A DNA stretch of 40,233 nucleotides from Desulfobacterales bacterium (lineage in GTDB: Bacteria > Desulfobacterota > Desulfobacteria > Desulfobacterales > Desulfosalsimonadaceae): NCBI GenBank assembly GCA_018335195.1, contig JAGXKN010000032.1, forward strand, positions 1 to 40,233, in the 5' to 3' direction. The notes below the pieces were generated by a model. It saw only the letters and a program-made list of their open reading frames with translations, was not told where the DNA came from and searched no databases. Positions 1 through 40,233 of this stretch are shown one piece after another. A program made the translations under genes and the position numbers. The stretch's first letter is position 1; each line of letters begins with the position of its first letter.

Positions 1-2
1 CG

Positions 3-3000
3 TTTTTCGGCGTGGGCGGCAGCCTGTGCATAATGGACGGGTTTGAAGCCGATGCCGGGGCCACCCTGGGCATTAATATCCCGGGCGGCAAGGTGTGGGC
101 AAGAGACATTCACGTGGCCTTTGAAGAACCCGGGGCCTTCAGCTTCAGTGGGGAAGTCACGCTTCTGGATGACGCGGAGTACGGAAAAGGATTTATGGGA
201 AGAATGGAGCTTTCGGTGGTGGACACGTTTGCCGTGGAGACAGACCTGATTGCCGGCCACACCGGAGACTTTCCATACTTTTATATATACGGCTTCACGG
301 ACTTCCCGGCACCGGGGATTCAGCTTAACCCCTATCCGGTGGCTTTTTACGGGTTCGGCGGGGGCGCCTATTTCAACATGGAACCGGACACCTTTGACGG
401 AGAACCGGAAAGCTATTCGCCGGAAGAAGGCTCGCTCGGGCTTGTAAGCAGTGTAAAAATGGGCACCTCGTTTGACGACGGCTATACCTTTAACGGTGAG
501 GTCACGTTTGAAATCGCCTTTGACCTGATGGGCAGCGACCGGGGATTTGACCTGGCCCTGCGCGGAGAGGCCTACCTGCTATGCAACCGGATGGAGCCAA
601 ACATCAACCGCCGCATTTACACGGACGCCACCTTCGGCTGCCACGAGGGAAGTCCCTGCGCATTCACCAGCCGCATGCTGGTGGAGGATTTCGCGGTGGT
701 GGACCCGGACAAGGCCGTGGTCGCAGTGTCATCGGAAATGGACATGAAACTGGCCGAAGACGAGTGGTATTTTCACATGGGCACCCCGGAGCAGCCCTCC
801 ACCGTGGACATCCTGCCCACCTGGGTGGATATCAGCGGGCATGGCTATTTCACCGCGGACAGCACCGGCCTTGCCGCCGGCCTGGGCATGGAGGTGGACA
901 CCGGCAAAAAAACCGTGCTCATATTCTACGGCCGGCTCTGGGGCGGGATGGAAAGCGATTTTGCCGTAAACTTCAAACCCGCATTTATTTACGCCGAGTT
1001 TTCCGTGTGGATGGGCCTGGAAGCCGGCCTGGATTTCCACGAATTCGGCAAGTTTGAACTCATCAGGGCCTATGCGGAACTTAATGGCGGCCTTCGCACG
1101 CCCAGCCCCACCCGGCTTTGGGTGCGGGGGCGCCTGGAATACAGCGTGCTTGGCGGCATGTTTTCCGGCACCTGGAAGATGAGTTTTACCTGGGGCAAAC
1201 CGGTGCCGGAGATGTATGATCCGGAAGCGGTGTGGCCGTGCGTGGATTCGGTCACGCCCGAGCACAATACCGAGGATGTGACGGTGGCCACAGCGGTGGA
1301 CGTGGTGCTGACCCAGCCGGAGGGAATCGGAAACCGGATCACTTTTCCGGTCGAATCCGGGGAAACCTTTTACGTGGGCATCGATGTGGAAGACGTGGTG
1401 ATAAACACCAGCGCGATAAGCCTGGAAAATCCGGTGCCCGGCGATATCGAATGGGATGACGCCCGCACGCGGCTGCAATTCATCCCGGACGGGTATCTCT
1501 ACCCGAACACCGACTACTACATCCACGTGGAGGCAAGGGCCGAGGGCAGCCCGGAGATGCTCGAGGGCGGCTCCTGGGAGGATCACTACATGGCCGGGTT
1601 TACCACCGGCGGATTTCCGGAAAACCTGACCCCCATGGTCAAGTACGCGAGTCCCTATCAGGGGCAGAAGAACTGGTATACCGGCTATCCAATTGAAGTG
1701 GCCTTCAAACGCCCCCTGGAGTTTCTGGAATACGAGCACGTGCGCGGACGGCTGTTCAAGCTGGCAGACAACACGGAAATCCCGGGCGAACACAGTGTAT
1801 TTCAGCCCTATTCAAACGGGGTGCGCTTTATTCCGGATGCGCCCCTGGAGCCGAACACCAAATACGTGTACAAACTCATGCGCATTCCTCCGGAGGCCGA
1901 CCAGCAGGCGGACACCGAAGGCGGCGCCATGCAGCCGGCCCAGCCGGTGGGGACAATGGGCGGGGAGACAGGCAGTGGCCTTACCGCGGCGACCACGGAG
2001 ACAATGCCGCACCGGACTTCCGGCAGCCAGAGCGCGACACCCTCGGCAACACCGCAGGGAGACACCATGGCGCATCCGGCAGATGAAGGAGAAGCCGGCC
2101 TTCTCCCGGGCGATATGCCCCAGGCCGGAGATATTGTTGCGGCGATGAGCGATACATGGCTGACCATCGCATTTGAAACCAGCGGATATGACACCTTCAG
2201 ACACATGCTAAACGCCTCGGACCTGGAGCTGACATTCGAGGCCAGTACACTGCATCCGGCGATGCCCCACCCGCTTTCCTATCTGGATGCAAATCCGCGC
2301 TATATTCTCGAGGGCCGCTTTGAAACCGCGGAACCGGTCGACTGGAGCCAGGTCAACATTACCGTGGAACCGGTGAACGCTGATTACACCACCTGCGGAT
2401 GGGATGTGGAATTTTACAACTTAAGCGATGATCAAAGGGCACTGCTCGAGCCGGGGCCCAGGTGCGCCGGCCGGGCCATGAACGAAAAACTGATCGTGCG
2501 CAAAAGCGAGGAAGACTCCGGTTCAGGCGGGTGCAGGAACCAATTCGTTTTGGAAGTGATGCCCGGTCAATTCAGCGTTGTTCCCACACCCAACGAGCTG
2601 CAGGACTCGGCTGATCTCTGGAATCAGCAATTGACCCGGCGGGCATCTATGCTGGACTGGCGCCCCGAGGCCACCGAACTCCACGAAACGCTTCTCGCAG
2701 AAACCCGGATTACCGTCAAGCACACGGCAAGAACGGAGGAGCCCTACATATTCGAGATCAACCTGCTGGAGGAAATCCTGGCCCTGGCGGCCCAGTCCGC
2801 CGGAGCGACGGATAGCGGGGATGCGGGGTTTACATTTGACGGCGCCCGCCCGCAGAAGCCCCCGGCGGATATTGAGCCGGATGTGGATGCAGATGACAGC
2901 GCCGGGGAGGCGGAAAACGGGGACGCCGGGAGCGAAGAGGATGCGGAGGATACCGGGGCATCCGGACCGGTTTTTGACGGACAGCCGCCGGCAAGAGGGG

Positions 3001-3005
3001 AATAG
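3..3005 (+). CDS. Large beta-rich protein with Ig-like (Big_5/SbsA-like) domains, 5' truncated by the window edge
   Basis: The reading frame is open to the first base, so the N-terminus lies outside the window; the GTG at 12 is only the first possible internal start. About 1000 residues are visible. Residues ~1-410 are rich in glycine, aromatic and alternating polar/hydrophobic stretches, suggesting an all-beta fold, with a few cysteines. Two modules at ~413-535 and ~546-632 have the look of bacterial Ig-like Big_5 domains: an opening such as VDSVTPEHNTEDV, a strand with RLQFIPDGYLYPNTDYYIHV, and in the second VRFIPDAPLEPNTKYVYKL. A Thr/Pro/Gln/Ser-rich linker follows (~633-715), then another folded part with a few cysteines, and a strongly acidic tail (~950-1000). 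The family was not recognised. The two following genes also encode exported beta-domain proteins, so a surface or secreted structural role is inferred. It ends in TAG directly before a short direct repeat. Confidence 0.8.
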   Translation, partial: FFGVGGSLCIMDGFEADAGATLGINIPGGKVWARDIHVAFEEPGAFSFSGEVTLLDDAEYGKGFMGRMELSVVDTFAVETDLIAGHTGDFPYFYIYGFTDFPAPGIQLNPYPVAFYGFGGGAYFNMEPDTFDGEPESYSPEEGSLGLVSSVKMGTSFDDGYTFNGEVTFEIAFDLMGSDRGFDLALRGEAYLLCNRMEPNINRRIYTDATFGCHEGSPCAFTSRMLVEDFAVVDPDKAVVAVSSEMDMKLAEDEWYFHMGTPEQPSTVDILPTWVDISGHGYFTADSTGLAAGLGMEVDTGKKTVLIFYGRLWGGMESDFAVNFKPAFIYAEFSVWMGLEAGLDFHEFGKFELIRAYAELNGGLRTPSPTRLWVRGRLEYSVLGGMFSGTWKMSFTWGKPVPEMYDPEAVWPCVDSVTPEHNTEDVTVATAVDVVLTQPEGIGNRITFPVESGETFYVGIDVEDVVINTSAISLENPVPGDIEWDDARTRLQFIPDGYLYPNTDYYIHVEARAEGSPEMLEGGSWEDHYMAGFTTGGFPENLTPMVKYASPYQGQKNWYTGYPIEVAFKRPLEFLEYEHVRGRLFKLADNTEIPGEHSVFQPYSNGVRFIPDAPLEPNTKYVYKLMRIPPEADQQADTEGGAMQPAQPVGTMGGETGSGLTAATTETMPHRTSGSQSATPSATPQGDTMAHPADEGEAGLLPGDMPQAGDIVAAMSDTWLTIAFETSGYDTFRHMLNASDLELTFEASTLHPAMPHPLSYLDANPRYILEGRFETAEPVDWSQVNITVEPVNADYTTCGWDVEFYNLSDDQRALLEPGPRCAGRAMNEKLIVRKSEEDSGSGGCRNQFVLEVMPGQFSVVPTPNELQDSADLWNQQLTRRASMLDWRPEATELHETLLAETRITVKHTARTEEPYIFEINLLEEILALAAQSAGATDSGDAGFTFDGARPQKPPADIEPDVDADDSAGEAENGDAGSEEDAEDTGASGPVFDGQPPARGE

Positions 3006-3006
3006 G

Positions 3007-3048
3007 CGGTTGTCGGTTGACAGTTGCCGGTTGTCGGTTGTCAGTGGG
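3007..3048. repeat. Two tandem 21-bp direct repeats between two exported-protein genes
   Basis: Positions 3007-3027 and 3028-3048 are near-identical copies starting CGGTTGTCGGTTG, followed by a GGGCGGTGGG tail. They fill most of the gap between the stop of the first gene and the ribosome binding site of the next (AAGGA at ~3079). The GGTTGTC/CAGTT wording is like the low-complexity arrays that flank four-helix-bundle (23S IVP-type) genes in related genomes; that relation is from memory and not proved here. Confidence 0.6.
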
Positions 3049-3092
3049 CGGTGGGCAAAGTCTGCGAGTAAAACAAAGAAGGACGAACTGGT

Positions 3093-5156
3093 ATGAAACC
3101 TGTCATAAACAAAATATGGCTTGTTTGTTTTCTGCTGACCCTGTTTTTGCTTCCGGCCGAATCCGGGGCATCTGAAAAATGGAGCGGGCTGATGGCCGCA
3201 GGCGATGAAGGCCGGGTGATCTTAAGGTGGGTGTGGCCCAAGGGCGGCCTGTTTTGCCCGGATTTCTATATCTATCGGCGCGGGGAGGCCGATTCGCAAT
3301 GGCGGCTTGTCACCCCGGAGCCGATCACCAAAATCGGCGACAGGCAGAGGGCGGAAAAAATACTCGGGGAAGAACGGTTCCAAAAATACGAGCGGTTCAT
3401 TTTCCCGGACATACCGGATCCGAAAAAAGATCCGGGAAAATTTCGAAAGACCGTGCGGATGATGGACGAAATCTGGAGCATGACCATGCTGGTGGCGGAC
3501 ATGCATCCGGATGTGGCCGACCTGCTGGGTGTGCGCTACGTCGACGACAATGTCAAACCAGGGGGCAAATACATCTACAAGCTGGTTCGGCTTGACAAGG
3601 AGCAGGAAACCATGGTCGGACTCAGCCGCCCGGTTGTGGCGGAAAAGCAAACAATTTCCCCGCCTGCCAATTTCAAGGGATCGGCCGGGGACGGCCAGGT
3701 TTTTCACCGTTGGTTGACCGAAACCCGCTTTTCCTCCTATGACCTGCTTCGAGCCGAAAAAAGGCACGGGGATTATACAAAAATTAACACTGCTCCAATT
3801 GTGATCTTAAAATCCTATGATGAAGAAGGAAACCCCAGGTATCCGGAGTGGTTTTACGCAGACGAGGACCTGGAAAACGGAAAGCCCTACTTTTATATCG
3901 TCCGGGGCCGGGATCCGTTCGGGCGCATCAGCGAACAGAGCAACCCGCTGCGGCTTATGCCCGAGGACATGACCCCGCCCCGGCCGCCGCTTCGCTTTGC
4001 CACAGACGTAACCAAAGACACCGTCAAACTGACATGGCGGAAAAGCGCTGAAAAGGATACGGCAGGTTATAACATATACAGGAGCCTTGACTACAAAGAA
4101 GGTTTTGAAAAAATCAACTCTGAGCTGCTCCCTGCAGAGAGCACGGCTTATAAGGATACGAACCTGCCGATTGGAAAAAACTGGTGGTACTATGCCACCG
4201 CCGTGGACAAAAACGGCAATGAAAGCGGCCGTTCGTATACGGCCCTGGCCAATGTCCGGGATTATATCCCGCCGGCGCCCCCGCAGGGGATTTCCGGCAA
4301 ATCCGAAAAGGCAAAGGCCATTCTTTCCTGGCAGGCCAACACGGAAGAAGATCTCAAGGGCTACCGCGTATACCAGTCCATGCAAAAGGATGCAGACTAC
4401 TACCACCTGATTGACCAGGAAGCCGACCCGGAAACCGGCCGGACCGTGACCCTGCCGGAAACCGCCAGCGCAAGCCCGTATTTCTTCAAAATCACGGCCG
4501 TGGACCGCGCAGGCAACGAAAGCGATTTTTCAAAAACGGTAAAACTCCGACTTCCGGATGTGACCCCGCCGTACCCGCCGGTCTTTAAAAACTTTGATGC
4601 AGAAGAGGGGGCGATCCGAATTTCATGGCACCCCGGTGCAGATCCCGACCTGGCCGGCTACAACCTCTACAGGGAAAAACGCGGCGACCAACAGCAAGCC
4701 GTGCAGCTGAACCGGCAACTGCTTTCGCCGGATATCACCGAATTCACGGACCGGCAGGATCTCACCCCCGGCACCCGGTATCTCTACAGCCTGGAGGCCG
4801 TGGATCGCACCGGCAATGCCTCGCGAAGGTCCCGGCCGCTTACGGCTTCCACATATGATCAAACCCCGCCGACGCCTCCCGGTGACCTGTCAGCCGCCGC
4901 GGTTGCCGGAGAAGGCATCCGCATTACCTGGACGATACCCGGCGACACCGACATCCAGGCCGTAGTGGTATACCGGGCAAAACAGGAAAACGGGCCGTTT
5001 TACCCGCTAAGCGGTATTTCCGGCGAGCCGGTATTCCTGGACGCAGAAACGATCCCGGGCGTCACGTATTACTACAGGGCCTGCGCTGTGGATGCCGCGC
5101 AGAACCGCTCGGCCTACTCCCAAACAGTGGAAGCACTGTTGGCGCAAAAAGAATAA
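3093..5156 (+). CDS. Exported protein with about six fibronectin type III domains
   Basis: A 687-residue protein with a typical Sec signal peptide (MKPVINK, then a hydrophobic core to ~24, cleavage near ESGASEK). FN3-like units begin at ~30 (diverged, with a long insertion), ~188 (diverged), ~293, ~391, ~490 and ~590. The last four open with a TPPxPP or IPPxPP linker, contain a Tyr-rich strand such as GYNIYRS or GYNLYRE, and end in the AVDxxGNxS motif typical of bacterial FN3. No catalytic domain, sortase motif or anchor is visible, so it is probably periplasmic, secreted or a partner of the large protein upstream. The ATG is preceded by AAGGA 9 bases upstream. The 87-base gap to the previous gene holds only a direct repeat, so co-transcription is likely. 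FN3 architecture is confident; function is unknown. Confidence 0.9.
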   Translation: MKPVINKIWLVCFLLTLFLLPAESGASEKWSGLMAAGDEGRVILRWVWPKGGLFCPDFYIYRRGEADSQWRLVTPEPITKIGDRQRAEKILGEERFQKYERFIFPDIPDPKKDPGKFRKTVRMMDEIWSMTMLVADMHPDVADLLGVRYVDDNVKPGGKYIYKLVRLDKEQETMVGLSRPVVAEKQTISPPANFKGSAGDGQVFHRWLTETRFSSYDLLRAEKRHGDYTKINTAPIVILKSYDEEGNPRYPEWFYADEDLENGKPYFYIVRGRDPFGRISEQSNPLRLMPEDMTPPRPPLRFATDVTKDTVKLTWRKSAEKDTAGYNIYRSLDYKEGFEKINSELLPAESTAYKDTNLPIGKNWWYYATAVDKNGNESGRSYTALANVRDYIPPAPPQGISGKSEKAKAILSWQANTEEDLKGYRVYQSMQKDADYYHLIDQEADPETGRTVTLPETASASPYFFKITAVDRAGNESDFSKTVKLRLPDVTPPYPPVFKNFDAEEGAIRISWHPGADPDLAGYNLYREKRGDQQQAVQLNRQLLSPDITEFTDRQDLTPGTRYLYSLEAVDRTGNASRRSRPLTASTYDQTPPTPPGDLSAAAVAGEGIRITWTIPGDTDIQAVVVYRAKQENGPFYPLSGISGEPVFLDAETIPGVTYYYRACAVDAAQNRSAYSQTVEALLAQKE

Positions 5157-5180
5157 GATCCGCAAATATCCGGATTTTTC
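5157..5180 (+). terminator. Weak candidate terminator
   Basis: Starting at the base after the stop codon, GATCCG (5157-5162) pairs with CGGATT (5171-5176) around an eight-base loop, followed by a short T run. The stem is only six pairs with one G-U. It would separate the FN3 gene from the sigma-54 promoter unit downstream. Confidence 0.3.
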
Positions 5181-5231
5181 CGCCAAGCACGGGTCCATGC
5201 CAATCAGGACACCTGTCTACTTTTATCCCCA

Positions 5232-5255
5232 GATGTATGCAAAATCATACACATC
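5232..5255. promoter_or_regulatory. Candidate enhancer (upstream activator) site for a sigma-54 activator
   Basis: A perfect hexamer inverted repeat, TGTATG at 5234-5239 and CATACA at 5246-5251 with a six-base spacer; the outer bases GATG and CATC extend the symmetry with a two-base slip. Its centre lies about 122 bases upstream of the GG of the sigma-54 promoter, the distance expected for an NtrC-family activator. The activator itself is not in the window. Confidence 0.45.
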
Positions 5256-5363
5256 AAAGCTTGCTCCCCCCGCAATTGAAACCTTTCATCTTTAAAAACA
5301 AATAATTGATTTTTCAAAATATAATTACCAAACAAATGCGCCTTTGACCTGTTTTTCATGTTA

Positions 5364-5380
5364 TGGCATCCAAATTGCTT
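5364..5380 (+). promoter_or_regulatory. Sigma-54 (RpoN) promoter, -24/-12 elements
   Basis: TGGCAT at 5364-5369 and TTGCT at 5375-5379 match the RpoN consensus TGGCAC-N5-TTGCW with exact spacing, including the invariant GG and GC. Transcription would start near 5390, leaving a leader of about 28 bases that contains the AAGGAG ribosome binding site (5404-5409) of the gene at 5419. An activator-site-like inverted repeat lies at a typical distance upstream. Confidence 0.7.
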
Positions 5381-5418
5381 TTCAAGTAGAAAACGACCTT
5401 TTTCAAGGAGTGCCATAA

Positions 5419-6837
5419 ATGTTTCACCCAAACCGCATCTGCTTTATATTTAAAATCTCCGTTTTTATCCTGGTTGCACTCACTGCGCTGGCCCTGCCCA
5501 CGGCGCAGGCGACTGAAGTGGTCCTGTCATGGGAAAGACCCAGCGATGACCGGGTTGACGGGTATTACATCTACTGGGGACCCGCCCCCGACTATGACTT
5601 TGAGTCCGCTCCAGTGGATATCAACATACCTGAAGCCGACACCACAAGCTGCACAATTTCCAATCTGCAGCCCAACACCGAATACGAATTCGCTGCCAGG
5701 AGCTACAGTGACACCGGGGAAACAAGCGAACTTTCTCAAATCGTGTCATACACCACACCCGAGGAAACAAGCGACGGTTCCTCCGGAGACGGGTCTTCAG
5801 ACGGCGGCACGGACGCGGGCGATACATCGGATCCCGGCGATTTTGCGGACTCGTACCACGCAGTCGGGTTTTTTCACAACGGCGACTTCGGCACCGAAAA
5901 CCTGGCATACGCGTTTGACGATAACGGCACCCTTACCATTGAGGTGATAGACCAGTCTTCGACTTCCGGGACCGCCGCAGCCCAAACCGATTATCAGGTC
6001 GATGCCGACGGCCGGATTACAATGGCAGACGATAAAATGGGCGTGCTTTCGGCGAACAAGAACTTCTTTGTTGCCGGGGACATGGCAGACAGTGCCTCCA
6101 TTACCTTCGGCATCCGGCAGGCCGCGGACATGGCTTCGGCGGATTTTTCCGGGCAATACCGGATCTTTCTGATTGCCATCCCCCCGGATATGCAAAGCAC
6201 GGAAATCGGAAAAGGCGTAATCTCCGCGGACGGCGCAGGCAGCCTGACCGTGGAAGAATCAACCGGAAGCATCGATCTTGCCTGCAGCTACAGCGTCAAC
6301 AGCACGGGCGAGCTTACGCTCACACCGGATGAAACTGCGATCAGTACCATGTACGGGGCGATTTCAGCAGACGGCCGGATTTTTGCCGCAGCAGATACAG
6401 AGAGTTCAGACGGCAGCCTCGTGTTTGCCCTCGGCCTGCGGATTCCTGAAGGCCAAAGTGATTCCAACCTGGCGGGCGAATACTATGTCAATCAATTCGA
6501 GTACACCGATGGCGGCTCTCCTGCGGGCGGACTGGTCGAGCTGCACGTCGCAGACGACCTGAACTACGAAACCAGTGAAATCGAAAGCACCTCCGGTTTT
6601 GTCCGGGAAACCGCCGGCGGCTACATGGTCATGGTTGACGGCACCGGCGAGATCACCGCTGTGGAATCAGACGGGGATGAAATTCCGGGCGCCATGGCCT
6701 CCGGCGGAGACGTAATGGCGCTTCAGCAGGACAGTTTCATCGGCATCGGCATCCAGCAGACCTCCGGAGCCGCCCAGAGCGAAGACGGCGGCGGCGGAAG
6801 CGGCGGCGGCTGCTTTATCAGCAGCATCATCTATTAA
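5419..6837 (+). CDS. Secreted FN3-domain protein with a GGGCFI-type C-terminus
   Basis: A 472-residue protein. Residues 1-~31 form a signal peptide (hydrophobic core VFILVALTALAL, cleavage after AQA). Residues ~32-112 are one FN3 domain (VVLSWERPSDDRVDGYYIYW; EYEFAARSYSDTGETS). A Ser/Gly/Asp/Thr linker follows (~113-140), then ~300 residues of beta-rich sequence with internally similar segments (DADGRITM, ISADGAGSLTV, ISADGRIFAAA). The protein ends in a Gly run and CFISSIIY. This resembles the start of the C-terminal CFI-box sorting-type sequence of deltaproteobacterial exported proteins, but no hydrophobic helix or basic tail follows. AAGGAG lies 9 bases before the ATG. The sigma-54 promoter implies activator-dependent expression, and a strong terminator follows, so it looks monocistronic. 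Role unknown; an adhesin or matrix component is a guess. Confidence 0.9.
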   Translation: MFHPNRICFIFKISVFILVALTALALPTAQATEVVLSWERPSDDRVDGYYIYWGPAPDYDFESAPVDINIPEADTTSCTISNLQPNTEYEFAARSYSDTGETSELSQIVSYTTPEETSDGSSGDGSSDGGTDAGDTSDPGDFADSYHAVGFFHNGDFGTENLAYAFDDNGTLTIEVIDQSSTSGTAAAQTDYQVDADGRITMADDKMGVLSANKNFFVAGDMADSASITFGIRQAADMASADFSGQYRIFLIAIPPDMQSTEIGKGVISADGAGSLTVEESTGSIDLACSYSVNSTGELTLTPDETAISTMYGAISADGRIFAAADTESSDGSLVFALGLRIPEGQSDSNLAGEYYVNQFEYTDGGSPAGGLVELHVADDLNYETSEIESTSGFVRETAGGYMVMVDGTGEITAVESDGDEIPGAMASGGDVMALQQDSFIGIGIQQTSGAAQSEDGGGGSGGGCFISSIIY

Positions 6838-6863
6838 CCCTTAACCGGCTCCTCCTCCCCCCT

Positions 6864-6906
6864 GTAAAGCCCGGCATCATCCTGATGGTGCCGGGCTTTA
6901 CTTTTT
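6864..6906 (+). terminator. Strong intrinsic terminator
   Basis: A near-perfect hairpin at 6864-6901, with GTAAAGCCCGGCA pairing with TGCCGGGCTTTAC, followed by TTTTT at 6902-6906. It ends the sigma-54 gene. The opposite strand lacks a T run beyond the stem, so it is less convincing as a terminator for the converging acetoacetate-CoA ligase gene. Confidence 0.9.
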
Positions 6907-6921
6907 CCTGGATCGCTTTTC

Positions 6922-8874
<1,953 letters not shown>

Positions 8875-9000
8875 AATCGCCTCCTTATACCCGATTGACT
8901 TTGCGCATCCGGTCTTGCCCCGGATTTATAATTGAACACCGGCCCCGGCGTATGCGGCCAAGGCCGGCGTTCCCTGCAAATATACGGATTGAATTTTACC

Positions 9001-10389
9001 CTAGTAAGGAATCACGCTCAATGCGATTGCCAGAAACGGAATCAGCGCAAAGAGCATAACAATACAGTAACCGAACATGTGCCTTGCCTTAATACCCGTG
9101 ATTCCCAAAAGCGGGATGGCCCAGAAGGGCTGGAACAGGTTGGTCCAGGCATCTCCCACCGAATAAGCCACAATGGTCTTGCCGATTGGCACGTTGAGTT
9201 CCTGGGCCGCCCGGAGCACGGTTTCCCCGACGACGCTCCACTCCCCGCCGCCGGAAGGCACAAACAGGTTGGCCAGCCCGGCGGTGAGCCAGGAGACAAT
9301 CGGAAACGTGCCGGGACTGGAAATATTGACCAGCCATCCGGCCATAATCACGCCGAGCCCGGAAAGGCTGATCATGCCCATGATCCCCGCGTAAAAGGGA
9401 AACTGCAGCACAATGCCGGCCGCGGACTTCACTGCGGTGTAAAAATTTTCCAGGTAGCTTTTCGGGCTCGTATAAAGGGCCAGGCCGATAAACAGGAAGC
9501 AGAAATTGACGATATCAAGATTCAGCCCCTTGCCCATAACAAAGAAGTACCGGAAAATGTAAATCAGGCCCATAAGCGCCAGCAGGCCACCGATGATCTT
9601 ACTGTTGTCGATCTTTTCGGCGATGGAGCTGTCTTTATCCACCTTTTTGGGCGCTTCTTCTTCGTCGCCGCCTTCCACGGCCTCGGGCACATAGTGATCA
9701 ATCCCCTTGATGCGGGCCTCGGACTTGGGCGTAATCAGAAACATGATAATGCAGGCGTAAATCAGCGAAACCAGACTCAGGGTCAGGCCGTATCCGGAAA
9801 AAATGGTTTCGCTGGTGGGAATCACGCCGATGAGATCGGCAAAGATGTGTCCCTCGGTGGCGGAGAGAAGCGGTGCCGAAGCCGACAGCCCCCAGTGCCA
9901 GATCAGGCCCAGGCCCATGTAGCCGGCAGTACAGAGCACCGGGTAGTGGACCTTGATGTTTTTGAAATGCATCTGCCGGCCGGTTTCCCGGGCCACAATG
10001 GCGCCGACGATCAGGCCCAACCCCCAGTTGATCCAGGACAGGATCATGGCCACCAGCGCGACCATGACCACGGCCTGCCTGCCGGTTTTCGGCATCCGGG
10101 CCAGGCCGCGGATCAACTTCTGGGTCAGGTGGTGATAGGCCAGCACGTAGCCGGTGACCAGGATCAGCACCATCTGCATGGCAAAGGTGTGAAGATTCCA
10201 GAACCCGTCGTACCAGTGATCGATCATCTGCATCGGGCCCTGCCCGGCAACCACCAGCCCCAGCACAAAGGTGATAAAGGTCAGGATAATTGCAAACAGA
10301 AAAGGGTTGGGCATCCACTTTTGAACGTTTTCGGAAACGCGGAATCCGAATTTCTCCAGAAAGCTTTCCTTTACCTGGGATCCTTCCAT
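9001..10389 (-). CDS. atoE: Short-chain fatty acid transporter, AtoE family
   Basis: A 462-residue polytopic inner-membrane protein with about a dozen hydrophobic segments and a charged cytoplasmic loop near the middle (EAVEGGDEEEAPKKVDKD). Recognisable AtoE-family sequences are the N-terminal FVLGLVVAG region, GRQAVVMVALVAMILSWINW and the C-terminal VPSGGGEWSVVGE. E. coli AtoE (about 440 residues) is the known member and is linked to acetoacetate and butyrate use. Placement directly before acetoacetate-CoA ligase supports the same role here. AAGGAGGG precedes the ATG. The 355-base upstream gap holds no gene; it has a good promoter at 10630-10657, a terminator-like hairpin at 10512-10536 inside the resulting leader, and a GTTCGAAC palindrome at 10461-10468 that could bind a regulator. 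Confidence 0.92.
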   Translation of the reverse strand: MEGSQVKESFLEKFGFRVSENVQKWMPNPFLFAIILTFITFVLGLVVAGQGPMQMIDHWYDGFWNLHTFAMQMVLILVTGYVLAYHHLTQKLIRGLARMPKTGRQAVVMVALVAMILSWINWGLGLIVGAIVARETGRQMHFKNIKVHYPVLCTAGYMGLGLIWHWGLSASAPLLSATEGHIFADLIGVIPTSETIFSGYGLTLSLVSLIYACIIMFLITPKSEARIKGIDHYVPEAVEGGDEEEAPKKVDKDSSIAEKIDNSKIIGGLLALMGLIYIFRYFFVMGKGLNLDIVNFCFLFIGLALYTSPKSYLENFYTAVKSAAGIVLQFPFYAGIMGMISLSGLGVIMAGWLVNISSPGTFPIVSWLTAGLANLFVPSGGGEWSVVGETVLRAAQELNVPIGKTIVAYSVGDAWTNLFQPFWAIPLLGITGIKARHMFGYCIVMLFALIPFLAIALSVIPY

Positions 10390-10511
10390 GATAATTCCCT
10401 CCTTTTGCCTGGCGTTTCATGAAAATGCAGCGAAATCCCCGCTGCGACTTATGTCCAATAGTTCGAACAATGTTTAATCAAGCGATATGATTTCACAAAG
10501 CAAAGCGGTCA

Positions 10512-10536
10512 CAAAAAAGACCCGGGATCCCCGGTC
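10512..10536 (-). terminator. Intrinsic terminator or attenuator in the atoE leader
   Basis: Read on the minus strand, GACC then GGGG, a short GAU loop, CCCGGGTC and six T residues (10513-10518). The stem is about seven G/C-rich pairs with one bulge. It lies about 210 bases past the M23 peptidase stop and also about 90 bases downstream of a promoter that reads into atoE. It may therefore simply end the peptidase transcript, or act as an attenuator for atoE. Confidence 0.55.
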
Positions 10537-10629
10537 AGGGTAGTGCTTTCATGCTGCAGATACCGTCCCGGAACTGGTGTGTTCAGAAACCCGGCAGAAG
10601 ATCAGTTACAGGCATTGTGCTTAAATTTC

Positions 10630-10657
10630 ACTATAGCGTAAAGCTTATTGCTGTCAA
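10630..10657 (-). promoter_or_regulatory. Sigma-70 type promoter reading towards atoE
   Basis: On the minus strand, TTGACA (10657-10652), a 16-base spacer and TATAGT (10635-10630). The -35 is perfect and the -10 matches five of six. Transcription would start near 10623, giving a leader of about 230 bases before atoE that contains the terminator-like hairpin at 10512-10536. Confidence 0.6.
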
Positions 10658-10744
10658 GAGGATAGCAGAAAAAGGGATGACAAAAAATGGTCATGGTGTC
10701 GGAATTTGTCAGTGCGCCCGAAAACATCCCCGCAAACTCCGATG

Positions 10745-12175
10745 CTACTGCATGGCGAGTTTTCCGGAAGAATCTTCATCGGCCCTGGCCAGGTGTTTGT
10801 CATCACCCAGGGAGGCATAAAGTTCTTCCAGGCTGTTTTTGGATGCCATGAATCGCTGCAGTTCCTCGCCTTCCAGCTTGCGGCCCGGCGGGGAGTCTAT
10901 TTCCTTGGGGTTGACGGGGCTTCCGGCATACCGGACTTCATAATGCAGGTGCGGACCTGTGGACCTGCCGGTGGAGCCGACATAGCCGATAACCTCTCCC
11001 TGCTTGACCCGCGCCCCCCTGCTGATACCCTCGACATAGCCGCTCATATGGGCATAAACCGTCTGGTACTGGTTGGGATGGCGGATTCTGATATAGTGAC
11101 CGTAGCTCCCCCTGGGACCGGCATATTCCACGACGCCGTCTCCGGCTGCCATGATGGGGGTTCCGGATGGCGCGGCAAAATCGAGCCCTTCGTGCATCTT
11201 GTTATATCCCAGGATGGGGTGCTTGCGCATGCCGTATCCGGAACTGGCGCTTGCGCCTTCAACAGGAGTGACCATCAGGGCCTTTTGCACGCTTTTGCCC
11301 CGACCGTCGAAAAAACCGGTTCCGCCGTCCTCGCATTCATGCCGGTATATGCGCAGGGTACGGCCGTTGGTGTGCAAAGCGGCGTACATCACGGGGCCGG
11401 TCATGGCTACTTTTCCGCGATCATCGACCCGTTCCTGGTAGAGGACCTCGATCCGGTCGCCGGGGCGGATGTCGCGCTGAAAGTCCACGTCGTAAGAATA
11501 AGCCCGCAGCACCTGCAGCAGTGCTTCAGTGGGCAGATCGGCAGCCTGTGCGGCCTGGTACAAACTGGAAGTGATCTCCGCCTCGGCACGGGCCGGACGG
11601 GTTCTGAGCTCGTGCGCCAGCTCCCGGACCTGGAAGCCATGTCCCACACGGCGCGTAACCTGTACTTCCCGGCAAACATCCAGCCTGAGGCTCAGGCCCT
11701 GGAAAACCGCATTATTTTCCTGGTTATTCACAAAAGACAAGGTCAGCTCATGGCCCTGGCGAAGTTTTGCCGGATCAAAACTTTTCTGAAGCTCGCGCAC
11801 GACTTGGTAGGCCTCCGGACTAGCGAGCCCGGCCCGGTGCAGGATGTTGATCAGGGTGTCGCCTGCAGAAACCGTGATCTGCTTTTTCTCCAGCAGGGAC
11901 CCGAAATCCTGTTCCCAGGCGTTTCGGGCAGCCGGATTCGAAGCCGGGCCGTTATTGTTTTTCTCTGCATGCTCGGATAAAGGGCTGACTTCCAGGCGGG
12001 ACTCCTGAGAGCCAAGTGTATGGGCAGACGGAACGTTGCTTGCCTGCAGAACCGCATATGCACCCAGAAAAACCAGCAGCAGGGCGGCAAAGCCCCATGG
12101 AACTGCTCTTCTGCCGCGCCTGCGGCGTTTCAGCGCCCTTATGTAGGATCTGTATTGAGAAGGCGAATATCGCAT
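10745..12175 (-). CDS. M23 family murein DD-endopeptidase (MepM/OapA-like)
   Basis: A 476-residue membrane-anchored cell-wall hydrolase that would cut peptidoglycan cross-links in the periplasm. After a very basic N-terminus (ALKRRRRGRR) there is one membrane segment (~residues 26-44, FAALLLVFLGAYAVL). A LysM/OapA-like region follows (ITVSAGDTLINILHRAGL), then an intermediate domain (TEALLQVLRAYSYDVDFQRD), then the LytM peptidase domain with the metal-site motifs HEGLDF (~residue 325) and HLHYEV (~residue 408). The long frame opens at a TTG at 12238. The ATG at 12175 is preferred because AAGGAA lies ~8 bases before it and the signal-anchor then sits normally near the N-terminus. A TTGCAT-N16-TATAAT promoter lies at 12316-12343. 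It is divergent from the amidase gene. Confidence 0.9.
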   Translation of the reverse strand: MRYSPSQYRSYIRALKRRRRGRRAVPWGFAALLLVFLGAYAVLQASNVPSAHTLGSQESRLEVSPLSEHAEKNNNGPASNPAARNAWEQDFGSLLEKKQITVSAGDTLINILHRAGLASPEAYQVVRELQKSFDPAKLRQGHELTLSFVNNQENNAVFQGLSLRLDVCREVQVTRRVGHGFQVRELAHELRTRPARAEAEITSSLYQAAQAADLPTEALLQVLRAYSYDVDFQRDIRPGDRIEVLYQERVDDRGKVAMTGPVMYAALHTNGRTLRIYRHECEDGGTGFFDGRGKSVQKALMVTPVEGASASSGYGMRKHPILGYNKMHEGLDFAAPSGTPIMAAGDGVVEYAGPRGSYGHYIRIRHPNQYQTVYAHMSGYVEGISRGARVKQGEVIGYVGSTGRSTGPHLHYEVRYAGSPVNPKEIDSPPGRKLEGEELQRFMASKNSLEELYASLGDDKHLARADEDSSGKLAMQ

Positions 12176-12315
12176 CCGATCGTTCCTTTTCCGGCACCTT
12201 GAAGGCCGCCTGAACACAAAACACCAAAATAAAAACAATACAAGAACCGTGCCGAACAGTTCTCCGGTCCGGGTTTACCCGCAAATGGTCGGGGGAATGT
12301 CTTTAATCAAATGAT

Positions 12316-12343
12316 ATTATATCAGAATCTCACAAAAATGCAA
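12316..12343 (-). promoter_or_regulatory. Sigma-70 type promoter of the M23 peptidase gene
   Basis: On the minus strand, TTGCAT (12343-12338), a 16-base spacer and a perfect TATAAT (12321-12316). It lies about 140 bases upstream of the chosen start codon of the peptidase, in the 288-base region shared with the divergent amidase gene. Confidence 0.6.
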
Positions 12344-12406
12344 CAGATACAGCCATCCGGAATAAAAAAATTTCAAAAACCCTGCCGTGCCTGTTGTTTG
12401 CCTCCC

Positions 12407-12435
12407 TTGCACAACCGTGTTTTTTCGGATACACT
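12407..12435 (+). promoter_or_regulatory. Possible promoter of the amidase gene
   Basis: TTGCAC (12407-12412), a 17-base spacer and TACACT (12430-12435), 28 bases before the ATG. Matches to consensus are moderate (three and four of six), so this is tentative. Confidence 0.3.
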
Positions 12436-12463
12436 CATTTATTAATCAAAGAAAGGAGTGAAC

Positions 12464-13930
12464 ATGAATGAACCGGCTTTTCAATCCGCCCTGGAGCAGG
12501 CCGCAGCCATCCGTACGGGCCAGATTTCCGCTGTCGAACTGCTTGAATATTACCTTGAACGGGTCCAGCGGTTTAATCCGCAGTTAAACGCGATCGTGCA
12601 GACCTGCCCCGAGTCGGCCCGCGAGCGGGCGGAAAAAGCAGACACGGCCCTTGCCCGGGGCGAGTTGTGGGGACCGCTTCACGGGGTTCCGGTAACCATC
12701 AAGGACACCCTGGAGGTTGTCGGCATGCCGTGTACTTCCGGATCCCCGGCCCTGAAAAATCACATGCCGGAAAAACACGCCGAAGCGGTGCAGTCCTACA
12801 TCGATGCCGGCGCCGTGGTATTCGGAAAAACCAATGTTCCCCTCTACGGCGGCGACCTTCAGAGTTTCAACAAGGTCTACGGCCAGAGCAATAACCCGTG
12901 GAATACGGCGCGCACTCCCGGCGGGTCCTCAGGCGGGGCGGCCGCGGCTTTGAGCGCGGGCCTCTGCTGCCTGGAGATCGGCAGCGACATCGGGGGGTCA
13001 ATCCGCACGCCGGCGCATTTCTGCGGCTTATACGGGCACAAGCCCAGCTACGGCATCGTGCCCCAGAAGGGCCACATTCCGCCGCATCCCGGAATTTTTA
13101 CGGACGAACACGGCATTTGCCTGGACATCATGGTGGTGGGACCTCTGGCCAGAAGCATTGACGACATTTCCCTGGCCATGGACCTGCTGGCCGCACCGGA
13201 ACCGGCAGAACGGCGGGGGCGGCAGATCCGCCTGCCCGAGCCCCGCAGGAACAACCTCAAAGACCTCAGAATCGGGCTGTGGATGGACGACCCGGTCTGC
13301 CCGGTGGACAGTTCCGTGGGAGAGGTGCTCCAGAATGCCGTGGACCGGCTGTCTGCCAAAAAGGCCCATATTGCCGACAAACGGCCGAACGTGGATTTTG
13401 CCGGCAGCCATGACTGCTTTTTGAGCCTGCTGGCAGCCGTCATGGGCGCGGGCACGCCGGACAAATATTTCAACAAATGGCTCGAAGACGTCAAGACGCT
13501 TTCGCCAAATGATCAGTCATACCTGGCCCGCCATCTGCGCGGCGCCACGCAGATTCACCGGGACTGGGTCATCAGAGACGGCCTGCGTCAGCTCCTGCGC
13601 CAGAGCTGGGCGGATTTTTTCCGCGAATTTGACGTGCTGCTCTGCCCGGTCGCCCCCTTGCCGGCCATTGCCCATGACCAGCAGTACCTGTATGACCGCC
13701 GGATCACGGTAAACGGAAAGCAGCGCGAATACATGGACTTAATGGGGTGGGCCGGGCTGACCGGCGTGGTCTACCTGCCCGCAACAGTGATTCCCGCAGG
13801 CCGTACAAGGGAAGGCCTGCCCGTGGGCATTCAGATCGTGGGCCCCTATCTCGAGGACCGCACCCCGATCCAGGCGGCAAAATTGGTCTCCGAGGTCCTC
13901 GGCGGATTTGTCCCGCCGGAAGGGTATTAA
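12464..13930 (+). CDS. Amidase signature family enzyme
   Basis: A 488-residue cytoplasmic hydrolase of the amidase signature family, which uses a Lys-cisSer-Ser triad. Visible residues: Lys80 in PVTIKDTLEVVG, the Gly/Ser-rich loop TPGGSSGG with Ser155, and the nucleophile Ser179 in GSDIGGSIRTPAHFCG. The substrate cannot be read from the sequence. The family includes GatA, FAAH-like and bacterial aliphatic or peptide amidases. No gatB or gatC is nearby, and the C-terminal half (RVTVNGKQREYMDLMGWAG-like segment) resembles stand-alone amidases rather than GatA. The ATG at 12464 is chosen because AAAGGAG ends 6 bases before it; the GTG at 12458 overlaps that site. It converges on tonB with a 33-base gap in which no clear terminator is seen. 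Confidence 0.9.
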   Translation: MNEPAFQSALEQAAAIRTGQISAVELLEYYLERVQRFNPQLNAIVQTCPESARERAEKADTALARGELWGPLHGVPVTIKDTLEVVGMPCTSGSPALKNHMPEKHAEAVQSYIDAGAVVFGKTNVPLYGGDLQSFNKVYGQSNNPWNTARTPGGSSGGAAAALSAGLCCLEIGSDIGGSIRTPAHFCGLYGHKPSYGIVPQKGHIPPHPGIFTDEHGICLDIMVVGPLARSIDDISLAMDLLAAPEPAERRGRQIRLPEPRRNNLKDLRIGLWMDDPVCPVDSSVGEVLQNAVDRLSAKKAHIADKRPNVDFAGSHDCFLSLLAAVMGAGTPDKYFNKWLEDVKTLSPNDQSYLARHLRGATQIHRDWVIRDGLRQLLRQSWADFFREFDVLLCPVAPLPAIAHDQQYLYDRRITVNGKQREYMDLMGWAGLTGVVYLPATVIPAGRTREGLPVGIQIVGPYLEDRTPIQAAKLVSEVLGGFVPPEGY

Positions 13931-13963
13931 AAAAATTTTACAGGGCCCGGACAATCCCGGGGA

Positions 13964-14638
13964 TCACCTTAACTCGAACAAGACGGGGATGTTCATCCGG
14001 AGTGGGCCGTCAAACAGGCGGCCCGGCGGCCGGGGAAACGGCGCCGCCTGTTTGACCGCTTTCAATGCCGCCCGGTCCAGCTCCGGATGGCGCGAAGATT
14101 CAACGATTTCCGCCGAGCTCAGCGTTCCGTCCGGATCCAGGGTAAAACCCACCACCACCCGGCCCTGGAGCTGTTTTCTTCGGGCGGATTCCGGATACTC
14201 CTTGCTGCTTTCGATTTTAAGGCGCAGCATCTCAAAATAGTCCTTCCGGGTCACATACCGGCCTGCGCCCCCGGCATCCGGCTGCCAGTCCGCCACGTCC
14301 GCGGAAAGCCCCGTGGTGTCCGGCGCTGAAATTTCCTCGGAAATGGTATCCGGCACATCGGCATCCACCGGATCCATTTTTATATCCGGCACCTCGGGTT
14401 TGGCGGCGTCGATCTTGCTGACCTCATTGACCTCGGGGGCTTTTCTGTGCATCCGGGGCTGTGGAATGGATCGCTGCCAGGGGTTTTCCTCCCTTACGGT
14501 CAGCTCGATGACCCGCCGGGTGTCTGAATCATAAAGATCGGCAATGCGCACGAAAATGACCAGGTGTATTCCCAGGGAAACCACCACCATGGCCCACAGC
14601 ACCCAGTTGGGCTGTTTTTCGTCGTTTTCGAGACTCAC
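13964..14638 (-). CDS. tonB: TonB family energy transducer
   Basis: A 224-residue TonB protein that would couple the inner-membrane proton motive force, through ExbB/ExbD, to outer-membrane receptors. One membrane segment spans ~12-30 and carries the Ser-x3-His pattern (SLGIH, Ser21/His25) known in TonB to be needed for coupling. A periplasmic linker rich in Pro, Asp and Lys follows. The C-terminal domain starts near YPESARRKQLQG and contains the conserved GRVVVGFTLDPDG strand. The preferred start is GTG at 14638: it overlaps the exbD stop as GTGA, and AAGGGAG lies 11 bases upstream. A GTG at 14671 in the same frame would give 235 residues. It is the last gene of the riboswitch-led operon, so its partner is most likely a corrinoid uptake route. 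Confidence 0.9.
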   Translation of the reverse strand: MSLENDEKQPNWVLWAMVVVSLGIHLVIFVRIADLYDSDTRRVIELTVREENPWQRSIPQPRMHRKAPEVNEVSKIDAAKPEVPDIKMDPVDADVPDTISEEISAPDTTGLSADVADWQPDAGGAGRYVTRKDYFEMLRLKIESSKEYPESARRKQLQGRVVVGFTLDPDGTLSSAEIVESSRHPELDRAALKAVKQAAPFPRPPGRLFDGPLRMNIPVLFELR

Positions 14639-15051
14639 GGCCGGAAATTCTCCCTTTCCGTGGCCAGACACAGCCGTGCGGCCCCCGCCGCCTTGGCAAT
14701 GTCCATGACCTTTACGGCCTTGTTTAAGACCACCCTGCGATCCGACTTGACCACCACCAGGCGGTCAGAGTCGCTGCCGATCATCTTGTTTAGCCGGGTG
14801 TAGAGCTGGTCCATTTCCACGGCCTCGTCCATGAGATAAGCCTGCCCGCTTTGGTCCACATGGACCGTAATCTCCTTTTGCGCCTGGGGCGCCGAGGCCT
14901 TTGCCTGGGGCAGCTTGACCTGTATGCCTTCCTCCACCATGAAGTTCGTGGTCAGCAGAAAATAGATCAGCAGCATAAAGACAATATCGATCAGCGAAGT
15001 CAGCGGGGCCTGGATCATGTAGCGCTCGCGCTTTTTAAATCTCAAAGCCAT
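14635..15051 (-). CDS. exbD: Biopolymer transport protein ExbD
   Basis: A 138-residue ExbD/TolR protein, part of the proton-driven ExbB-ExbD motor that energises TonB. It has a short basic cytoplasmic N-terminus, one membrane helix at ~20-38 (LIDIVFMLLIYFLLTT) with the essential aspartate at residue 22, and a periplasmic domain (EITVHVDQSGQAYL; VVVKSDRRV). The ATG follows AAGGAAAAAAGCTT. It lies 74 bases after exbB; that gap contains a GCGGCC/GGCCGC inverted repeat near 15094-15118. It overlaps tonB by four bases. TolR is the alternative, but with tonB adjacent and no tolA, tolB or pal, ExbD is favoured. Confidence 0.92.
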   Translation of the reverse strand: MALRFKKRERYMIQAPLTSLIDIVFMLLIYFLLTTNFMVEEGIQVKLPQAKASAPQAQKEITVHVDQSGQAYLMDEAVEMDQLYTRLNKMIGSDSDRLVVVKSDRRVVLNKAVKVMDIAKAAGAARLCLATERENFRP

Positions 15052-15125
15052 AAGCTTTTTTCCTTGTTTCTTTTTGGTACTTCCCGACCGGCGGCCGCAC
15101 GCGGTCTGCAGGCCGCACCGGATTT

Positions 15126-15734
15126 TTATTTCCGGTCTGCCACGGCCGTTAAAAAGGCCACAGCGCCCTCCTGGAGGCGGGCTTCATATTTTTCGATCCG
15201 GGAGATCAGATACGAATGGGCCACCATGGTGGGCAGCGCCACTGCCAGGCCCAGGGCGGTGGTCAGCATGGCCTCCCAGATGCCGCCGGCAAGTACTGCG
15301 GCATTGACCTTGCCGCCCATCTGCTGGATCACCATGAACGCCTTGATCATTCCGATCACGGTACCGAGAAGCCCCAGCAGTGGCGCAATATTGCCGATAG
15401 TGGCAAGCGCCTGGGTGTAACTGGATAGCTTGCGGACCTCGGTATCCGTGGCATGCGTAATCACGGATTCCAGGATCTCCCGGTCCTGGTGCCTGACCCC
15501 GAGCGCCTGACTCAAAACTTGTCCCATTGGGGAACGGCTCTGAATCGCGGTCTCGTAGGCGCCCTGATCGTTGCCCTTGCGAATTTGGGCCACCACCTTT
15601 TCCGCAAGCCCCGCGCCCCGGCTTTTGAGCCGGGTGAAATGAATCAGCCGCTCGGCAAATATGGCCAGCGCCAGCACGGAGCAAAGCAGTATCGGGACAA
15701 CCAGCACGCCCCCCTTGGACAAAAATTCAATCAT
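15126..15734 (-). CDS. exbB: Biopolymer transport protein ExbB (MotA/TolQ/ExbB family)
   Basis: A 202-residue inner-membrane proton channel subunit. Three hydrophobic segments are visible: ~9-29 (LVVPILLCSVLALAIFAE), ~108-130 (IGNIAPLLGLLGTVIGM, the family signature) and ~150-172 (TTALGLAVALPTMVAHS). The cytoplasmic loop between the first two fits ExbB and TolQ. Its ATG overlaps the stop of the upstream repeat-protein gene as ATGA, so the two are translationally coupled. This ties the exported repeat protein to the energising motor. Confidence 0.93.
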   Translation of the reverse strand: MIEFLSKGGVLVVPILLCSVLALAIFAERLIHFTRLKSRGAGLAEKVVAQIRKGNDQGAYETAIQSRSPMGQVLSQALGVRHQDREILESVITHATDTEVRKLSSYTQALATIGNIAPLLGLLGTVIGMIKAFMVIQQMGGKVNAAVLAGGIWEAMLTTALGLAVALPTMVAHSYLISRIEKYEARLQEGAVAFLTAVADRK

Positions 15735-17590
15735 TGGTTTTCCTCCGAATTGGTTCCGGTTTGTTTATCCGTCAGCGCCTCTGCGGCCCTACCGGTTTCT
15801 GCATCGGCCTGTTCCCCTTCTGCGACATCCGGGGCGCCGTCATAGTTCAAATCCTTTTCCCGTTTGATAAGGGCGCCGGATTCATCATAGGTTTCCCAGA
15901 TATCCGGGGCGCCGTCGGCATTGCGGTCTTCCTCGACCCGTCGGATCCGCCCGTTGGTGTAATAAAACCAGACATCCGCGTTTCCATCCCCGTTTTGATC
16001 CTTTTGCGCGCGGACCGGTTCTTCCGAGTCATTGTAGAACCATACCAGGTCTGGATCCTTTGGGCCGCTGCCGTATTCAATGGCTTTTGTCAGCTTTTCG
16101 GCGTTGTCGTAGAACTCCCGGAAATCCATTTCCCCGTCATTGTTTTCGTCTGCGGTCTTCTGCCTGAGCACGCCCTGTTTATAAAAATACCGGGCCTCCG
16201 GGGTCTGATCGGCGTCCGTGTCGCGTTCCATGACCATGGACCATTCAGCATGGCCAAAGCGCTGGGTAACTTCAAAATGCCCGTCCCCGTCGGCATCCTT
16301 GATCACTTTGCGCTTATCCCCGTTTTCATAAAACGCCCGTAGATCCACCCGGCCATCTGCGCTTTCATCCTTTTCCAGCCGGGAAAGCTCCCCGTTTTCG
16401 TAATACTGCCAGGTATCCGCAGATCCGTTGAAATTCGTGTCACTTTCTACTTTTTCCCTTTGCTCTTCGGCGTTAAAGTAGATCGTGGTATCCGGCTTGC
16501 CGTCCTGGTTTTCATCCCGGGTCTGCCGGCGGATTTTCCCGTTTTCAAAATAGGTCACGGTTTCCAGGAACCCGTCGCCGTCTGCATCGGATGCCATGCG
16601 CACGGGTTGGCCGGCTTCAAAATACCGGATCCGGTCAATATTGCCGGTATGCCGGGTGTCTTCTTCGATCTTTTTGACCTGCCCCTTTTTGTCAAACCGG
16701 GTGAAGATATCTGACTTGCCGTCATGGTTGCTGTCTTTTTCCCGGAAAACCGGGCTACCGTCCTTAAACTCCGTGAATACGTCAAAGCGGCCGTCGCAGT
16801 TGGCATCCTTTTTTTGTCTGACCGGCTGACTGCCGCGAAACTCCGTGACTTCATCGACCCGGCCGTCATAATCGGTGTCTTTTTTCTGAACAGCGATCTC
16901 CCCGTTTTCGTAATACCGCATGGTTTCGAGTTTGCCGTCGCCTGAAAGATCATGATGGCTTTCTTCGGGCTCGCCCTGGCTGTTATAAAAAATGATGCGC
17001 TCATATATGCCGTCTTCGTTATGATCCACCCGGCGTGCAAGCGGGCGGTTCCCCCGAAAGCTCTGCCATTGGTCGATTATTCCGTTTTCGTTTGCGTCCC
17101 GGGTTGAAGATTTCAATTTGCCGTTTTCAAACCGGTATATGGTGTCAAAAAAACCGCTGCCGGTGGTATCCGACTTAATCTTCTGCGGCCGGCCGTCGCT
17201 GTCAAAAAATGTCACGCGGATGACCTGACCGCTTTCGTCGGTGCGCTCCCTGCGCTTGCGCGTGCCGCCGGAAAAATAATCAATGGTCTCGATCCGCCCG
17301 TCTGCATCCGTGTCCCGCTCAACGCGCACCACGGTTTCATTCTTGTAGTACTGAAACTGATCCATCCGCCCGTCATTGTCGGAGTCAAGCGCCAGGCGCG
17401 CAATCCGGTCGTTTTCATCAAAAACCGCGATCCGGTCGATTCTGCCGTCATCGTTGGTGTCCTTTTCCACGCTTCTGCCGGCGGCAGCCGAGACAACAGC
17501 GATCTGCACGCAAAAAAGCACGATCACCGCCGGCAGCAGCCTGCATCCGAAACCGCGGTTTTCTGAAAATCGCCTTTTTTTCATGCGCAT
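15731..17590 (-). CDS. Exported tandem-repeat protein, about 23 DxDxDGxxD / YxNG units, B12-riboswitch controlled
   Basis: A 619-residue protein with a long signal peptide (basic MRMKKRR start, hydrophobic LLPAVIVLFCVQIAVVSAAA, cleavage near AAAG). Almost all of the mature part is about 23 repeats of ~24 residues. Each has an acidic loop of the type DTDADGRIE or DADGDGFLE, resembling calcium-binding EF-hand or thrombospondin-3 loops, then an aromatic strand and turn such as YYENGELSRLE, resembling MORN/YwqK-type hairpins. Units near residues 85 and 470 are degenerate. A short Glu/Ala/Thr tail ends the protein; no outer-membrane barrel, lipobox or catalytic motif is seen. The ATG at 17590 is chosen over an upstream frame to 17731 because that extension runs through the terminator, and GGGAG lies 8 bases before 17590. 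It is the first gene after a cobalamin riboswitch and overlaps exbB as ATGA. Calcium binding and a corrinoid-uptake role are inferences. Confidence 0.85.
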   Translation of the reverse strand: MRMKKRRFSENRGFGCRLLPAVIVLFCVQIAVVSAAAGRSVEKDTNDDGRIDRIAVFDENDRIARLALDSDNDGRMDQFQYYKNETVVRVERDTDADGRIETIDYFSGGTRKRRERTDESGQVIRVTFFDSDGRPQKIKSDTTGSGFFDTIYRFENGKLKSSTRDANENGIIDQWQSFRGNRPLARRVDHNEDGIYERIIFYNSQGEPEESHHDLSGDGKLETMRYYENGEIAVQKKDTDYDGRVDEVTEFRGSQPVRQKKDANCDGRFDVFTEFKDGSPVFREKDSNHDGKSDIFTRFDKKGQVKKIEEDTRHTGNIDRIRYFEAGQPVRMASDADGDGFLETVTYFENGKIRRQTRDENQDGKPDTTIYFNAEEQREKVESDTNFNGSADTWQYYENGELSRLEKDESADGRVDLRAFYENGDKRKVIKDADGDGHFEVTQRFGHAEWSMVMERDTDADQTPEARYFYKQGVLRQKTADENNDGEMDFREFYDNAEKLTKAIEYGSGPKDPDLVWFYNDSEEPVRAQKDQNGDGNADVWFYYTNGRIRRVEEDRNADGAPDIWETYDESGALIKREKDLNYDGAPDVAEGEQADAETGRAAEALTDKQTGTNSEENQ

Positions 17591-17630
17591 TGACCTGTCT
17601 CCCGTATTTTCAGGGCCGATCCGGATCCAT

Positions 17631-17672
17631 AAAAAAAGCCCTCCAGGCACATCGCAATCGTGCCTGAAGGGC
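17631..17672 (-). terminator. Intrinsic terminator, expression platform of the cobalamin riboswitch
   Basis: On the minus strand, GCCCTTCAGGCAC pairs with GTGCCTGGAGGGC around a nine-base loop with one mismatch, followed by seven T residues (17637-17631). It lies 80 bases past the aptamer and 40 bases before the start codon of the repeat protein. Between aptamer and terminator, ACATCGG/CCGATGT and GGTTC/GAACC repeats (about 17704-17747) could form the alternative antiterminator fold. Confidence 0.85.
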
Positions 17673-17750
17673 TGCACCCAGTTTTCTTGGCCCCTGTTGT
17701 ATCCACATCGGAGGTTCGGCACCTGAACCACCGCAGGCCGCCGATGTATC

Positions 17751-17927
17751 GGTTAAGGCAGGTCTTCTGGCTCCCCTGTCTTTTCAGCAGCCTTCCCGCC
17801 CGGCTTCGACCGGACAGTGGCGTCTGGTGCTGAAAAGATTTTCGCCTCAGCGGCGAAACAGGGTTACAGCGGCGGGACCGCTCCCGATTTTCACGGGATT
17901 CCCTATTAAGCAAATCACACCTTAACC
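17751..17927 (-). promoter_or_regulatory. Cobalamin (B12) riboswitch aptamer
   Basis: The minus strand carries the conserved landmarks in order. P1 arms are GGTTAAGG (17927-17920) and CCTTAACC (17758-17751). The core has GGGAATCCCGTGAAAATCGG and the GCGGTCCCGCCGCTGTAACC segment, then GCCACTGTCCGG and GGGAAGGC. The B12 box AGCCAGAAGACCTGCC lies at 17772-17757. The class (Rfam Cobalamin) binds adenosyl- or other cobalamins and usually switches off corrinoid uptake or synthesis genes. Here it is followed by an intrinsic terminator and the repeat protein-exbB-exbD-tonB operon. Transcription would end early when cobalamin is bound. Confidence 0.94.
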
Positions 17928-17932
17928 ATTTT

Positions 17933-17962
17933 TTATTACCAACAGGTCTGCGCATAAGTCAA
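17933..17962 (-). promoter_or_regulatory. Candidate promoter of the riboswitch operon
   Basis: On the minus strand, TTGACT (17962-17957), an 18-base spacer and TAATAA (17938-17933). The -35 matches five of six; the -10 is weaker. Transcription would begin near 17926, at the first bases of the P1 stem of the aptamer, which supports the placement. Confidence 0.5.
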
Positions 17963-17976
17963 GAATCACTTCCCGG

Positions 17977-18045
17977 AATAAAAAAAAGCCACGAAGGCAA
18001 AACACAGGCCTGCGGCCAGTCCTTGCCTTCGTGGCTTTTTTTATT
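17977..18045. terminator. Bidirectional terminator with long A/T-flanked stem
   Basis: The arms at 17977-18000 and 18023-18045 are complementary over about 23 pairs. Each has the GCCACGAAGGCAA core and an A/T run, so T runs follow the stem on both strands. The loop is 22 bases. It would end the helicase transcript (minus strand) and insulate the riboswitch promoter. The CCACGAAGG wording recurs in a dispersed palindrome at 32872-32947. The rest of the gap to the helicase stop at 18148 shows nothing recognisable. Confidence 0.85.
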
Positions 18046-18147
18046 CGTAACGGATCCTTAAAAACCGCATCTTCTGTGATGGGGATTGGCATATACTCAT
18101 AATCAAGCCGGCCGCGCTTGTCAATAACAAAAAGGCAAGGCCTGTGT

Positions 18148-20385
18148 TTATTTTTTTTGCACCTGCTTGAGAAAGGCCGCGGTGAAATTCAGGGTGCCGT
18201 AATCGTATTTTCCGGCGAAAAACTCATAAACCGGCCTGAGATAGGGCGTTTCCAGGTGCTTAAAGGCGGCTGTGACTTCCTCCAGGGCTTGCCGGGAAAC
18301 CAGGCGGGCAATGTCGAGTTCGCCCTGCCGGACCCAGTGGGCCAGGTGGTTTTGGATGGTTCGGGCTGTAAGGCCGCGGGCCTCGGCAATTTCCTCCGGG
18401 GTTTTGCCCTGGTTGAAAAGCCGGAGGGTTTCGGTCTTGGTATCGGTTTTTTTCTTTGAGCCGGCCTTGTTTTTGGGCGCAGCGGCTTTTCCGGCCGCGA
18501 CGGATTCGCGGGCGTTTTCCGGCGGCCCGCCCAGATCCGCTCTTGTCAGCTCATGCCCGCCGGCAAATGAGTCGATCAGTGCCAGGGCTTTTTCGATTTT
18601 CTGCACCTGGCCGTAAAACTGTTGTTCAAGTGTGGTGATTTCCCGGATGTATTGCTTAAGACCGGTTTTCTGCGCCTTCAAATCCGCCTGATGCTGGCGG
18701 ATCCGCTCGCAGAAACCGGTCAGAATCGGTTCAAAATACCCTTTGGCCGCATGCACGCGCTGCCTGAGATGGGCCAGGTCATCTGCCCGTGTTTCTGCCA
18801 GGATCCGCTCGAGCTGCTTTAAGAATTTATCCCCCACGTCCTTGACCGGTTTGAGATCCGCCTGCAGGGTGCGGGCCCATTCCAGGTACTGCTGCTTTCT
18901 GGAATGCGCCGCATCCTTGGTATAGGTGCGCAGGTGGAAATTCACCTCCCGGGCCAGGGCATTGAAATCAAATGCCTCCCGGACGATTTTTCCCAAATAG
19001 GCAAGCGCGTGTTGGGCCAGGTCCTCTTCCAGGGCTTCGGGCTGCGCATTGCGGCGGGTAAAATCCGCCAGTGCCGGCTCCCGGGGAAATTCCCGAAACT
19101 CGAAGGGACTGGTAAGCACGAGCCCGTCCAGCGTGGTGAGCCGGGACAATGCCACGTAGACCTGGCCGGCGGCAAATGCCCGGGAGACGTCAATGATGGC
19201 CCGGTCAAAGGTCAGGCCCTGGCTTTTGTGAATCGTAATGGCCCAGGCCAGCTTCAGGGGAAAATGAACAAACGTGCCAACCACTTTCTCCGCGATTTCG
19301 CTGGTCTGCTTGTCCAGGGTGTAGCGCTTGTTCTCCCAGGTATACGGCTCTACCCACACCGAAGGGCGCTGGTCGGCAAAACCCACCTTCACGCCGTTTT
19401 CGCACACTTCCTCGACTTTTCCGATCTTGCCGTTGAAAAAGCGCTGCTCGCCTGTGGGATCGTTTTTGATAAACATCACCTGGGCATTTTTTTTCAGGCA
19501 AAGCTCAGGCTCGATCGGATAGGTGCGGGCATCAAAGGTGCCCTTGACCTCCGCGTTGTACCGGAAAATCTTTCCGGGCAGCTTTTCCAGCTCTGCCTGG
19601 TTGATCCGGTCGGCCTTGCGGTTGTGCGTAGTCAGATAAACATATCCGTCTTCCGGGCCGGCTGCGGATTCGTCCCGGCAGCGGCGGTTTAAGCACTCGA
19701 TGTCCGCCCCTGTGATCTGCCCGTCGCGCAGATGATTTAAAATGGAAATAAATTGCTCATCACTTTGCCGGTAAATGTGCCGAAGCTCGATGTATACCGG
19801 CTGGTGATCGGCCAGGGCGCGCGCGCCGAAAAAAAACATCGTTGGGTAATACGCTTTTAATTCCCGCCATTCGGCATCCTTGATCACCGGCGGCAGCTGC
19901 TGGAGATCGCCGATAAAAAGCACCTGGACACCGCCGAAGGCGGCATCCGGCCTGCGCCGGATCCAGCGCAATACCGCGTCAATGGCATCGAGCAGATCGG
20001 CCCGCAGCATGCTCACCTCGTCGATGATCAGCAGCTCCAGCTTTCTTAACATATTGCGCTTGGTGGCCTGCATTTTCAGGCTGCGGCGCAGGGCCCGGGG
20101 GGTGTTTAACTCAACATCGGGCGAAAACCGGCCGAAGTCGGGCTCTTCGGGAACAAAGGCGCCAAACGGAAGCTGAAACAGGGAATGAAGGGTCACGCCC
20201 CGGGCATTGATGGCAGCAATGCCGGTGGGGGCGGCAACAATGGTGTTCTTGTGGGTGCGATTGCGCACATCATGCAGAAACGTGGTCTTGCCCGTGCCGG
20301 CCCGGCCTGTGAGAAAAACATGACAATTGGTGCTGTTGACGTATTTCCATGCCAGTTCCGCGGCTTTATCATTCCACTGCGGCAT
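18148..20385 (-). CDS. Pif1/RecD-like superfamily 1 helicase with C-terminal helix-turn-helix (HTH_40-like) domain
   Basis: A 745-residue cytoplasmic ATP-dependent DNA helicase. Walker A is GRAGTGKT at residues 27-34, Walker B LLIIDEVSM near 120, motif III GDLQQLPPV near 165. The C-terminal UvrD-like part has IHKSQGLTFDRAIID and VYVALSRLT (near 395-425). These are the Pif1-type motifs. A charged helical middle (~470-600) leads to a Lys/Ala-rich linker and a final region (~640-745, GKTPEEIAEARGLTARTIQNHL) resembling the HTH_40 domain of RecQ-like helicases. The ATG has GAGG seven bases upstream. Substrate is unknown; roles in replication fork, recombination or G-quadruplex handling are typical of the family. 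No operon partners are evident. Confidence 0.9.
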   Translation of the reverse strand: MPQWNDKAAELAWKYVNSTNCHVFLTGRAGTGKTTFLHDVRNRTHKNTIVAAPTGIAAINARGVTLHSLFQLPFGAFVPEEPDFGRFSPDVELNTPRALRRSLKMQATKRNMLRKLELLIIDEVSMLRADLLDAIDAVLRWIRRRPDAAFGGVQVLFIGDLQQLPPVIKDAEWRELKAYYPTMFFFGARALADHQPVYIELRHIYRQSDEQFISILNHLRDGQITGADIECLNRRCRDESAAGPEDGYVYLTTHNRKADRINQAELEKLPGKIFRYNAEVKGTFDARTYPIEPELCLKKNAQVMFIKNDPTGEQRFFNGKIGKVEEVCENGVKVGFADQRPSVWVEPYTWENKRYTLDKQTSEIAEKVVGTFVHFPLKLAWAITIHKSQGLTFDRAIIDVSRAFAAGQVYVALSRLTTLDGLVLTSPFEFREFPREPALADFTRRNAQPEALEEDLAQHALAYLGKIVREAFDFNALAREVNFHLRTYTKDAAHSRKQQYLEWARTLQADLKPVKDVGDKFLKQLERILAETRADDLAHLRQRVHAAKGYFEPILTGFCERIRQHQADLKAQKTGLKQYIREITTLEQQFYGQVQKIEKALALIDSFAGGHELTRADLGGPPENARESVAAGKAAAPKNKAGSKKKTDTKTETLRLFNQGKTPEEIAEARGLTARTIQNHLAHWVRQGELDIARLVSRQALEEVTAAFKHLETPYLRPVYEFFAGKYDYGTLNFTAAFLKQVQKK

Positions 20386-20396
20386 AATCAGACCTC

Positions 20397-20420
20397 AAAA
20401 AGGGGACAGATCTATTTTTT
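20397..20420. repeat. Left inverted repeat of the RAYT module
   Basis: AAAAAGGGGACAGATCTATT followed by a T run. It is the inverted partner of 21162-21188 and also overlaps the last codons of the transposase relic. Confidence 0.75.
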
Positions 20421-21101
20421 CTTTGGCCTGCCGGGGGCCCGCAGTTCAATCCGGCGACCGGTTTGCCGCGAGATTTCCTGCTCAATCTGCCGGCTCGCGG
20501 TTAATTTTCCTCTCTGGGCAGCTTCCCGGATCAGCCCCGTTTCCTTTTTCTCAACGGTTCCCAGAAGCCATTTTCGATAGCGCTGTGCCCTGCTTTCAGG
20601 TGTTTTTCCAAATTCCATATAGTATGGGTCAAAGTCAAGCCATTCGCATTTTTTCAGCCCCGTGCGCACCCCGCAGCTTGACCAAGGATAGCGCGTAGAG
20701 TCCTCGATAAGGCCGGCACGCAATGGATTTAACTCTACATAGCGTCAACAGGCAAGCAGATATTCATTTGCAGCAATCGGACTGGATTTAAAGCGGCCCT
20801 CCCAAAGGGTGCCGCTTCTCTTTGTTTTTTTATTGACATATCGGGTCTGGCGGCCGGCAAGGTGCTTCATGAGCCGACTCAGGTTCTCCGGCGCATCTCC
20901 CGGATCAATGACAAGGTGCACATGGTTGGGCATAAGACAATAGGTATACACCCTGCACGCGAACTCGAATTTTAACTCCTCGAGATTTTTCAAATAAAAT
21001 CGATAATCCCCTTCTCCGGCAAAAACTGCCTGCCGGTTGTGCCCCCGTTGGATAATATGATGCGGAAAGTTGGCAAGAAGTAATCGCTTTTCCCTAGGCA
21101 T
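20412..21101 (-). pseudogene. REP-associated tyrosine transposase (RAYT, Y1_Tnp/IS200-like), interrupted by an in-frame TGA
   Basis: Conceptual product of about 229 residues starting MPREKRLLLANFPHHIIQRG, a typical RAYT N-terminus. The HUH motif is PNHVHLVI, and the catalytic-tyrosine region reads RYVNKKTKRSGTLWEGRFKS. The frame is stopped by TGA at 20747-20745 (codons Leu-Leu-Ala-Cys-stop-Arg-Tyr-Val-Glu-Leu-Asn-Pro), then continues in frame to TAG at 20412 with RAGLIEDSTRYPWSS. Relatives commonly have Cys or another residue at that place, so a single TGC-to-TGA change would explain it. The ATG at 21101 fits homologues better than a longer frame to 21308, which only translates the flanking repeat. 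No good ribosome binding site is seen. Read-through as selenocysteine cannot be excluded, but no SECIS-like hairpin is apparent. Confidence 0.8.
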
Positions 21102-21161
21102 ATATTGCGCATATCGTTTATCCACTGGAATGTCAAAAAATTTCCCTTTACTTAAAAAATC

Positions 21162-21188
21162 AAAAAAAATAGATCTGTCCCCTTTTTT
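21162..21188. repeat. Right inverted repeat of the RAYT module
   Basis: An A run, ATAGATCTGTCCCC and a T run, the reverse complement of 20397-20420 apart from run lengths. It lies 60 bases upstream of the transposase start. Confidence 0.75.
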
Positions 21189-21353
21189 CAGCAATTGATC
21201 CGGCCGATAACGGGCTGCGGTGTCTTCCAGGGGGTGAAAAAGCGATTTGCAGCATATTCCTCCGCCGGCTGCAGGATCGTAGAAAACCCCGATGCCCGGC
21301 TCCGGCATTGATTGAATCCGGCTTGGTCCTTGACGAGCGGCACGGGATATCGT

Positions 21354-22340
21354 ATGTTACCGCTTCATCAAGATGTCGACATTTCCGGATATCCGCTTAA
21401 ACTCCCGGGCGGACCTCCGTGGCGAAACACTCAGGCAGGCTTGGAAGAATTGACAAAACTTTACCGCAACTGGTTTCTGGCCAGCCGTCCCTGGTCCTTT
21501 ATCATGACCGCGATCTCCATCGGGGTGGGCGGCGCCGTGGCTGCCATTGACGGGCCGTTTTCGTGGGGACTGTTTGCGCTCACTTTGGCGGGCGCGGTGC
21601 TGCTGCATGCAGCCACCAACCTGATCAATGATTACTATGACGTGCAAAGCGGGGTGGACAGCGCAGAGGTCGGCACCGCACAATACCGGCCCCATCCCCT
21701 GGTGGAAGGCAAACTGCTGCCGGAAAACGTGCGCAAAGCTGCATACATCCTGTTTTTTGCAGGAGCGCTCATCGGCCTGGGGCTGGCCGCCACCCGGGGC
21801 TGGCCCATCCTCGTGCTCGGTGTCATCGGCATTGCCGCAAGCCTGACCTACACGGCCCCGCCGATCAGCTACAAGTACGTGGCCCTGGGCGAATTTTCCG
21901 TGTTTCTCATGTGGGGTCCGCTCATGGTGGAGGGCACCTACTTTGTCCAGCGCCAGAGCTTCAGCCCGGAGGCATTGTGGATCAGCATTCCCTTCGGCGT
22001 GATCGTGGCCCTGGTGCTGCTGGCAAACAACCTGCGCGACATTTCCCATGACAAAAGCCGGCACATCCGTACCATTGCCATTGTCCTGGGCGCAAAAAAA
22101 GGGTTTTACCTGTATGCCGGGCTGGTAGCCCTGGCATACGCAAGCATCCTGATCATGGTGGGCTTCGGGGTGCTTTCTTTCTGGTCCCTGATCGTATTTC
22201 TCTCGCTGCCCCTGGCAGTGAAAATTTTCCGGATCATGGTAAAGAAAATCCCCGATGACGCAGATGCGCGTACCGCGCAGCTCGATACGGCATTCGGGAT
22301 TCTGCTATTGATCTCTCTGATTATGGAGGCCCTAGTTTGA
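21354..22340 (+). CDS. UbiA-family prenyltransferase, MenA-like (1,4-dihydroxy-2-naphthoate prenyltransferase)
   Basis: A ~328-residue integral membrane protein with eight or nine hydrophobic helices. The two Asp-rich prenyl-diphosphate/Mg sites of the UbiA family are present as NLINDYYDVQSG and NNLRDISHDK. The N-terminal RPWSF and the first motif resemble MenA, which attaches the polyprenyl chain to dihydroxynaphthoate in menaquinone synthesis, a pathway expected in an anaerobic respirer. Other men genes are not nearby, so substrate is an inference. The start is uncertain: ATG at 21354 lacks a good ribosome binding site, TTG codons at 21441 and 21450 would place the start closer to the conserved region, and a TTG at 21312 is the furthest. 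It overlaps the next gene by four bases (TTGA). Confidence 0.82.
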   Translation: MLPLHQDVDISGYPLKLPGGPPWRNTQAGLEELTKLYRNWFLASRPWSFIMTAISIGVGGAVAAIDGPFSWGLFALTLAGAVLLHAATNLINDYYDVQSGVDSAEVGTAQYRPHPLVEGKLLPENVRKAAYILFFAGALIGLGLAATRGWPILVLGVIGIAASLTYTAPPISYKYVALGEFSVFLMWGPLMVEGTYFVQRQSFSPEALWISIPFGVIVALVLLANNLRDISHDKSRHIRTIAIVLGAKKGFYLYAGLVALAYASILIMVGFGVLSFWSLIVFLSLPLAVKIFRIMVKKIPDDADARTAQLDTAFGILLLISLIMEALV

Positions 22341-22960
22341 GCCAATACCGGTTTAGCTGGAAACCCGTGGCAGCCACCATCGTTCTGGCGGCAGTGCTCT
22401 GGTTTGCCACATTTTACCTGCAGTGGGGCGTTTTCTGGTTCAAGATTTCGATTTCCGCCCTGGTGCTTGCGGCACTGTCGCTTACCCTGCAGCCTGCGGT
22501 TTTTCGCTTTACCCTGAACTGGCGCAGCATCTGCATCGGGGTTTTTTCGGCTGTTTTGCTGTACCTGATCTTCTGGGCGGGAAAGGCCGTTTCCACGGCA
22601 GTTTTCCCTTTTGCGGCAGACCAGGTCGGGGCCATCTACGGCAAGGGCGAAGGCACATCCACCTGGATCATCGTGCTGCTGCTGTTTTTTGTCACCGGCC
22701 CGTGCGAAGAAATTTACTGGCGGGGCTATCTGCAGCGCCATCTCATGGTGAGATTCGGCCGCCCTGCCGGCTGGCTTCTTGCAACCGCGCTTTATGCCGG
22801 GGTTCACGTCTGGTCGGGAAACTTCATGCTCATCGGGGCCGCAGGCGTTGCCGGGGCCTTCTGGGGCTTGATGTACTGGCGGTTTGCAGATATTTCCCCG
22901 GTCATTCTCTCGCATGCCATCTGGAGCACATTTATTTTCGCGGTCATGCCGGTGCCCTGA
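22337..22960 (+). CDS. CPBP family intramembrane metalloprotease (CAAX protease/bacteriocin-processing)
   Basis: A 207-residue membrane protein with about six hydrophobic segments. Family motifs are CEEIYWRGYLQ (Glu124, Glu125, Arg129), a His in ALYAGVHVWSGN, and LSHAIWS near the end, as in Rce1/CPBP glutamic-type intramembrane peptidases. The substrate cannot be predicted. The start is TTG at 22337: it overlaps the stop of the prenyltransferase gene, and GGAGG lies 8 bases upstream, a strong sign of translational coupling. Pairing with a prenyltransferase is suggestive, but the upstream enzyme looks like a quinone, not protein, prenyltransferase. Confidence 0.88.
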   Translation: MSQYRFSWKPVAATIVLAAVLWFATFYLQWGVFWFKISISALVLAALSLTLQPAVFRFTLNWRSICIGVFSAVLLYLIFWAGKAVSTAVFPFAADQVGAIYGKGEGTSTWIIVLLLFFVTGPCEEIYWRGYLQRHLMVRFGRPAGWLLATALYAGVHVWSGNFMLIGAAGVAGAFWGLMYWRFADISPVILSHAIWSTFIFAVMPVP

Positions 22961-22962
22961 AG

Positions 22963-23034
22963 AAGGGGACGTTCATAAAATTATAAATTTTCCGAAGACA
23001 ACTCGGAAAATTTATAATTTTATGAACGTCCCTT
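22963..23034. repeat. 72-base palindromic element between convergent genes
   Basis: The arms at 22963-22995 and 23003-23034 are complementary over about 32 pairs, with one extra G in the left arm and a seven-base loop. The outer part reads GGGGACGTTCATAAAATTAT. The stop codon of the MFS gene lies inside the right arm. The GGGGAC edge recalls the other palindromes in this window, but the interior is different. It may double as a terminator-like structure for the converging genes, although no T run follows. Confidence 0.85.
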
Positions 23035-24177
23035 AATGACAACCATGTACAGCGTAAACAGCAGCGGGATAAGGGCGGCAGCGCTTCCTGCAAAAAAAGC
23101 GCCCCGCACAATCGAATCCCGGACAAACAGGGCAAAAAACGGCGGCGAAACCGTCTGGCCCAAATAAATCAGCAGGGTGAAAACCGAAAGCACACCCGCG
23201 CGCAATTCCGTAGAAACCAGCCCGGCGGCCGCGGAATTCAGCGTGGGCATGAGCACGCCGAAGCCCAGGCCCCAGATTCCCATGAACACCAGCAAAACCG
23301 GGTAGGAAGGCGCAAGTCCCGAAAGCAGGTGGCTTGCCCCGCAGCAGGCAAATCCCCACAACACCCGGATTTCCTCCGGAAAGCGGCTGCTGAGGCGCCC
23401 GGCCTGAGAGGCCACCAGGGCCGAAACACCGGCAGCCACGGAAATGCCCAGCCCGGAATGCAGGGTGGTCAAATCGAACTGCTCCACCACCAGGATGGGC
23501 ATGTACACCACGATGCCGTAGAGCAGCACAAAACCCATGAAGTTGGAAAAAAACAGCCAGACGGCCCGGGTATGGGCAATGGCCCGAAGCGCCCGCATCA
23601 TGTAACGCCCGGTCCTGGAAGTGCCGGCCGGTTCCCGGAGCTTGAGCGCGGCAATAATGGCCAGCACGATGGCGGCCGAATGGATGTAAAACGGCAGAAA
23701 CCAGGCCATGGTGGCAATCGCGCCGGAAACAAAAGGCACCGTGGCATTGGTCAACCCCTGGACCGTGATCCGATAGCCCATGGCCCGGCTCCGATCCGGT
23801 TCCTGGTACATATCCCCGATGGCGGCGACCACGGTATTTAACATGCCGCCCACGCCGATGCCCTGCAGTGCCCGCCACACCAGTACCAGCCAGAACGAAC
23901 GGGTGAAAGTGATCAGCAGCCCGGCCACCCCAAAAAGCATCACCGCGGGCACGATCACGCGCTTTCTGCCGAACCGGTCGGCCACCGGCCCAAGCAGCGG
24001 CGTGGCCACCATGGCGGAAAACGTGTAAGCGCTCAGGGCCAGGCCCACGTTTTTGCTGGTAGCCCCGGCCAGGTTCATCATCTCCGGCAGGATCGGCCCC
24101 ACCAGGCTGCCGCCGGTAACGGCAAACATCACCACCGCCAGCAGAATCAGCAGATTGAAGTCCCTGAAAAACCGCAT
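23020..24177 (-). CDS. Major facilitator superfamily transporter
   Basis: A ~385-residue polytopic membrane protein with about 12 hydrophobic helices. The MFS loop 2-3 signature is GPVADRFGRKRVIVP, and helix 4 has WRALQGIGVGGMLNTVVAAIG. The overall look is of drug or metabolite efflux carriers of the DHA type; the substrate is unknown. The start is uncertain: ATG at 24177 puts the first helix about ten residues in, as usual, but lacks a clear ribosome binding site; ATGs at 24228 and 24252 are in frame. The last codons and TAA fall in the right arm of a palindrome, so the C-terminal IKGRS may have been set by its insertion. It is divergent from the molybdopterin oxidoreductase gene, with repeat elements between them. 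Confidence 0.87.
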   Translation of the reverse strand: MRFFRDFNLLILLAVVMFAVTGGSLVGPILPEMMNLAGATSKNVGLALSAYTFSAMVATPLLGPVADRFGRKRVIVPAVMLFGVAGLLITFTRSFWLVLVWRALQGIGVGGMLNTVVAAIGDMYQEPDRSRAMGYRITVQGLTNATVPFVSGAIATMAWFLPFYIHSAAIVLAIIAALKLREPAGTSRTGRYMMRALRAIAHTRAVWLFFSNFMGFVLLYGIVVYMPILVVEQFDLTTLHSGLGISVAAGVSALVASQAGRLSSRFPEEIRVLWGFACCGASHLLSGLAPSYPVLLVFMGIWGLGFGVLMPTLNSAAAGLVSTELRAGVLSVFTLLIYLGQTVSPPFFALFVRDSIVRGAFFAGSAAALIPLLFTLYMVVIKGRS

Positions 24178-24274
24178 GCCCCACCACGCCTGTTCACGGT
24201 ATATTCGCACAAAAACGCATTCAAACATAATAGAACACGCGCCAAAATGCAACGCCCGGCAAAAAGGACGATTT

Positions 24275-24328
24275 CCAAAAAGGGGACATATCTATTTTTC
24301 GCGAAAAATAGATATGTCCCCTTTTTGG
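24275..24328. repeat. Perfect 54-base palindrome, REP-like
   Basis: 27-base arms meet at CGCG (24300-24303). Each arm reads outward-in as CCAAAAAGGGGACATATCTA then TTTTTCG. It is the RAYT-end sequence with CATATC for CAGATC, duplicated head to head. It stands between divergent genes (MFS and molybdopterin oxidoreductase) and is followed by a T-rich run on the plus strand. Confidence 0.92.
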
Positions 24329-24358
24329 GGTTTTTGTTTTTTGGTGCGGATGTGGTAC

Positions 24359-24416
24359 AAAGGGGACCTGAACAAAATTCGCCATGGCTGAAAAATATTA
24401 AAAATAGATCTATCCC
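24359..24416. repeat. Degenerate copy of the AAAGGGGAC...AAAATAGATC element
   Basis: AAAGGGGAC at 24359-24367 and AAAAATAGATCTATCCCA near 24399-24416 resemble the two arms of the palindrome just upstream, with a diverged interior. It lies immediately before the AAAGGAG of the next gene, so it forms most of that gene's leader. Confidence 0.5.
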
Positions 24417-24449
24417 ATAGGAAGTGCCCATTCAGAGAAAGGAGCTGTC

Positions 24450-26684
24450 ATGACACAAACGCGCGCGTATCGCGTCTGTCCCTTGTGCGAGGCCGGCTGC
24501 GGCCTGGAAATCACGCTTTCGGGCGACCGGGTGGAAAAAATCCGGGGCGATCAGCAACATCCCATGAGCCAAGGGTTTTGCTGCCCCAAGGGGATTGCGC
24601 TGAAAGATCTCCACACGGACCCGGACCGGCTGAGAACCCCGATGATCAAAGAAAACGGGAGTTTCAGGGAAGCCGGATGGGACGAGGCCTTGCGCCTTGT
24701 GGAAAGCAACCTTGCCCGAATCCGGGAGGAATCCGGCAATGACGCGTTGGCCCTGTATCTGGGCAATCCCAATACCCATACCATGGCCGGCGGCCTGTTT
24801 ATCCGACCGCTGGTCAAAGCATTAAGAACGAAAAACTTCTATTCCGCATCAACGGTTGACCAGATGCCCAAGATGGCGGCCTGCGGATGGATTTACGGCA
24901 ACCCGGGGCGCATCCCGGTGCCGGACGTGGACCGCACGGATCTGTTCGTGGTCTTTGGCGCCAATCCGTTTGTCTCCAACGGCAGCCTTATGACCGCCCC
25001 GGACTTTCCGGGCCGGGTGCGCGCGCTGCAAGCGCGCGGCGGGCAGATGATCGTCATTGACCCGGCAGAAACCCGCACGGCACAGGCCGCAGACCGCCAC
25101 CTGTTTATCCGGCCCGGCACGGACGTCTACATGCTGTGCGCAATCATACACGTGCTATTTGCGCAAGAGCTGGTTTCCACCAGGCACCTGGCTGACCTGA
25201 TCGACCCCGGGGATATCGCGGACCTCAAAGATGCGGTATCCGAATGGACCCCGGCGGCTGCCGAATCCGTCTGCCGGGTGCCGGCAGATGAAATCACCCG
25301 GCTGGCCCGGCAGATCGCCGAAGCGGACAAGTGCGCCGTCTACGGCCGGATGGGCACCAGCACGGTCCGGCACGGAACGCTTTGCTCCTGGCTTATTGAA
25401 GCGGTCAACATCCTGACCGGCAACCTGGACCGGCAGGGCGGCACCGGGTTTGCCCGGCCGGCCCACGTGCCTGACGGCAGCATCCCGAAAAAAGGTTTTG
25501 CCACGGGGCGTTGGCATTCCCGGGTTTCCGGTGCAGCCGAAGTGGCCGGCGAACTGCCCGCGGCATTGATGGCAGAAGAAATGGAAACCCCGGGCGACGG
25601 GCAGATCCGGTCCCTGATCACCATTGCCGGCAACCCGGTGGTGGCCGTGCCCGAAAGCCAGCGGCTGGATGCGGCCCTGGCAAAACTGGATTTCATGGTC
25701 TGCGTGGACTATTACATCAACGAAACCACCCGCCGGGCCGACGTGATCCTGCCGCCGGCCTCGCTTTTGTGCCACGGTCATTACGACTTTTTCTTTCACG
25801 GGCTCTCGGTGCGCAACTTTGCCGCGTATTCGCCGCCGGTGCTAGAAAAGGCCCCGGGCGAAAAAGACAAGTGGGAAATCTTGGCCCACTTGACCCATAT
25901 CGCCTCCGGAAGGGGCGCCGCAGCAGACCCCGGACAGGTGGCAGACCAGATCCTCGGCGGCTTGGCGGAAAACTTGATCCGCGCCATGGGCGGGCCGGAA
26001 AAAGCCGGTGTCACCAGGGACGACCTGATCGGCATGCTTTCGGGCCGGCGTGGCCCGGAACGGATACTGGATTTTCTGCTGCGCATCGGCCCGTATGGCG
26101 ACAATTTCGGCCTCAAGCCCGACGGGATCAATTTTGACAGGCTGTCTGCAAGCCCCCACGGCATGGATCTGGGTCCGCTATCCTCCTGGATCGAAAAGGC
26201 GCTTGCCACCCCGGACGGCAAAATTCACCTGTTTCCCCAACAGCTGCGCAGCGCCATGGCGCAAATCAAAACACCGGCCCGAACCGGCCGGCCGGAAAAG
26301 CGGACCCTGGAACTCATCGGAAGGCGGCACCTGCGGACCAATAACTCCTGGATGCACAACATCCCGGCGCTGTCCAAGAACAATCCGTGCACCCTGCAGG
26401 TGCATCCCGACGACGCCGGCGCCCTGGGCCTTGAAAACGGGGATTTTGCAGAAATCACATCGGATGCGGCCGGCATTTGCGCGCCCGTGGAAATCACTGA
26501 ACAAATCATGCCCGGTGTGGTGAGCCTGCCCCACGGCTGGGGCCATGACATGGAAGGCGTGCAGATGCGCGTGGCAAGTCAGAACCCGGGGGTAAACACG
26601 AACCGCCTCACCCCGGGCGAGGTGGACTGGCTGTCTGCAACCGCGGTATTAAACGGGATCGCGGTTGCCGTGGCTAAAAGCTGA
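24450..26684 (+). CDS. Molybdopterin-dependent oxidoreductase (DMSO reductase superfamily)
   Basis: A 744-residue Mo/W-bis-MGD enzyme. The N-terminus has a [4Fe-4S] site C-x2-C-x3-C (Cys10, 13, 17) with a later Cys at 44 or 45 (GFCCPKG). Cofactor-binding blocks follow: DLFVVFGANPF, MIVIDPAETRTAQAADRHLFI, AVYGRMGTSTVRHG and ITIAGNPVVA. The C-terminal MopB_CT domain (NPCTLQVHPDDAGALGLENG; VVSLPHGWGHD) closes the protein. Where many relatives carry Ser, Cys or Sec as metal ligand the segment reads ASTVDQMPKM, so ligand and substrate are unclear. No twin-arginine signal, iron-sulfur subunit or membrane anchor gene is adjacent, suggesting a soluble cytoplasmic enzyme working alone or with distant partners. 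The ATG follows AAAGGAG. Its end overlaps the converging regulator gene by 11 bases. Confidence 0.9.
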   Translation: MTQTRAYRVCPLCEAGCGLEITLSGDRVEKIRGDQQHPMSQGFCCPKGIALKDLHTDPDRLRTPMIKENGSFREAGWDEALRLVESNLARIREESGNDALALYLGNPNTHTMAGGLFIRPLVKALRTKNFYSASTVDQMPKMAACGWIYGNPGRIPVPDVDRTDLFVVFGANPFVSNGSLMTAPDFPGRVRALQARGGQMIVIDPAETRTAQAADRHLFIRPGTDVYMLCAIIHVLFAQELVSTRHLADLIDPGDIADLKDAVSEWTPAAAESVCRVPADEITRLARQIAEADKCAVYGRMGTSTVRHGTLCSWLIEAVNILTGNLDRQGGTGFARPAHVPDGSIPKKGFATGRWHSRVSGAAEVAGELPAALMAEEMETPGDGQIRSLITIAGNPVVAVPESQRLDAALAKLDFMVCVDYYINETTRRADVILPPASLLCHGHYDFFFHGLSVRNFAAYSPPVLEKAPGEKDKWEILAHLTHIASGRGAAADPGQVADQILGGLAENLIRAMGGPEKAGVTRDDLIGMLSGRRGPERILDFLLRIGPYGDNFGLKPDGINFDRLSASPHGMDLGPLSSWIEKALATPDGKIHLFPQQLRSAMAQIKTPARTGRPEKRTLELIGRRHLRTNNSWMHNIPALSKNNPCTLQVHPDDAGALGLENGDFAEITSDAAGICAPVEITEQIMPGVVSLPHGWGHDMEGVQMRVASQNPGVNTNRLTPGEVDWLSATAVLNGIAVAVAKS

Positions 26685-27930
26685 GCTCATCCAGCCGGCT
26701 TTTGATAAAAGACCAGTTGCTGCGGGCGCCGCAGGTTACCAGCGCGCACAGGGGAACGCTGGTAAGGTCTTCAAGCTGCTGTGTGATCACAATGACGTCC
26801 CGGGCATGGAGGGTGAAAGATCGGGCATGGTCCAGGCCCAGGCCGGCGGCCGTCTTTCTTGCGGTTGCCAGGATCTCGCTCATGGCGTATGCCAGCTTCT
26901 CCACGTCCTCGCCGCCGCCCTGACGCTTTACCAGCACGTTTCCCCCGGTATCAACCAAGGCAATGGTCCGGCAATCCCGGATGTCCCGGAGCTCCGAGAC
27001 GATGGTTTCCAGCCATTCGGCAGCCTTCTGCCGAGTCTCCGGGGTAATCTCCGGGCCGACGGACCGGGCCTTTGCCTCGGCATCTGTCTCGGAATCCGTG
27101 TCGGCTTCTTCCTCCTCGGCCTCACCCTCTTCCACCTCGTCGAAGAGCTCGATGACCTCATCTTCCAGGGTAATGACTTCCTCCCGGTCGGCACCGGCTT
27201 CCCCGGTGTCTTCGGAATTCCCGGGGTTCCCGGAATCCTCTGAATCCCCGGCCGGTGCCGGGTTAAACCCCCTGCTCCAGGTAGCCTCGGCAAAATCCAT
27301 GAGCTTGGTCTTGATCCGCCGCCGGCTTCTGCGGCGGGGCAAATCCGACAGGACAAAGGAAATCCGGTTCCAGGACGCCATCTCGCGGGCGGCATCGTCA
27401 ACAGGGAGCTTTCCGCAATGCGCGTCAATGATTTCCCCGCTGTCAAAATAAAGGTAGCCTTTTCGCTTTCCCTCGGCGCGGACCTGCATGCGGCAGGTCT
27501 TCTGCTGAAGCTCGATTAAGGGCAGCAGGCTGGCCATGGTCATGCCCTTGGCGCTCTGGCCTTCATCGCGCAGGTGTAATCCCACAAACAGGGCGGACAC
27601 AAGGGATTTGATTTCAAACGGCTTTTCCAGGTGGTAGAGAAATGACTGCTGGCTGATGCGCTTTTTAAACCACGGCTTGCCGCGGTCGGTCATCACGATA
27701 CACGGGGTGTTGGGATGCTTCTGAGACATGTATGCCAGCAGTTCAAGCGCATCCAGGGTGGGGGTCTCTATATCGGTGGCCAGCACGGAAATATAATGGG
27801 AAGACATTACGGAAAGAGCCTCATCCCCGTCGCCGGCAGTGAGCACCTCGAACTGCTGCACCTTGTCCAGGCCCCTGCGGATATCGGCCAGAAGTTCCGG
27901 ATCCCTCTCAACAATCAACACCTTGTCCAT
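26674..27930 (-). CDS. Response regulator receiver - DUF4388 - roadblock-like fusion protein
   Basis: A 418-residue cytoplasmic protein. Residues 1-~120 are a CheY-like receiver with acidic residues near the start (VERD), a candidate phospho-acceptor Asp53 in LATDIETP and the Lys of LEKPFEIKSL. Residues ~128-235 match DUF4388/PATAN-like sequence (MASLLPLIELQQKTCRM; GYLYFDSGEIIDAHCG). A very acidic linker (~245-300) follows. The last ~110 residues (IALVDTGGNVLVKRQ; HARDVIVITQQ) look like a roadblock/LC7 domain. Such combinations often serve polarity, gliding or small-GTPase circuits in deltaproteobacteria; no MglA-type GTPase or kinase is nearby. GGGTGG lies a few bases before the ATG, a weak binding site. 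It converges on the molybdopterin gene. The 202-base gap upstream shows no clear element. Confidence 0.82.
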   Translation of the reverse strand: MDKVLIVERDPELLADIRRGLDKVQQFEVLTAGDGDEALSVMSSHYISVLATDIETPTLDALELLAYMSQKHPNTPCIVMTDRGKPWFKKRISQQSFLYHLEKPFEIKSLVSALFVGLHLRDEGQSAKGMTMASLLPLIELQQKTCRMQVRAEGKRKGYLYFDSGEIIDAHCGKLPVDDAAREMASWNRISFVLSDLPRRRSRRRIKTKLMDFAEATWSRGFNPAPAGDSEDSGNPGNSEDTGEAGADREEVITLEDEVIELFDEVEEGEAEEEEADTDSETDAEAKARSVGPEITPETRQKAAEWLETIVSELRDIRDCRTIALVDTGGNVLVKRQGGGEDVEKLAYAMSEILATARKTAAGLGLDHARSFTLHARDVIVITQQLEDLTSVPLCALVTCGARSNWSFIKSRLDELSF

Positions 27931-28132
27931 ACACCCACCCTATATATGTATTGACAGTCCAAAAGCCGCGCATTTATATTAACTTCTGAACCACGAAACA
28001 AAAAAGCGCTTATTTATATGTCCCCCGGGTTGCAAAATGCGCCTGCGCCTTTATTTATGTACAAGGGTATCCCGTAGTTAACTATGTTCAGATACATACC
28101 ACATTTAACGTTCAGACTTCAATCGAATTTCC

Positions 28133-28405
28133 ATGAATTTACACGAACATGAAAACGCGGAATACGTCCGTATTTCCGGCCTGGACAACCCGTTTGAAGC
28201 CCAGCTGCTCGGTTCGATTCTCGAGGAACGCGGCATCCCACACCGCATCCGGTCCCACCATGACACGGCATATGACGGGCTGTTTCAGATGCAGAAGGGA
28301 TGGGGCGAGATTGCCGCACCCGAATCCCGGAAAAACGAAATCCTGGAAATTCTCGAACAACTCCGGCAGGATGCCAGTGCCGGCAAATATGAAAATTCCC
28401 CGTGA
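28133..28405 (+). CDS. Small DUF2007-like protein
   Basis: A 90-residue soluble protein. The segment ISGLDNPFEAQLLGSILEER followed by GIPHRI and a C-terminal GWGEI, ILEILEQLRQD matches the pattern of DUF2007 (putative signal-transducing, ferredoxin-like fold). The biochemical role is not known. The ATG has no strong ribosome binding site, so expression level is uncertain. A small terminator-like hairpin follows at 28469-28495. Confidence 0.72.
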   Translation: MNLHEHENAEYVRISGLDNPFEAQLLGSILEERGIPHRIRSHHDTAYDGLFQMQKGWGEIAAPESRKNEILEILEQLRQDASAGKYENSP

Positions 28406-28468
28406 AGCTCGATAGACACACACAAATGAAGGGATCGGAACCCGGCCCCGAATCATGCCGAAAACCCG

Positions 28469-28495
28469 AACCCGTGTATTCCGGGTTGGTTTTTC
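28469..28495 (+). terminator. Candidate terminator after the DUF2007-like gene
   Basis: AACCCG (28469-28474) pairs with CGGGTT (28482-28487) around a seven-base loop, followed by GG and a run of five or six T residues. The stem is short. The rest of the 168-base gap holds a degenerate CTTCGTG...CTTCGTGG repeat (28494-28514). Confidence 0.45.
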
Positions 28496-28573
28496 TTCGT
28501 GCGCCCGGCGTGCTTCGTGGTAATAATTAAGCATAGACAGAAAAATAGACTGCGACAAGAAGGGAGCGAGGAC

Positions 28574-29848
28574 ATGACGGATTACCAGGACGCGTTTGAA
28601 CAGGCACTGCGAATCGGCCGGCCGCCCAACGTTGCCGAACTGTTTCCCAATTCCCGGGCATTGATTGTCAGCGGCAGGTTCATCGACCGGGCCATGCTCA
28701 AAAAAGGCCGGGCCATTGCCATGGCCGCCAACGGAAGGAACTATTTCGCCATCCGCGGCGCCCTGATAGCGGCCCAGCGGGCCAATGCCGCAATTATCAT
28801 TGAAATCGCAAAATCAGAAAGCGGATACTGCGCAGTCAACTTCTACAACATCGCCCGGCTTGTTGATGACCTGTGCAACGAGCTCAACATTACCGTCCCT
28901 GTTGCCGTTCACGCAGACCACTACGGCATCAAGGGCCCTGAAGACGTGGCGTATGCCAGAACCGAGATTCCCAGCATGTTTGACGCCGGCATCACCTCCA
29001 TTGCCATTGACGCCTCGCACATGTCGGATGCGGACAACCTCTTGGCCAGCATCGAGCTGTGGCCGTACGTGCCCCGATGGGCAGGCCGCGAAACCGAGGT
29101 CGGGGAAATCAAGGGCAGCACCGGACTGTCCACGCCCCAGGAAGCGCTCTTTCTCATCCAGGGATTAAATGCCCACGACATCTTTCCGGACTGGATCGCG
29201 CTGAACAACGGCACCTCCCACGGCATTGAAGCCGGATCCGAGGGCATCCAGGTGGAGCTGACCGCTGAAGTCCACGAGGCGGTATCCGCCTATAAGGTAT
29301 CCGGGGCCCAGCACGGGACCTCGGGCAACAGCTCCGATCGCCTGCGGCGCATCGCCGGGGAGACCCGGACCACCAAGGCCAATGTGGCCACCTCCCTGCA
29401 GATGATCTCCTGGGGCCTGGAAGTAAACGACTACGGCAACGCCCGGCTCGATGAAAACGGCAATTTCATCAAGGTCAAAGACCAGGGCGTAACCGAGCAG
29501 ACCTGGGCAGAGATGACCGTCCACGCGGAATCCAAGGGGCTGAAAAAGGGCGACTACAAGAAACTCAACCTGCCCTTTGAAAGCCGGCTGCTGGCCCAGC
29601 CCAGAGAAGTCCGGGAGCGCATGGCCGACCGGGTGGCCGAATTTGTCTACACCCTGCTCACAGACGTGTTTAACTGCAGGGACACCGCGCCCATTGCCCT
29701 TAACGAAATCCTGGCGGCCGGATCCCATGACCCCGGGCCCAAGGTCGACCGCATCGAAGACCCGGACCAATGGACCCCGGAGAAAATCCGTGCGCGGGCA
29801 TCTGAAATTAACCGGGACCGGGGCGCATCCGGCAACTTTGAAGACTGA
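28574..29848 (+). CDS. Class II fructose-bisphosphate aldolase family protein
   Basis: A 424-residue TIM-barrel metal aldolase that would interconvert fructose-1,6-bisphosphate with two triose phosphates in glycolysis or gluconeogenesis. Visible family features are the zinc-site histidine region VPVAVHADHYGIK, SIAIDASHMSDADN, ALNNGTSHG and the glycine loop near SGAQHGTSGN. It is longer than the ~350-residue E. coli enzyme and belongs to a divergent, extended group. Substrate assignment therefore rests on the family. The ATG at 28574 is chosen because AAGGGAG and GAGG precede it; an in-frame ATG 75 bases upstream lies in the repeat-containing gap. The NUDIX gene follows after 19 bases, so co-transcription is likely. 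Confidence 0.88.
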   Translation: MTDYQDAFEQALRIGRPPNVAELFPNSRALIVSGRFIDRAMLKKGRAIAMAANGRNYFAIRGALIAAQRANAAIIIEIAKSESGYCAVNFYNIARLVDDLCNELNITVPVAVHADHYGIKGPEDVAYARTEIPSMFDAGITSIAIDASHMSDADNLLASIELWPYVPRWAGRETEVGEIKGSTGLSTPQEALFLIQGLNAHDIFPDWIALNNGTSHGIEAGSEGIQVELTAEVHEAVSAYKVSGAQHGTSGNSSDRLRRIAGETRTTKANVATSLQMISWGLEVNDYGNARLDENGNFIKVKDQGVTEQTWAEMTVHAESKGLKKGDYKKLNLPFESRLLAQPREVRERMADRVAEFVYTLLTDVFNCRDTAPIALNEILAAGSHDPGPKVDRIEDPDQWTPEKIRARASEINRDRGASGNFED

Positions 29849-29867
29849 TGAACCTGCAGACGGATCC

Positions 29868-30371
29868 ATGAAGAAAAAAAGCTTCTGCCCATACTGCGGG
29901 CGGCACCTGGCGGAAAAACTCGTGGAGGGGCGGATGCGGGATTACTGCAGTACCTGCGCCGTTCCCCTTTATGAAAATCCCGTGCCGGCCACATGCATTG
30001 TCGCAGTGGATAAAAAAAGCCGGGTACTGCTGGTCAAGCGCAACATTGAACCCAAAATCGGGTACTGGTGTCTGCCCGGGGGATTCCTGGAAACCGACGA
30101 AACACCCGAACAAGGCGCCCTGCGAGAGCTTTCCGAGGAAACCGGGATTTGCGGAAAAATCGATATGCTGCTTGGGGTGATGACCAACGGCGGAACGGTT
30201 TATGAAACCATCCTGATGATCGGTTTTCTGGTGCGCAGCTTTTCAGGCACGCCCACAGCCGGGGATGATGCCGGGGATGTGGGATGGTTTGACCCGGACC
30301 GGCTGCCGGAAATCGCATTTGACAGCCACACATCCTTTATTCAGATTTACTGTGCCGCCTATGCCGGATAG
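29868..30371 (+). CDS. NUDIX hydrolase with N-terminal zinc ribbon
   Basis: A 167-residue cytoplasmic pyrophosphohydrolase. The N-terminus has a zinc ribbon (CPYCGRHL and YCSTC). The Nudix box G-x5-E-x7-RE-x2-EE-x-G is complete in GGFLETDETPEQGALRELSE followed by ETGI. The zinc ribbon plus Nudix layout resembles NudC-like or ADP-ribose/NAD-related members; the exact nucleotide substrate is not readable. The ATG at 29868 lies just after the aldolase gene; a longer frame from 29577 is only its shadow. The last 43 codons overlap, on the opposite strand, the end of the CvpA gene. Confidence 0.88.
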   Translation: MKKKSFCPYCGRHLAEKLVEGRMRDYCSTCAVPLYENPVPATCIVAVDKKSRVLLVKRNIEPKIGYWCLPGGFLETDETPEQGALRELSEETGICGKIDMLLGVMTNGGTVYETILMIGFLVRSFSGTPTAGDDAGDVGWFDPDRLPEIAFDSHTSFIQIYCAAYAG

Positions 30372-30950
30372 CGCAAAGCTCCGCCCGCCGCCCGGGGCTC
30401 GGGGCCTGCCGGGTTCCGCCCGGGTTTCTTCCCATTTCCGCTTCATCTCCCGGATGCGATCCACAAACGCGCTGCGGGCCTCTTCGGGAATCACCCGCAT
30501 GATGCCCGCAGCCACCGTGTGAATATGGGGGGCAAACACGGAATCCTTGACCACCCCCTTGCCCGTGTCCGGCAGAAATGCGCTGAGCAGCACAAACAGC
30601 AGGGAAGCAATGATCACGCCTTTTACCGCACCGAACAATGAGCCGCAAATCCGGTCCACCACGCCGAGCAGCATGAGCTGTACCATTGCCCGGATCAGCA
30701 TGCCCAGCAGCATGGCCGCTGCAAAAACCCCGAAGAAAAGCAGCAGAAAGGCCGCGACATAGCGATAATGCGGATTTTCGATGAACCCGGAAAACACCGG
30801 TGCGAGCCGGTCATAAAAAACAAAAGCCGCATAAAACCCGCCCAGCACGCCCGAAATTGCGGCCGCCTCCCGTATAATGCCCCGGAATGCGCCGCTGATC
30901 ATGCAAAAGCCGAGAATCACAACCACGACCATGTCAAACGGATTTAACAC
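30243..30950 (-). CDS. CvpA family membrane protein with an extended C-terminus
   Basis: A 235-residue inner-membrane protein of the CvpA (colicin V production) family, with four hydrophobic segments in residues ~1-125 (NPFDMVVVVILGFCMISGAFRG start; GSLFGAVKGVIIASLLFVLL). Family members are usually about 160-190 residues. Here the protein runs on through a basic linker (REMKRKWEETRAEPGR) and a tail of about 43 residues that lies entirely in the antisense of the NUDIX gene. The start is GTG at 30950 with AAGGAG six bases upstream. CvpA has been linked to envelope homeostasis, but its biochemical role is not settled. It is divergent from phoH; the 159-base gap has an AT-rich stretch with a possible phoH promoter (TTGCAA-N18-TATAGA near 31029-31058). 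Confidence 0.85.
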   Translation of the reverse strand: MLNPFDMVVVVILGFCMISGAFRGIIREAAAISGVLGGFYAAFVFYDRLAPVFSGFIENPHYRYVAAFLLLFFGVFAAAMLLGMLIRAMVQLMLLGVVDRICGSLFGAVKGVIIASLLFVLLSAFLPDTGKGVVKDSVFAPHIHTVAAGIMRVIPEEARSAFVDRIREMKRKWEETRAEPGRPRAPGGGRSFALSGIGGTVNLNKGCVAVKCDFRQPVRVKPSHIPGIIPGCGRA

Positions 30951-31109
30951 CGATGCTCCTTTACCCGGGCGGCCTGGATTAACGCGGACCCCGGAATGAT
31001 CGTCTCGTAAAAAGTCAGTTTGAGAATTGCAAAATATAAATTTTCCGTGTTATAGACAAGTTATCCTTATACAAAAATACAAACACAGACAAGCGCCAAA
31101 AACACGCCA

Positions 31110-32090
31110 ATGAATTACAAGGAACAGACCAAAACCGAAATGACGTTTCCGGACACCGACCTGGCCAAAAGCCTTTTCGGTGTACACAACGACCACCTGC
31201 ACCGCGTTGAGGAAACCTCCGGGGCCGCAATTCACGCCCGCGGAAATACCGTGATCATCGAGGGCGACACCGTGGCCGCCGAACTTGCCCGGGAAATCCT
31301 CAACCAGCTCTACAGCCTTTTAAAAGAGGGCTTCCCGGTTTATCCAAAGGACGTGGATTATGCGGCAAACGTACTTTGCCGGGACTGCAACGTCAACCTT
31401 AAAGACATATTCCTGGACACGGTGTACGTGACCTCGGGCAAACGCACCATTACGCCCAAAAGCCCCGTTCAGAAGCAATACATCGACGCCATCCGCCATC
31501 ATGACATTGTCTTCGGCATCGGACCGGCAGGCACCGGCAAAACCTACCTGGCCATGGCAATGGCCGTGGCCGCCCTGGCCAAAAAACAGGTCCACCGAAT
31601 CATCCTCACCCGGCCGGCAGTTGAGGCGGGCGAGGCCCTGGGCTTTCTGCCGGGGGACCTGGCCGAAAAGGTCAACCCCTACCTCCGGCCCCTCTACGAC
31701 GCCCTGCACGACATGATGACCTTTGAGAAGACCGCGGGCCTCATCGAAAAAGACGTCATCGAGGTGGCCCCCCTGGCATTCATGCGCGGCCGGACCTTGA
31801 ACGATTCTTTTATCATTCTCGATGAAGCCCAGAACTCCACTTCCGAGCAGATGAAAATGTTTCTCACCCGGATCGGGTTTAACTCCAAGGCGGTGATCAC
31901 CGGGGACATCACCCAGAGTGATCTGCCCGGCAACCGGGCCTCGGGGCTTGTCCAGGCCCGGGACCTGCTGTACGGAATCGCGGGCATTGAATTTGTCTTT
32001 TTTTCAAAACAAGATGTGGTGCGCCACAAGCTGGTGCAGAAAATCATCGACGCATACGAAAAACACGAAAAAAGGACCGCCTCCGAGTAA
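31110..32090 (+). CDS. PhoH family ATPase (YbeZ-like)
   Basis: A 326-residue cytoplasmic ATPase. A KH-like N-terminal part (HRVEETSGAAIHARGNTVII) is followed by the PhoH domain with Walker A GIGPAGTGKT, the RPAVEAGEALGFLPGD signature, Walker B SFIILDEAQN and a motif ITGDITQSDLPG. In many bacteria ybeZ sits next to ybeY and works with it in rRNA maturation or ribosome quality control. Here ybeY follows after a 312-base gap that holds a gene relic between inverted repeats, suggesting the pair was split by insertion. The start lacks a clear ribosome binding site; ATG at 31140 is an alternative. Confidence 0.92.
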   Translation: MNYKEQTKTEMTFPDTDLAKSLFGVHNDHLHRVEETSGAAIHARGNTVIIEGDTVAAELAREILNQLYSLLKEGFPVYPKDVDYAANVLCRDCNVNLKDIFLDTVYVTSGKRTITPKSPVQKQYIDAIRHHDIVFGIGPAGTGKTYLAMAMAVAALAKKQVHRIILTRPAVEAGEALGFLPGDLAEKVNPYLRPLYDALHDMMTFEKTAGLIEKDVIEVAPLAFMRGRTLNDSFIILDEAQNSTSEQMKMFLTRIGFNSKAVITGDITQSDLPGNRASGLVQARDLLYGIAGIEFVFFSKQDVVRHKLVQKIIDAYEKHEKRTASE

Positions 32091-32130
32091 ACGCCGCCGC
32101 GCCGCCGAAGCAGAGAGCGAAAGAATGGCC

Positions 32131-32400
32131 GTAACGGTTTACGGTTCACAGTTTACGGTTTTCAGTTGATAACAACAGACCGCCTGTCTGCAGGCAGAAA
32201 GCAAAATGTATTTATGGGTTCTTCTTTTGAAAAGTTGAAAATCTGGAAAAAATCATGCAGATTAACAATGACTCAGATTTTCTCTGGTGGCGATGCAAAA
32301 GAACTGATTCAGGAAATAAAATCAATATCTAAATGCCGGGCATTAACGAATGCATTAAATAAAAACCGTGAACTGTAAACTGAAAACCGTGAACGGTTAC
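32131..32400. repeat. Inverted low-complexity repeats bracketing a gene relic
   Basis: The left arm (32131-32167) is built of GTAACGG, TTTACGGTTCACAGTTTACG and GGTTTTCAG units. The right arm (32364-32400) carries the complementary AACCGTGAACTGTAAACTG and ACCGTGAACGGTTAC. They match with shifts rather than end to end. They enclose the four-helix-bundle relic and lie directly against the ybeY start. Confidence 0.7.
32214..32378 (+). pseudogene. Relic of a four-helix-bundle (23S rRNA intervening-sequence type) protein gene
   Basis: A 54-codon frame. Its first part, SSFEKLKIWKKSCRLTMTQI, resembles helix 1 of the four-helix-bundle IVP family (FEKLxVWQKAxxL). Its last part, AKELIQEIKSISKCRALTNA, resembles the C-terminal helix. 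Intact members have about 115-125 residues, so helices 2 and 3 appear to be deleted. It lies between inverted low-complexity repeats in the gap between phoH and ybeY. No ribosome binding site is evident. The family match is by eye. Confidence 0.55.
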
Positions 32401-32402
32401 AA

Positions 32403-32852
32403 ATGGCCGTACTGATCACCAACCAGCAGCATCAGCACAAAATATCAACGGAGCAAATCCGGACCACGGCCAAAACCCTCCTAAGCGCCCTGGGCAAGAC
32501 CGAGGCGGAACTCTCGCTGCTCATCACAGACGATGACCATATCTCGGAACTCAACCGGGATTACCTGGGCCGGACCGGGCCCACCAACGTGATCGCCTTT
32601 CCCATGGGCGGCGGGGATCTTCCGGATATCGAACCCGAACTGCTCGGCGACGTGGTGATCTCTGTGGACACCGCAGCGCGAGAGGCTGCGGATGCGGGAT
32701 ATTCCATGGAGGAACGGTTTACGGAACTGCTTGTCCATGGTATACTTCATCTTTTGGGATACGATCATGAAACCAGCGAGCAGGACGCTGCGGAAATGGA
32801 CGCAAAAAGCCGGCAGTTGATGGCATACCTGCGCACCGGAGAAACATCATGA
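32403..32852 (+). CDS. ybeY: Endoribonuclease YbeY (rRNA maturation factor)
   Basis: A 149-residue zinc-dependent endoribonuclease used in 16S rRNA 3'-end processing and ribosome quality control. The signature zinc-binding motif HGILHLLGYDH is complete near residues 112-122. Upstream blocks LNRDYLGRTGPTNVIAFPM and LLGDVVIS also match the family, and the length is typical. The start ATG at 32403 directly follows the right arm of an inverted repeat, so the native leader seems to have been replaced; no good ribosome binding site is visible. The 166-base gap to pdxJ contains a CACGAAG palindrome. Confidence 0.95.
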   Translation: MAVLITNQQHQHKISTEQIRTTAKTLLSALGKTEAELSLLITDDDHISELNRDYLGRTGPTNVIAFPMGGGDLPDIEPELLGDVVISVDTAAREAADAGYSMEERFTELLVHGILHLLGYDHETSEQDAAEMDAKSRQLMAYLRTGETS

Positions 32853-32871
32853 GCAGTATCGCTTAAACACA

Positions 32872-32947
32872 ACCACGAAGATCACGAAGCACACGAAGAC
32901 TTAATCCTTACGAATCTGCCTTCGTGATTCTTCGTGTGCTTCGTGGT
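32872..32947. repeat. CACGAAG-family palindromic repeat
   Basis: The left arm has CCACGAAG, CACGAAG and CACACGAAG units; the right arm has the complementary CTTCGTGATTCTTCGTG and TGCTTCGTGG. The copies are offset but can pair over most of their length. Related wording occurs in the terminator at 17977-18045 and as a fragment near 28494-28514. It lies in the ybeY-pdxJ gap. Confidence 0.75.
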
Positions 32948-33018
32948 ATCATGGAATATTTTGAAGGAACTTGAGGCTGCATTAGATTATGCCTTGCACC
33001 ATTTAAAAGGAAGGAACC

Positions 33019-33744
33019 ATGGCGGGTTTAGCCATAAACGTTGATCACATCGCCACCCTGCGCCAGGCCCGGGGCGGCTCCACCCGGTACCCGGACCCCG
33101 TGCACGCGGCCGCGCTGGCCGAACTCGGTGGTGCAGACGGCATTGTTGTTCACCTGCGCGAGGATCGTCGCCACATCCAGGACCGCGATGTTTACCTGCT
33201 GAGAAAAACCGTTTTGTCCCGGCTGATCCTGGAAATGGCGGCAACCGACGAGATGCTCAAGATTGCCGTAGAGGTAAAGCCGGATCTTGTGACCCTGGTG
33301 CCGGAAAAAAGAAACGAGCTGACCACCGAGGGCGGCCTGGACGTGCAGGGCCTTTCCGAATCCGTCGGGCAGGCAGTGCAAACCCTTCAGGCCGCAGGCA
33401 TTGCCGTCAGCCTGTTTGTGGATCCGGAAAGCAGCCAGATCCGGGCCTCGACAGATGCGGATGCGGACATGGTGGAGATTCACACCGGCGCCTTTTGCGA
33501 CGCTCCGACCCCGGGCGAAAAACAGCGCCGGTTTTCCGATGTCATGGAAGCCGCCCGGCTGGCACACCACCTGGAGCTGGGCGTAAACGCGGGCCACGGC
33601 CTCTGCTACAACACGATCGGCTATTTTGCCGGACACCGGATCATTGACGAATTCAGCATCGGCCACAGCATTGTCTCCCGGGCCGCGCTCACGGGCATGG
33701 AAAAAGCGGTCCGGGAAATGCGGAACCTGATAAAGGAACTGTAA
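33019..33744 (+). CDS. pdxJ: Pyridoxine 5'-phosphate synthase
   Basis: A 241-residue TIM-barrel enzyme that condenses 1-deoxyxylulose-5-phosphate with 3-amino-2-oxopropyl phosphate in the DXP-dependent route to vitamin B6. Typical PdxJ blocks are seen: the N-terminal NVDHIATLRQARGG, GIVVHLREDRRHIQDRDV, VTLVPEKRNELTTEGG and ELGVNAGHGLCYNT. The length equals that of known enzymes. AAGGAAGG precedes the ATG. The stop overlaps the next start by one base (TAATG), so it is coupled to nnr. Confidence 0.97.
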   Translation: MAGLAINVDHIATLRQARGGSTRYPDPVHAAALAELGGADGIVVHLREDRRHIQDRDVYLLRKTVLSRLILEMAATDEMLKIAVEVKPDLVTLVPEKRNELTTEGGLDVQGLSESVGQAVQTLQAAGIAVSLFVDPESSQIRASTDADADMVEIHTGAFCDAPTPGEKQRRFSDVMEAARLAHHLELGVNAGHGLCYNTIGYFAGHRIIDEFSIGHSIVSRAALTGMEKAVREMRNLIKEL

Positions 33745-35336
33745 TGTATCTTCTGACAGCAGACGAAATGCGGGACATGGACCGGCGGACCATCGAGAAT
33801 TTCGAGCTGCCCGGCCGGCTGCTCATGGAAAACGCGGGCCGCGGGGCCACCCGGGTGATCTTTGAAAACTGGCCCGACGTATACACCCGGTCTGTTGCCG
33901 TGATCGCGGGAAAAGGCAACAACGGAGGAGACGGATTCGTAATCGCGCGGTACCTGGCCCAGCACGGCGTGGACGTCTCGGTATACCTGCTGGCCGAGCG
34001 CAGCTGGCTCAAAGGCGATGCCGCGGCCAACTTCAACCTGGCGGAAACCCTGGGCATCCCGATTGTTGAACTGCCCGACGAGCTTTCCTTTTCCCGGTAC
34101 AAGGAGGAAATCGCGGGCCGGGACCTGCTGGTGGACGCCATACTGGGCACCGGCCTGGATTCCGAGGTCCGGGGGTATTTCCGGGAAGTCATCGATTTCA
34201 TGAACAATGCGCGAACACCCTTGTTTTCCGTGGACATCGCCTCCGGGCTGCACACGGAGACCGGCCGCCCCTGCGGCATATGCGTGCAGGCAGATGCCAC
34301 GGCCACATTCGGCTTTGCCAAGCTCGGCCACATGCTGCTTCCCGGGGCCGAGTACACGGGCCGGCTTTCGGTTATCGACATCGGCATTCCGCCGTATATC
34401 GTCCAGTACGTGGACCCGAAAAATCAACTGCTGACTGCCGGAAAGATCCGATCACGGATTTCTCCCCGGGACCTGCAGGCCCATAAGGGGCAGACCGGGC
34501 ATGTGCTGGCCGCAGCCGGCGGTATCGGCAAAACCGGGGCCGCGGCCATGACCGCCATGTCCGCCCTGCGGGCCGGCGCCGGCCTGGTGACCCTGGCAGT
34601 GGCCCAAAGCCTGAATGCATCCATTGCGGCCCAGGCCACAGAAGCCATGACCCATCCCCTGGCAGACGACGGAAAAGGATTTCTCGGCGGGAACAACGCC
34701 GATGAAATTCTCTCCCTGCTTTCGGACAAAACCTGCCTGGCCCTGGGGCCGGGCATGGGCACGGAAAAGGACACGGAAAAACTCGTGCACGAGCTGATTG
34801 AAAAAAGCCCGGTGCCGGTGGTGGCGGATGCCGACGGGCTAAACAACCTGGCGGCAAACACCGCGGTGCTTGCCAAAAAGCGCTCAGAAGTGATCTTCAC
34901 CCCGCATCCCGGGGAAATGGCGCGGCTGGCCGATGCCAACACGGCGGATATCCAAGCGGACCGCATCGCCGCAGCCCGGGCGTTCGCCCAAAACCACCAG
35001 GTCCACCTGGTGCTCAAGGGCGCGCGCACGGTGGTCGCCCACCCGGACGGCCGGGCGTTTGTCAATCCCACCGGCAATCCGGGCATGGCCTCGGGCGGCA
35101 TGGGCGACGTGCTCACCGGCATGATCGCGGGCTTTCTCGCACAGGGGATTTCCACTGAAAGCGCATGCCACCTGGGGGTTTACCTGCACGGGGCCGCCGC
35201 TGATATCATGAGCCAAACCCGCGGCCCCTTCGGATATATTGCAACAGATGTCATGCACCACATACCCGAAACCATCAGGCAGGTCATTGACGGCACATTC
35301 AAGGACATTGCCCATGACTGCCATCCCATTTTTTGA
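33744..35336 (+). CDS. nnr: Bifunctional NAD(P)H-hydrate epimerase / ADP-dependent dehydratase
   Basis: A 530-residue two-domain repair enzyme that restores damaged NADH and NADPH hydrates. The N-terminal YjeF_N epimerase domain (~1-215) shows RLLMENAGRGATRV and AGKGNNGGDGFVIARYLA. The C-terminal ribokinase-like dehydratase domain (~230-520) shows LALGPGMGT, VVADADGLNNL, FTPHPGEMARL and NPTGNPGMASGGMGDVLTG. Both domains appear complete. It starts in overlap with pdxJ and is followed by tsaE after 12 bases. In many related genomes acpS stands between pdxJ and nnr; it is absent here. Confidence 0.96.
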   Translation: MYLLTADEMRDMDRRTIENFELPGRLLMENAGRGATRVIFENWPDVYTRSVAVIAGKGNNGGDGFVIARYLAQHGVDVSVYLLAERSWLKGDAAANFNLAETLGIPIVELPDELSFSRYKEEIAGRDLLVDAILGTGLDSEVRGYFREVIDFMNNARTPLFSVDIASGLHTETGRPCGICVQADATATFGFAKLGHMLLPGAEYTGRLSVIDIGIPPYIVQYVDPKNQLLTAGKIRSRISPRDLQAHKGQTGHVLAAAGGIGKTGAAAMTAMSALRAGAGLVTLAVAQSLNASIAAQATEAMTHPLADDGKGFLGGNNADEILSLLSDKTCLALGPGMGTEKDTEKLVHELIEKSPVPVVADADGLNNLAANTAVLAKKRSEVIFTPHPGEMARLADANTADIQADRIAAARAFAQNHQVHLVLKGARTVVAHPDGRAFVNPTGNPGMASGGMGDVLTGMIAGFLAQGISTESACHLGVYLHGAAADIMSQTRGPFGYIATDVMHHIPETIRQVIDGTFKDIAHDCHPIF

Positions 35337-35348
35337 CGGGAATTGACC

Positions 35349-35858
35349 ATGCACCTGCGCATTGAAACCAAAAGCGCCCTGGACACATTCAACCTGGGCC
35401 GGCACCTGGGCGGCCTGCTGGACCGTCCCTTTATCATCGGCTTAAGCGGAGACCTGGGTGCGGGCAAAACCGTTTTCATCCAGGGTTTGGCCCGGGGCCT
35501 GGGGGTGGCCGAAAACATCCCGGTCACCAGCCCGACCTACACCCTGGTCAATGAGTACCCGGGCCGCAGAACCCTGTATCATGTGGATCTCTACCGAATT
35601 GAAGACCCGGGCGAACTTGCGGACATCGGCCTGGACGAAATTCTCTCCGGCAACTGCCTGGCTGCCGTGGAATGGGCCGATCGGCTGCCCGAGGAAAGCC
35701 CGGATCCGGATATCGTCATCCAGATCGAGGACACCGGGGATGACACCCGCCGGTTTTCCCTGTTTTTCTATGGACCCCCAGCCCCGGATCTGGTAGAAGC
35801 CATGAAAAAATCCGGATTTCCGATATCGGATAAAGGGCCAAATGCGAGACGCGAATAA
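35349..35858 (+). CDS. tsaE: tRNA threonylcarbamoyladenosine synthesis ATPase TsaE
   Basis: A 169-residue P-loop ATPase, the partner of TsaB and TsaD in making the t6A modification of tRNAs that read ANN codons. Walker A is GDLGAGKT (~residues 37-44). Family blocks are SPTYTLVNEYPG, LYHVDLYRIEDPGELADIGL and the C-terminal VEWADRLPE. Length is a little above the usual ~150 because of a tail. The ATG at 35349 follows GGGAA; an in-frame TTG lies two codons upstream. The gap after it (178 bases to lysC) is AT-rich, with degenerate TTCGAATTT/TTCGGATTT repeats at ~35906-35956. Confidence 0.94.
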   Translation: MHLRIETKSALDTFNLGRHLGGLLDRPFIIGLSGDLGAGKTVFIQGLARGLGVAENIPVTSPTYTLVNEYPGRRTLYHVDLYRIEDPGELADIGLDEILSGNCLAAVEWADRLPEESPDPDIVIQIEDTGDDTRRFSLFFYGPPAPDLVEAMKKSGFPISDKGPNARRE

Positions 35859-36036
35859 CCATCAAAAGTAGACTCCATCATTTTTTCTGTTTTGATAATT
35901 GACAAATTCGAATTTTTATCTTTGTTTCGGATTTCGAATTTTGTGCTTCGGATTTATGCCTGAAGCATCAAATAGCGTTTGATTAAATTCTGACAACCTA
36001 CACTGCAAACCTTTTCAGCAACGAAAAAGGATCATT

Positions 36037-37254
36037 ATGGCCCTGATCGTGCAAAAATACGGCGGCACCTCGGTGGGCGACCTGGACCGGATCCGCAACG
36101 TGGCCGAACGCATCGCCCGGACCCGGGATCAGGGAAATGACGTGGTGGTGATCCTGTCCGCCATGAGCGGTGTCACAGACCAGCTCATTTCCATGGCGGA
36201 AAAGATCCACACCCCGCCGGATGCGCGGGAAATGGACGTGCTTCTGGCCACCGGCGAACAGACGACCGTTTCGCTGATGGCCATGACCCTGCAGGCCATG
36301 GGATACAAGGCTCGCTCCATGCTGGGCTACCAGGCCGAAATCCTGACAGACAACCGCTATACAAAGGCCCGCATCCTGGATATCGGGGCCGAGCGCATCA
36401 AGTCGCTTCTGGCAGAAGGACAAATCGTGGTGGTGGCCGGATTCCAGGGCATGGACGCATCCGGAGATATCACCACCCTGGGCCGCGGCGGGTCGGATAC
36501 GTCGGCCGTGGCCGTGGCAGCGGGACTGAAGGCGGATCGGTGCGAAATCTACACGGACGTGGACGGGATCTACACCGCGGATCCCAATATCTGCGGCAAG
36601 GCGCGGAAGCTCTCGCGCATCTCTTACGATGAAATGCTGGAAATGGCCAGCCTGGGCGCCAAGGTGCTCCAGATCCGCTCGGTGGAATTTGCCAAGAAAT
36701 ACGACGTACCCATACACGTCAGATCATCGTTTAACCAGGAGGAAGGAACCATGGTGGTGCATGAAGATGCCAATATGGAAAAAGTGGTGGTATCCGGGGT
36801 CACCCAGAGCAAAAACGAGTCCCGCATTACCCTGCGCAAGGTCCCGGATCAGCCGGGCATCGCATCCAGGATCCTCACGCCGGTGGCAGAAGCCGGCATC
36901 AGCGTGGACATGATCATCCAGAATACCCGCCTGAGCAACATGACCGACCTGACTTTCACCGTGCCAAAATCCGATTTTGATGCGTCCATGGCGGTTGAAA
37001 AAAAGGTGGCCGAGGAAATCGGCGCAGCCGAGGTGCTCGGCGATGAAAACATCGCCAAGGTATCGGTGATCGGCGTGGGCATGCGCAGCCACTCGGGCGT
37101 GGCATCAAAGATGTTTGCCGCCCTGGCTGCGGAAAACATAAACATCCTGATGATCAGCACCTCGGAGATCCGCATTTCCTGCGTGATCGAGGAAAAATAC
37201 ACCGAGCTGGCCGTGCGCGCCCTGCACACCGCCTTTGACCTGGACAGCCAATAA
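36037..37254 (+). CDS. lysC: Aspartate kinase
   Basis: A 405-residue monofunctional aspartokinase that phosphorylates aspartate in the first step of Lys, Met, Thr and diaminopimelate synthesis. The N-terminal kinase domain shows [26 protein letters not shown] and [14 protein letters not shown]. Two ACT domains follow ([36 protein letters not shown]), which in relatives bind Lys or Thr for feedback control. AAAAAGGATC precedes the ATG. No lysine riboswitch or T-box was recognised in the AT-rich upstream gap. Confidence 0.97.
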
Positions 37255-37269
37255 ACGGCCGACGCACAA

Positions 37270-37365
37270 ATGAAACGCTTTTCCCCGAATCAGCTCATCG
37301 TCGTGCTTGTGGTTGCCCTTGTAATCCTGGCATTTATCTTCAAGCGGCTGTTTTTCGGGATTTAG
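37270..37365 (+). CDS. Possible single-helix membrane microprotein after lysC
   Basis: A 31-codon frame beginning 15 bases after the lysC stop. It reads MKRFSPNQ, a hydrophobic stretch LIVVLVVALVILAFIF, then KRLFFGI. The layout (basic start, one membrane helix, positive end) is that of a small membrane protein. The ribosome binding site is weak and no homologue was recognised, so it could be chance; its tight position after lysC argues for a real gene. Confidence 0.4.
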   Translation: MKRFSPNQLIVVLVVALVILAFIFKRLFFGI

Positions 37366-37382
37366 CAGACTGTGGCCGCAAA

Positions 37383-38006
37383 TTACGGATTTTTCAGTTT
37401 TGAAACAAAGTACTCGCTGATCTGCTGTTTGGTGATGTGAAATTGCGGTTTTAAGTGGGAAATGTTGTCATCGGCAATATCATCCACATATATCAAGGCC
37501 ATGGAAAACAGCTTATAATTGAGTCCATCAATAAACCGCAATGCCGCCTGATACATCTCACTTAAGCCCATCTTCTGCGAGATCACATAAAGATCGTAAT
37601 AATCGCGATACGTGGCGCGCAGAAAAAGAGTGTGCACCTTCATGCCCGCCAGCAGTTCAAAGGATGCCACATTGAGCGAAGACGCCTCCGCCGGCCTGAG
37701 AAAATCCCTGTTTGCATTAAAGAAAGTGATCCGCACCCCCTCATAGACCAGATCGACCTGATCCTGAGTGTCATTTATCATCCGGTAATCCGATCCTCTG
37801 AAAAAATCGAATATCGGTTTTTTATCAAATCTGTTGCCGAAAGCGAAAAAATCCAGATCCTCGCTAAACCGGTGACAAAGGCGCAGAGATAAAGCAGATC
37901 CGCCCACCATTACGTAATCGGCCAGAAATCGGGATTCATCTCTCAGTTTTTCCAGCACCTGTCGCGTGGCGGGAAGCAAGCATTCGAAGTTTATTTCCTC
38001 TGTCAT
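37383..38006 (-). CDS. Nucleotidyltransferase, AbiEii/AbiGii toxin-like family
   Basis: A 207-residue protein with the nucleotidyltransferase core: MVGGSALSLRLCHRFSEDLD, i.e. GG-S/T-AL and the D-x-D pair. A later MKVHTLFLRATYRDYYDLYV segment matches the R-x-KDxYDL region of AbiEii/DUF1814-type proteins. Members act as toxins in abortive-infection toxin-antitoxin systems, modifying NTPs or tRNAs. The ATG at 38006 is preferred (AAGGAAAGG upstream); a longer frame reaches 38048. It overlaps the upstream small gene by 71 bases in another frame, so the two are translationally linked. Antiphage or toxin activity is inferred from family only. Confidence 0.82.
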   Translation of the reverse strand: MTEEINFECLLPATRQVLEKLRDESRFLADYVMVGGSALSLRLCHRFSEDLDFFAFGNRFDKKPIFDFFRGSDYRMINDTQDQVDLVYEGVRITFFNANRDFLRPAEASSLNVASFELLAGMKVHTLFLRATYRDYYDLYVISQKMGLSEMYQAALRFIDGLNYKLFSMALIYVDDIADDNISHLKPQFHITKQQISEYFVSKLKNP

Positions 38007-38304
38007 CGTCCGGCCTTTCCTTTTTGATCTGCTCGGGATCCACTTCAAAGAAAACCTTTGCCAGATAAAAGTTCAGTTTCCGGAAACGGCTGTCAAAGAG
38101 GATCCGTTTTGACCAAACATCCAGAATGTAGTCCCGGCCGTAAAACTCAAAAATCAGCTCAATATCCCGAACATCCCCGTATTTCAAAACGGTTTCCACA
38201 AGGATTTCGGGCCGGATGTCCGCTGCCGAAATTTCTTTGGAATAACTCCAGAAAAAATTGTTGGCCTTCATTTTCTCAAAAAGTTTGATGATTTTCGGAT
38301 CCAT
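37936..38304 (-). CDS. Small partner protein of the AbiEii-like gene (DUF6922-like)
   Basis: A 122-residue soluble protein. NNFFWSYSKEISAADI, ILVETVLKYGDVRDIELIFE and FYGRDYILDVWSK resemble DUF6922-type proteins, which commonly precede AbiEii-like nucleotidyltransferases and are thought to be the antitoxin half. The C-terminal third is basic and lies in the overlap with the next gene. The family match is by eye. The order (small protein first, toxin-like second, overlapping frames) fits a two-gene module. Confidence 0.7.
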   Translation of the reverse strand: MDPKIIKLFEKMKANNFFWSYSKEISAADIRPEILVETVLKYGDVRDIELIFEFYGRDYILDVWSKRILFDSRFRKLNFYLAKVFFEVDPEQIKKERPDDDRGNKLRMLASRHATGAGKTER

Positions 38305-38340
38305 AACCTGTGCGCAGAAACTTTTTTTACATGGTTTAAA

Positions 38341-38360
38341 CAGGCAGCCCTACCTGCCTG
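38341..38360 (-). terminator. Hairpin at the pyrF stop codon
   Basis: CAGGCAG (38360-38354 on the minus strand) pairs perfectly with CTGCCTG (38347-38341) around a six-base loop that includes the pyrF stop codon. Only three T residues follow, so it is a weak terminator candidate. Confidence 0.35.
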
Positions 38361-39078
38361 CCAGCGCGTCCTCGATTTCCGAGGTAATCATCTCCACGGC
38401 ATCCACCGGATCGCCCGCATCCCGAATGGGCCGGCCGATGACCAGGTAATCCGCCCCGTTTTGAACCGCCCGGCCCGGGGTGACCACCCGCTTCTGGTCA
38501 TCTGCTTCCACGGCCCAGCCCGGCCGGATGCCGGGCACCATGGTGACAAACCGGTCGCCGAAACGGCGCTTGATTTCCGCAACCTCCTGACCGGAGCAGA
38601 CCACGCCGGCGCACCCGGCATCATAAGCCATCTGCGCACGCTTTATCACCAGTGCGCCCGGATCGTCTGCATAGGCCGAATCAAGACCGGATTCCTGCAG
38701 GTCCCTGCCGGACACGCTGGTGAGCACTGTCACCCCGAGCACCCTTGTCTTGAGGCCGGCACCCTCGACCGCGGCCTGAAGCATGGCCCGGCTTTCCGCG
38801 CAGTGCACCGTGGTGTATGCCGCCCGCCACGCCGCAATCTGCTCCATGGCCCGGGACACGGTTACCGGGATGTCATGGAGCTTTAAATCCAGAAATATTC
38901 TGGCCCTGCCCTCTTTGCGGATGGTTTCCAGGACCTCGGCTCCGCTGCGGATAAACAGCTCCAGGCCCACCTTGAACATGCCCACCCGCCCGGACAAAAG
39001 CCGCACGTATTTCCGGGCTTCTGCCGCAGTTGAAAAATCCAGCGGAAAAACGATGTAATCTTTTGTCAGCCGGTTCAT
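38350..39078 (-). CDS. pyrF: Orotidine 5'-phosphate decarboxylase
   Basis: A 242-residue TIM-barrel enzyme that forms UMP, the last step of de novo pyrimidine synthesis. The catalytic Asp-x-Lys-x2-Asp is seen in FLDLKLHDIP, the N-terminal block is IVFPLDF, and the phosphate-binding end is VVTPGRAVQNGADYLVIGRP. The ATG overlaps the stop of the DUF2889 gene as ATGA and has GGAAAG just upstream, so it is translationally coupled to it. Confidence 0.96.
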   Translation of the reverse strand: MNRLTKDYIVFPLDFSTAAEARKYVRLLSGRVGMFKVGLELFIRSGAEVLETIRKEGRARIFLDLKLHDIPVTVSRAMEQIAAWRAAYTTVHCAESRAMLQAAVEGAGLKTRVLGVTVLTSVSGRDLQESGLDSAYADDPGALVIKRAQMAYDAGCAGVVCSGQEVAEIKRRFGDRFVTMVPGIRPGWAVEADDQKRVVTPGRAVQNGADYLVIGRPIRDAGDPVDAVEMITSEIEDALAGR

Positions 39079-39638
39079 TTGCTTTCCAGATAATCCTTGA
39101 GCTCTTCGCGGTGGCTCTGCTCCATGGGCCCGCCCCTGCGCCAGACCCAGCAGGTGTCTGTCAGAAACCCCATGGCGCGCTCGGCATATATGGACGGATC
39201 CAGCGGTTTTTGCGATGCGGCCGACCAGGCGCCCTGCACTGCCGCCGGCGCCATGGCCAGCACCAGGGAGACCATGTGCGCACAGCTTTTCGGCCCGCCC
39301 AGCAGCTCCTTGACCTTCAGGGTAAAGCCCGAGGCAATGCGCATGCCCTTCAGCGGGGTGAGCGTGTCAATGGTCTGCCGGCATTCGGCCCGCGGCACGG
39401 TGGGCATTTCCGCTTCAACTTCTTCAATTGTCAGAGAAGGCCCGCGCACTTTCATCCGGACGATCATGTGATGAATGGTTCCCGGCGGCCGCTGATCCCC
39501 GTTTACCAGGTAACGGGAGACAAAACATTCGTCTTTGAGACTGCCCACAACGATCGCCCCGTCCGGCTCCAGCCCGTAAGTATTGATCTCCAGCTGCCGG
39601 GTATGGGCCTTCTGCAACCCGCTTACATCCATTGCCAT
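39075..39638 (-). CDS. DUF2889 domain protein
   Basis: A 187-residue soluble protein of unknown function. The order of an N-terminal block (RQLEINTYGLEPDGAIVVGS), a middle block (HHMIVRMKVRGPSLTIEEVE) and a C-terminal KELLGGPKSCAHMVSLVLAM fits DUF2889, where the GxxxCxH segment is the most conserved part. The function of this family is not established. AAGGAGG lies 10 bases before the ATG; a second ATG is two codons on. It overlaps pyrF by four bases (ATGA). Confidence 0.75.
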   Translation of the reverse strand: MAMDVSGLQKAHTRQLEINTYGLEPDGAIVVGSLKDECFVSRYLVNGDQRPPGTIHHMIVRMKVRGPSLTIEEVEAEMPTVPRAECRQTIDTLTPLKGMRIASGFTLKVKELLGGPKSCAHMVSLVLAMAPAAVQGAWSAASQKPLDPSIYAERAMGFLTDTCWVWRRGGPMEQSHREELKDYLESK

Positions 39639-39768
39639 TTGCCCGAAACCTCCTTTACCGAATCCAGCAAGAACTCAAATTTTATAATAATATATTACCA
39701 GAAAACCGCCGGAAAACAAACGGGCTTTCGCCAACAAAAACCGTAAACGACTGTAGAGGAACTCGTGC

Positions 39769-39797
39769 TTGACATCTCAGAATCACCTTGTTATGCA
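39769..39797 (+). promoter_or_regulatory. Possible promoter upstream of the AAA ATPase gene
   Basis: A perfect -35 TTGACA at 39769-39774 and, after 17 bases, TATGCA at 39792-39797, a poor -10. It would give a leader of about 60 bases containing the TTGAG repeats at 39819-39850. Confidence 0.3.
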
Positions 39798-39818
39798 ACA
39801 AACACAATTTTTTATATT

Positions 39819-39850
39819 TTGAGCAAAATTACTCAAAACATTGAGCAAAC
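39819..39850. repeat. TTGAGCAAA direct and inverted repeats (operator-like)
   Basis: TTGAGCAAA occurs at 39819-39827 and 39841-39849, and the complementary ACTCAA at 39831-39836 forms an inverted repeat with the first copy (TTGAG-N7-CTCAA). They lie in the 223-base gap just upstream of the AAA ATPase start and might bind a regulator of that gene. Confidence 0.4.
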
Positions 39851-39861
39851 TGTAATATAAT

Positions 39862-40233
39862 ATGCAACTTCCTGATTTTCAGCGTAAAAACGTTGACACG
39901 CTCCTTGAAAGATTAAATGAGAAACACCCTTTTATCCAGGTGATCACCGGCCCCAGGCAGGTCGGCAAGACTACGGCACTGCTCCAGGCCATGAAAAAAT
40001 GGCGGGGCCCGACAGTCTACGAATCAGCAGACGCCCCGGCACCCCCGGAGGCCGATTGGATCGAACAGGCCTGGCGATCTGCTGAAATTAAGGCTGAAGG
40101 CGACAATCCGGTGCTGCTTGTATTGGATGAGATCCAGAAAGTGCGGAGCTGGGATGAAAGCATCAAATTTTTCTGGGATAAAAACCAGTATTCCGCAAAA
40201 CCCATTCGAGTGGTTCTCTGCGGTCCTCTCCCC
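39862..40233 (+). CDS. AAA ATPase (ATP-binding protein of the AAA_14/DUF4143 type), 3' end outside the window
   Basis: The first 124 residues are visible. Walker A is GPRQVGKTT at 30-38, and Walker B is VLLVLDEIQ at 84-92, followed by KVRSWDESIKFFWD. The start MQLPDFQRKN and the PRQVGKTT sequence are typical of AAA_14 proteins, which usually carry a C-terminal DUF4143 nuclease-like domain; that part is not in the window. The cellular role of this family is unclear. The ATG at 39862 lacks a clear ribosome binding site. Base composition of the upstream region is more AT-rich than the neighbours, compatible with acquisition. Confidence 0.82.
   Translation, partial: MQLPDFQRKNVDTLLERLNEKHPFIQVITGPRQVGKTTALLQAMKKWRGPTVYESADAPAPPEADWIEQAWRSAEIKAEGDNPVLLVLDEIQKVRSWDESIKFFWDKNQYSAKPIRVVLCGPLP

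Follow-up and report, generated by a model that had tools for sequence, protein, structure and literature searches.

In a Desulfobacterales genome (GenBank assembly GCA_018335195.1), a cobalamin riboswitch and an intrinsic terminator precede an operon encoding a beta-hairpin repeat protein, here called REP, together with the ExbB, ExbD and TonB subunits of a TonB motor. Comparison with related genomes indicates that REP partners the TonB motor and is not specific to corrinoids, and that its link to the riboswitch is local to the lineage of the window, by which we mean the whole stretch of DNA analysed (40,233 nucleotides of contig JAGXKN010000032.1). In this lineage the motor appears to have been put behind the B12 riboswitch most likely for cobalt, entering through a receptor encoded on contig C61, with corrinoid as the next candidate.

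The operon spans 17939-13964 on the minus strand, in the order riboswitch, terminator, REP, exbB, exbD, tonB:

17740..17939, minus strand: cobalamin riboswitch aptamer (RF00174; cmscan 96 bits, E 7e-23)
17637..17673, minus strand: intrinsic terminator, the likely expression platform (15 pairs, then a T run)
15731..17590, minus strand: REP, repeat protein of 619 aa built of beta-hairpins, with DxDxDG-type loops and a start resembling a signal peptide, read from the sequence
15126..15734, minus strand: exbB, MotA/TolQ/ExbB channel (PF01618, 109 bits)
14635..15051, minus strand: exbD (PF02472, 100 bits)
13964..14638, minus strand: tonB, with a GTG start overlapping the exbD stop (PF03544, 69.7 bits on 13964-14671)

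As in known TonB-ExbB-ExbD motors, all three subunits are present, and the ExbB, ExbD and TonB C-terminal domains score above the Pfam cut-offs within one operon. The first-pass annotation, which had placed exbB, exbD and tonB behind the repeat protein with ATGA and GTGA overlaps, was right in both respects: ATGA is read at the REP/exbB junction and GTGA at the exbD/tonB junction, while exbB and exbD are separated by 74 nt. The operon departs from such motors in having REP as its first gene, and in an ExbB and an ExbD that fall far below the NCBIfam equivalog cut-offs and score nearer to tolQ and tolR, all of these scores being sub-cut-off. ExbB reaches 74.6 with the exbB model (cut-off 206.2) and 96.7 with tolQ (221), and ExbD reaches 51.4 with ExbD and 48.2 with ExbD_1 (cut-off 152.95) and 64.1 with tolR (127.3); the tolA model gives 36.9 against 59.45, leaving tolQ, tolR and tolA all below the scores that would mark a Tol system. 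The TonB C-terminal domain (TIGR01352, tonB_Cterm, 82.6 bits against a cut-off of 27.1), together with receptors nearby, places the predicted motor with the Ton type. Genome-wide there are two ExbB and two TonB_C matches; the second ExbB/ExbD/TonB_C set, on contig C54, looks Tol-like by its neighbour genes, and no TonB motor other than that of the window operon was found in this genome.

The association of REP with the motor recurs well beyond the window. Linkage was scored where exbB shared the strand of REP and lay at most 2.5 kb downstream or 1.5 kb upstream of it, comparable distances being allowed for exbD and tonB, and was assessed both in named loci (the best 80 of 134 from a scan of genome contigs) and in whole-genome relatives, with 14 records common to the two sets. 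All three genes lie near REP in 59 of the 63 named loci (best 80 of 134) that have at least 2.5 kb of downstream sequence, the exceptions being L090, L151, L156 and L157, and it is because of this recurrence that REP is assigned as a motor partner, a tie the first-pass annotation had already drawn. The whole-genome relatives agree, with exbB, exbD and tonB beside REP in 26 of 28 loci (all but L062 and L070). Of 30 loci fetched from the wider phylum, with that of the window counted, 24 have exbB adjoining REP; of the loci without it, L196 lies on a contig that ends at REP, L207 has exbD and tonB only, and the others are L213, L216, L217 and L220. Shorter REP relatives, of about 280-350 aa, keep the exbB neighbour in L208, L214 and L218 and not in L216 and L217.

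Most of the named loci (best 80 of 134) carry the label Desulfobacterales, Desulfobacteraceae or Deltaproteobacteria or the name of a sulfate-reducer genus, and some carry only Proteobacteria, with outliers in the Methylomirabilota (L155), Desulfurellaceae (L156) and Schekmanbacteria (L157). Cultured carriers of such an operon include Desulfosarcina alkanivorans and D. widdelii. REP is matched at E <= 0.001 in 39 of 98 genomes, its own included; weak matches are those in G043 (E 1.7e-8, no exbB nearby) and G059 (E 5e-5), whose fetched locus, L072, was dropped at the 50-bit limit, leaving 39 of the 40 fetched loci. Across the phylum the distribution is patchy, with 31 of 395 genomes matched at E <= 1e-15, its own included. 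Among the 98 genomes (own included), the median number of Plug matches is 5 in the 39 with REP and 2 in the 59 without (p 0.0015, kinship ignored), and a Plug match is present in 54 of those 59. The recurrence of REP with exbB, exbD and tonB in sulfate reducers makes it a concrete and testable candidate component.

Control of REP operons varies between genomes. The first-pass annotation had proposed testing whether homologues repeatedly sit behind cobalamin riboswitches, and they do not: apart from the window, one genome of the same genus (G001, locus L034) has the element directly before REP, 1 of 88 other non-redundant loci with upstream sequence (named loci being the best 80 of 134), and the riboswitch was rejected as a trait of the REP family. 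The named loci (best 80 of 134) were screened with a motif detector and the fetched loci alone with Rfam. The detector was applied to 105 non-redundant loci, of which 88 had 400 bp or more of upstream sequence; it recovered five of five known riboswitches and gave 0 matches in 1.84 Mb of sequence shuffled by single bases. Rfam, run on the 40 fetched loci, found a riboswitch directly before REP in L034 and 3 kb off in L037, and the detector, run on L034-L157, added L089, with a riboswitch about 6 kb ahead of REP. Cobalamin riboswitches occur somewhere in all 31 REP-carrying genomes searched, among the matches listed, so that the switch is available to REP operons.

Other regulators take this position elsewhere. 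In L081 (same record as L040), nikR (PF08753, 103 bits) directly precedes REP, and ahead of the nikR-REP pair stands a perfect GTGTTAC-N13-GTAACAC box, which is the NikR signal of delta-proteobacteria in the available text of one study (PMC545781). A Fur-like box, 3 mismatches away from the consensus, lies about 20 bp upstream of the REP match in L055/L144 (one record). The box search covered the 99 of 119 REP loci with enough upstream sequence, and among these 99 two loci, both of one record, have a NikR box with <=2 mismatches before REP, two loci, again of a single record, have a Fur box with <=3 mismatches, and none has a Zur box with <=3 mismatches, while looser settings yield matches mostly at chance level. 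One operon family under such varied control (B12 riboswitch, NikR box, Fur-like box) may point to substrates for receptors that sequence models cannot name.

The neighbourhoods of REP operons are similarly mixed, and the counts that follow are lower bounds, only chosen reference genes having been sought. In the 31 named loci flanked by 5 kb or more on each side (best 80 of 134), a TonB-dependent receptor lies within 9 kb of REP in 21, a NikL-like gene in 7, BtuF-like and DUF4198 genes in 6 each, a CbiF-like gene in 5 and a cobQ-type gene in 0. The corresponding counts for 16 whole-genome REP loci are 6 for TonB-dependent receptors, 3 for NikL-like, 2 each for BtuF-like, DUF4198 and CbiF-like, and 1 for cobQ-type genes. 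A cobQ-type gene lies about 0.5 kb from REP in G014, G019 and G022 (G014 and G022 outside the filtered 16 loci), and some REP homologues do thus co-occur with corrinoid genes, whereas the first-pass annotation would have been refuted by homologues that never do so. NikM/NikQ-type genes adjoin REP operons in six loci (L035, with NikM only, L037, L082, L093, L113 and L125), CdhD/pterin-binding genes in L064 and L067, and NfeD/FloA genes are also among the neighbours; many REP loci lack any metal or corrinoid reference gene within reach. On these counts, lower bounds as they are, REP was rejected as a marker of corrinoid genes as a rule, and the proposal that it is dedicated to corrinoids finds no support in that form, since elsewhere it has nikR and a NikR box before it or NikKMLQO-type genes as neighbours. 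The resemblance to the NikKMLQO transporter lies in these NikM/NikQ-type genes by six REP loci and in the NikK-/NikL-like genes beside the receptor of the window genome; REP and a TonB motor go unmentioned as its parts in the available portions of two descriptions (PMC545781; PMC2667541).

Such variety would suit a general motor, tied by the riboswitch to one of several nutrients, in which REP is a structural or envelope element without a role in substrate handling. The window genome, with its one receptor and one motor, is compatible with this, as are the change of control from a NikR box in one record (L081/L040) to a Fur-like box in another (L055/L144) and the alternation of NikKMLQO-type, BtuF-like, CdhD/pterin-binding and NfeD/FloA neighbours. 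We nevertheless regard it as unlikely, given that both recognised regulators and many of the transporters elsewhere point to nickel, cobalt, iron or corrinoid.

The window genome itself (3.29 Mb in 99 contigs, 99.74% complete) has three cobalamin riboswitches, on contig C42, on contig C20 and before the REP operon. The C42 riboswitch precedes cbiK, FecCD, Peripla_BP_2, CbiA/GATase_3, cbiL-type and CbiD genes, with an ABC-ATPase-like gene, named from its Walker motif, between the FecCD and Peripla_BP_2 genes, and the C20 riboswitch precedes cobT; the genome therefore has B12-synthesis genes under B12 switches. The first-pass statement that Btu genes are absent stands for the REP operon, but elsewhere in the genome the C42 operon has FecCD, Peripla_BP_2 and ABC-ATPase-like genes. 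That operon, with its cbiK, FecCD and Peripla_BP_2 genes, invites a reading as corrinoid salvage, with the motor serving a BtuB-type receptor, REP helping in capture and the C42 BtuCDF-like transporter being fed in turn. BtuF-like genes within 9 kb of REP, counted above in 6 of 31 named loci (best 80 of 134), speak for it, as does G019, in which a riboswitch at a distance of 3 kb from the REP operon stands ahead of a receptor gene matched best by the B12-receptor model (163 bits, cut-off 599.7). The C42 binding protein, however, reaches 33.9 of the 234 required by the BtuF equivalog model, and the window genome's one receptor with a Plug domain scores far short of the BtuB threshold and is accompanied by NikK/NikL-like genes, so that we regard salvage as slightly more improbable still than a general motor.

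This receptor, a 690-aa protein on contig C61, accounts for the one Plug match in the genome and is followed by a DUF4198 (NikK-like) gene and then a NikL-like gene. It scores best with a haem-receptor model (249 bits, below the cut-off of 316.85) and reaches 134.5 with the BtuB model TIGR01779 (cut-off 599.7). The DUF4198 protein (PF10670) has 66.9 bits against a cut-off of 34, which shows membership of DUF4198 only and not nickel or cobalt specificity; the NikL-like protein has 23.7 bits with the same model, below that cut-off, and owes its name to its position. Relatives of the receptor at E <= 1e-60 occur in 6 of 37 genomes including the window's own, and in G018 (74%; a genome of the same family), G019 (48%) and G049 (42%), which are all of the REP-bearing genomes among the 5 others, they share the contig of REP at a distance of 3-4 kb. 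For this reason the receptor triple in the window genome resembles one half of a REP-receptor-Nik cluster that has come apart. In G019 the set extends into NikM and NikQ, with the cobQ-type gene on the other side of REP. G006 and G020 have the receptor and the NikK-/NikL-like genes and no REP match, so the receptor can do without REP; in G006, of the same genus, the receptor, NikK and NikL are followed by CbiF-like, NikM, NikQ and ABC-ATPase-like genes. The sister genome G001, which shares the riboswitch operon and is 76% complete, has no relative of the C61 receptor at E <= 1e-60; it has two Plug matches, and the one retrieved (L234) shares 26% identity with that receptor. A further NikKMLQO-type set lies on contig C19 of the window genome. 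NikKMLQO sets beside B12 genes or riboswitches have been assigned to cobalt, and orphan NikK/NikL have been reported without clear function, in the available text of one survey (PMC2667541). The accessible part of a Caulobacter study describes two DUF4198 genes as Fur- and iron-regulated, one of them clustering with a receptor annotated as a hemin receptor (PMC3751524), and DUF4198 is consequently no proof of nickel or cobalt.

Tentatively, at slightly less than even confidence, we favor a TonB motor serving the uptake of a metal (probably cobalt) or a corrinoid, which here has come under B12 control and has REP as an accessory in the periplasm. At low adenosylcobalamin, the riboswitch would allow read-through of the terminator, and REP, ExbB, ExbD and TonB would be made; ExbB and ExbD would use the proton gradient to drive TonB, which would open the C61 receptor, the only Plug-bearing one in the genome, and admit cobalt or a cobalt complex (most likely) or corrinoid (next) to the periplasm, feeding B12 metabolism. 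REP would form an extended beta-sheet rod, stabilised by calcium bound in its DxDxDG loops, that lies alongside the motor in the periplasm and may act as a tether, guide or substrate scaffold. The direction of the off-switch, cobalt as substrate, and the periplasmic location, rod shape, calcium binding and role of REP are what we infer; the riboswitch and terminator, the order of the genes, the motor domains, the linkage of REP to the motor, the confident all-beta model and the single Plug match with its neighbours are observed. Cobalt, an alternative already offered by the first-pass annotation, gains from these results as a presumed substrate, fitting somewhat better than corrinoid capture because the sole Plug-bearing receptor precedes NikK/NikL-like genes, and the nikR gene and NikR box before REP in L081 count for metal uptake. 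Against the favored explanation count the haem-receptor model that scores best on the C61 receptor, the iron link of DUF4198, the tolQ/tolR scores, the genomes G006 and G020 with the receptor and no REP match, the sister genome G001 without a receptor relative, the separate NikKMLQO-type set on C19, the window leader without an antiterminator of at least 7 bases, the patchiness of REP and the many REP loci with no reference metal or corrinoid gene nearby.

REP was modelled with AlphaFold using 36 sequences (mean pLDDT 88.5, pTM 0.64, 450 of 619 residues at pLDDT >=90) as all-beta hairpins, with 46 strands and one helix (residues 19-35) that sits in what reads as the signal peptide; the strands make up about 23 hairpins, in agreement with the roughly 23 repeats of the first-pass annotation. 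Loops fitting the pattern D-x-[DNS]-x-[DNG]-G-x-x-[DENG] number 18 in the window protein and 7 to 19 in the 35 aligned relatives, and the best-conserved stretch is residues 541-588, near the C-terminus. Loops of the DxDxDG type bind calcium in integrins and EF-hand proteins. DUF6802 (PF20615) is matched at 43.8 bits, above its gathering score of 27, with the best stretch covering positions 31-70 of 102, and MORN_2 (PF07661) at 28.1, below its gathering score of 29.6. A search of solved structures with the REP sequence gave weak matches only, the best being lanmodulin (E 0.007). With the model as query, Foldseek ranks Rhs/YD proteins first (E about 1e-15), and VIA, among the folds it lists, ranks first SdgB/TarM beta sheets (Z 9.7-11.4 over 100-125 residues) and OspA forms (Z 6.8-10.5), with Morn1 at Z 7.9, values which for repeats may, as VIA warns, reflect merely a common arrangement. 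Full-length TM-scores against the OspA, MORN, Rhs/YD, SdgB and TarM sheets are 0.05-0.2, the matches being partial or of high rmsd. No description of REP was found in the literature searched, outside which most subscription papers fell.

A bolder proposal would make REP an undescribed extra subunit of the TonB machine, a calcium-stapled beta-sheet rod that spans the periplasm next to TonB and guides or stabilises the contact between motor and receptor, while lineages swap riboswitch, NikR or Fur to bring one and the same machine under cobalt/B12, nickel or iron control. We put this forward as doubtful. Stacked, the 46 strands at 4.8 A would by arithmetic give a rod of about 22 nm. How TonB spans the periplasm and passes force to the receptor is still debated. 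The nearest analogue in arrangement is the BtuB-BtuG/BtuH system of Bacteroides, in which an additional exported protein is likewise joined to TonB-dependent uptake and a B12 riboswitch; BtuG is described in the available text as a beta-propeller surface lipoprotein (PMC10404256), whereas REP has no lipobox by eye and is modelled as a repeat sheet. Its best NCBIfam match is the Lsa25.6 family adhesin (NF050087, 68.6 bits), which would be expected of a surface or secreted adhesin caught in the operon by chance, but the cut-off of that family is 150 and the linkage to exbB, exbD and tonB recurs throughout the order and further, making this reading very improbable.

The riboswitch and the terminator are both as the first-pass annotation had described them. 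The aptamer is complete, aligning over the full length of RF00174 (model positions 1-189) at 96 bits against a gathering score of 31.5, far from a poor covariance-model score. The terminator (17673-17637; 15 pairs and a T run) has a dG of -27.5 kcal/mol and a z of -5.0, with 0 of 200 shuffles folding equally well, and is kept in L034, the locus of the same-genus genome G001. A chance match or a decayed element can safely be dismissed: the element is found directly ahead of REP in the window and G001 only, but the match is full length with a terminator, and the leader shows 94% identity between two species, with 89% for their REP proteins. The window leader has no antiterminator pairing of >=7 bases; the L034 leader has an antitermination pairing of 8 bases, and its free fold differs from the aptamer fold. 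As in other RF00174 riboswitches, a complete aptamer and an intrinsic terminator lie ahead of uptake genes; here the element precedes a TonB motor and a repeat protein, while B12 elements in six delta-proteobacteria precede cbi, btuCDF and nrdDG genes according to the available text of one study (PMC545781). The promoter named in the first-pass annotation was not recovered, the consensus scan finding none on the operon strand. By inspection, TTGACT is visible about 18 nt upstream of TAATAA, and the pair is mostly preserved in the sister genome G001.

In a second REP subfamily (loci L054, L055, L058, L064, L067 and relatives), the gene downstream of tonB encodes a ParA/MinD-type ATPase that we take to be CooC-like, and the neighborhood holds either NfeD/FloA genes or genes for CdhD and pterin-binding proteins, a setting that perhaps hints at nickel for CODH. 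At locus L090, a fusion gene lies between REP and a TonB-dependent receptor:

L090:11870-13654, AAA_22 ATPase and TonB C-terminal domain in a single protein

The ATPase part is presumably ExeA/GspA-like. No exbB/exbD matches were found near REP in this locus; the genome carrying it has three MotA_ExbB matches on other contigs.

Among the receptors near REP operons, the following bear on possible selenocysteine use or split frames:

L035:4116-6266, receptor
L038:12226-14472, receptor
L147:7650-9574, receptor

One REP-operon-adjoining receptor scored 764 bits against the NCBIfam "FCYXU motif-type" model, under the cut-off of 825; the family name may indicate selenocysteine. Some of the receptor frames in the vicinity are broken into two, which could reflect in-frame UGA or frameshifts. 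In G005, a 4 Mb genome of the window's genus, we counted 13 Plug matches and 15 cobalamin riboswitches.

CbiF-like tetrapyrrole methylases occur repeatedly close to receptors or Nik genes:

L038:14526-15443, CbiF-like methylase
L041:16275-17132, CbiF-like methylase
L238:2946-3812, CbiF-like methylase

The two that were scanned scored far under the CbiF model's cut-off. One more feature lies within the window:

20745-21308, protein matching an IS200-like Y1 transposase domain at 48 bits
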